The position numbers and the translations under genes were made by a program. A model generated the notes under the pieces. The model saw nothing but the letters and a program-made list of their open reading frames with translations, searched no databases and was not told the DNA's origin. This document shows positions 1 to 39,583 of a DNA stretch of 39,583 nucleotides, one piece after another. The stretch's first letter is position 1; the number at the start of each line of letters is the position of its first letter. Source of the stretch: Planctomycetales bacterium (GTDB lineage: Bacteria > Planctomycetota > Planctomycetia > Isosphaerales > Isosphaeraceae); NCBI GenBank assembly GCA_027451885.1, contig DAIDHX010000129.1, positions 1-39,583 of the forward strand, written 5' to 3'.

Positions 1-64
1 GCGATACGACCGCGACCAATCCGAGCACGAAGCGTCCGCTCGTGCGTCTTTGCGCCCGGTCCAT
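1..64 (-). CDS. N-terminal fragment of an exported or membrane protein (cut by window edge)
   Basis: Reading the minus strand from an ATG at 64-62, 21 codons remain open to the window edge. The peptide starts MDRAQRRTSGRF and continues with the hydrophobic run VLGLVAVVS. This is a short basic N-region followed by a hydrophobic core, as in a signal peptide or signal anchor. A strong Shine-Dalgarno (GCGGAGG) lies about 8 bases upstream of the ATG on the minus strand. The function cannot be known because the body of the gene is outside the window. The call rests on the ribosome binding site and signal-like start only. Confidence 0.5.
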   Translation of the reverse strand, partial: MDRAQRRTSGRFVLGLVAVVS

Positions 65-518
65 CGTGACTGCCTCCGCGGAATGACCACGCCTGTCTTA
101 CGTGAAATACGAGCACGACGCGCAAGCGAGTGTGTCCCAACCCAGATACCCTGTCCGCCCTGGCGGTCGCATTACTACACATGCCATTGCGCAGTGTTGT
201 ATGGAAGCGAACGCCGCTGGCCGAGGTGGGAAGGCCCGGGCATCAGGATGTGTCACCGGGCGTCATGATTGGGATGTTCGCGACGACCCGCAATCCTTGC
301 AGAGTCAAATCCCATCGAGCAGGAATTGGGAGATTCTTGATTCGACCCGAACCAACGCGCGTTAGATTCAGGATGAGAAGAACCTGGAACGGCGTCTGAG
401 CCGTTCGTCCTCCACCCTTCACGACTCACGCAAAGCACCTCGGCGATTCCCGAGTCGATCAACCCGAAAAGCCAGATGCGGGGCGGTTCTGAGCACCTGG
501 CCGGCGGTTCGTGTTCGT

Positions 519-1100
519 TTTGTCACCGGCTGGGCGCCGGCGTTGAAGGGCGGACCGGGCACGAATGCACGCACTTGCTCGCGCGGCGTGCTCGTATCGG
601 CAGCGCTGTCGAGGGCGTTGTTTCCGCGCCAGAAACCGAACCCAACGCACGCCAGAAATCGAACCCAGGCGCATCAGAAAATGTGGCCACAACCGCTGCG
701 CAGAATTGAGCCAGGGCGATCCGTAATATGAAGCCAGTAAAGGAGAACCGTCGATTACGAACCGAACCCATTGCACCCGTGCGAACCGAACCCATTGCGC
801 CTGCGCGAACCGAACCCATCGCGCGGAAAAAGCGTGACCGGCAGGGCGCCAGCGTTGAGAGACGGACCTGGCACGAATGCACGCACTTGCTTGCGCGGCG
901 TGCTCGTATCGGGGGTGCGGTCGAGGGTGTTGTTTCCGCGCCGACGAAGCGGCGTTGAGTGGCGGACCTGGCACGAATGCACGCACTTGCTCGCGCTGCG
1001 TGCTCGTATTTCGACCGGCTGGGCCAGGGCCGTCAGGGTGGACCCGACACGAACGTACCCACGAGCGCGCGTCGTGCTCGTGTGGCTCGAGGGTGCCGTT
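519..1100 (+). repeat. Repeat module A, two long copies plus diverged copies
   Basis: Copies at about 519-630 and 836-942 share the order GGGCGCC, GCGTTGA, GCACGAATGCACGCACTTGC, GGCGTGCTCGTATCG and GTTGTTTCCGCGCC. A third, shorter copy lies at 952-1011, and a more diverged one at about 1039-1100. A partial copy in inverted orientation is at about 101-136 (TACGAGCACGACGCGCAAGCG). Unit lengths and spacers are irregular, so this is not a CRISPR array. It looks like a dispersed intergenic repeat family that has accumulated locally. Confidence 0.75.
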
Positions 1101-1253
1101 TCGGCAGCCCGCGAAGCGAACCCAGGCGCGTCAGAAGTCGAACCCAGACGTGTCAGAAAATGAGGCAACAACCGCTGCGCAAAATCGAGCCAGGGCTCTC
1201 TGTAACATGATTTCATAAAAGGAGAACCGTCGAGTACGGACCGAACCCATCGC
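637..1253 (+). repeat. Repeat module B, two copies about 479 bp apart
   Basis: Positions 660-774 and 1139-1253 are two equal-length (115 bp) similar copies. Both contain TCAGAAAATG, ACAACCGCTGCGCA, GAGCCAGGG, AAAGGAGAACCGTCGA and CCGAACCCAT in the same order. Each copy is preceded by a further CGAACCCA-containing unit of 22-23 bp (starting at 637 and 1117), so the start of B is itself a short tandem repeat. The alternation of A and B modules suggests duplication of a composite block of about 480 bp, followed by divergence. Confidence 0.75.
758..820 (+). repeat. 24-bp tandem repeat, about 2.6 units
   Basis: Units start at 758, 782 and 806. Each begins CGAACCGAACCCAT and is followed by a variable GC-rich tail. 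They sit at the junction between repeat module B (first copy) and module A (second copy). No coding role is seen. Confidence 0.8.
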
Positions 1254-1292
1254 GCCCGCGGAGCGAACCGAATCACAGGTGAATCCGGGGCA

Positions 1293-1322
1293 TTCGTGCC
1301 TCACGTCTTCGTGCCTCACCTC
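1293..1322 (+). repeat. 15-bp tandem duplication
   Basis: TTCGTGCCTCACGTC is followed directly by TTCGTGCCTCACCTC, a single-mismatch tandem pair in the region upstream of the gene at 1471. It could be a direct-repeat protein site or chance slippage. Confidence 0.6.
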
Positions 1323-1470
1323 TTCCCTGGTGAGTTGGGATGGACCGGTGAGGAAGGAAAAGTATCATCCCGGCGGGCTGGTCTGAGTGCCAGCGGCTGG
1401 GAGCCCTTTCTGGTCGATGTCTCAGCCCGAGCGCTGAGGTGAGAAGGGTCGATCGAGGGAGAATTGTGGC

Positions 1471-1827
1471 ATGGATGCAAATGTGAAAAAGAGGAATCTG
1501 GGAGTGTGGTGGGTTGTGCTCGGGGTGCTGGGTTGTGCCCTGGCGGCTGGAGCGGGGGGTTTGACCTGGAAATGGTCCGCCGATCGCGAGCGTGCCCGGG
1601 TGGCGGAGCGGCTGGCGCGTCAGGAGGAGGAATCGCGTGCCTTTGAGGCGGAGCGTGCCCGACTGGCCCGGCGCGCGGAGCAAGCGCGTGCATCGGCCAG
1701 AATCCAGCAACTTCAGAAGGAAATCGCGGTGCTGCACGAGCGGGATCAGAATGTGGTCGAGAGCCTGGGCAGTCTTCGGCGTCTGGATCCCAAGGTGAAC
1801 CGTGCCTCGGCCCCAGCGCCCCATTGA
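1471..1827 (+). CDS. Small membrane-anchored coiled-coil protein, 118 aa
   Basis: The family is not recognised. The protein has a short charged N-terminus (MDANVKKRN), one membrane helix at about residues 12-34 (WWVVLGVLGCALAAGAGG), then a heptad-like helix at about 38-95 rich in Glu, Arg and Ala, probably a coiled coil. The tail is short and Pro/Ala-rich. The ATG at 1471 is preceded by GAGGGAG with a 9-base spacer, which supports this start. The gene is convergent with the M2 peptidase and their stop codons abut (TGA at 1825-1827, and TCA read in reverse at 1828-1830). The topology resembles small envelope scaffold proteins, but no function can be assigned. Confidence 0.75.
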   Translation: MDANVKKRNLGVWWVVLGVLGCALAAGAGGLTWKWSADRERARVAERLARQEEESRAFEAERARLARRAEQARASARIQQLQKEIAVLHERDQNVVESLGSLRRLDPKVNRASAPAPH

Positions 1828-3675
1828 TCACGTCCAACCCACGCGATGCCCTTCGTTTTGCTTCTTGAGCCAGTGTGCCAGGGGATCAAAGTAAGTGGTG
1901 ATGGCCCGGGCTGAGAGCTTTTGACCGGTTGCCTCGAGCAAGACGGAGTTCCAGTCCCGGGTCGCGCCCAGGGCGAAGATGCCGCGGAGGAATTCTCCGA
2001 CCCGCCGATCGCCGTAGTAATTGCAATTGTGGGGATCCTGCTTGAGGATCACGCGCGTGATGTGGTCGTGGAGCTGGAATTTGATCGCCGTACCGATCGC
2101 GTAGTCGTAATACTGCGCGGGGTCATCGTTGATATGTGTTTTGGTGGCTGGGTCGCAGAGCGTTTCGGGTCGGTCGCCGGGCGGCGCCATGCCCTGGTAG
2201 CGTGCAGCAAGCTTCCACCAGGCGGCGTTCAGTTGATCATCGGGAATCGCACCTGCGTAGAAGTCGTGCTCGAAGTGGGTCATTACGCCCGCGGAGAAGG
2301 GAATAAAGACAACGGAAGCGCCATCAAGCGCTGCGTCGAGCAGAAATGAGATCGGGTCCGCCTTTTCGGCCGCCGGATCGAGCAGCCCGACCTGCTTGAG
2401 GTACGGCCGCTGGCTTGCAGCGAGACTGATCAAATCGCCAATGCCCTCGTGGAAGGCACGATTGGCTCCGGCGCGGAGCAAGTAAGGCACGCGGGGCGTT
2501 GCGTAGCTCAGGTCATAGTAGATATGCCCCAGTTCATGATGAGCGGTTGTGAACCAGCGGCTGTCCGGCTCGATCGACATGAGGCTGCGGACGTCGGCTT
2601 CCAGGTCGATATGCCATGCGCTTGCGTGGCTGTTCTTACGCCTTGATGAACCTGCGTCCACTGGATAGAGGTCGGATTTCTTCCAAAACGAGTCGGGGAG
2701 TTTGGGGAAGCCGAGGGACTGATAGAAGCGTTCGGCCTGCTGCGGAATGTATTCTTTGGGCCGTCCCTTGAATGGGGCGTCCATGTCGATGCCGGAGACG
2801 AGCTGGGGCCAGTTTTGTCCCCAGCGATTGGGGAGCCAGTGAGCGGGGATTTTGCCGTCGTCTGGGAGTGTGGCGTGGTAGCGATCGGCGAGGACGCGTC
2901 CGGCCCAGGCGTGAAGCTGCTTGTAGAGGGGTTCGACGTCGGCGACGAGCGTATCACAGATGGCAAGCATCTCGGGGACAGTGAGGCCATAATCCGCGAC
3001 CTGAAGGGCGAAGAAATCGGTGAAGCCCATGGCCTGGGCGAGGGTGTTTCGCAGGTGGCGGAGCTTGAGCAACCCGGGGCGGAGCGGGGCGCCGATGGCC
3101 TTGGCGGCATTCCAGGCGGCGAGCCGTTCGTCGAGTTCGCGCGACTCAATGAGGATCTGGTCGATCTGATTCGCGGAGACGTGCGTTTGCGTTCCCTTGC
3201 GGTTGATGAGGAATCGATATCCATCCTGGGCAGCGGATTGCTCTGCCTCTGCCCGCGCCCGGGCTTCAACCAGTTCGGGCCTGGTTCCGGGCGCTTCGGC
3301 CGCGCGCAGGCGGGCTTTCTCAAGCTGGCGCACGGTAATCGGCTCGAGCTTGTCCCTGACTGCGAGCAACCGGTTCAGCGTTTGAATGAATTCCGGCTGG
3401 CCGACATACCTCGAGAGGTCCAGATTGCGCTCGGCCTGGGTTTGCGTGTGCGTTTCGGAGACATCGGTGAGTGCGGTCCAACTTGCCTCGTTGGCGGCTT
3501 TTTCCAGGGGGAGCCAGCCCTGGGTGTATTGCTTGAGGAAGGCGCGTGCTTCTTGCTCCGGGCCGGCCTGGTGCGCAGCGCCTGTGCGGCTGGCGGCAAG
3601 CGTGCTCGACGCCACGGCGGCAAGGGCTCCGCCGAGGAAGGCTCTGCGATCCGGTTGTGTCGATTGTTCGGCCAT
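1828..3675 (-). CDS. M2 family metallopeptidase (ACE-like peptidyl-dipeptidase), Tat-exported
   Basis: This is a 615-residue zinc peptidase of the M2 family, relatives of angiotensin-converting enzyme that remove C-terminal dipeptides. The active site reads HHELGH at 379-384 (HExxH, ligands H380 and H384, catalytic E381). It is followed by RAGANRAFHEGIGD, whose Glu at about 410 is the third zinc ligand, as in ACE. The N-terminus PDRRAFLGG with a hydrophobic Ala-rich stretch is a twin-arginine signal, so the enzyme is probably exported folded. An in-frame extension up to 3804 is possible, but 3675 is preferred because AAGAAGGG precedes it and the Tat motif then starts at residue 9. Length matches single-domain bacterial ACE homologues. 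The physiological substrate is unknown. Confidence 0.93.
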   Translation of the reverse strand: MAEQSTQPDRRAFLGGALAAVASSTLAASRTGAAHQAGPEQEARAFLKQYTQGWLPLEKAANEASWTALTDVSETHTQTQAERNLDLSRYVGQPEFIQTLNRLLAVRDKLEPITVRQLEKARLRAAEAPGTRPELVEARARAEAEQSAAQDGYRFLINRKGTQTHVSANQIDQILIESRELDERLAAWNAAKAIGAPLRPGLLKLRHLRNTLAQAMGFTDFFALQVADYGLTVPEMLAICDTLVADVEPLYKQLHAWAGRVLADRYHATLPDDGKIPAHWLPNRWGQNWPQLVSGIDMDAPFKGRPKEYIPQQAERFYQSLGFPKLPDSFWKKSDLYPVDAGSSRRKNSHASAWHIDLEADVRSLMSIEPDSRWFTTAHHELGHIYYDLSYATPRVPYLLRAGANRAFHEGIGDLISLAASQRPYLKQVGLLDPAAEKADPISFLLDAALDGASVVFIPFSAGVMTHFEHDFYAGAIPDDQLNAAWWKLAARYQGMAPPGDRPETLCDPATKTHINDDPAQYYDYAIGTAIKFQLHDHITRVILKQDPHNCNYYGDRRVGEFLRGIFALGATRDWNSVLLEATGQKLSARAITTYFDPLAHWLKKQNEGHRVGWT

Positions 3676-3921
3676 GGCGAGCCAGCCCTTCTTGCGTCTG
3701 ATCTTGAGACTCCCCGGTACGTCAGAATGTGCGCCAGTGTAGGGCTCCGGCGGCCGCACAGAAATGGGGTTCAGCGCGGCGAGTGGGTCGGCCTGGATGT
3801 GCACAAACGCGCAAAGTTCTTATCTATCCGGGCGATGGGAGCGAATCTAGGATATTCTTTTAGCAGGTGGCGTTTTGGCCGAGTCTCGACCAATGAGACG
3901 CAGCGAACGGGAGAGATCGCG

Positions 3922-5106
3922 ATGCGAGCGGGACGCAAATCGCGGTGGACGGCACTGATCACGAGCGCGATTTCGATGATCGTGCTGGCGAGCATTGCCG
4001 GTGGGCAGGTGCAGCGGCAAAAGAGGGAGCCGCGCAAGGCGAACCGGGAAGCGCCACCCCCCCCGCTCGTGGGGGCGCCGCTCAAGAAGCCGCGCCCGGA
4101 CGCCGCGGATCCCCTGGCGGCCGCGGTTGCCAAGAAAACGGGAACGGCCTCCCTGCACTACATGTTCCGCCTGCGCTCGTATGACGGCACTCCGCTTGCC
4201 GCCTCGTACTATCCGGCCAGGTCTGGTTCGTCCGCCCCTGTCGTGATGCTCGTCCACGAACCAGGCCGCTCGCGCAAGGACTTCGAGGACGCGATTCTCG
4301 ACCTGAAAGGCCAGGGGCTTGCGGAACATCTCCAGGCTCAGGGCTTCGCGGTGCTTTCGTTTGACCTGCGCGGGCAGGGACAAAACGTCCGCAGGGCGCT
4401 GACGCCTCAGGAACGGCCGCTTTACTTCGAGGACTTGCAGGCGGCCTATTTCTTTCTGGTGGATCGCCACAATCGCGGCGACCTGAACTTGATGAAGCTG
4501 GGCATTGTCGCGCTGGGATCATCCGCGAACATGGTGGCGGCGTGGGCTGTCCAGCCGGGCGCCGCGGTGACCTCGGAAGGCCGCTCGAGCGATGTGAACG
4601 CCCTTGTCTTGCTTTCGCCCAGACCGGAAGGGTTTGGTTTTGTGCTCGGGCACCTGGTTGGGGCGCTGACGCCGCGCGTTCCGCTGTTTCTTGTCGCGGG
4701 CGATCGCGACAAGGCATCCAGGGACGCGGTGCAATCGATTCGCGCCCGTGTGGAGCGCAGCCGCTTGAACAAGGTTGAGCTCTTTCCGTCTTCCCTTCAG
4801 GGCTACAAACTCTTACGGCTCGAGCCCAAGGCCGCGGTCGCGGTGATGCGCTTCCTGGATACAAGCCTCAAGAATCGTGCGGTGGAATGGGAACCGCGTT
4901 ATAACCTCACCCCCGTGGGCTACGGCGAGATCCACGTTGTCACCAAGGCGGCCAGCTCCGCCCGCAAGGAGGAAGCCGGCAAGGGCGTGGCGGCCAAGGC
5001 TGTCCCCGCGGCCGCGGCCGCGCCCGCGGCACCGTTGCCGGGCGCACCCAAGGCCGCTCCGGCCGAGAACGCTCCACCGCCACAGCCCAGGCCGGCGCCC
5101 AAGTAA
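3922..5106 (+). CDS. Exported alpha/beta-hydrolase-fold protein, probably catalytically degenerate
   Basis: A 394-residue protein with an N-terminal signal or anchor (residues 10-28), a Pro-rich linker (40-60), an alpha/beta-hydrolase core (about 78-315) and a low-complexity Ala/Pro tail (345-394). Fold markers are VMLVHEPGRS (oxyanion strand), SFDLRGQG at 147-153, ALGSSAN at 198-203 (nucleophile elbow) and LFLVAGDRD at 256-263 (acid strand). The elbow reads G-S-S-A-N instead of GxSxG. Where family members carry the catalytic His, this protein reads SLQGYKLL (Gln at about 293). The protein may therefore be a non-catalytic binding protein. The ATG at 3922 is preceded by GGGAGAG. It is divergent from the M2 peptidase, with 246 bp between the starts. 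Confidence 0.85.
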   Translation: MRAGRKSRWTALITSAISMIVLASIAGGQVQRQKREPRKANREAPPPPLVGAPLKKPRPDAADPLAAAVAKKTGTASLHYMFRLRSYDGTPLAASYYPARSGSSAPVVMLVHEPGRSRKDFEDAILDLKGQGLAEHLQAQGFAVLSFDLRGQGQNVRRALTPQERPLYFEDLQAAYFFLVDRHNRGDLNLMKLGIVALGSSANMVAAWAVQPGAAVTSEGRSSDVNALVLLSPRPEGFGFVLGHLVGALTPRVPLFLVAGDRDKASRDAVQSIRARVERSRLNKVELFPSSLQGYKLLRLEPKAAVAVMRFLDTSLKNRAVEWEPRYNLTPVGYGEIHVVTKAASSARKEEAGKGVAAKAVPAAAAAPAAPLPGAPKAAPAENAPPPQPRPAPK

Positions 5107-5249
5107 CGGAATCACCCGAGAATCTCCTGGCTTTCGCGCTTGACCCCTTTTCAAGCAGTTCGACCTGCATAGAATGCATTCGTAGGACACATGTCGTAGT
5201 GGGCGGGCGCCCGGATCGTGGCAGCCAGTCGAGTGAGGAGGGGATCTCG

Positions 5250-5876
5250 ATGACGTTCCTTTCTGAAGACCCCTGGGGGATTGTGGGCGGTCTTGGCCTT
5301 CTCGCCGTGGGATTTCTGGTCGCCCTCAAGCTGACGGGGCAGGGGAAATACCTGGTGCGAGCGAGCGTATGCCTGGGGATTGCCGGAGTGGTGTTGCTCG
5401 TCGAATGGCTGTGGGTGACTGATAACGAGCGCATCGAGCGCGTGGTTTATGAGCTGCGGGATGCGGTCGCGGCGTCGAATGTCGAGGCAGTGCTCGAGCA
5501 CCTGACGAAGGACGTTCAGTTCATGCAGGGAGAGGCGGCGATTTCTGGCGAAGGCACGCGTGAGCTGATTCGATCACAGCTTGGCCGAGCCAGGTTTGAC
5601 TTTGTCCGCGTGAGCAATCTGGAAACCAAGCACGGGGTCCAGACGCGGCGGGGAACGGCGTTGTTTCAGGTCTTCGCCAAGGGGTCGCTCGATACCTCGG
5701 TGGCGACGATGAACGTGGGCACGGCGAATTCGTCGTGGTCGCTGGGCTTCGAGGAAACGAGCCCGGGGGTGTGGAAAGTGAACCGGATTAGCGCGCTTTC
5801 GGGGCTGCGTGGGCTTGGTCTGTCGCCGGCGGGTTTTGGCCGGTTCCCTCGCGGGGGCGGGGGTTTTGGACGTTAA
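5250..5876 (+). CDS. Two-helix membrane protein with NTF2/SnoaL-like domain
   Basis: A 208-residue protein. Residues 10-28 and 36-56 are hydrophobic helices. The rest (about 60-185) looks like a cystatin-like NTF2/SnoaL fold: it opens with an amphipathic helix (ERIERVVYELRDAVAASNVEAVLEHL), continues with beta strands, and has the usual VWKVNRIS-type final strand. The tail is Gly/Arg/Phe-rich (GFGRFPRGGGGFGR). The start at 5250 has GAGGAGGGGA six bases upstream. An upstream in-frame ATG at 5199 has no such site. NTF2-like domains bind small ligands or act as adaptors, and no active site is evident here. It ends 18 bp before the convergent lipoprotein gene. Confidence 0.8.
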   Translation: MTFLSEDPWGIVGGLGLLAVGFLVALKLTGQGKYLVRASVCLGIAGVVLLVEWLWVTDNERIERVVYELRDAVAASNVEAVLEHLTKDVQFMQGEAAISGEGTRELIRSQLGRARFDFVRVSNLETKHGVQTRRGTALFQVFAKGSLDTSVATMNVGTANSSWSLGFEETSPGVWKVNRISALSGLRGLGLSPAGFGRFPRGGGGFGR

Positions 5877-5894
5877 GGATTCTCGGGACCAGAT

Positions 5895-6419
5895 TTAGCG
5901 AGGGGCAGGGGCGTTCTTTTCGGCTGGATACTCGATGATGATGAGCTTGTGCTCGTTTTCGTCGTAGCCGTATTTCTGATACGGGGGAAGCACGGGCAAG
6001 GCGATGTTGTTGGCCTTGATGATTTCGGCCATGAATTCGTCGTAATCCCTGGGATAGCGGTCATTCGTGGCGCGGTAGAGGTCGAGGGCGTGCTGGATCG
6101 ACAGGATCGAGGCCTGGCCGATGATGGAGGAATAGGCATTGCCGGTGAGTGTGATGGGGTCGCGTGCGACGATCCTGGTCGATGCGACCTCGCCTCCTTT
6201 TTTGAGTTCAACGGCGGCGTTGCGGACATCCTGGGTGCGGCGGCCGATGATTGGCCCGGAATCGGTGGGTTTGGCCTGAGTTTTGCGCGTGCTGGAACCG
6301 ACATGCCGCTCCTCTTCACAGCCCGCCAGCACAATGGCGGCCAGGAGCAGGCATGCACCAGGCGCGGGGGAAGCGAACGGCTTGCGGCCTGGCCTGAGCG
6401 CGAGACGGAGGGTCGACAT
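5895..6419 (-). CDS. Putative lipoprotein with pseudopilin-like C-terminus
   Basis: A 174-residue protein. Residues 22-34 form a signal ending in the lipobox L-A-G-C (Cys34), followed by acidic EEE, so it is probably lipid-anchored. The C-terminal half contains IQHALDLYRATNDRYPRD, then a Pro-rich PVLPPYQKYGYD stretch. That resembles the short conserved core of GspG-like type II pseudopilins (helix, then RYP), but there is no prepilin cleavage motif at the N-terminus. The ATG at 6419 has GGGAGA six bases upstream and is preferred to one six codons earlier. It lies 33 bp downstream of surE and is probably cotranscribed. Function unknown. Confidence 0.8.
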   Translation of the reverse strand: MSTLRLALRPGRKPFASPAPGACLLLAAIVLAGCEEERHVGSSTRKTQAKPTDSGPIIGRRTQDVRNAAVELKKGGEVASTRIVARDPITLTGNAYSSIIGQASILSIQHALDLYRATNDRYPRDYDEFMAEIIKANNIALPVLPPYQKYGYDENEHKLIIIEYPAEKNAPAPR

Positions 6420-6452
6420 GGCGCGATCTCCCAGCAAACGTGGTGCAGCGGC

Positions 6453-7211
6453 CTAGTCCCATTTCCAGGCGGCGACCTGGCGAATCTCGTCGTACTTCGT
6501 GAGGTCGAAATGCAGGGGCGTAACGGTGATGTATCCCTCGCAGAGGCTGGTGACGTCGGTCTCTGGGCCTTCGAGGTGATAGGGGGGGTCGTAAGTCATC
6601 CAGTAATAGGTTCTGCCGCGGGGGTCCTGCCTGCGTTCGAATCCCTCGCCGTAGCGTCCCAGCCCCATGGGTACGACGCGCACTCCTCGGGGTTCGCCCC
6701 GGGAATGGGCGGGCAGATTGACGTTGTAAAGGGAGCCGTTGGGGGGTCGATTGGCCAGGATTTTCTCAATCACGCGCACGGCGTGAACCGCGGCGTGGCG
6801 ATAGTCGAAATGCTCGGAAAGCTCAAGCGAGACGGCAATCGAGGTGATCTTGAAGAAGGCGCCCTCGATCGCCGCGGCCACCGTGCCCGAGTAGAGCACA
6901 TTGATGCCGGCGTTGGAGCCGGAGTTGATCCCGGACACGATGAGGTCAGGGGGGCGCGGCAAGAGTTCGCAGATCCCCAGCTTCACGCTATCGGCGGGGC
7001 TTCCCTCGACCATCCAGCCCAGGGTCGTGCCGTCGTCGTCGTCCACTTGCTTGACAACCATGGGCGAAAGGAGCGTGATCGAGTGCCCCACGCCGCTCTG
7101 TTCCATCGCGGGCGCCACAACGGTGACCTCGCCAAGCCGGAGCAGCTCCTTGCGGAGCGCCCTGAGCCCAGGCGCGAAGACGCCGTCGTCATTGGTGAGA
7201 AGAATCTGCAT
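6453..7211 (-). CDS. surE: 5'/3'-nucleotidase SurE
   Basis: A 252-residue survival protein E, a metal-dependent phosphatase acting on nucleoside monophosphates and short polyphosphate. The N-terminus MQILLTNDDG is the family signature with metal ligands D8 and D9. SGINSGSNAGINVLYSGT at 93-110 supplies N96 and the phosphate site, and GSPADSVKLGI precedes it. Length is typical for the family. The start is fixed by the conserved N-terminus although the ribosome binding site is weak. It is third in a probable operon: acetyltransferase, deacetylase, surE, lipoprotein. In many bacteria surE sits with pcm or rpoS, and neither is seen here. Confidence 0.96.
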   Translation of the reverse strand: MQILLTNDDGVFAPGLRALRKELLRLGEVTVVAPAMEQSGVGHSITLLSPMVVKQVDDDDGTTLGWMVEGSPADSVKLGICELLPRPPDLIVSGINSGSNAGINVLYSGTVAAAIEGAFFKITSIAVSLELSEHFDYRHAAVHAVRVIEKILANRPPNGSLYNVNLPAHSRGEPRGVRVVPMGLGRYGEGFERRQDPRGRTYYWMTYDPPYHLEGPETDVTSLCEGYITVTPLHFDLTKYDEIRQVAAWKWD

Positions 7212-7313
7212 CGGCCTGTCCGAAGCCCTCGTCTTGTTCCAGTGTTGTTTCTTCTGGCCGATCGTAACGGCAGGCGTGGAACACCGTCAATCGCCGCGCC
7301 CCACGCGCACGCG

Positions 7314-8396
7314 TTAGAGGAACGATCGACCCATCGCCGCATCAAGCGCCAGCCGGTTTCTGAGCAGGCAAGAATCATCGCCCAGCCCCACGTTAAACCG
7401 GGTGAGCGCAAAGCAGTCCTGAGCGGGAATGCGATTCCACCCCGCCAGGGCCGAGAAACCCAGCCGGTATCCCGCCTGCTGGGCCAGTTGCCGCGTCCGA
7501 TCCGAAAACGCGCCTGGACCGCCATACGGATAAGCAACCGCGCAGGCGGTGATTCCCAGCCGCTCCTCGAGAAGCCGCTTCGACTCAACGAGCTCGCGAC
7601 GTTGCTGATCCTCGAGGAGCGCGGCGAGCCGGGGATGAGTATGGCTGTGCGAGCCGATCGCAAATTCCGCTGAGCATCGCCGCAGGTCGGCCGCCTGTTC
7701 CCAGTTCATAAAAAGTGAACTAGCAAGCATATGTTGATCAATAGTGACTTCCGCCTGGGCTCGCAGCGGGTCGAGGACCGCGCCTGGGTCCGCGATATGA
7801 GCGTCGAGGACTCTGCGTACAACCGCCATGATCGCCTGGTCGCGGGGCGTGGCCTCGAGATCAAGAACCAGGGGGGATGGCGCCCTGGATTCGAGTGTGA
7901 TCCGCGAAACCCGCGTGTGCTTGATGAGGTAGGCCGCTTCATCCCACCAGGGGAGGCGAGGAGCTTCAAGAAACCCCGAGACCAGGAAGAAGACGGCCGG
8001 CATCTTTGCCTCGGCGAGAATGGGCGCGGCGATTTCATGGTTATCCCGGCAGCCGTCATCAAAGGTGATGAGCACGGCAGGCCGCTGCCAGGCTCGGCCG
8101 GCCTGGATGTGATCAAGCACCTCGTCGAGACTGGGGCACTCGAAGTGTGATTTGAGCCACGCGACCTGGCGGCGGAATTGCGCTGGGGTTGCGGAGACCA
8201 CATGGTCGTAGAATGGGTTCGTCGCCGGCTCGGCAATGCGATGGTAGGTGAGAACAGCCAGGCCGGGCTTGCGCGCGGCGGCGAGCTCGAGCAAACGCGT
8301 GACGCCCAGGTGAGTGAGCACGCGTGCCAGGCCCGCCCGTTTGTTGGGAACCGCGCTTAACCAGCCAATCTTCGCCATTGATGAGCGCTCTCGCAT
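7314..8396 (-). CDS. Polysaccharide deacetylase (NodB domain)
   Basis: A 360-residue carbohydrate esterase family 4 type protein that removes acetyl groups from polysaccharide. LAVLTYHRI at 47-54 opens the domain, TFDDG at 111-115 carries metal ligand and base aspartates, and GSHSHTHP at 248-255 carries the HxxxH metal ligands. AYPYGG near residue 300 is the motif 3 region. About 90 residues, including WWDEAAYL, separate motifs 1 and 2. This is longer than in minimal NodB domains and typical of polysaccharide-export gene clusters. An alternative ATG at 8378 would remove six residues, and neither start has a strong ribosome binding site. It is 45 bp downstream of the GNAT gene and likely cotranscribed with it. 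No signal peptide is obvious. Confidence 0.92.
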   Translation of the reverse strand: MRERSSMAKIGWLSAVPNKRAGLARVLTHLGVTRLLELAAARKPGLAVLTYHRIAEPATNPFYDHVVSATPAQFRRQVAWLKSHFECPSLDEVLDHIQAGRAWQRPAVLITFDDGCRDNHEIAAPILAEAKMPAVFFLVSGFLEAPRLPWWDEAAYLIKHTRVSRITLESRAPSPLVLDLEATPRDQAIMAVVRRVLDAHIADPGAVLDPLRAQAEVTIDQHMLASSLFMNWEQAADLRRCSAEFAIGSHSHTHPRLAALLEDQQRRELVESKRLLEERLGITACAVAYPYGGPGAFSDRTRQLAQQAGYRLGFSALAGWNRIPAQDCFALTRFNVGLGDDSCLLRNRLALDAAMGRSFL

Positions 8397-8441
8397 CGCC
8401 CGGCCAGGTTGCCGCTCCGCACGCGACGGCCGGGCTGGAGC

Positions 8442-9500
8442 TCAAGTGTACGCGTAATCCCCCTCGAGAGGAGTCAGGTGAAAGTGAGCCCCGCGGGGGA
8501 TTAGCCCCGCCCGGTCTCGAATATGAAACTTGACCGTGTAACGGCTGAGAAACCCGGCCTGCTTGAGGGCCTGTTCAGACCAGGGCGTACTCGCATAAGC
8601 AAGCACCAGATCCGCGCCCTGTTTCTCGAGCGCCCGCGTGAGCAGTCGGAACGCCGCATGCCAGAGCGCGGCGCCATTCGAATCGAGCACGAGATCGACG
8701 ACCTTCCCGGTGCGGGTGCGTCCATGATCCGTGGAGATCACATTCGTGATCGCAAAGCCGCGGAGCTGCCCCTGGGTGTCCAGGATTTGCCAACCGGTCA
8801 TGGACTGTCTTGGGAAGCGAAGCAGAGCACTCAAACGCCCTGGGTTGCGGGAGGTGAAGATGGTTTCGGCGCTTGCCCGCTGCACGATGGGCACAATCTC
8901 GGGGCCAAAGGATGAGATTGGCTCGAGCTGGAGCTTGATCGCGGTGCGGCCCGGTTGGTGCGTCATCCGCCAGAGAACATCGCGGGTCATGCGTGCGAGT
9001 TTGCGCAAGGTTGGATCCGCACCCATTCGCATCCAGTAACCCGTTCGAAGAACGCGTACGTAGACAGGAACCTGTGCCCGGAGCTCGTACCCAATCCGCT
9101 CGCCCACGACAAGCGCGCTGGGGCTGACGCCCATGCCGAACTGAGTTGGTACACCCTGATGGGCCTTCCGCATGAGTGCGGTTCCGACAGCCCGGTGCTC
9201 CGCGGAGCCAAGCCAGTCGATGATATGGATCGTCTCCACGCCTGTTGCCGCCAGAAGCGCACCTTCGAACGCCGTGCGGCAGATCCCGATATGCCCGACA
9301 ATCCGCCCTTGTGGGTCGCGGGCGACATAACTCGCGGGCCGAATTGTGTTGGAATTCGGCCCTGGGCTCTCCAAATACTTCCACCGCAGCACGTCAACCG
9401 CCGCGAAATCCGCCTCGTGAGGGGCCTTGAATCCCGCCGTAAGAAACTGGCTCAGCTCCGCCAGGTCGGCCTCGCCAAGCGGCTGAATCGCATAGCTCAT
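8442..9500 (-). CDS. GNAT-family N-acetyltransferase, polysaccharide-cluster type
   Basis: A 352-residue protein. The N-terminal half is a GNAT fold: IQPLGEADLAEL opens it, then ADFAAVDVLRWKYLESPGP (a hallmark of acetyltransferases found beside capsule and exopolysaccharide genes), GRIVGHIGI (strand 4), and an acetyl-CoA region near GSAEHRAVGTALM. The second half (about 200-345) repeats a GNAT-like architecture with GADLVLAYASTPWSEQALKQAGFLSR, resembling the usual terminal strand/helix. GAGG-type pairing (GATGAGG) lies about 10 bases before the ATG. It directly precedes the deacetylase, so the pair may add and remove acetyl groups in envelope polysaccharide synthesis. The substrate is unknown. 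Confidence 0.85.
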   Translation of the reverse strand: MSYAIQPLGEADLAELSQFLTAGFKAPHEADFAAVDVLRWKYLESPGPNSNTIRPASYVARDPQGRIVGHIGICRTAFEGALLAATGVETIHIIDWLGSAEHRAVGTALMRKAHQGVPTQFGMGVSPSALVVGERIGYELRAQVPVYVRVLRTGYWMRMGADPTLRKLARMTRDVLWRMTHQPGRTAIKLQLEPISSFGPEIVPIVQRASAETIFTSRNPGRLSALLRFPRQSMTGWQILDTQGQLRGFAITNVISTDHGRTRTGKVVDLVLDSNGAALWHAAFRLLTRALEKQGADLVLAYASTPWSEQALKQAGFLSRYTVKFHIRDRAGLIPRGAHFHLTPLEGDYAYT

Positions 9501-9674
9501 GATGCGGCAGCCTCATCGGCACGGGCAGGGAGAACGCCTTTGCCCGCAAATTCGATCTCTTTTCCCACAATAACGCAAATAATCCCGTCTCCTCAGAACT
9601 GGCAAACTGTGCTATACATCGAGCTCCACCCTCAGGGTGAACCATCGGCTCGGTCGTCAACAGGGAGGTGAACC

Positions 9675-10154
9675 GTGAGTCGAACCCGGCGCAGGGCGCT
9701 CGAAATCGAGTGCATGGAGGAGAAGGTTTTGCTTTCGGCGGGGTTTCACGATCCTGCCCGACACATCCTGGCAAGGCGTCCCAGGCATATCAATACGAAT
9801 GGGGTTCTGCGTGGGTCGCTCGTGGGGTCTGCTAGCTTGAATGGGTTCACCGCAACGTCGTTTACCGTGGTGGGCCGGATGGGATCGCTTGGACTTGCCC
9901 GGGGCTCGTTTGCGCTGGCGGATCCATTCATACCCGTGGGTGGGCGGCTCAACCTGAGTGGGTCGACGCTCACGCTCATTGGCCCAAAAGGAGCAATCGA
10001 GCTTGGCATCGCAGGTTCGACGAGCAATGTCTATCGCTACAAGATCGTCGCGGGCTCGGGCCACTTTTCGGATGTGGCCAGCGCGGGGATGCTGGTGATC
10101 AAGCCAGTGCACGGCACCAACGAGTACGCCATGCGCTTGCAGACTCATGGCTGA
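9675..10154 (+). CDS. Small planctomycete surface protein with LE..EEKVLLS N-terminal motif
   Basis: A 159-residue protein starting at a GTG with AGGGAGG six bases upstream. The N-terminus is Arg-rich (SRTRRRAL) and is followed by EIECMEEKVLLSAG, a variant of the LExLExRVLLSA motif found at the start of many exported planctomycete proteins. The remainder (about 40-155) is a beta-rich domain of Gly, Ser, Thr and small hydrophobics (RGSLVGSASLNGFTATSF, RLNLSGSTLTLIGPKG). It resembles the short beta-barrel or prealbumin-like domains seen behind this motif. No catalytic motif is visible. It is convergent with the LolA-like gene. A role at the cell surface is inferred only from the motif. Confidence 0.8.
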   Translation: MSRTRRRALEIECMEEKVLLSAGFHDPARHILARRPRHINTNGVLRGSLVGSASLNGFTATSFTVVGRMGSLGLARGSFALADPFIPVGGRLNLSGSTLTLIGPKGAIELGIAGSTSNVYRYKIVAGSGHFSDVASAGMLVIKPVHGTNEYAMRLQTHG

Positions 10155-10266
10155 GGCAAGAAGTCAGGCGAATGCCGACGGCCCGGCGTGAGGGCGAACG
10201 CGAAGGGTCTCGATCAGCCATGCGGATGTGCCTGGCCGATCGAGCCCAGCGCTCGCGGATGGTTGG

Positions 10267-11022
10267 TCACTTGGGTGCTTCAAACGTGCTGTCGGGGAGC
10301 TTGTCGAGCACCTTGAATTCGATGACTTCGAACTCGATGAACTTGTTGCCGTCGCGGCGGCTTTCATACTTCGAGGGCCGCTTGATGCCGTCGAATTCCT
10401 TGTAGGCGGTGTAGTAAGTCTCCTGGGTGAACTCATCGCCCCGGAATCCCACGATGTCGGCGACGATCTTGACAGGCAGGCTCGATTGCTTGTCGAAGCA
10501 GATCTTGAAGGTTCTGCCCCCAGGCGCCGTGACCTTGACCACCATGGCTTCCTTGTCGGCAATTTTTTCCTCGCCCGCAGTCTCGAGCTTGTAATCCTTG
10601 CCCTTCAGCATGTGGAGTGAAATCGGCAAAAGCTGGAGGCGAACGTTGTATTGTTCGTTCTTGACCTCGCTCTGTTCCAGCTCGCGCACCTGGTCCCCGA
10701 ACTTGCGCCAGACCTTCTCGCCACTGAGAACCGTCACCGCCTTGAAGGGATTGCCGTTGAATTCGCTCTCGAACTCGGAGCGATAGCGGTCAAGCCCGCC
10801 CATCATCACCTGGGTGGTGAACTCAGTCTCGTTGTCCTGAAACGTGAGCGTGCCCTTGGCCTTCCAGCTTGCCGCCTTGACCTTCGCGAGTTTTTCCTCG
10901 CCTCCCATGGCAGCGATCGCCTTGTCGACGATGGCCGCGGCATCCTTCTCGCTCGCTCGCGCGACCAGGTTTCCCGTGATCAAGCACGCCGACACGACGA
11001 GCCCAAACGCAAGCCGCTTCAT
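10267..11022 (-). CDS. Exported LolA/LolB-fold-like protein
   Basis: A 251-residue protein with a signal peptide (MKRLAFGLVVSACLITGNLVARAS). The mature part starts DAAAIVDKAIAAMGGEEKLAKVKAASWKAKG, a pattern common to planctomycete proteins of the outer-membrane-lipoprotein-sorting fold. It is followed by alternating beta strands (YRSEFESEFNG, KVWRKFGDQVREL, FKICFDKQSSLPVKI) and ends in DGIKRPSKYE and FEVIEFKVLDKLPDSTF. This is consistent with an unclosed periplasmic beta-barrel that binds lipid or hydrophobic ligands. TGAGGCG precedes the ATG by 8 bases. It stands alone between a convergent gene and a 416-bp gap. Confidence 0.78.
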   Translation of the reverse strand: MKRLAFGLVVSACLITGNLVARASEKDAAAIVDKAIAAMGGEEKLAKVKAASWKAKGTLTFQDNETEFTTQVMMGGLDRYRSEFESEFNGNPFKAVTVLSGEKVWRKFGDQVRELEQSEVKNEQYNVRLQLLPISLHMLKGKDYKLETAGEEKIADKEAMVVKVTAPGGRTFKICFDKQSSLPVKIVADIVGFRGDEFTQETYYTAYKEFDGIKRPSKYESRRDGNKFIEFEVIEFKVLDKLPDSTFEAPK

Positions 11023-11438
11023 GACTTCGCCTCAGGATTCAGATTCGTGGTTGAATTGACGTGGGTCATCCCCAGCGCCTGGCAGCTTAATCGAGCAAGA
11101 AGCCAGACGCCAGCCTGGCGCTCGTTTTGCTGCAGGAGCCGTGCGCCGCATCCAATCATCTGGCCATCTGCCAAAATTCTGCGCCCCATGCCCAGGAAAG
11201 CAGCGTTTTCGAGGGATTGATGCGGGTTCGCCACACGTCTTACAGAAGCATCGGCGTCAAATGCGGCCGAGAGGGGCTTCGCGGTCCCATAAAAAGTGGG
11301 AGAATTGCGTTGCGAGAAAAGGACGTCATCCCCCTTCAGCGAGAGGTTATGGGAGCACCTCCTTGTTTGGCATCGCACTTGCGGTAGATTCTGGAGGAAG
11401 TTCTTTTCCACCCCTGATTCTTTCCCACGGAGGCGACC
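11023..11438. other. Intergenic region between divergent genes
   Basis: These 416 bases separate the minus-strand LolA-like gene from the small basic protein at 11439. They probably hold both promoters. A short hairpin (CGCCAG, 1-base loop, CTGGCG, at 11108-11120) is followed by CTCGTTTT. No upstream plus-strand gene would need it as a terminator. No other structure was seen. Confidence 0.5.
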
Positions 11439-11588
11439 ATGAGTCCGAAGAAGCGTCGCAAGATTTACGGTGTCCGTCGGGAGTCACGTCGTACGCGGGG
11501 CTGGACGCGCTGGTTTCACGAAGGATTGATGGAGGAGGAGTCGACGGGCAGCGTGCGGATACGCACTGTGCTCTGGGGCCATCCGTAG
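11439..11588 (+). CDS. Small very basic protein, 49 aa
   Basis: A short open frame not resembling any family I know. It starts ATG with a perfect GGAGG five bases upstream (11429-11433) and stops with TAG at 11586-11588. The N-terminal half is extremely basic (SPKKRRKIYGVRRESRRTR). The middle has two Trp (GWTRWFHE), then an acidic patch (MEEES), then VRIRTVLWGHP. The charge pattern suits a nucleic-acid- or ribosome-binding small protein, but nothing beyond composition shows this. Evidence for coding is the excellent ribosome binding site and the clean isolated position. It is convergent with the di-haem oxidoreductase gene, 108 bp away. Confidence 0.6.
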   Translation: MSPKKRRKIYGVRRESRRTRGWTRWFHEGLMEEESTGSVRIRTVLWGHP

Positions 11589-11696
11589 ATTCTGCGTGAT
11601 CGTCTTGACGAGACACCCCCGCAACCGAAGCTCGGGCTTTGTGTCCTGAGCGTCGGCGCGGGGGCGGTGCAGAGACGTCGTGGATCGCGTTGCCGG

Positions 11697-13046
11697 CTAG
11701 CGAGTCATGGCGAAGTAATCCGCCGGAGCATTGTGCTTCCGTGGCGCGGGCTTTTCTTGCCGAGGCGCCTTGAGCGTGCTGAGAAACGCGATCACGGCGT
11801 TCTGGTCGCGTTCGGACAATGAGACGAACCCCCTTGTCACGGCGGAGGCATCGCCCTGGTGGCGATCGATCGCTGCGCGGAGTGTGGGCGACTTGCCGTC
11901 GTGGAAATAGGGTGCGCTATCGGCCACGCCCCAAAGCGCCGGCGTTTTCCACTCGTCGGCCAGTGGGTGATCGGTGGGAAGCTCAACCTGAGGCACTTCG
12001 CGATAACCGCCCAGATCCTCGGAACTCGTCAGCCGGTGAAGCAGGAAGTCGCTGTAGACACCGTCGACCCCGCCCAGGCTTGAGACGTGGCAAACGGTGC
12101 AGCCCACCTTCTCGAAGAGCACACGTCCGCGCTCCGCTTCGATGCGATCTGAGGAATCGCTGGGCATGACCTCGATCGGACGCGCCAAGGTTCCCACGTA
12201 CGCGACAAGCGAACGGAACTGCAGCTCGTCCAGATCACGCTCGACCTTCTGCGTAGCATGGTGTGCATACGGCCGGGCCTGCTCCATCAGCGGGTTGCCA
12301 AGGCCAATCTCATTGGCACACGCAGCCGCGACGAACTCCTTGAGCGTGGCGAACTGAGCTTTCCAGCCGAACTTACCAATGCGGCCGTCAGGCAAGATCC
12401 GTGCTCGGCCCGCGGGAACGCTTTCGAGATTGCCACCGATCACCTGGCCAAGAGATGCCATCGCTCGAAGGCGTGCGTTGTGCGTGATCGCCCGATCGGT
12501 GATCTGATCCACCCAGCCCGCGCCAAAGAGCGCGGTGGAGTTGATGCTGTCCGAGCGCACGGGGTCGAAATCGTGCTTCTGTACGAAACACGTGCCCACG
12601 ATCGTCACCCCGCCCGGCACAACCTGGAAGAAATCATTGAGGCTGTGCCGGCTTTCCTGGCAATCCGAGGAAACGGAGAACGCGTGAATGATCCCGCCTT
12701 GCACTTCAGGCCGGCCGGGAACCGGGTGCGCCTCGAAGGTCGTGACGTTGTGCTCGATCCCGCCCCCGCCGCCGATCCCGCCTTGCGAATGGCAGGCGAC
12801 GCAGGATCGATCGTTGAAGACGGGGCCAAGACCGTCCCCCTTCGACAGCGTATCGGCAACAGTCCATTCATGCTCAAAAAGCTTGAGCCCTGCTTCGCGC
12901 GCCAGCGGGCCTGGCTGGGGCGCACGTACACCCCGAAACGCGCTCGGGACTTCGGCTTCGTTCCAGGCGATCCAGGCGCCTGCAATGGCAATGGCGCCCA
13001 GACCAAGCCGGCGCCTTTGCTTTCGGTACAGCCATCCGCCGAACAT
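11697..13046 (-). CDS. Di-haem oxidoreductase family protein (DHOR, putative peroxidase)
   Basis: A 449-residue c-type cytochrome. Haem motifs are CVACH at 82-86 and CTVCH at 316-320. It also has the family features LGPVFNDRSC before the first haem, a Gly-rich loop (QGGIGGGGG) after it, and ADEWKTPALWGVADSAPYFHDGKSPTL near the C-terminus. That C-terminal segment is the stretch found in DHOR and related MauG-like proteins. FLSTLKAP closes the cytochrome fold. The N-terminus (RKQRRRLGLGAIAIAGAWIAW) is a signal or anchor, placing the haems in the periplasm, as haem attachment requires. The start at 13046 has CTGGAGGTGG just upstream, so the in-frame extension to 13130 is rejected. Substrate unknown. 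Confidence 0.9.
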   Translation of the reverse strand: MFGGWLYRKQRRRLGLGAIAIAGAWIAWNEAEVPSAFRGVRAPQPGPLAREAGLKLFEHEWTVADTLSKGDGLGPVFNDRSCVACHSQGGIGGGGGIEHNVTTFEAHPVPGRPEVQGGIIHAFSVSSDCQESRHSLNDFFQVVPGGVTIVGTCFVQKHDFDPVRSDSINSTALFGAGWVDQITDRAITHNARLRAMASLGQVIGGNLESVPAGRARILPDGRIGKFGWKAQFATLKEFVAAACANEIGLGNPLMEQARPYAHHATQKVERDLDELQFRSLVAYVGTLARPIEVMPSDSSDRIEAERGRVLFEKVGCTVCHVSSLGGVDGVYSDFLLHRLTSSEDLGGYREVPQVELPTDHPLADEWKTPALWGVADSAPYFHDGKSPTLRAAIDRHQGDASAVTRGFVSLSERDQNAVIAFLSTLKAPRQEKPAPRKHNAPADYFAMTR

Positions 13047-13185
13047 GGTCCACCTCCAGAGAAGACCGTCAGCCTGGCCGAAGGCCGACCACACACAGCC
13101 GGCCTCGTACAAGTATCCGATATCGGACAAGTGTAGAGAGAACTTGGCCGCGATGCAAGCGGGGAGGAGATTTTTTGCGGGTTGC

Positions 13186-14133
13186 TTATCTGCCGTAGTT
13201 CAGATAGTCCTCGAGCGAGGGTTCTGGAGTCGGGCTCTGGGCTGGGCCGTGCGAGGTCTGGGCGAAGTTTTGTGCGGCGAGACTTACCACGACGGCGACG
13301 ATGAGGGTCACGAGACCGATCCGGATGCCAGCGCGGGGGCGAGGGCCGAGCCTGGCAAGCGGCGGGAACTCGCCGAACCAGGCGGCAAGGGGAGCAAACG
13401 CGAGCAGGAGAGCGGCTGTGGTAGAGAGCTGTCCGAAGAAGCGGCCCATCACCAGCAAGGCGCTGAGCGTGACGGCGCCAAGGGCGATGGGAGCGCTGCT
13501 CGGGGTGCGTCCCGCCAGGATTCCTGCCGCGATCGCCGCACCCGCAACCGCGAGGGCAGGGGACAGGCCAATTTCACCCGCCGTGGCGTAGCCTGAGAGC
13601 ATCACCGTGAGCGAGGCGCCGAGCAGCGTGATCGCAAGCGCAAGTGCGTGCGACGCCCCAGGCGCTCGAGTTGCAAGCCTGTCAAGCGCGACCATAATCA
13701 GGCACTGGGCGGTTGCAATTCCGGCCAGAATCCCAGGCGCGGTTCTGGGTGACCATTCGCGTGTTCCCGGTCCGCTGAGGTCGGCCAGGTAGCTTGATTG
13801 ATGCAGAAGCACGCGTGCTGAGAGACCGAGTACAAACAGGCGGAGAAGCCACGCGAGTGGCTTGCGAGAAAGCACCATCGCGGCGAATTCAGCGGCAACC
13901 GCGGCGGGTAAGACCAGGAGGAGCAAGCGATCGCGATCCTCGAGCGGCGGCCACGAAGGGCGGATGCCGATCTGCCAAAGTCCAAGCGCAGTGCCCGCGG
14001 CGAATCCAACGGTCCAACCGAGTGAGACCCAGGCCGGGGACGATCGCTTCCGCCAGACAAGCAGCGAAAAGGTGCACGCGGATGCAAGAAACGCGAGCGC
14101 CATGGCCTTGAACATCACAAGGGGATCGGGCAT
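13186..14133 (-). CDS. Polytopic membrane protein, about 9-10 helices
   Basis: A 315-residue hydrophobic protein with predicted helices at about 8-28, 37-56, 70-90, 91-108, 128-150, 158-178, 188-206, 214-232, 238-252 and 268-288. It ends in a soluble tail, SPTPEPSLEDYLNYGR. No transporter or enzyme signature was recognised. The start at 14133 (MPDPLVMFKAM) is preferred. An ATG at 14154 lies at the end of the T-run of the preceding terminator and would give a charged extension. Its position downstream of a clear terminator suggests its own promoter or read-through. Function unknown. Confidence 0.8.
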   Translation of the reverse strand: MPDPLVMFKAMALAFLASACTFSLLVWRKRSSPAWVSLGWTVGFAAGTALGLWQIGIRPSWPPLEDRDRLLLLVLPAAVAAEFAAMVLSRKPLAWLLRLFVLGLSARVLLHQSSYLADLSGPGTREWSPRTAPGILAGIATAQCLIMVALDRLATRAPGASHALALAITLLGASLTVMLSGYATAGEIGLSPALAVAGAAIAAGILAGRTPSSAPIALGAVTLSALLVMGRFFGQLSTTAALLLAFAPLAAWFGEFPPLARLGPRPRAGIRIGLVTLIVAVVVSLAAQNFAQTSHGPAQSPTPEPSLEDYLNYGR

Positions 14134-14154
14134 CGTTTTCGCCTTTTCGCGCAT

Positions 14155-14201
14155 AAAAAACCCCGCGAGCCGGGTCCAGAAGCACCAGCGCCCGCGGGGT
14201 T
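14155..14201 (-). terminator. Rho-independent terminator of yceI
   Basis: On the minus strand the sequence reads AACCCCGCG, a loop of about 25 bases, CGCGGGGTT, then continues the T-run (six T at 14160-14155). The arms are 14193-14201 and 14159-14167, a perfect 9-bp GC-rich stem. It starts only a few bases after the yceI stop, as expected for an intrinsic terminator. Confidence 0.85.
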
Positions 14202-14207
14202 GATCAC

Positions 14208-14780
14208 TTACTTCTTCACGCCTTCGAAGCTAATGACCACGTAGACATCGTCGCCGATCGCCTCGGTCGGCTGGCCCACGCCGAAGTCGGAGCGTTTGAT
14301 CACGAACTGGCTCGTGTAACCAGTCCGCTGAACGCCCTTGGGAAACTCCGCCGAGCGGCCTCCCTTGAGGATGAACGTGGTCGCCACGGTCTTGCCATGG
14401 AGCGTGAGATCGCCCGCGACCTCGTAGCCGTCCTTCACCGCCTTCACGCTCGTACTCTTGAAGGTGATGGTGGGAAACTGCTTCACATTAAAGAAGTCAG
14501 GGCTTTTGAGGTGTTCGTCGCGCTTGGCGTTCGCGGTATCGATGCTTTCAGGTTTGACCGAGAAGTTGAACGACGACTTCGCGGGATCGCTCGAATCAAT
14601 CGAGAACGTGCCGGAGTACTCGTTGAATCGGCCCTGAATCCACGAGAGGCCAAGGTGAGAGATCTGAAAGGTTACGCCGGAATGCATGGTGTCGACGTTG
14701 TAATCGTCGCCGAAGGCCAGCGGCATGACAACGAGGCTGGCTGCTGCTGCCGCTGTGAAACAGAGACTACGAACGCGCAT
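14208..14780 (-). CDS. yceI: YceI family periplasmic protein
   Basis: A 190-residue secreted lipocalin-like protein of the YceI family, which bind isoprenoid-type lipids and are often induced by stress or high pH. A signal peptide (MRVRSLCFTAAAAASLVVMPLAFG) is followed by DDYNVDTMHSGVTFQISHLGLSWIQGRF (family start), KRDEHLKSPDFFNVKQFPTITFKS (the most conserved segment), GDLTLHGKT and a final IGDDVYVVISFEGVKK. AAGGAG precedes the ATG at 14780 by 8 bases, so the longer in-frame start at 14843 is rejected. It lies 66 bp downstream of the M28 peptidase and is followed by a terminator. Confidence 0.95.
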   Translation of the reverse strand: MRVRSLCFTAAAAASLVVMPLAFGDDYNVDTMHSGVTFQISHLGLSWIQGRFNEYSGTFSIDSSDPAKSSFNFSVKPESIDTANAKRDEHLKSPDFFNVKQFPTITFKSTSVKAVKDGYEVAGDLTLHGKTVATTFILKGGRSAEFPKGVQRTGYTSQFVIKRSDFGVGQPTEAIGDDVYVVISFEGVKK

Positions 14781-14846
14781 CGAGAAACTCCTTGAGCTCG
14801 TAAACGAAATCGTCCCTAACGAGATGGTGCACGATTCAGGCAAGGC

Positions 14847-16454
14847 TTAACGTGAAAGGAACGCCGCGGCTGTATTCTTGATCCTGCCGTTCCCTGGTTG
14901 CCTGGAGTCCTTTTTTTGCTCATGCGGTTGGCGGAATTCGGGAGCGTCGAAAAGCCCGGGTCCGGCCGGTTTGGGATTGCGCGGCAGAATCTCGGGCAAC
15001 ATGGCGACATTGTAGGCCCAGGCGGCAAGTACCTTGGCGCCCTGGTTGACCTCGTCGGGGTAAACCTTGTCGAAGGTGTCGCTCTCGGTGTGGTGCGTCT
15101 TACGGTACTCTGCGCCATCCTGAACCACGGCGAACGCCGGCACGCCGTACGGAAGAAACGAGAGATGATCAGTGCCGAACATGCTCCGCATGCTCATTTC
15201 CTCAAGATTCGTGACATCCTTGAAGGGTTCGGCGATCGAGTCCGCGATCTCGCGCAGGTCATAGCGGCCTTGCAATCCAATGCTTTTGACACGCCCGGTG
15301 CCCATGTCGTGAACAAGCACGCCGGCGATCTTCGGCATCTCGGCCTCGTGGGCCTTTGCATAGGCGCGTGATCCGTGCAGTCCTTCTTCCTCGCCGGAGA
15401 ACAGCACGAAGCGGATTGTCCGCCGCGGCTTGGCCCCCACGGCCTTGAGCGCCCGGGCCGCTTCCAGCACCGCCATGGTGCCAGTGCCGTTGTCGGTGGC
15501 GCCCGTGCCCAGGTCCCAGCTATCCAGGTGGCCGCCAATGATGACCACCTCGTCGGCCTTGTCGGTTCCCTTGAGCTCGGCGACCGTGTTGTAGACCTCG
15601 ACCGGACCCTGGCTGTAGGTGTTTTGCATCGTGATTTCAACTTCGACCGGCCCGCGCTTGAGCAGCCGCCAGATGAGCCCATAGGACTCGGTCGTCAGAA
15701 ACGCCTCGGGAAACTCCGCGATGGTGAAGTTGCTCGTGGCGCCGGTCATGTTGACGAGTCCATGCTCCTTGTTGGAATCCACGAGCTGGCCGGCGATCCC
15801 TTCTTCAACGAGGAACTTGCGCAGCACAGGTTGAAAGGCGCGGAGCCGCATGTAGTCGCGCATCCGGCGGCGGTATTCAGACTCCAGGTCCTTCTGAGGC
15901 GCCTTGGGAGAAGGCTGCACCGACACTTCCCTCGTGATCACCCACGCGCCTCGCAGCTTCCCCTTGTATGCGGCAAGCTGATCAGCGGACTCTGCCTTGA
16001 CGTGGACCACCGGCCCACGCCTGGGGCCCATGGTCCCGGGACTCCAGCCGGCGGATTCGAGCAGGATGCGCTGCTCGACCGGGACCACCACACGCCCCCT
16101 GGCTTCGCCCCGCGTCCAGGAATGCTCGACCATCCACGATTCAAGATGTGCATTCGTGAGCCCATATTCTTCGAATTTGCTCCTGGTCCACCTGTTCGCT
16201 TTTTGCAAATTCGCCGATCCGGTAAGCCGGGGGCCGATCATGTCGCAGAGATATTCGATATTGGCCATGAGCTCGGAGTGCTGGTCGATCTCCGTGAGAA
16301 TCGCGGCTGTTACGGCCTTTGTCTCGCCGCTCACGTCCACGGCCGCGGCGCTGGGCTTCGGCGTGGTGTCACTCGAGGGTTTGGTTGCCTGGCCCTGGAC
16401 CTGGCTCGAGGCGAGGGCGAGCACAAAAGCGGCAATTAGCGAGAGACGGGGCAT
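14847..16454 (-). CDS. M28 family zinc peptidase (carboxypeptidase Q-like)
   Basis: A 535-residue exported co-catalytic zinc peptidase. Signal peptide MPRLSLIAAFVLALASSQVQG. A PA-type insert domain (about 115-240) precedes the catalytic domain. Ligand motifs are IIGGHLDSWD (H309), TGATDNGTG (D321), FSGEEEGLHGS (catalytic and ligand Glu at 355-356), VHDMGTG (D383) and TDHLSF plus KTHHTESDTFDKV (His at about 454-455). The order and spacing match M28 peptidases of the plasma glutamate carboxypeptidase type. The start at 16454 gives a clean signal peptide. An earlier in-frame ATG at 16508 would bury it. It is transcribed toward yceI and may share its transcript. The likely role is release of amino acids from peptides in the periplasm. 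Confidence 0.93.
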   Translation of the reverse strand: MPRLSLIAAFVLALASSQVQGQATKPSSDTTPKPSAAAVDVSGETKAVTAAILTEIDQHSELMANIEYLCDMIGPRLTGSANLQKANRWTRSKFEEYGLTNAHLESWMVEHSWTRGEARGRVVVPVEQRILLESAGWSPGTMGPRRGPVVHVKAESADQLAAYKGKLRGAWVITREVSVQPSPKAPQKDLESEYRRRMRDYMRLRAFQPVLRKFLVEEGIAGQLVDSNKEHGLVNMTGATSNFTIAEFPEAFLTTESYGLIWRLLKRGPVEVEITMQNTYSQGPVEVYNTVAELKGTDKADEVVIIGGHLDSWDLGTGATDNGTGTMAVLEAARALKAVGAKPRRTIRFVLFSGEEEGLHGSRAYAKAHEAEMPKIAGVLVHDMGTGRVKSIGLQGRYDLREIADSIAEPFKDVTNLEEMSMRSMFGTDHLSFLPYGVPAFAVVQDGAEYRKTHHTESDTFDKVYPDEVNQGAKVLAAWAYNVAMLPEILPRNPKPAGPGLFDAPEFRQPHEQKKDSRQPGNGRIKNTAAAFLSR

Positions 16455-16587
16455 TGTTCGAATGGGCTCCCAATAGGGGGGACGCGGGCCAGGCTCATTC
16501 CGAGTCATGAGTATGACTACGTGGGCGGCCGGCGTCCAACGACAATTTGGCTTGATTTGAGCCAGGCCGGTGGAGCGCCGCCATGGC

Positions 16588-18165
16588 TCAGCGGCGGAAC
16601 CTGGCCGCGAGCAGCCGCGCATCCCCACGGCCGCCAGGAGTAAGCAGGTATCCGGCGCCGTAAGCCAGAACTCCGGCGGTAAGCTGGGCGACGAGCACAA
16701 GCGCGCGGTGCGTGCTCGAGAGCCATCCCGGAGTCGCGGCCTGGACCGCGAGGCTCACAGCGCAGAGCACCAGGGCCCCGGCGAGCGGCGGGCCGCAAGT
16801 GCGCTTCAGGAACGTGCGAAAGTCGATCGGAATGACCCGGAAGACATGGATTCCCGGCGCGATGAGGTTGGAAAACAGGGTGGTGAGCACCGTCCCCCAG
16901 ATCACGCCCGGCATGCCCAGCTTTGCGGTGAGGATGCAACTGATGGGTAAGTTCACGAGCGAACCGAGCAGGGCCGCGATCGCGATTACCTTGATCCGCC
17001 CCAGCCCGATCGACATTTGCACCGGCACCGAGAGCACAAGCGGCAACGCTGCCACCAGAAAAAGCCGCATGTACGGCGCCAGCTCGCCGGCGTCGACCCC
17101 CACGCGGTCGCCAAAGCAAATGGACAGAAACGGCGCGGCATGGATCCACGCCAGCAGGCCGATCGGCAGCAGCAAGCCAAGATGCAAACGCGTGCCGTCG
17201 TACTTCACGCGCTCGAGGCCGTGCTCATCGCGACCCGCCGCCAGGCTGGCCACGGCCGGCATGACCATGTACGCCAGCATCCAGCCCGTCTGGCGAAGCT
17301 GGAGGAACGGCTTGCTCACCAGGTTGTATTGCGCGATTCCCGTACCCGGATCGGGGAGCAGAAAGCCCAGAATCGTGGTGTCGATCTTGTCGGCCATCAC
17401 CACGCTGATCTGGATGAGCGCCATGTAGAAGCTGATGTGGGAAAGGGCCTTGTAATCTTCCCAGCCAGCGCCCCGGAAATGGAGCCGGTAACCAAGCTCG
17501 CGATTCATGACCCAGAGCGCGGGCCCAAGGCCAAGACCAACCTGGACGATCGTCTGGACCAGCACGATGGTGAAGAAATCGGTCCCCGCATTCACCCCCG
17601 CGGCCAGCACCAGGAAGCGCAAGAGCGTGATCAGGACCTCGAACCGCGGCACGAAATCATAGCGCCGGGCCGCCTGAAGCACGCTCGAGACAACCACCGA
17701 CATGCCGTAACACGGAGCCGTGACGGCCTGGAGCGCGATCAGCCGCACGATCAGGGTGTACTCACGCTCCTTGCCCGCGAATTCGCAGTGGGGCACCGCG
17801 AAGTAAGCGACGGAAAGCAGCGCGGCGACCTGCAAGATCGCCATCGCCAGGTAGAAGGTCATCCCGCTTGCGATCGATCGCTCAACGCTGGCGCGGTCCC
17901 CCTGGGTCCAGGCGCTTGAGATTCGCTGCTGCAGCGCGGAGCTGGCGCCGAACTCAAAGAGAAACTGGAAAAAACCAAAGCCCCAGGCAAATCCATACGC
18001 GCCAAGCTGATCCTTGCCGGGACCTTCGAGGATCAGCCGCAAGGTCCAAAGCGCAAGCACAGCCTGGATCGGCACGCGAATGGCAAGCCAGACCGTGCCG
18101 GAGAACAGACGTCCCAGCACAGGGGGCAAGCTTCGGACACTGGCAGGAGTCTCCGCGGCGCTCAT
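16588..18165 (-). CDS. Polysaccharide flippase / oligosaccharide transporter family membrane protein
   Basis: A 525-residue protein with about 12-14 hydrophobic helices, of the MATE/Wzx superfamily that moves lipid-linked sugars across the inner membrane. Typical features are an early FGFFQFLFEFGASSALQQRISSAWTQGD segment (helix 2 and the following loop), the cytoplasmic RYDFVPRFEVL loop, and the YNLVSKPFLQLRQTGWMLAYMVMPAVASL stretch at the domain junction. GGGAGGGAG lies just before the ATG. It is isolated from the deacetylase/acetyltransferase operon by other genes, but all three may serve the same envelope polysaccharide. The substrate cannot be predicted. Confidence 0.87.
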   Translation of the reverse strand: MSAAETPASVRSLPPVLGRLFSGTVWLAIRVPIQAVLALWTLRLILEGPGKDQLGAYGFAWGFGFFQFLFEFGASSALQQRISSAWTQGDRASVERSIASGMTFYLAMAILQVAALLSVAYFAVPHCEFAGKEREYTLIVRLIALQAVTAPCYGMSVVVSSVLQAARRYDFVPRFEVLITLLRFLVLAAGVNAGTDFFTIVLVQTIVQVGLGLGPALWVMNRELGYRLHFRGAGWEDYKALSHISFYMALIQISVVMADKIDTTILGFLLPDPGTGIAQYNLVSKPFLQLRQTGWMLAYMVMPAVASLAAGRDEHGLERVKYDGTRLHLGLLLPIGLLAWIHAAPFLSICFGDRVGVDAGELAPYMRLFLVAALPLVLSVPVQMSIGLGRIKVIAIAALLGSLVNLPISCILTAKLGMPGVIWGTVLTTLFSNLIAPGIHVFRVIPIDFRTFLKRTCGPPLAGALVLCAVSLAVQAATPGWLSSTHRALVLVAQLTAGVLAYGAGYLLTPGGRGDARLLAARFRR

Positions 18166-18460
18166 GCCGGACTCCCTCCCGGACGCTTCAATTGTTTCGA
18201 CCTCCGTGGCAGTTTCGGGGCCGGATTATAGCGTCGCGGGTGCGTTCCCTGATAGAGCAGGCAAGGGCTGGCGGGGCGGATGCCCGCGCGAGGTTGGTTT
18301 TAAGCATTCGGTTGCTCCGGAGCCTCACACCCGGGGCCGGCGCGCGGAGCATTGACTTTTTCCGCGAGACAAGGGATGTTCCAGGCGATACAATAATTGT
18401 TTAGCAAAACGCCGAGATCGTTCTCGCGGTACAGAACCGAGAATCCAGGGGGATCGTGCG

Positions 18461-19924
18461 ATGTTGAGCGTTCCTGGGGGCGCGGGGAAGGATTTATGCG
18501 ATCGTGAGCTTGGCGTCTCCCGGCGCGACATTTTGCGAGTGGGAGGTTCGGGGCTGCTTGGGCTTGGCCTGGGCTCGATGCTCGAATTGCAGGCCGCCGC
18601 GGGTGAGACCAGCCGCGGGCCCGGTTGGGGCAAGGCCAAGAGCATCATCATGGTCTACCTGCAAGGCGGCCCCAGCCACATCGACCTCTGGGACCCCAAG
18701 GCGAATGTGCCGGACAATGTCCGCAGTGTGTTCAAGACGATCGACACCAAGGTCCCCGGCATCCAGTTCACCGAGGTTCTGCCCAGGCTGGCGAAGATCA
18801 CCGACAAGTTCACGCTCATCCGCTCGATGAGCTACACGCCGAACGGTCTGTTCAACCACACCGCGGCGATTTACCAGATGATGACCGGCTACACGACGGA
18901 CAAGGTCAGCCCGTCGGGTCAGCTTGAGCCGCCGAGTCCCAAGGACTTTCCCAATTTTGGCTCGCAGATCATCCGGCTGAAGCCGCAGAACACGCCAATG
19001 CTCCCGTTTGTGATGCTGCCGCGTCCGCTCCAGGAAAGCGGCGTGGTGGGCAAGGGGGGCACAGCCGGCTTCCTGGGCAAGGCGTTCGATCCTTACACGC
19101 TCTACCCAGACGGCGATGACATGGACATGACCAAGATGGACCGGATCAAGGTCGACGACCTCAAGCTCCGGCCCGAGGTATTCTCGCTCCGGCTCAAGCG
19201 CAGAGCCAGATTGCGCGAATCCCTGTCGGAAGGGATGCGCGATATCGACCGGGCCGTGGCCGACTACAAGCTCAATGAGTATTACGACCGGGCGCTTTCG
19301 CTGATCGTTTCTGGCCGCGCCCGCGAAGCGTTCAATCTGGCGGCCGAGGATGACACGACGCGTGATCTCTACGGCCGTACCACATTTGGCCAGAGCTGCC
19401 TGCTCGCGCGGCGTCTGGTCGAGGCAGGGGCCAAGGTCGTGGAGGTCATCTGGCCGAAGGTCGCCAATTCCGATCATCACTCGTGGGATCACCACGTCGA
19501 GCTGACCACCCGCATGCGCGACAAGTCTGGCCCGATGCTGGACCAGGGCCTCGCCGGGTTGCTCATCGATCTGGATCAGCGCGGAATGCTGGCGGACACG
19601 CTGGTTGTGGCCGTGGGTGAATTCGGCCGCAGCCCCCAGAAAGGCGTGAGCACCTCGGGTAACGGCAACAGCGCGGATGGCCGCGATCACTGGCCCTATT
19701 GCTACACCGCGGTGATGGCGGGCGCGGGCATTCGCCGCGGCCACGTGCATGGGCAGTCAGACAAGACCGGATCGGCCCCGCTTTCCGATCCCGTCCACCC
19801 TGGCGAGCTGCTCGCGACGATCTACCACAGCTTCGGAATTGATCCAGGAACCACCGTCTTCAACCACCTGAATCAACCTCGCGAACTGGTCAAGGCCGAC
19901 GCCGTGACCCGGCTCTTCGCCTGA
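18461..19924 (+). CDS. DUF1501 domain protein, Tat-exported
   Basis: A 487-residue member of the DUF1501 (alkaline-phosphatase-like fold) family, very expanded in planctomycetes. The N-terminus carries a twin-arginine motif [12 protein letters not shown] at 20-31, then [10 protein letters not shown]. Family motifs are [50 protein letters not shown], a middle [42 protein letters not shown] and [24 protein letters not shown] lies about 8 bases before the ATG. These proteins usually pair with a DUF1549/DUF1553 cytochrome-type gene, and none is adjacent here. Function is not established. Confidence 0.93.
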
Positions 19925-19971
19925 TCCCTTGGTGGCACGCGTCCCAGACGTCCCGCCAAGAATTCCAGCAC

Positions 19972-20009
19972 CCCCGCGGGGATTTCCCTCTGCCCCGGAC
20001 CCCGCGGGG
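19972..20009. promoter_or_regulatory. Paired CCCCGCGGGG palindromes upstream of the VWA operon
   Basis: Two identical 10-bp perfect palindromes, CCCCGCGGGG at 19972-19981 and 20000-20009, are spaced 28 bp centre to centre. A TATAGT (-10-like) hexamer follows at 20014-20019. The layout suggests an operator pair over a promoter for the gene at 20139. The palindromes are simple GC sequence, so chance is possible. They are not followed by T-runs and so are unlikely to be terminators. Confidence 0.35.
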
Positions 20010-20138
20010 AGCGTATAGTAAAGAAGGTATTCTGCTTGCAGTCAGACCTCGAATCGCCCACCCTCGCCGTCACGCGGGGGGCGAGAGTGCGTACTTGCAC
20101 GTAGAGGTAAATCCATCGCTAGCTCAAGGACATGCGTC

Positions 20139-22103
20139 GTGGACCAAGAGCGGGACCAAGCGACCGGTTCGAGCCAGGCGCAGAATGCGGAGGTCGAAGC
20201 CGCCCCCGCACCGCGATTTGCGTTGCTTTCCTGGCTATTCGGCGAGCGGTTCGATATCGAGCTGCCGGCTTTTCTGGTAAGCATGACGATTCACGGGCTG
20301 TTGCTTGTCAGCCTGGCGTTCGCCGGATACACGGTGCATCGCCATGCTGAGAGCGAGTTTACGGCTCGGATGCCGGACGAGACAATTCTTTCTGATTCGA
20401 CATACCAGGACATCGATCAGGCGGTCGACGCGCCTTCGAATACGCCGCAGGCGGGTTCGTTCGCGCCCGAGCTGGCGTCCACCATCAGCTCGGCGCCCAG
20501 CACCACCGCCGCCGTCCCGGTGACGAGCAAGGATCCCTCGAGCGGGAGCTCGGTCGACCTGGTAAAGCTCGACGTTCAGCGCGCGACCGAAATCGTGGCC
20601 CCCACGGCCCGGCTGCTGGGGCAGGCGGTGTCGATCCAGGGCGAAGGGGCCGAGTTCGTCGGCGGCGTGGAAGGGGCGGTCGACCGGATCAGCATCGAGA
20701 TCATGCGCCGGCTCGAGCAAGGGCGCACCCTGGTGGTCTGGGCGTTCGACGCCTCCGGCAGCTTGAAGGCCGAGCGTGAGCGGCTCGTCAAGCATATCGA
20801 TACGGTCTACACCCACATCGCCCGGATGGACGAGTCGCAGCTCACCGCGAATAACGGCCTGCTCACGATGGTTGTCGCCTTCGGCAAGGACCGCAAGGCG
20901 CTCCTGCCCAGGCCAACCGCCGACAAGACCGAGATCCTGGCCGCCATCGGCAAGGTTCCGCTCGATGAGACAGGCATTGAGTCCACCTTCACGACCGTGG
21001 GCGAGATCGCCCGCAACTGGGGCCGCCATCGAGACGCCAGCAATCAGTTCTATCACACCATGGTCATTGTGGTGACGGACGAGGTCGGCGATGACGAGGC
21101 CCGGCTGGAAGAGGCCATCGCAATCGCCCAGAAGACCAAAACCTCGGTCTATGTGCTGGGATCGCAGGCCCTCTTCGGCCGCACCGAGGGGTTTGTCGAC
21201 TATGTCGATCCCAGGACCAAATACGTCTTCCACAATCTTCCGGTACGCCAGGGACCGGAAAGCGTGGCGCTCGAGATGATCCATCTGCCGTTCTGGTACG
21301 GTGGGCCGCAGTATGAAATCGTGGAATCAGGGTTCGGCCCCTGGGCGCTGAGCCGGCTGGCAACGGCGACGGGGGGGGTTTACTTCGTCACCCGCTTCGA
21401 CAAGCAACGCATGGGCTTCGACCCCGCGCGGATGCGGGAATACAAGCCTGACTGGTTCTCCCGGGCCGAGTACGAGCGGCGGCTTGAAAAATCCCCGCTT
21501 CGCCAGGCCATCCTGCACGCCGCCCTGGTGACACAGCAGAAGCTCCCCGGCATGCCTCCGCTTGGCTTCCCGCCGGCCGCCGAACAGGCTTTCAAGGACG
21601 CCATGGCCAACGGCCAGTCGCTCGCCGAACGCACGGTTTACACGGTCGATGAGGCCCTGGGCCCGATTAACGCCACGGCCAAGCTGCGCGATCGCGAGAG
21701 CTCCCGCCGCTGGCAAGCGCACTACGATTTAATCCGAGGCCGCTTGCTTGCCATGAAGGTGCGCTGCTACGAATACAACTGGGCGTGCGCGCGAATGAAG
21801 AAAAATCCTCCGAAATTCAAGAATGCCAAGTCGAACGCCTGGCGGCTTGCCCCAGATACGGCGATCCAGTACAGCGAAAAGGCCGCGTCCGTGGCGCGGG
21901 AGGCGGAATCGCTCCTGAAACGGGTTGTGGACGAACATCCCACAACCCCCTGGGCGCTCCTGGCGGAGCGCGAGCTCAAAAACCCCCTGGGATTCAAATG
22001 GGTGGAAACCTACGTGCCGCCACCCCGAAGGCAGCAAGACGCGGCCCAGGCCAAGATGAAGAAGGCACCCCCGGCCAAGCCGCCCATGTTGCCCAAATTA
22101 TGA
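20139..22103 (+). CDS. Membrane-anchored VWA-domain protein, first paralogue
   Basis: A 654-residue protein starting at GTG with AAGGA eight bases upstream. A cytoplasmic N-terminus is followed by one helix at about 44-64 (AFLVSMTIHGLLLVSLAFAGY), a low-complexity Ser/Thr linker, and a von Willebrand A domain (about 195-350). Its MIDAS is D204-A-S206-G-S208 (FDASGS), with VVTDEVGDD around D314. A helical C-terminal region contains RDRESSRRWQAHYDLIRGRLLAMKVRCYEYNW and HPTTPWALLAEREL, which look TPR-like. It is clearly homologous to the next gene along its length. VWA domains bind protein partners through the metal site, and an envelope scaffold or assembly role is inferred. It is the first gene of a probable four-gene operon. 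Confidence 0.88.
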   Translation: MDQERDQATGSSQAQNAEVEAAPAPRFALLSWLFGERFDIELPAFLVSMTIHGLLLVSLAFAGYTVHRHAESEFTARMPDETILSDSTYQDIDQAVDAPSNTPQAGSFAPELASTISSAPSTTAAVPVTSKDPSSGSSVDLVKLDVQRATEIVAPTARLLGQAVSIQGEGAEFVGGVEGAVDRISIEIMRRLEQGRTLVVWAFDASGSLKAERERLVKHIDTVYTHIARMDESQLTANNGLLTMVVAFGKDRKALLPRPTADKTEILAAIGKVPLDETGIESTFTTVGEIARNWGRHRDASNQFYHTMVIVVTDEVGDDEARLEEAIAIAQKTKTSVYVLGSQALFGRTEGFVDYVDPRTKYVFHNLPVRQGPESVALEMIHLPFWYGGPQYEIVESGFGPWALSRLATATGGVYFVTRFDKQRMGFDPARMREYKPDWFSRAEYERRLEKSPLRQAILHAALVTQQKLPGMPPLGFPPAAEQAFKDAMANGQSLAERTVYTVDEALGPINATAKLRDRESSRRWQAHYDLIRGRLLAMKVRCYEYNWACARMKKNPPKFKNAKSNAWRLAPDTAIQYSEKAASVAREAESLLKRVVDEHPTTPWALLAERELKNPLGFKWVETYVPPPRRQQDAAQAKMKKAPPAKPPMLPKL

Positions 22104-22189
22104 GAATCGATCGAGGTTCGGCAGGCTTTTGACTGTTCTGATGGATTCAGAGTCGCCAAGCGTCGCCGACTGACGAGGGTCGTCGAACC

Positions 22190-24400
22190 ATGGAAACGCC
22201 CGTTCCTGTTCCGATCTCGAACGATGGCTATGATCTCGAGCCGGTACCGGGTCATCATCCTGGCGGAGTGACCGACGGCGACGTTCAGCTTGACTCTCGG
22301 GGCGGGATCTCCACCGATCGTACGCTGCTCGTGGAATCAGCTCTGGTTCCCGCAGCCCCCGTATCTTCACCATCTGCCGCGGCCGGGAATGGCGCGGCGG
22401 GGGATGCAAAAGGCGCGGCGGGGGATGCAAAAGGTGCGGCCTCGGCCGCCAAGGAAGCTCCCGCCAGGCCCAAACCGCGCCGACTTCGCGGCCGGGCGCG
22501 CATCGCGTACCTGCTCCAGGCCTGGAGTGTTTCGCTGGTCGTTCATGCCGTGATTCTCACGGCTCTGGCCGCCGCGACGTTCACCTCGCAGGACGCGATC
22601 AACAAGGTGATCAACTTCGACTCGGCGCTCGCCTCGTATCACAACGGCGAGCCCGAAATGCTGCCGATTTACGCTGATCCGGATAATTCGCCGCGTGATC
22701 GCGCGGTGGGCGACGAGAACGCGGAGAAGTCGGGCGAGCCGCAGCAGGTGACGATGTCGGAAGACGACGGTGGCGAGGAAGGGGGCGGCATGGTGACCTC
22801 GGTCGGCGTGGCCGGCCGGCCCACGGCGACGCCACGAATCAAGGGCGCGGGCAAGGGGCGCATCAACGAGGGAACGAGTCTGCCTGGCGTGAAGATCGAC
22901 GGCCTGGGAAGCTCACCGCTGACGATGTTGCCCGCCAGCCCGGCGGCCGATCTGGGAGGCGGCGGCAAGATCGCCGGCGACCCCATCTTCGACGTCAAGG
23001 AAATCGGCAACGCGCTCGATCAGCTTGCACGCGAGATCCTTCGCCATCTCAAGGATCACAAGCTCACAGTCGTATGGATGTTCGATGAATCGTTCAGCAT
23101 GGAAGATGATAAGCAAACGATCAAGCAGAAATTCGACCGTGTTTCGAGCGAGCTCAAGGTGAATGTGGACAACGACAAGAAAGCCAAAGGCGCGCTCAAC
23201 CACATCATCGCCGGCTTTGGCCAGGGCTTTCAGTACGCCCTGGACAAGCCCCAGGAAGACATGGATCAGATCAAGAAGGCGATCGGCAAGTTGAAAATCG
23301 ACACCACGGGCGTCGAGAACACGATGCACGCGATTCGCAAGGTCGTGGAGGACAATGCGCCCAAGATGCGCAAGGATCGCAGGATGGTGATCGTGCTCGT
23401 GACTGACGAGTCAGGTGATGACGGCTCCGACGTCGAGGAGGCGCGGCAGGCGCTCAAGAAGTACAACGTGCCGCTGTATGTGATCGGCCGCCAGGCGATC
23501 TTCGGCTATCCCTTCGCCCATCATCGCTACATCGATCCGGTGACCAAGGACGTCTATCACCCTCTGATCCGCCGCGGGCCTGAGACAGCCGATATCGAGA
23601 TGTACCAGTGGGACGGTCTTTACGATCGCTGGGACGAGCAGCCTTCCGGCTTTGCCCCTTACGAGCTCGCCCGCCTGACGCGCGACAGCGGGGGCATTTA
23701 CTTCGTGCTCCCGAGCGAGGAATTCATGCGGGTTCGGCAGCGCGAGCAGGCGTACTCGATCACCCAGCTCAAGGAGTACTTGCCCGAGTACGACAACCGG
23801 CTGAGCTATTTGGAGAAGCGCAATAGCTCGCCCATGCGGCAAACGATGAGCGCGGTGGTGCAGGAAAGCAGGAGCATGCTCTATCGCCGCGACTTCCCAA
23901 TCACTTCCCAGGAGCTCGTCAAGGCCGCGGTTGAGGAGGGCACGAAGGCAGGTGTGAAGCTCAATCTCTTGCTCGGCTTGCAGACGCGCCTGGAAGGGCT
24001 CAAGAAGTTCCGCGACCGTGAACCTGAGAAGCGCTGGCAGGCCCATTATGACCTCATGCTGGCTCAGACCGTGGCGTTCGAGGTGAAGGCGTTTGAATAT
24101 CGGGCCCTGATGCAATCGATCGTCAAGAAGCCCCCCGCGCCCAAGGGTAAACCTGCCCCGAACATGATGATTACGTGGGTGGTCGACCACTCCAAGACCC
24201 CGTGGGCGTCGAAGGACATGACCGCCAAGAAATACGCCGAGGCTGAGCGGTTGCTGAAGGACGTGATCGCCAAGCATCCCAGGACGCCCTGGGCGGATCT
24301 GGCTCAGGATTCGCTCAATCGCGGGTTCTCGGTGATTCTCAACGAGTGGCACCATAACCCGAAGTATTACGAGCGGGCACAGTACGTGCCGCGCTACTGA
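22190..24400 (+). CDS. Membrane-anchored VWA-domain protein, second paralogue
   Basis: A 736-residue tandem paralogue of the preceding gene. Residues 60-100 are Ala/Gly/Lys-rich, followed by a helix at about 111-131 (AWSVSLVVHAVILTALAAATF), an acidic/Gly linker and a VWA domain (about 292-445). The MIDAS is FDESFS (D299, S301, S303), with VTDESGDDGSD around D406. The C-terminal region has RDREPEKRWQAHYDLMLAQTVAFEVKAFEYR and HPRTPWADLAQDSL, matching the first paralogue. The ATG at 22190 has a weak GAGGGT upstream. It is 86 bp after the first paralogue and only 5 bp before the protease gene, so translational coupling to the protease is likely. Confidence 0.88.
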   Translation: METPVPVPISNDGYDLEPVPGHHPGGVTDGDVQLDSRGGISTDRTLLVESALVPAAPVSSPSAAAGNGAAGDAKGAAGDAKGAASAAKEAPARPKPRRLRGRARIAYLLQAWSVSLVVHAVILTALAAATFTSQDAINKVINFDSALASYHNGEPEMLPIYADPDNSPRDRAVGDENAEKSGEPQQVTMSEDDGGEEGGGMVTSVGVAGRPTATPRIKGAGKGRINEGTSLPGVKIDGLGSSPLTMLPASPAADLGGGGKIAGDPIFDVKEIGNALDQLAREILRHLKDHKLTVVWMFDESFSMEDDKQTIKQKFDRVSSELKVNVDNDKKAKGALNHIIAGFGQGFQYALDKPQEDMDQIKKAIGKLKIDTTGVENTMHAIRKVVEDNAPKMRKDRRMVIVLVTDESGDDGSDVEEARQALKKYNVPLYVIGRQAIFGYPFAHHRYIDPVTKDVYHPLIRRGPETADIEMYQWDGLYDRWDEQPSGFAPYELARLTRDSGGIYFVLPSEEFMRVRQREQAYSITQLKEYLPEYDNRLSYLEKRNSSPMRQTMSAVVQESRSMLYRRDFPITSQELVKAAVEEGTKAGVKLNLLLGLQTRLEGLKKFRDREPEKRWQAHYDLMLAQTVAFEVKAFEYRALMQSIVKKPPAPKGKPAPNMMITWVVDHSKTPWASKDMTAKKYAEAERLLKDVIAKHPRTPWADLAQDSLNRGFSVILNEWHHNPKYYERAQYVPRY
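22391..22432 (+). repeat. In-frame 21-bp tandem duplication
   Basis: Two identical 21-bp units (22391-22411 and 22412-22432) each encode GAAGDAK in the linker before the membrane helix of the second VWA protein. A third, diverged unit (GAASAAK) follows. This is recent slippage in a low-complexity spacer. Confidence 0.9.
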
Positions 24401-24405
24401 GCCGC

Positions 24406-26442
24406 GTGAAGATGGCGGCTTCCGTGCCAACCGTGGCTGGGGCTACTTCCGTGCGTCTCGGCCAGGAAAATCTGCTCACGTGGGTTGAAGGTCTCGCGGA
24501 GCTCAGGGCACTCAGTCTGGGCGATCCTCGGATTGTCATTGCGATCCTGGATGGCCCGGTGGATTTTGCCCATCCCGTGCTTGCGCGTTCCCGGCTCGAG
24601 CAGCTTGAGCCGCCCCTGGGGGTTGGTCCGGCCGGACCAGCACTTCGGCACGGCACGATGGTGGCGAGCCTCATTTTCGGTCGCTCAGCGCCTGGGCTGG
24701 CGGTGGAAGGAGTCGCGCCTGATTGCCGAGGGTTGATCATCCCCCTCTTCGAGGATGGTCCAGATGAGCCGGCAGGGGAGCTTCCGCGGCCTCACACCAG
24801 CCAGTTCGAGCTTGCGCGTGCGATTGCGAGAGCGGTCGACGCGGGGGCGTCGATCATCAACGTCAGCGCGGGTGAGCCCGCGGTCAGCGGAGATTGCCAT
24901 CCCGTGCTCAGGAGGGCGGTGGCGCGTGCCAGGCGCAAGGGCGTGCTGATTGTGGCGGCGCTTGGAAATGAACGCCATGAAGAGCGCCAGATGCCCGCGG
25001 CGATGCCGGGTGTGGTTGCAGTCGGCGCCTGGCCCACAGGCGGAGAACGGGGCGCCCATGCTCAGCCTTCGGAACAGGGTCCGGGTGCTCTGCCTTCGGT
25101 TGGAAAAGCCACGTGCATCGTCGCTCCCGGCCACGGTCTTCTGGCCGCGCTGCCGGGCGGCGGCGTGGGGCATGCCTCGGGAACAAGCTATGCCACGGCG
25201 ATCGTCTCTGGCGTCGCAGGTCTGCTCGCCAGTTTCGCTCTCAAGCGCCAGGTGAGGCTCTCGAGCGAACAGATACGGGAGATTTTGCTTGACTCAGCAC
25301 AGGTGCGCCTTGATGATTCGGATTCGTTACGATTCTGTCAGGCGGGTCGGTTAAATCTCAAACGCGCGATGGTCCTGATGACCAGGCGAGGACTCGCCAT
25401 GAGCGACGAAGTGATGTCGCCCCGAGCTGGGACTGAGAACATTGTGGACGCCAGCAATCTGATTCCAGGCGATGGGGCCAGGGTGCACGATCCCGCACCA
25501 GGTGTGATCGGCGTGGGCCCGGCTGGCGATGGGGGCTGCGGCTGCACATCCTGCAAGGCGAAGGAAGCCGCCAGAAGCTGCGGTTGTGCCTCATGCCGGG
25601 GACTTGCGTCGGCCGAGGGGCACGGCAAACTGGTGTTTGCCATCGGTCAGCTTGGCTACGACCTGATGTCGGAGGCACGCAGGGATTCGATCCAGCAAGC
25701 GATGATCGTCCCTGGTCAGCCGGCGAAGAGCCCGTACGATCCCGCGGATTTTCTCGAGTATTTGCGCGTAAATCCCTGGGAAGCCTCGTCTGTGGTCTGG
25801 ACGCTCAATTTTGACCTCACGCCGCTTTATGCGGTTGTGCCTTCGGGTCCTTTCGCGGCCCGTGCGTTTGAGCTTTTGCGAGAGTTTCTCGCTGAACAGG
25901 CGCAAGGGAAGGTGGAGCAAGTTTCGATCCCGGGCAGAATTGTGGGTCGGGCGCGGCTGCAATCGGGGCAGGTGGTTCCGGCGGTTGCGCCTGAACCTCG
26001 GGGCATGTTTAGCTGGACGACCGAGGCGCTTGTGGCCGCTGTGGCGGGGTCGCCTCCCGCGACAGGCGCGCCTGTGAATGTGGTGGAAGCATACGCCCAG
26101 CGCACGGGATTGGTGCGTGGGTTCCTGCAAAAGGTGTATCACGAGCTGCGGAACCTGGGGGCGACGGCCGAGGAACGCGCAGTGAACTTCGCGGCAACGA
26201 ATGCCTTTCAACTGGGGCAGATCTCGGCGGAGCTTGCGCGTGAAGTCATGGAGCTGGACAGCATCGAGGTCGAGCGCAGCCCAATCTGCCGGCCCGAATC
26301 GGACTGCTGGGACGTGAAAATCCTCTTTTTTTATCCGAACCGGCCGCATCCCGCGCCTCGCAAGGTTTACCGCTTCACGGTTGATGTGAGCGACGTGGTG
26401 CCGGTGCTGGTCGGTCCAATGCGAGCGTGGTCGGTGCGTTAG
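24406..26442 (+). CDS. PatA/PatG-type subtilisin protease with C-terminal PatG domain
   Basis: A 678-residue S8 serine protease of the cyanobactin maturation protease family. The subtilisin domain spans about 40-320: IAILDGPVDFAHP (Asp49), RHGTMVASLIFG (His82), AALGNE (N188, oxyanion region) and ASGTSYATAIVSG (Ser261), so the triad is intact. A Cys-rich hinge has CGCTSC (378-383) and CGCASC (392-397). The C-terminal part (about 408-678) is PatG-like: LVFAIGQLGYDLMSEARRDS, NPWEASSVVWTLNFDLTPLYAV, VSIPGRIVGRARLQSGQVVP, RGMFSWTTEAL, GLVRGFLQKVYHELRNLG. In cyanobactin pathways PatA removes the leader and PatG macrocyclises. Which applies here is unknown. The start could be GTG 24406 or ATG 24412. 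There is no ribosome binding site, but it begins 5 bp after the previous stop. No signal peptide. Confidence 0.9.
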   Translation: MKMAASVPTVAGATSVRLGQENLLTWVEGLAELRALSLGDPRIVIAILDGPVDFAHPVLARSRLEQLEPPLGVGPAGPALRHGTMVASLIFGRSAPGLAVEGVAPDCRGLIIPLFEDGPDEPAGELPRPHTSQFELARAIARAVDAGASIINVSAGEPAVSGDCHPVLRRAVARARRKGVLIVAALGNERHEERQMPAAMPGVVAVGAWPTGGERGAHAQPSEQGPGALPSVGKATCIVAPGHGLLAALPGGGVGHASGTSYATAIVSGVAGLLASFALKRQVRLSSEQIREILLDSAQVRLDDSDSLRFCQAGRLNLKRAMVLMTRRGLAMSDEVMSPRAGTENIVDASNLIPGDGARVHDPAPGVIGVGPAGDGGCGCTSCKAKEAARSCGCASCRGLASAEGHGKLVFAIGQLGYDLMSEARRDSIQQAMIVPGQPAKSPYDPADFLEYLRVNPWEASSVVWTLNFDLTPLYAVVPSGPFAARAFELLREFLAEQAQGKVEQVSIPGRIVGRARLQSGQVVPAVAPEPRGMFSWTTEALVAAVAGSPPATGAPVNVVEAYAQRTGLVRGFLQKVYHELRNLGATAEERAVNFAATNAFQLGQISAELAREVMELDSIEVERSPICRPESDCWDVKILFFYPNRPHPAPRKVYRFTVDVSDVVPVLVGPMRAWSVR

Positions 26443-26492
26443 TTCGGGGTCGTGAATCGATTCCGGAATGCTCCAACAGTTGTGAGGCGATC

Positions 26493-26693
26493 ATGAGACT
26501 GCCCCATCTTTCGGCTGCCTCGATCGGTCTGAGCGGCAATCGCGGAGACCGTTTTCGCGGCGCGATTCGCCTTCGAGAAGGCAACACGGTTCCGCGGTGC
26601 GACGAGTCATGCGATGGCGGCGTGATGAATCTTCCTTGCCCCGTTGAATGCCCCTGCCAGAACGTCAACGGCAACTGGATTTGCAAGCGTTGA
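26493..26693 (+). CDS. Cys-rich 66-aa peptide, candidate substrate of the PatG-type protease
   Basis: A small protein beginning MRLPHLSAASIGLSGNRG, with GAGG five bases before the ATG. It has no Cys in residues 1-35 and six in the rest: C36, C40, C49, C53, C55, C64. The spacing is C-x3-C-x8-C-x3-C-x-C-x8-C, so CDESC and CPVEC form a quasi-repeat, each set followed by an 8-residue gap to the next Cys. The split into a Cys-free N-terminus and a Cys-rich end resembles leader and core of a ribosomal peptide precursor. It starts 50 bp after the protease gene. It lacks the usual cyanobactin recognition motifs, and no YcaO cyclase is nearby, so disulfide, thioether or metal use of the Cys is open. 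Substrate status is inference from position and size. A frame-compatible upstream ATG at 26427 overlaps the protease gene. Confidence 0.7.
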   Translation: MRLPHLSAASIGLSGNRGDRFRGAIRLREGNTVPRCDESCDGGVMNLPCPVECPCQNVNGNWICKR

Positions 26694-26725
26694 ACCAGGG
26701 AGGGTTCTGGGTTTGCGAACGCGCG

Positions 26726-29700
26726 TTAGTGCTTGACGCTGGGTTCCTCCGCGCGCCAGTAACGCACCGTGTGGTCGCCGCCGCAGGAAGCGAGCGTGCG
26801 CCCGTCAGGGGAGAATTGCGCGCACCAGACGGATCGCGAGTGCCCGCGGAGAACAAGAAGCTCAAGTCCGAGCGCAGGATTCCAGATGCGGATCGTACGA
26901 TCGATGCTGGCGGAGGCCAACCGTGATCCATCGTGCGAGAAGTGCAAACGATGAGGCGTGGTCGCGTGCCCAGCCAGGCGCTGGAGCGGCAACCCCGTGG
27001 CCCGATCCCAGATTGTGATGACAGAAGAAAAGCCGGAGGTGGCGATCAATTTGCCATCCGCGCTTTCATCCATGCCCACGATCCCATCCGGCTCGAGCGC
27101 CTGTGTCTGCTTGCGCAGACCTGAGTCGAGATCCCAGGTGATGGCGAAGCCGTCATCACCGCCGGAAAGCAGAGATTTGCCCCCGGGCTCGAAGATGAGA
27201 TGATTCACCTTGCCGGGATGGCCGGCGAGTGTTCGATCGAGCGTTCCATCGGCCACGTTCCAGAGCCGGATGGTTCGATCGTCTGATCCCGAAGCGAGTC
27301 TTGCGCCTGTGGCATCGAAGGCGAGCGCGAAGACGGCCGCGGAATGCCCTTTGAGCGTGTGCAACAGCGTTCCGGAGCTTGCTTCCCAGAGTCGAACGGC
27401 GGCGTCATCGCCCGCGGCCGCGACCAGGCGGCCGTCCGGGCTGATTGTGACGACCCGTTGCCGCTGATTCGCGGCGAAGGTGCGAATCCTGCGTCCTGAG
27501 CTGGGATCCGAGAGCTGGATCATGCCGTCCAGGCAAGCGGCCGCGGCGAACGATCCATCTGGCGCGAAGGCGACATCCCAGGGTGTCGCGGGGTGTTCAA
27601 GGAGTGTGGATTCCTGGTCCTGGTCGCGGTGCCAGACGCGAATGCTGGAATCGCTCGAGCAGGAGGCCATTCGGTCGCTACGATCGGGAGCAAACACAAC
27701 TCCCGTGACCACGCCAGGATGGCCGCGGAACACGCGAGAGACCCGCGCGGCGGCCACATCCCAGAGCTCGACGCCTCTGTCAGAGACGCGCACACAGGCG
27801 ATGGTTCTGCCATCGGGAGCATAGGCGAGCGCACGGATGGAATCAGGATGATGCGGGTCAAAAAGCAACCCGCGGGGCGCCCCGCTCGCGAGATCGCGGA
27901 TCTTGATCGAGCCGTCTTCGCCTGCGGTTGCAACCGTTGCGCCATCAGGTGCAAGTGCTATGACATGACTGTTTGTTGTTGCGTCAGCGATCGTTTTGAT
28001 CAGGGCGCCGGTTTCCGCGTTGCGGATGCGCAGTGCCGTGGGGATGCCGCCGGCGGTGAGCACCAGGCGGCCGTCGATCGAGAAGATCGCGTTCACGCCG
28101 TAGCCTTTGGGATGATTTTCCTGCCGCCAGAGGAGCGTCTGGGAAGCGGCATCCCAGAGGCGGATCGTGCCATCAAAACCGGAAGAAAGGATGCGCCTGC
28201 CATCGGGTGAATAGCGGGCGCTCTGGATGTTCGCGCCATGCCCTTTGAGGGTTTGGAAGATCTGGCCGGTTCCCAGATCCCAGATGGTGAGTCCTGGTCC
28301 TGGTCCTGCGCCGAGCAGGCGCTCGCCGTGCGGGTCGAAATCCAGGTCGTTGACGATCCCGCCGGCTGCGATCTTGCGAATTCCCTGCCCGGTCGCGGCA
28401 TCCCAGATTTTGATGGTTTTATCGCGGCCGACGGCGGCGATGCGGCGGCCGTCTCGGGAGTAAGTCAGGCCGCCCAAGCCCGCATCGTCGTCGTCGATCT
28501 TGAAATTGCTGGTCCTTAGGAGCCGATTGAGATAGTGCCATTCGAAGCCGCGGAGATCGGGATTTCCGGGCGCGGGGGCGGCGGCCTTGAGCGCGCGCTC
28601 GACCCCCTGGATGTTGGCATCGCGCCAGTCGCGCTCGGCGAGTCGAATATTGGCGGCATAGGCGAGCCCCAGGGCGCTCAGCTCGCTGGCGCGTGCGGCC
28701 GCTTTTTGGTCCCGCGCGACGACGAGTGCGGCCTGGAGCTTCTTGCCCAGGCTGATCGCCGCGCGCCATTGCCAGACCACGCCGCAGGCGCCGGCTGCGG
28801 CGATGAGGGCGATCAAGGCGAGACTCGCGGCCAGGCCGCGGCGGCGGCGAACGAATCGGACGACTCGCTCGGACGCGGAAACCGGGCGCGCCAGAATCGG
28901 CACCCCGTCGATCAGGCGCTCGAGATCAAGCGCCAGCTCAAGCGCGGAAGCGTAGCGCTTGTGTGGATCCTTCTCGAGACACTTGAGGCAAATGAGCTCG
29001 AGATCGGGATGAACCCGGGTGTTGCGGAGACGAGGTCGCAAGGGATCGTTCTCGATCACCTGCTTCATGAGCTCGACGGGCGAAGCCGCCTGGAAGGGCG
29101 CGCAGCCGCAAATCAGGGCGTAGAGCACAGCGCCCAGGCCGTAAACATCGCTTGCGATCGTCACCTGGTCGCGCTCGCCCCTGGCCTGTTCGGGGGACAT
29201 GTAGCTCAGAGTGCCGACGATCGAGGCCCCCTGGTAGAGCGAATCGCCTTCACCCGAGGCGCGCCTGGCGAGGCCGAAGTCGATCAGGTGGGGCAGCCCA
29301 TCGCCGTCGATCAGGATATTGGAGGGCTTGAGATCGCGATGCAGAACTCCGCGCTCGTGTGCATGGTGGAGAGCCCGCGCAATCCGGGCCATGATGTCCG
29401 CGATCTTGTTTTGATTGCCGTTGATCTGCTCGAGCGCGGCGTGGAGGTTGCGGCCCTCGATGAGCTTCATGCTGAAGAAGATGAGCCCTGCGTACTCGCC
29501 GATGTCGAGGATGGGAACGATGGAGGAATGGTCGAGCGCGGCGGCGGCTTCCGCTTCCCGCTTGAAGAGCTGAATCTCGCGCGGGGTGGCATGAACGCCC
29601 GTGCGAATGACCTTGAGCGCGACGTCGCGCCCCAGGCGCCGTTGCCGCGCGCGAAACACACTGCCCATGCCGCCGTGCCCGAGCAGGCCGAGAATCTGGT

Positions 29701-30286
29701 AATCCCCGATCACACACCCGGGAGACAGGGAAACCACGGGATAACGCAGGGGAGATGTTGGGGTATCGCACGCGAATTCCGCTGCCCCTGGCTCCTGCGG
29801 CTCGAGGGCGCCCGCGTGAGTGGACTCGAGCCCGTTGGCGCGATCACCGCCGTCGACCTGCCAGGGATCAGAGTCGGTTCGCGGCGGACAGTGCTCGGAA
29901 TCTCCATTCGTTCCCTGCTTCCGGCGGATCCACTCAGCGACATCCGGGTCGCCGTTCGCAACCGTTGCGCCTCGCGTTTGCTCGGAGCGATAGAGCCCGA
30001 GATCCGTGGACATCGGCAAGAAAACCGTCTGGCTGGGATTCGCGCCGGTTCGCTGCTGGTCTTGCTGGGTGCCCAGACCCGAGCGCTCGCGCAGCTCGTG
30101 GTCGATCAATTGCAGCTCAAGTCGCAGCACCGCCTGATGCGGAGCCGCGATCTGCGACACATAGGGCTCAATTTCCGGCGGAGCCGAGACATTCCATTCG
30201 GCCTCGAATCGATCGCAAATCAGGTCGATGCTCTCCAGCAGATCAACCGAGAGATCGTTCCACTCAGGCACGTGTTTGAGACTCAT
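26726..30286 (-). CDS. Ser/Thr protein kinase with WD40 beta-propeller tail
   Basis: A 1186-residue planctomycete-type receptor kinase. A divergent N-terminal region (1-190) is followed by the kinase domain (about 195-460): GHGGMGSVFRARQ (P-loop), VALKV (K225), HRDLKPSN (catalytic loop, 316-323), DFGLAR (336-341) and YMSPEQARGE. All key residues are present. One membrane helix lies at about 485-507 (LAASLALIALIAAAGACGVVW). A linker helix and at least a dozen WD40 repeats (from about 580 to the end) follow, with units such as KTIKIWDAATG, GTIRLWDA and RTIRIWNPA. The start at 30286 (MSLKHVPEW) fits the usual N-terminus of these kinases that follow an ECF sigma gene. A longer in-frame start exists at 30403. 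It likely forms a signalling pair with the upstream sigma factor. Confidence 0.93.
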   Translation of the reverse strand: MSLKHVPEWNDLSVDLLESIDLICDRFEAEWNVSAPPEIEPYVSQIAAPHQAVLRLELQLIDHELRERSGLGTQQDQQRTGANPSQTVFLPMSTDLGLYRSEQTRGATVANGDPDVAEWIRRKQGTNGDSEHCPPRTDSDPWQVDGGDRANGLESTHAGALEPQEPGAAEFACDTPTSPLRYPVVSLSPGCVIGDYQILGLLGHGGMGSVFRARQRRLGRDVALKVIRTGVHATPREIQLFKREAEAAAALDHSSIVPILDIGEYAGLIFFSMKLIEGRNLHAALEQINGNQNKIADIMARIARALHHAHERGVLHRDLKPSNILIDGDGLPHLIDFGLARRASGEGDSLYQGASIVGTLSYMSPEQARGERDQVTIASDVYGLGAVLYALICGCAPFQAASPVELMKQVIENDPLRPRLRNTRVHPDLELICLKCLEKDPHKRYASALELALDLERLIDGVPILARPVSASERVVRFVRRRRGLAASLALIALIAAAGACGVVWQWRAAISLGKKLQAALVVARDQKAAARASELSALGLAYAANIRLAERDWRDANIQGVERALKAAAPAPGNPDLRGFEWHYLNRLLRTSNFKIDDDDAGLGGLTYSRDGRRIAAVGRDKTIKIWDAATGQGIRKIAAGGIVNDLDFDPHGERLLGAGPGPGLTIWDLGTGQIFQTLKGHGANIQSARYSPDGRRILSSGFDGTIRLWDAASQTLLWRQENHPKGYGVNAIFSIDGRLVLTAGGIPTALRIRNAETGALIKTIADATTNSHVIALAPDGATVATAGEDGSIKIRDLASGAPRGLLFDPHHPDSIRALAYAPDGRTIACVRVSDRGVELWDVAAARVSRVFRGHPGVVTGVVFAPDRSDRMASCSSDSSIRVWHRDQDQESTLLEHPATPWDVAFAPDGSFAAAACLDGMIQLSDPSSGRRIRTFAANQRQRVVTISPDGRLVAAAGDDAAVRLWEASSGTLLHTLKGHSAAVFALAFDATGARLASGSDDRTIRLWNVADGTLDRTLAGHPGKVNHLIFEPGGKSLLSGGDDGFAITWDLDSGLRKQTQALEPDGIVGMDESADGKLIATSGFSSVITIWDRATGLPLQRLAGHATTPHRLHFSHDGSRLASASIDRTIRIWNPALGLELLVLRGHSRSVWCAQFSPDGRTLASCGGDHTVRYWRAEEPSVKH

Positions 30287-30502
30287 GACCAGGACCTTGC
30301 GCCGGGATTCCAGCCGTCTTCGTTGGGAGCTCCGGCCCCGTTGGCCAGACCTTGACCCAACAGCCAAACGCCACGCACGCACGCATCGGCCTTGATGCCG
30401 CATTTCGCGATCTTTACCAGGATGCTTGCCGTTGCGAGGAACGACGCGACATCGGTTCCCGATTTTTCGCGCGAAGGCGGAGTGAAGGTCCGTCAGCGCG
30501 GC

Positions 30503-31114
30503 TTACTCGGCGCCAGGATCGGGGAGAAGGCTTTGCCAGATCCCCCGTATCCGTTCGATCTTGCGTTCGATCGTGCGAACTGTTCTGCCCAGCTTCTGGG
30601 CAATCTCGTCGCAACTGAGCTCCTCGAGCCGCCAACGGGCGATTTGCCGCAGCAGCGGGTCATCGATCGCGTTCAGGAGGATCTGAACCTTCTCTTGCAA
30701 GAGCAAGCGTGACTCGGGCGTGGGCTCGTGGTCGACCAGGTTTTGGAGTGGGTTGGATGCGCCGTCGGCCGGATGAATGAGCCTGAATTCGCCGCCGCGT
30801 TTGATTCGGCCATTGCGGCGGATCTGTTCCAGGGATTTGTTGCGTGTGATGGCGACGAGCAGGCGCCAGAGGTCGTCGCGGTCGTAAAGCTGGTCGAAGC
30901 GTCCGCCTTGGGCGCCGTCATAGAGACCGTGCATGGCGGTCAGGGCGACATCCTCGGCATCTTGCTGATCTTGCGGGAACGGCGGCAGGCGGCGGCGCGC
31001 GACCTCAACCACGCGGCGAAAATAGATTCGCCAGATCTCATCCGCCGCGTCTTGATTCCCTGCCTTCAAATCCTGGATCAGCCGAGTGATGGATCCCGGA
31101 TTCTCGGCGGTCAT
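30503..31114 (-). CDS. ECF-type RNA polymerase sigma factor, kinase-associated
   Basis: A 203-residue sigma-70 family factor of the planctomycete ECF type. Region 2 is at about 10-90: ITRLIQDLKAGNQDAADEIWRIYFRRVVEVARRRL, then DAEDVALTAMHGLYDGAQGG and a recognition helix near LWRLLVAITRNKSLEQIRR. Region 4 is at about 140-195, with LLRQIARWRLEELSCDEIAQKLGRTVRTIERKIERIRGIW as a helix-turn-helix. GGAGG lies six bases before the ATG at 31114, so the longer frame to 31234 is rejected. It is followed 216 bp downstream by the kinase on the same strand. This sigma-kinase pairing recurs in planctomycetes and is thought to link phosphorylation to sigma activity. No anti-sigma gene is adjacent. Confidence 0.92.
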   Translation of the reverse strand: MTAENPGSITRLIQDLKAGNQDAADEIWRIYFRRVVEVARRRLPPFPQDQQDAEDVALTAMHGLYDGAQGGRFDQLYDRDDLWRLLVAITRNKSLEQIRRNGRIKRGGEFRLIHPADGASNPLQNLVDHEPTPESRLLLQEKVQILLNAIDDPLLRQIARWRLEELSCDEIAQKLGRTVRTIERKIERIRGIWQSLLPDPGAE

Positions 31115-31267
31115 GTTCGCCTCCGGGATCTGGCCCAGGAATCCACGAAGCAACCGGCACCGGCGCGGGTCGTCGTATCCGGACGTTTCGAATCTTATCT
31201 TAGCGTGCGTGGCGCTGGCTGCAACGAGCACCACGCACGCGAACTGGAAATAATTGACCAGCCAGTG

Positions 31268-32764
31268 TCAGCGTGCGAGTGCGCGCTCGAGCTCGGCCAG
31301 AAGCGCGGAGGCGGATTCAAACCCCGGCAACAGGGACGATTGCTCCTCGGACCGCAACCAGGAGGCGACCTTCTTTTCCGCGGAAATGACGGTGGAATGG
31401 TTGCGCCCGCCGAAGTATCGCCCGATCTCGCCGTAGGGGACGTTCAGGTGCTTGCGGGCGAGATACATGGCGAGCATCCGAGGATAGGACAGGGCCCGGG
31501 ATCGGCCGTCGGATTTGAGGTCCTCGGGGGTGATCTGAAAGTAGCGGCAGATCACTTCCTCGACGTCGCGCAGGCCCACGCCCTGCGCTGTCTGGCGAAT
31601 CATGTCGCGGAGCGCGGATACGGCGAGCGCCAGATCGAGCGGCCGGTTGGTCAGCTTGGCATGCGCGGCGACGGTGTCGAGCGCGCCTTCAAGCTCGCGC
31701 ACGTTTGAGCGCAGATGTTCCGCGATGTAGGCGAGCACGGGGTCGGCGGCGGCGAGGCCGCGGCTGACCGCACGCGCGCGCAGGATCGCCAGCCGCGTGG
31801 CGGGATCAGGGGCTTCGATCCGCGCGACCATACCGGCCAGGAAGCGTGTGGCCAGCTCTTCGGTCAGGCGTGCGACCTGGCGCGGGTGCTGGTCGAGTGC
31901 CAGAACAATCGGCGCTCCCTTGTCGTGGACGGCGTCGAAGGTATGCAAAAACTCATCCTGGGTCGCGCGCTTGGCGGCAAGAAAGTGAACATCGTCGACA
32001 ATCAGGCCGCCTGCGCTGCGGAACCGGGACCGGAAGCCGCCGAGTCCGCCGCTGCGCATGGCGTCGAGAAAGCTGTTCGTGAACGTTTCGGCCGTCACCT
32101 GGATGATATTGAGGCCGGGAAACGACTCGCGAAGCGCATGGCCAATTCCTTCCAGCAGGTGCGACTTGCCCAGCCCGACCGCGGCGTGAATCACGAGCGG
32201 ATTGAAGCTTGCGCCTGCGGTCCGCGCCATCTCGCAGGCGGCGGCATGGGCAAGGCGATTGCCAGGACCGGTGACGAAATCCTCGAGCTTGCGCCGGGGC
32301 CGATTCTTCCGCGGGATCGCCGGCGCGGGGAATGGCTCCGAAGCGGATCGCGGCTTCTCCACGCCCCCTTGCGCACTCTGCCCCTCGTTTCGCGGCGCCG
32401 ACTTACCGGGGGCGCTCAAGCCCGCTCGATCCGCGCCCGGATCATCCGCCGCAATCCGGCCCTCTTCATCGAGGCAGAAGCTGAGCTTTGGCCGCCGCCC
32501 AAGCAGCGACTCGGCCACTTCAAGCAGGCTCGAGGAATAGTGATCGCGAATCCAGTCGCGAAAAAAGGCATCAGGCGCGCGGACTTCCAGCGTCTCGCCG
32601 GCATCGTCGAGACCCAGTCGCACGCCCTCGCCAAACCAAAGCCCAAATCGTGCATCCCCCAGCCGCGCCTGGAGGGCGTTTCTTACCACCTGCTCATTGA
32701 TTCGCTCGCCCGTTGGTTTCGACTCGCCCAAGACCTCATCATTTGATGCAGGTCGCCCCGCCAT
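31268..32764 (-). CDS. dnaA: Chromosomal replication initiator protein DnaA, divergent
   Basis: A 498-residue DnaA. Domain I (about 20-90) has RLGDARFGLWFGEGVRL and DAFFRDWIRDHY. A disordered linker spans 100-155. The AAA+ domain has AAVGLGKS (194-201), LIVDDVHFLAAK (Walker B, D257/D258) and ELATRFLAG (arginine finger R307). Domain IV has GEIGRYFGGRNHSTVI at 445-460. Two differences from the consensus are visible. The P-loop Gly-Gly pair is Ala194-Ala195, and the DNA-contact motif GGRDH reads GGRNH. GAGGGC precedes the ATG by six bases. Neighbours are an ECF sigma gene and an fmdB gene, not dnaN/recF/gyrB, and no DnaA-box cluster was seen nearby. Planctomycetes often have a dispersed dnaA region. 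Confidence 0.93.
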   Translation of the reverse strand: MAGRPASNDEVLGESKPTGERINEQVVRNALQARLGDARFGLWFGEGVRLGLDDAGETLEVRAPDAFFRDWIRDHYSSSLLEVAESLLGRRPKLSFCLDEEGRIAADDPGADRAGLSAPGKSAPRNEGQSAQGGVEKPRSASEPFPAPAIPRKNRPRRKLEDFVTGPGNRLAHAAACEMARTAGASFNPLVIHAAVGLGKSHLLEGIGHALRESFPGLNIIQVTAETFTNSFLDAMRSGGLGGFRSRFRSAGGLIVDDVHFLAAKRATQDEFLHTFDAVHDKGAPIVLALDQHPRQVARLTEELATRFLAGMVARIEAPDPATRLAILRARAVSRGLAAADPVLAYIAEHLRSNVRELEGALDTVAAHAKLTNRPLDLALAVSALRDMIRQTAQGVGLRDVEEVICRYFQITPEDLKSDGRSRALSYPRMLAMYLARKHLNVPYGEIGRYFGGRNHSTVISAEKKVASWLRSEEQSSLLPGFESASALLAELERALAR

Positions 32765-32816
32765 GGTCCAGCCCTCGTCAAGCGCGCGGCCGTAGCCCGC
32801 GTCAGGATTGACGGCT

Positions 32817-32832
32817 GGGACGGTTCCGTCCC
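32817..32832. promoter_or_regulatory. GGGACGG-TT-CCGTCCC palindrome upstream of dnaA
   Basis: Two 7-bp perfect arms (32817-32823 and 32826-32832) flank a TT spacer, 52 bp upstream of the dnaA start. Size and symmetry fit an operator for a dimeric regulator. The only evidence is the symmetry. Confidence 0.35.
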
Positions 32833-32976
32833 ATGGAGTGGATCGGTCCTGTGGGGTCGATACATCCGAACGCGCCGAGTCTATGGTGCCATTCCGTCGT
32901 AGGCGCGATCCTCCAGCCTAGTTTGGATATGCGCTAAGCCAGGGGGGTTGTCAAAAAAACTGGCGCGGAACCGTGG

Positions 32977-33210
32977 TTAGAATCCTGCGCACGTACCGCC
33001 TGCGCACTGTGGGCGGCCACATCCTTGCGCGGGTGCCGCGGCGGCAACCGGCAGAGAACCCCGGCCAACCTGGGCGGCCGCGGGCGCGCTCATCAAACGC
33101 TCCGCTTTCTCGTGGCCGCAATGGGGGCAGGGCACGGCCTGGTTGAGGTCGCGCACAAGTGCTTCAAAGCGACGGTCGCAAGGCTCGCAACGGTAATCAT
33201 AAAGTGGCAT
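32977..33210 (-). CDS. FmdB-family zinc-ribbon protein
   Basis: A 77-residue member of the FmdB/regulatory protein zinc-ribbon family. MPLYDYRCEPCDRRFEALV opens with CxxC at 8-11, and VPCPHCG supplies CxxC at 28-31, giving one zinc site. A second half of 45 residues is Ala-rich with three further Cys (about 64, 69 and 74), a common but poorly understood tail in this family. GAGGAA lies nine bases before the ATG at 33210. Upstream in-frame starts are ignored because the conserved MPxYDYRC start is at 33210. It is divergent from nnrE, with 179 bp between the starts. Role unknown beyond a likely metal-bound regulatory or chaperone function. Confidence 0.92.
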   Translation of the reverse strand: MPLYDYRCEPCDRRFEALVRDLNQAVPCPHCGHEKAERLMSAPAAAQVGRGSLPVAAAAPAQGCGRPQCAGGTCAGF

Positions 33211-33389
33211 GGCGGGGTTCCTCGGAGAGCGGGCCGCGACTCCACGCCCCGGGCGCCTCATCGATCCGTGCAAGGCAACCGTGATACGCAGGCGCTGGCC
33301 GCAGGTTATTCTTGGATGGGATCGGCAGGATGTCAATTCACGCCGCGGCGGGGTCGGTCGCGCGCACGGAGCTCGGGAGCCCGAAGACC

Positions 33390-34130
33390 ATGCAAGCCAA
33401 TCGAAGGAACATGTCCCGCCAGGAGCTCAGGGAGCTTGATCGCCGCGCGTTCGAGGAGTGTGGGATTCCCACCCTGCTGCTGATGGAGAATGCCGGCCGG
33501 GGCGCGGCGGAGCTCCTGGACGAGCTGGTGCAATCAGGCCATGGCCCAGTTGAGGCACACGATGCACACGGCTTGCGGCCGCCGATCTTGATTGTGTGCG
33601 GTCCCGGTAACAACGGTGGCGATGGCGCGGTCGTTGCCCGCCACCTGGATGGCTGGGGATATCCAACGCGAACAATCTGGCTGGCAAGCCAGCGCGCGCT
33701 TACGGGAGACGCGGCGACCCAGGCGCGGATTCTGGAACGAAGCCGGATCGCGCAGGAATTTCTGGATGACGTTGAATCCGCCGTGAACCTCGCGCACGTC
33801 GAGGCAGCGCTCAACCAGGCGGAGTGGCTGGTCGACGGTGTGTTTGGAACCGGTCTCTCGCGGCCGATTGCCGGCCTCGCGCGCCAGGTTATCGAACACA
33901 TGAATCACTCGGGGAAGCCCATCCTGGCGCTTGACCTGCCTTCCGGTCTCGACGCGGACACCGGCCATGCGCCTGGGATCGCGGTCAGAGCCGCGGCCAC
34001 GGCCACCTTCGCCGCGCCAAAGCTCGGCTTTCAGGCGCCTGGGTCGTTCGCCTATACCGGTCAAATCGCGGTCATCGATCTTGGCTTGCCCCGGTTCCTG
34101 CTCGACACGGAACGCGAGGCGCCTCAGTAA
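33390..34130 (+). CDS. nnrE: NAD(P)H-hydrate epimerase (YjeF N-terminal domain)
   Basis: A 246-residue enzyme that interconverts R and S forms of hydrated NAD(P)H, repairing damaged cofactor for the dehydratase. Motifs are MSRQELRELDRRAFEECGIP, LLMENAGRGAAE, CGPGNNGGDGAVVARHL (68-85, nucleotide and phosphate binding), WLVDGVFGTGLSRPI and LDLPSGLDADTG (ligand-site aspartates). ATAAFAAPKLGF-type residues (AATATFAAPKLGF) close the domain. The dehydratase (NnrD) half is absent, as in many bacteria with split enzymes, and no nnrD is nearby. The start may be 33390 or the ATG at 33411 that begins the family homology. The latter has GAAGGA only 2 bases upstream. Confidence 0.95.
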   Translation: MQANRRNMSRQELRELDRRAFEECGIPTLLLMENAGRGAAELLDELVQSGHGPVEAHDAHGLRPPILIVCGPGNNGGDGAVVARHLDGWGYPTRTIWLASQRALTGDAATQARILERSRIAQEFLDDVESAVNLAHVEAALNQAEWLVDGVFGTGLSRPIAGLARQVIEHMNHSGKPILALDLPSGLDADTGHAPGIAVRAAATATFAAPKLGFQAPGSFAYTGQIAVIDLGLPRFLLDTEREAPQ

Positions 34131-34154
34131 ATCGAAAGCCTGGGCGCGTGTCGT

Positions 34155-34940
34155 TCAGTAGACCGGTTTGGCGTCGCGGGGATCAGGGGCCTGAATGCCT
34201 GTGGTCTCGACGGCACCGCCGGCGCGTGATCCGGCGTGCGTGCGATGGGGAGTCGCATGGGCGATGCCCGCCGCCGTGGCGGGATGAGATGGCGTTTCGG
34301 CACGGCTGGCGACGGGTTCGTGGTCAGGCGTGTCATCGTTGTCGGCAACGTCGGCCGGGGCGTCGTCAGGATCGGGGATTGCGGGCGCGGCTTCCGGCAC
34401 GATCACGACCTGCTGTTCGCCCTGTACGGGCGGACTGGAAGCACCAGCGCCGAACTGCCACCAGACGAGACACGCGGCAAGGATTGCGGCGGCGGAGCTC
34501 AAGCCAAGCACCGCCCCGCGGTGCGCGGCCGGCGCCAGCCGCGCAGGCCATCGCGTCCAGCCACGAAGCCCGTCATACGCCCACGCGTGGTGCAGCGGGC
34601 GCTCGTCGTTTAACATTCGGAGTACCGGATCGAGCCGATCCACGCAGGGCTCACCACGATGCGCGGCCGCTTCCTCGACCCGGGCGATCCGTTCCTCAAG
34701 CTGGGGCCAGAATGACTCCATGGCGCGAGGACGTTCACGCCCCACCGTCTCCAGGGCGTCAAGCGCCCAGGAAAGCGCAAGCCGCTCCTTGCGGCAGGCC
34801 TCGCAGTCGAGCAAATGCCGCTCAATCGTACGCCGTTCCTCGGCACGAAGATCCGCGTGCTCGCCTGTCTCCCCCTCCCGGTCGTCGCCAACCAGGAGCG
34901 GAAGCCGAGCCTGTACCCACGAACACCAAGAATTACTCAT
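34155..34940 (-). CDS. Membrane anti-sigma factor with zinc-finger motif
   Basis: A 261-residue protein. The N-terminal anti-sigma domain has the ZAS motif H42-x3-C46-x2-C49 (HLLDCEAC), typical of zinc-binding anti-sigma factors that hold ECF sigma factors. A helical linker follows, then one membrane helix at about 145-163 (AVLGLSSAAAILAACLVWW), then an Asp/Pro/Ala/His-rich periplasmic region without a recognised domain. The ATG at 34940 overlaps the sigma gene stop by 8 bases (ATGAGTAA), so both are translationally coupled and the long in-frame extension upstream is excluded. The partner is the sigma factor encoded immediately upstream. Confidence 0.88.
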   Translation of the reverse strand: MSNSWCSWVQARLPLLVGDDREGETGEHADLRAEERRTIERHLLDCEACRKERLALSWALDALETVGRERPRAMESFWPQLEERIARVEEAAAHRGEPCVDRLDPVLRMLNDERPLHHAWAYDGLRGWTRWPARLAPAAHRGAVLGLSSAAAILAACLVWWQFGAGASSPPVQGEQQVVIVPEAAPAIPDPDDAPADVADNDDTPDHEPVASRAETPSHPATAAGIAHATPHRTHAGSRAGGAVETTGIQAPDPRDAKPVY

Positions 34941-35685
34941 CGTTCGACCCGCATTTCGCTTCGCCATCCATGGGTTGACCGATTCGACCGTCCTGCCGAC
35001 CCTGCCATTGATCTCGAAATCGCTGCCGCGCCAGGGCCAGCCGCCACCGCACCGTCGGCTCCTTCCGGCCCACAATCGCCGCGACCTCGGAGGTAGAAAA
35101 CCCCTCCAGATCGCGGAGTACCAGAATCGTCCGCTCGCTCGCCGGCATGCGCGACAAAATAAACTGAACCTCCTGAACCAGCTCCGCTCGCTTTCGAGGA
35201 TCAGGGCTCGCGGGATCGAGCCCGTGGCCATCCCGCCTGCCTTGCCCAGAAAGCGACAGCGTCTCGACACGCGCCCGCCGCAGCCAGTCGAGCGCGAGAT
35301 TCACGCCAATTCGAAACAGCCAGGGCCCAAACCGGCGCGACGAATCAAATCGATCCAGTCGCTGGTAGATGCGCCAGAACGTTTCCTGCGAAAGATCACG
35401 CGCCTGTTCCACGTCCCCCACCAGACGCGATAAAACACCAATCAGCTTGCGCTCATAGCGCGTGACCAGGACGCCGAACGCACGCTGATCGCCATGCCGA
35501 GCACGCTCGACCAGCCAGGCGTCGTTGAGCTCGCCCTGATCGCCCAGCAAATCGGGCGAGGGAGTTGTGGGAATGCGGCCCCCCATCGCCTGGCGGCGGG
35601 TGTCTCGCGATCCGGAGCCCGATTCCTGGGCCCTCACGTCGATCCCGTGTTCCGGATCGGACCCAGACTCACCCAGCTTCCGCAT
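34933..35685 (-). CDS. ECF RNA polymerase sigma factor (anti-sigma-controlled)
   Basis: A 250-residue sigma factor. It has an N-terminal extension of about 50 residues. Region 2 is at about 55-130: DAWLVERARHGDQRAFGVLVTRYERKLIGVLSRLVGD, DLSQETFWRIYQRLDRFDSSRRFGPWLFRIGVNLALDWLRR. Region 4 is at about 170-225: LSRMPASERTILVLRDLEGFSTSEVAAIVGRKEPTVRWRLALARQRFRD. These are textbook ECF motifs. GGGGAGG lies about six bases before the ATG. Its TAA stop overlaps the anti-sigma start, the usual arrangement for co-regulation. The genes it controls are unknown. Confidence 0.94.
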   Translation of the reverse strand: MRKLGESGSDPEHGIDVRAQESGSGSRDTRRQAMGGRIPTTPSPDLLGDQGELNDAWLVERARHGDQRAFGVLVTRYERKLIGVLSRLVGDVEQARDLSQETFWRIYQRLDRFDSSRRFGPWLFRIGVNLALDWLRRARVETLSLSGQGRRDGHGLDPASPDPRKRAELVQEVQFILSRMPASERTILVLRDLEGFSTSEVAAIVGRKEPTVRWRLALARQRFRDQWQGRQDGRIGQPMDGEAKCGSNDE

Positions 35686-35771
35686 CGCGTGTCCTCCCCA
35701 CGCTTCTTATCATACGGAACGCACGTCGAGAACGCTGGACGAATCCTGTCTGGGGGTGATGAACGGAATCG

Positions 35772-35799
35772 ATCATACATTTTTCGAGCTTTTGTTTAA
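35772..35799 (-). promoter_or_regulatory. Possible promoter for the sigma/anti-sigma operon
   Basis: On the minus strand TTAAAC (35799-35794) is followed 16 bases later by TATGAT (35777-35772), about 86 bp before the sigma start. The -10 matches five of six consensus bases but the -35 only three. It lies in the most AT-rich stretch of the gap. Weak support. Confidence 0.25.
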
Positions 35800-35845
35800 C
35801 ATTGTTCTCGCGTTCAGGGCCTGGGCACGGGCGTTGAGGTGAAGC

Positions 35846-36805
35846 GTGGCGGAATGGGAATCGCGGGTAGCGCGGTGCGAGATTCCATGGCGTCGTCGCG
35901 CGCTTGAGGTTCTCTACCAGCGGGTTCCCGCGCCGTTGCGTGATCGGCTGATTGGGCATGTGCTGGACGAATGCGCGCGAGGAGAAGTTGATCTTTCGGG
36001 ATTATGGGTTGCCCTGGGCCGAGGGGGCCGAATCGAGGGGGTGTTACTGACGCAGGAATTGCCGGGTCGGGCCGCGGCCGTCTGGGCGCCTGAGACGCGC
36101 TCGCGCTGGGGGCGGTCCGCGCTGGCGCGGGCGCTCGTGCGGGGCGCGCTGGCGGATCTGGGCACGCGGGGTTTTCTGCTGGCCCAGTCGGTGCTGGATG
36201 AATCCGCGGATCCCCGTTCCGCTCGGGACCTTGCCGCGGGAGGGATGCCGCGCGTTACCGAGCTATTGCGGCTGGAGCTTGAGCCGCGCACGGTTCTCGC
36301 CGCTCCCGGCGACCTGGTTTTTTCCTGGTGCGCCTATTCTGACACGCTCGACGCCGAATTCCGCGAGACCCTGGCCGCGACCTACGTGGGCAGCCTGGAT
36401 ATGCCCGAGCTTGAAGGCGTGCGGAGCATGGAAGAGATTCTGCAAGGGCACCGCGGCGCAGGCCGGTATGACCCGGAACGCTGGCGGCTCGGCCGCATTC
36501 CCGGCGAGCCTGCCGCCGCCGCGGTTTTGATCCTCACTGAACACGAGGACCGCGGCGTCTGGGAGGTCGTTTATCTGGGCTTAACTCCCCCGGCGCGGGG
36601 GCGCGGGTTCGGCCGCGCTGTGGTTGCGCATGCGGTCGAAATCGTTCAAGGATGTTCCAGTTCACTCGAGCTCGCCGTCGACGCTCGAAACACACCCGCG
36701 GTCAACCTCTACAACGCCGCGGGTTTCCGGCTCCGCGACCGCTGCGCTGTTCACCTGGCCGTTTTTGGCCGCCCAGCGCCAGATTCCTCACGCGGACCGT
36801 CCTGA
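35846..36805 (+). CDS. GNAT-family acetyltransferase, probably two-domain
   Basis: A 319-residue protein from a GTG start with GAGGTGA upstream. The C-terminal half is a clear GNAT domain: WEVVYLGLTPPARGRGFGRAVVAHAV (about 237-262) has the acetyl-CoA pyrophosphate loop RGRGFG, followed by LELAVDARNTPAVNLYNAAGF, the last strand and helix. The N-terminal half (about 15-140) has a degenerate GNAT-like layout (RRALEVLYQRVP, GRIEGVLLTQELPGRAAAVWAPETR), so the protein resembles tandem-GNAT enzymes. The acceptor is unknown. It is divergent from the sigma gene (160 bp). Confidence 0.86.
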   Translation: MAEWESRVARCEIPWRRRALEVLYQRVPAPLRDRLIGHVLDECARGEVDLSGLWVALGRGGRIEGVLLTQELPGRAAAVWAPETRSRWGRSALARALVRGALADLGTRGFLLAQSVLDESADPRSARDLAAGGMPRVTELLRLELEPRTVLAAPGDLVFSWCAYSDTLDAEFRETLAATYVGSLDMPELEGVRSMEEILQGHRGAGRYDPERWRLGRIPGEPAAAAVLILTEHEDRGVWEVVYLGLTPPARGRGFGRAVVAHAVEIVQGCSSSLELAVDARNTPAVNLYNAAGFRLRDRCAVHLAVFGRPAPDSSRGPS

Positions 36806-37111
36806 ATTCCAGGCGATCCCGCCACTTTAACACCCCCGCGAAGTTGCCCGGGGCAATAGCCTGTTCTACGGTTCTAGCGAAGTCAAATTCGGCCCCGGTT
36901 TTATTGGCGCCGAGCCCAACAACGAAATGACGCCCAGGCCGGGCGTCGGTTCAATCCCGCGTGAGGCTTCTGCTCGCTTCTTTTTGACTCAGATCACCCG
37001 CGACGTGCTCGCCGGATGCGATCGTTCCGCGCCCTTTCGGAAACAGCCGCGTCAAATCCGTCCACCGCAGACGAACCGCTATCATTGCCGATGAGACAAG
37101 GAGTTGTTCAC
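36806..37111. other. Intergenic region with a short hairpin
   Basis: 306 bases between the GNAT gene and the surface protein. A hairpin (ACGCCC, 5-base loop, GGGCGT at 36930-36946) lacks a T-run. A GGTTCAATCCC string nearby resembles a tRNA T-loop, but the flanks do not pair. The promoter of the next gene is presumably here, and none was identified. Confidence 0.5.
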
Positions 37112-39583
37112 ATGTTCATCAATTGCGATCAATCGTGGCTCGACGACGAACTCATGAAGCTGGGCCGCCGGAATCGCAGGGCGCGGAGGCGGCGATCGCG
37201 CAGGCCGGGCATGGAATCGCTGGAAACGCGCATTACCCCGACCGCGGACACCTGGACCGGCGCGCTCAGCAATCTCTGGTCGAATCCAGGGAACTGGACG
37301 GGGGGCGTGCCGAGCACGGGGGAGGATCTGATCTTTCCGAGCTCCGGCGTGACCAATATGACCTCGGTCAACGACCTTGCGGCAGGCGGGAATTACAGCT
37401 CGATCACCGTGGGTGCGTCGGGTTACGACATCCTGGGGAATCAGCTTGGCCTCACGAACGGAGTCACGGCGAGCTATGGGTCGGGGGTTTCGCTGGTTGA
37501 GCTCGATATGACGATTGGCGGCGGCACGGTTTCCGTCAGTCCGGGGGGCGAGCTTGATCTGGGCGGTGCACTTTCCGGGACGCCCGGGCTTGATCTTTCG
37601 GGGGGCGGCACGCTCGGGATGGTCGGCGCGGTGGGGAATTCTTACCTGGGCGCGACCACGGTCGATTCGGGTTCGACCCTGGTGCTGGAGAAGACGAAGA
37701 ACGCGATCGCGGTTCCTGGCACGCTTGTCGTGAACAGCGGCCTGGTCAGCGATCTCAACGGGAACCAGATTACAGCCGGGTCCGCGGTGACCGTGAACAG
37801 TCCGGGCCAGCTTGATTTGAACAATGTGAATGAATCGATTGGGGCACTTACGCTGACGGGCGGCTCGGTGGCGAGCGGAACCGGGGTTTTGAGCGTTGCG
37901 GGTAACGTGACCTCGGCGAGCTCGAGCACGATGGCGACGATCAGCGGCAACGTCGCGCTGATAGGCACGGGGCAGGTGTTTGATGTCGCCGATCCTGTTA
38001 CGCTTTCGATCGATCTGCAAATCGCGGCGGCGATCTCCGGCAGCGGCGGAATCGTCAAGCAAGGTTTAGGTTCGATCGAGCTCATGGGGGCGAACACCTA
38101 TACTGGGCCGACGACGATCACGGCCGGCAAGATCCAGGTTGACTCGACATCGTCGCTGGGTGGTTCGTCGGGCGCGGTCACGGTGGCGACCGGGGCGGAG
38201 CTTGACCTCAACGGTCCAATCTCGCTGGCGAATCCGCTTTCGATCGCGGGGACAGGCACGGCGGGCGCGGGCGCGCTGGTCTCCAGCGGCGGCAACAACA
38301 CGCTCTCCGGCAACGTCACGCTCACGGGTGCAACGACGATCGACGTCGCCGCGAGCCAGCTTACGCTCAGCGGCGTGATCTCGGACGGCGGCTCGGGTTA
38401 CATACTCACCGAAACGGGCGGTAACACACTCCTTCTGAATCCGAGCACCGCCAACACCAACACCGGCGGCATTGTTGTGAATGCCGGCACACTCGACTTG
38501 AACGCGATCCAGGGAACCGCGCTTGCCGGGCCGCTCGTGATTGGCGACGGCACCGATCCCGCACTCGTGCAGAGCCAGGGCTCAATTCAGTTGAACGGCG
38601 TTGCGCTCACGGTCAATTCCAACGGCACGCTCAATCTCAACAACTTGAGCGACACCGTCTCCGGAATCAACATCACGGGCGGCATGATCGAGACCGGAAC
38701 CGGCCGGCTTACCGATAACGGCGGGATCACGTCAAACAGCTCATCCACAACCGCCACGATCAGCGGCACCCTGAGCTTCGCCGGGGCGACGGCGCCCCTG
38801 TCGATCGCGCAGGGGACCACCTCGAATGGGGTCGATCTGGATCTCTCCGCCAATCTCCTGGGCTCAGCGAACATCTCAAAGACCGGCGCGGGCAAGCTCA
38901 AGCTCGATGGCTCGAACTCTGGCACGACCGGCACCGTCGCCATCAACACCGGCATTGTGGAAGTCACCACTTCGCAGGGGCTTGGCAGCGGCGCGGTCAC
39001 GGTGGCGAACGGTGGCGAGCTCGACCTCAATTCCACCACCGGCGTGACTCTCAACAACACGCTCGCCATCGCGGGCGCGGGCGCGGGGGGCGGCGGCGTT
39101 GTCGTCAACCAGAACGGCGGCAACAGCTTGACGGGGAATGTCACGCTGGGCGCGAATTCGACCCTGGTCTCGATCTCGGGCAGTTCGAGCAATCTCGAGC
39201 TCTCCGGCGCCATCGGCGACGGCGGCTCAAACTTCGGCCTGACAATGAGCGGCGGCGGCGACTTCACGCTCGGCGGCTCAAGCGCGAATACCTACACGGG
39301 AAGCACCGTGCTCGATGCCGGTGTGCTCTCTCTTTCCAAGTCCGCGAACAAGATCGCGATCCCGGGCAACCTGACCATCGGCGACGGGACCGACACCGCG
39401 CTTGTCAACGACAATAACGGCGGCCAGATCAGCCCGAGTTCGAGCCTGACGCTGCTTGCCGCCACGACCACAGTGAGCGCTGAGCTTGACCTACTCGGCG
39501 TCACGGAGACCGTGTCGTCGATCACCATGAACAACGGCGGCGAGATCGCTACCGCCGCCGGTACTCTGACCGACTCCGGAAAC
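37112..39583 (+). CDS. Large beta-strand-repeat surface protein (autotransporter-type repeats), 3' end outside window
   Basis: At least 824 residues, open to the window end with no stop. AAGGAG lies eight bases before the ATG. An Arg-rich segment (GRRNRRARRRRSRRP) precedes MESLETRITPTA, a variant of the LExLExR.TP sorting motif of planctomycete exported proteins. Then comes a Gly/Ser/Thr/Asn-rich, Cys-free beta-helix region. Typical repeat units are SGSGGIVKQGLGSIELMGAN, NTYTGPTTITAGKIQV, ISKTGAGKLKLDGSNSGTTG and SANTYTGSTVLDAGVLSL, i.e. autotransporter-associated beta-strand repeats, spaced by about 60-200 residues. A parallel beta-helix at the cell surface is inferred. Its C-terminal domain, which would show the anchoring mode, is not visible. 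Confidence 0.88.
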   Translation, partial: MFINCDQSWLDDELMKLGRRNRRARRRRSRRPGMESLETRITPTADTWTGALSNLWSNPGNWTGGVPSTGEDLIFPSSGVTNMTSVNDLAAGGNYSSITVGASGYDILGNQLGLTNGVTASYGSGVSLVELDMTIGGGTVSVSPGGELDLGGALSGTPGLDLSGGGTLGMVGAVGNSYLGATTVDSGSTLVLEKTKNAIAVPGTLVVNSGLVSDLNGNQITAGSAVTVNSPGQLDLNNVNESIGALTLTGGSVASGTGVLSVAGNVTSASSSTMATISGNVALIGTGQVFDVADPVTLSIDLQIAAAISGSGGIVKQGLGSIELMGANTYTGPTTITAGKIQVDSTSSLGGSSGAVTVATGAELDLNGPISLANPLSIAGTGTAGAGALVSSGGNNTLSGNVTLTGATTIDVAASQLTLSGVISDGGSGYILTETGGNTLLLNPSTANTNTGGIVVNAGTLDLNAIQGTALAGPLVIGDGTDPALVQSQGSIQLNGVALTVNSNGTLNLNNLSDTVSGINITGGMIETGTGRLTDNGGITSNSSSTTATISGTLSFAGATAPLSIAQGTTSNGVDLDLSANLLGSANISKTGAGKLKLDGSNSGTTGTVAINTGIVEVTTSQGLGSGAVTVANGGELDLNSTTGVTLNNTLAIAGAGAGGGGVVVNQNGGNSLTGNVTLGANSTLVSISGSSSNLELSGAIGDGGSNFGLTMSGGGDFTLGGSSANTYTGSTVLDAGVLSLSKSANKIAIPGNLTIGDGTDTALVNDNNGGQISPSSSLTLLAATTTVSAELDLLGVTETVSSITMNNGGEIATAAGTLTDSGN

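What the first reader, a model, noticed from the sequence alone, without database searches (positions are those of the whole stretch)
20139..26693. Candidate undescribed operon: two VWA membrane proteins, a PatG-type protease and a Cys-rich peptide
Four same-strand genes with gaps of 86, 5 and 49 bp combine two paralogous membrane VWA proteins, a protease of the cyanobactin maturation family, and a 66-aa peptide with six clustered cysteines. PatA/PatG proteases are known for leader removal and macrocyclisation in cyanobactin pathways. Here there is no YcaO cyclase, PatB/C or classical precursor. I infer a non-canonical peptide maturation or envelope-delivery system, with the VWA proteins as membrane scaffold. 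I know of no described system with this composition.
Basis: partly seen in the sequence, partly recalled or inferred. Interest (0 to 1): 0.88.

Follow-up and report, generated by a model that had tools for sequence, protein, structure and literature searches.

The report
Stand-alone cyanobactin-type protease with tagged peptides
This planctomycete carries a small two-gene unit, a protease of the kind that trims cyanobactin peptides plus a cysteine-rich peptide with a worn version of the cyanobactin tag, and the same unit without the usual modifying enzymes turns up in cyanobacteria, Streptomyces and other bacteria, so cyanobactins look like one branch of a wider tag-and-cut peptide system.

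Summary
The four genes are real and same-strand, but not one functional unit. The VWA pair is core equipment of the bacterial family: VWA1 is in 44 of 45 genomes, the protease in 7. In same-genus G448 protease and peptide lie away from the VWA pair; in G479 the protease is broken beside an intact pair. The functional unit is protease plus peptide. The protease is PatA-type (TIGR03895, 511 bits; triad intact; no YcaO in the genome). Relatives in Planctomycetes, Cyanobacteria, an alphaproteobacterial MAG and Streptomyces plasmids also stand alone, followed by small ORFs sharing the leader motif [L/M]PxxxxPVxR with cyanobactin precursors and PatB. A matrix trained only on cyanobacterial leaders recovers them (14/180 ORFs just downstream, 1/2,834 elsewhere; Streptomyces 8/29 versus 0/191). 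Most carry a PatA-like cleavage motif, as do the proteases' own linkers. Best reading: tag-guided leader removal without heterocyclisation, releasing Cys-rich, short hydrophobic or phospholipase-A2-like products. The window's own peptide has a worn leader and no consensus site; its assignment rests on same-genus orthologues. The motif was first seen in these loci, so the tests are not blind. Cleavage and function are untested.

The parts
24406..26442 (+). Stand-alone PatA-type cyanobactin maturation protease (678 aa): S8 domain, disordered linker, PatG DUF
   Evidence: TIGR03895 511 bits, Peptidase_S8, PatG_D, PatG_C; PatA domain 178 bits versus PatG macrocyclase 76; AlphaFold and Foldseek
24532..25308 (+). 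S8 catalytic domain, residues 43-301, triad Asp49, His82, Ser261
   Evidence: Pfam span; invariant columns D49, H82, S261
25390..25614 (+). Linker between protease and DUF, residues 329-403, with a Cys cluster (CGCxxC...CGCxxC)
   Evidence: pLDDT below 50; linkers of relatives carry PatA-like sites and C-x-C motifs
25444..25455 (+). Candidate self-cleavage motif VDAS in the linker (prediction)
   Evidence: The one [VILFM]x[PA]S match in this linker; linkers are enriched for it in the family, 88 versus 20.7 in shuffles
25630..26436 (+). PatG DUF (PatG_D + PatG_C), residues 409-677
   Evidence: Pfam; 4uvq 5e-56 by sequence and best Foldseek hit
26493..26693 (+). Precursor-like 66-aa Cys-rich peptide
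   Evidence: Orthologues in G443, G448, G519, G471 at the same place; constraint
26493..26528 (+). Tag region MRLPHLSAASIG, degenerate against [L/M]PxxxxPVxR
   Evidence: Matrix score 0.4 here against 14.3 and 9.1 for the same-genus orthologues; MRLPxLS invariant in five orthologues
26598..26690 (+). Predicted mature Cys-rich part if cut after NTVPR (inference)
   Evidence: Six Cys, C36 to C64; alignment with G443 and G448; no consensus site found
20139..22103 (+). VWA1, membrane-anchored VWA protein; neighbour, not part of the unit
   Evidence: 44/45 family genomes
22190..24400 (+). VWA2, paralogue of VWA1; neighbour, not part of the unit
   Evidence: Follows VWA1 also in protease-free genomes
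26726..30403 (-). Convergent Ser/Thr kinase-WD40 gene, conserved neighbour in seven loci, role unclear
   Evidence: Pfam; synteny

Best explanation
The unit is a stand-alone PatA-type protease plus a tagged precursor peptide. The precursor's N-terminal tag ([L/M]PxxxxPVxR in the family, MRLPxLS in this lineage) marks it for the protease; the protease cuts after a short G[VIL]x[PA]S/Q-type motif and frees the C-terminal part, with no heterocyclase and no macrocyclase encoded nearby. The protease probably also cuts its own linker at similar motifs. Shown: gene content, domains, conservation of the protease-peptide pair, the shared tag, motif enrichment, absence of the usual tailoring genes. Inferred: tag recognition, cut site, autoprocessing, absence of other modifications. 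The product most likely acts outside the cell as an antimicrobial or toxin-like peptide (about 35% on that last point alone). The VWA pair is a neighbour with its own core role.
For: TIGR03895 511 bits and closer to PatA than to the PatG macrocyclase. The peptide follows the protease in same-genus and same-family relatives and is absent from 38 protease-free family genomes save one marginal hit. Leader matrix trained only on cyanobacterial sequences: 14/180 downstream ORFs versus 1/1,675 elsewhere in the loci and 0/1,159 in controls; PatE-only and PatB-only training agree. Streptomyces plasmids 8/29 versus 0/191. Best, sub-threshold NCBIfam hits of four of the cyanobacterial stand-alone peptides are cyanobactin precursor families. 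Site motif in 23 of 28 peptides versus mean 5.6 in shuffles, and in linkers. PatA cuts after G(L/V)E(A/P)S (PMC10885120). PDB title 'self-cleaved protease domain of PatA' for 3zxx. No PatB, PatC, PatD or SagB near stand-alone loci; no RiPP tailoring enzyme among ten neighbours scanned.
Against: The window's own leader scores only 0.4 and its peptide has no consensus site. PatG's DUF did not bind PatE in vitro (PMC4259220), so which domain would read the tag is unknown. Several of the genomes contain YcaO elsewhere, so distant tailoring is not excluded there, though not in the window's genome. No transporter or immunity gene was recognised. G415 and G679 gave no leader-bearing ORF above threshold. 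The motif and site patterns were written after seeing the peptides.
Confidence: 0.68

Rival explanations
1. One reading: a four-gene envelope system in which two membrane VWA proteins scaffold peptide maturation or delivery.
For: Adjacent same-strand genes with a 5-bp gap; full order kept in G519, VWA-VWA-protease in G479.
Against: 37 family genomes have VWA1 without the protease; G448 separates them; G479 keeps the VWA pair beside a broken protease; all other lineages lack the pair.
Confidence: 0.07
2. A cyanobactin-like macrocycle: the single protease both removes the leader and cyclises the product.
For: Same protease family as macrocyclases; cyanobactins without heterocyclase are known (PMC4663559; PMC4603692).
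Against: Closer to PatA, one protease only, far weaker match to the macrocyclase domain; no AYDG- or FAGD-like C-terminal signal in these peptides as in canonical precursors; cores of 30 and more residues with many Cys.
Confidence: 0.1
3. A decaying copy: in this genome the pair is losing function.
For: Degenerate leader, no consensus site, long protease branch (0.81 versus 0.15-0.46), and a broken copy in G479.
Against: Open frames, intact triad, dN/dS about 0.2-0.4 for protease and peptide against G448 and G443, six Cys retained.
Confidence: 0.15

Closest known systems
Cyanobactin pathways (patellamide, anacyclamide, prenylagaramide)
   Same: Protease family, DUF, leader motif of the precursor, PatA-type cleavage motif, several precursors per locus
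   Different: One protease instead of A plus G; no PatB, PatC, PatD or oxidase nearby; long Cys-rich, hydrophobic or phospholipase-A2-like cores; no C-terminal recognition sequence; other phyla
PatB/AcyB/McaB family (TIGR04220), role unknown
   Same: Same N-terminal motif MRLPxLSPPVKR; small, Cys near the C-terminus
   Different: Conserved middle region, no cleavage motif seen; found only in canonical clusters here
Streptomyces scabies SCAB_66631 locus (PMC7369419) and a lone cyanobactin peptidase in Roseomonas (PMC8776678)
   Same: PatG-DUF homologue beside four short peptides; lone peptidase gene
   Different: Mentioned in passing, neither tag nor cleavage motif described; the first was said to match the DUF only
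S8 leader peptidases of lanthipeptides (NisP, ElxP; PMC10885120)
   Same: Subtilisin-type protease removing a leader at a short motif
   Different: No lanthionine enzymes, different leaders, no PatG DUF

Membership tests
PatA/PatG protease family (TIGR03895) | Score above NCBIfam cut-off over the full model | tested here: met
   511.5 bits, model 1-606
PatA/PatG protease family (TIGR03895) | Ser-His-Asp triad | tested here: met
   D49, H82, S261 invariant
Cyanobactins | Precursor with cyanobactin leader | tested here: inconclusive
   Family: yes; window copy degenerate, score 0.4
Cyanobactins | PatA-type cleavage motif G(L/V)E(A/P)S before the core | tested here: inconclusive
   Related motif in 23/28 peptides, absent in the window copy
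Cyanobactins | Two proteases, A and G (macrocyclase) | tested here: not met
   One protease, closer to PatA
Cyanobactins | C-terminal recognition sequence (AYDG, FAGDDAE type) | tested here: not met
   Inspection of the peptides against canonical precursors
Cyanobactins | PatB and PatC in the cluster | tested here: not met
   tblastn negative in the window and all stand-alone loci
Thiazole/oxazole-modified microcins | YcaO cyclodehydratase | tested here: not met
   None in the own genome
RiPPs in general | Chemical modification beyond proteolysis | not testable with these tools
   No conserved tailoring enzyme near the protease; needs mass spectrometry

The most novel reading that the evidence does not exclude
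A widespread, undescribed tag-and-cut peptide system: stand-alone PatA-type proteases with families of [L/M]PxxxxPVxR-tagged cargo (Cys-rich peptides, short hydrophobic peptides, phospholipase-A2-like proteins) in at least Planctomycetes, Cyanobacteria and Actinomycetota, from within which the cyanobactin A/G pathway arose by protease duplication. PatB would be a tagged member, and the proteases would process themselves at the same motif.
Probability: 0.5. Interest if true: 0.8.

Novelty: new variant of a known kind. Interest (0 to 1): 0.62.

Why it matters
Cyanobactins have been sought in cyanobacteria and, in surveys of heterocycle-bearing peptides, through YcaO. This points to many overlooked peptide loci in other phyla with cargo quite unlike cyanobactins. 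It gives testable leads on two open questions: the role of PatB and that of the conserved N-terminal motif of cyanobactin leaders. If the proteases release unmodified peptides or enzymes from a portable tag, the pair is also a very simple activation module.

Tried and rejected
VWA pair as part of the unit: rejected on distribution and synteny. Shared tailoring enzymes: clustering of neighbours and a Pfam scan of ten of them gave only chaperonins, a glycosyltransferase/TPR protein, a porin, a nuclease and the like. TIGR03895 across the phylum was swamped by ordinary S8 proteases, so PatG_C was used. Rooting the protease tree is weak because the outgroup fragments are short. Literature: nothing on planctomycete PatG proteases; searches for cyanobactin + planctomycete, planctomycete RiPPs and 'cyanobactin-like' gave only passing mentions in the papers opened. 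The library holds open-licence papers only, so 'undescribed' is not proven. One two-protein alignment was made by mistake and is ignored. The promoter and terminator scan was uninformative.

Full report
What is there. The four ORFs exist as described: VWA1 20139-22103, VWA2 22190-24400, a PatA/PatG-family protease 24406-26442 and a 66-aa peptide 26493-26693, with gaps of 86, 5 and 50 bp. The protease matches TIGR03895 end to end at 511 bits (cut-off 421) and carries Peptidase_S8, PatG_D and PatG_C. Asp49, His82 and Ser261 are invariant in an alignment of 24 relatives. AlphaFold gives two well-folded domains joined by a disordered linker at 329-403. Foldseek ranks the PatG DUF first and the PagA/PatA protease domains next, ahead of the PatG macrocyclase, in line with the sequence comparison: 178 bits for PatA, 76 for the macrocyclase. 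The genome holds no YcaO.

The VWA pair is a neighbour. PatG_C occurs in 7 of the 45 genomes of the bacterial family and in 17 of 397 of the class, but VWA1 occurs in 44 of the same 45, and VWA2 follows it in nearly all protease-free loci examined. The order VWA1-VWA2-protease-peptide is kept in G519, and VWA1-VWA2-protease in G479. In G479, however, the protease is frameshifted and truncated and no peptide is seen, while both VWA frames are intact (an assembly error cannot be ruled out). In same-genus G448 the block g16588-DUF1501-VWA1-VWA2 lies on one contig without a protease in the next 830 bp, and the protease-peptide-kinase block lies on another contig behind an unrelated glycosyltransferase/TPR gene. 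The VWA proteins also evolve more slowly than the protease (75-80% versus 57% identity, window against G448). The window's arrangement is inherited in part of the family but is not required.

The unit is protease plus peptide. Small downstream ORFs were found at most protease loci. In this lineage they align over MRLPxLS and a Cys-rich C-terminus, and a profile of five of them finds nothing in the 40 other family genomes except one marginal hit, G457 at E 0.004. Those five are the training set, so the informative part is the absence elsewhere. The peptide is under constraint: dN 0.29, dS 0.62 between G448 and G443.

The tag. Across loci the peptides begin roughly M[KRN][LIM]PxxSxxVxR. I noticed this in the planctomycete loci first and then collected cyanobacterial loci. 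In canonical cyanobactin clusters both the precursors (MTKKNIRPQQVAPVER, MEKKNLMPQQAQPIER) and PatB (MRLPKLSPPVKR) carry the motif. Seven cyanobacterial loci have a lone protease with no PatB, PatC, PatD or SagB nearby, followed by peptides such as MNLPIQSKPIFR...GITPSG.... A ten-position matrix trained only on cyanobacterial leaders was scored on the other loci: 14/180 ORFs within 3 kb downstream reach 10 bits, against 1/1,675 elsewhere in those loci and 0/1,159 in control loci (p 6e-17). The single outlier, in G633, looks like a member too. Four training sets at three thresholds were run and all agree. Two Streptomyces plasmid loci give 8/29 against 0/191 (p 4e-8). None of this is blind: the training set excludes the scored peptides, but the motif was already known to me from them, and for Streptomyces I widened the allowed offset after seeing that the tags lie 17-22 residues in. 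ORFs within a locus are not independent, so the p-values overstate precision; the number of loci with a hit, 7-14 depending on training set and threshold, is the safer figure. As an outside check, NCBIfam's best, sub-threshold hits for four of the cyanobacterial stand-alone peptides are the cyanobactin precursor families.

The cut. PatA cuts after G(L/V)E(A/P)S (PMC10885120). A related motif lies between leader and core in 23 of 28 non-cyanobacterial peptides, against a mean of 5.6 and a maximum of 13 in 1,000 shuffles; with a preceding Gly, 14 against 0.7. The 28 were chosen for their leader, and the pattern, with Q and R allowed in the last place, was written after reading them, so this is descriptive. 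The proteases' own linkers carry [VILFM]x[PA]S motifs 88 times against 20.7 +/- 4.5 in composition-preserving shuffles, ten of them directly before a C-x-C motif against about none; this pattern too was suggested by the alignment, and related sequences count repeatedly. PatA is known to self-cleave, to judge by the title of PDB 3zxx. I infer autoprocessing at these motifs; in the window the candidate is VDAS at 25444-25455.

The cargo is diverse. Most planctomycete and some cyanobacterial cores are Cys-rich. G909 and the Streptomyces plasmids carry short hydrophobic, Cys-poor cores of about 10-25 residues. Two planctomycete cargo proteins resemble phospholipase A2 (PF00068 6.7e-5 and PF08398 2.5e-4, both under the curated cut-offs). 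This mix suits secreted antagonistic peptides better than one housekeeping role, but no export or immunity gene was recognised, so that function stays at about 35%. Metal binding by the Cys-rich cores is an alternative.

Evolution. In the tree of full proteases the canonical PatA and PatG sequences form one clade (100/99) inside the cyanobacterial stand-alone sequences; a tree of catalytic domains with outgroups agrees with moderate support (83/76 and 90/82) but weak outgroups. The simplest reading is that the A/G pair arose by duplication of a stand-alone protease.

Caveats for the window itself. Its peptide is among the most degenerate of the set: leader score 0.4, no consensus site. Its protease branch is long. 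The claim for this genome rests on position and on orthology to G448 and G443, whose peptides score 14.3 and 9.1. Most genomes used are metagenome assemblies; the records labelled Nitrososphaerales (L036) and Alphaproteobacteria (L040) may be misbinned.

Novelty. Others have noted a PatG-DUF homologue beside four short peptides in Streptomyces scabies without explaining it (PMC7369419) and a lone cyanobactin peptidase gene in a Roseomonas (PMC8776678). I found no description of the stand-alone protease/tagged-peptide system or of the tag shared with PatB, in a library limited to open-licence papers. I rate it a new variant of a known kind.

Noticed in passing
L124:12559-12774; PatB ORFs in L168, L172-L182: PatB, a cyanobactin-cluster protein without known role, carries the same N-terminal motif (MRLPxLSPPVKR) as the precursors and the stand-alone peptides.
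   Followed up: partly
L061:9913-10470; L066:11318-11785: Two tagged ORFs near planctomycete proteases look like phospholipase A2 domains (PF00068 6.7e-5, PF08398 2.5e-4, both below curated cut-offs), so cargo can be a whole small enzyme.
   Followed up: partly
L189:8761-9608; L190:8613-10526: Streptomyces plasmids carry a lone PatG-DUF S8 protease followed by 3-6 tagged ORFs with short hydrophobic cores after GVEA or G[IV]EPS, annotated as hypothetical proteins.
   Followed up: partly
L164:10100-10532: Two cyanobacterial peptides carry the exact PatA site GVEAS before a 24-25-residue Cys-free core, with no heterocyclase nearby.
   Followed up: no
window 26726-30403: A Ser/Thr kinase-WD40 gene lies convergent behind the peptide in seven loci of two families; whether it is linked in function is unknown.
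   Followed up: partly
window 20139-24400: The VWA1-VWA2 pair is near-universal in this bacterial family (VWA1 in 44/45 genomes), both with a MIDAS-like DxSxS and an N-terminal membrane segment; I know of no described function.
   Followed up: partly
L076:11402-13313: G479 has a frameshifted, truncated protease gene beside an intact VWA pair.
   Followed up: partly
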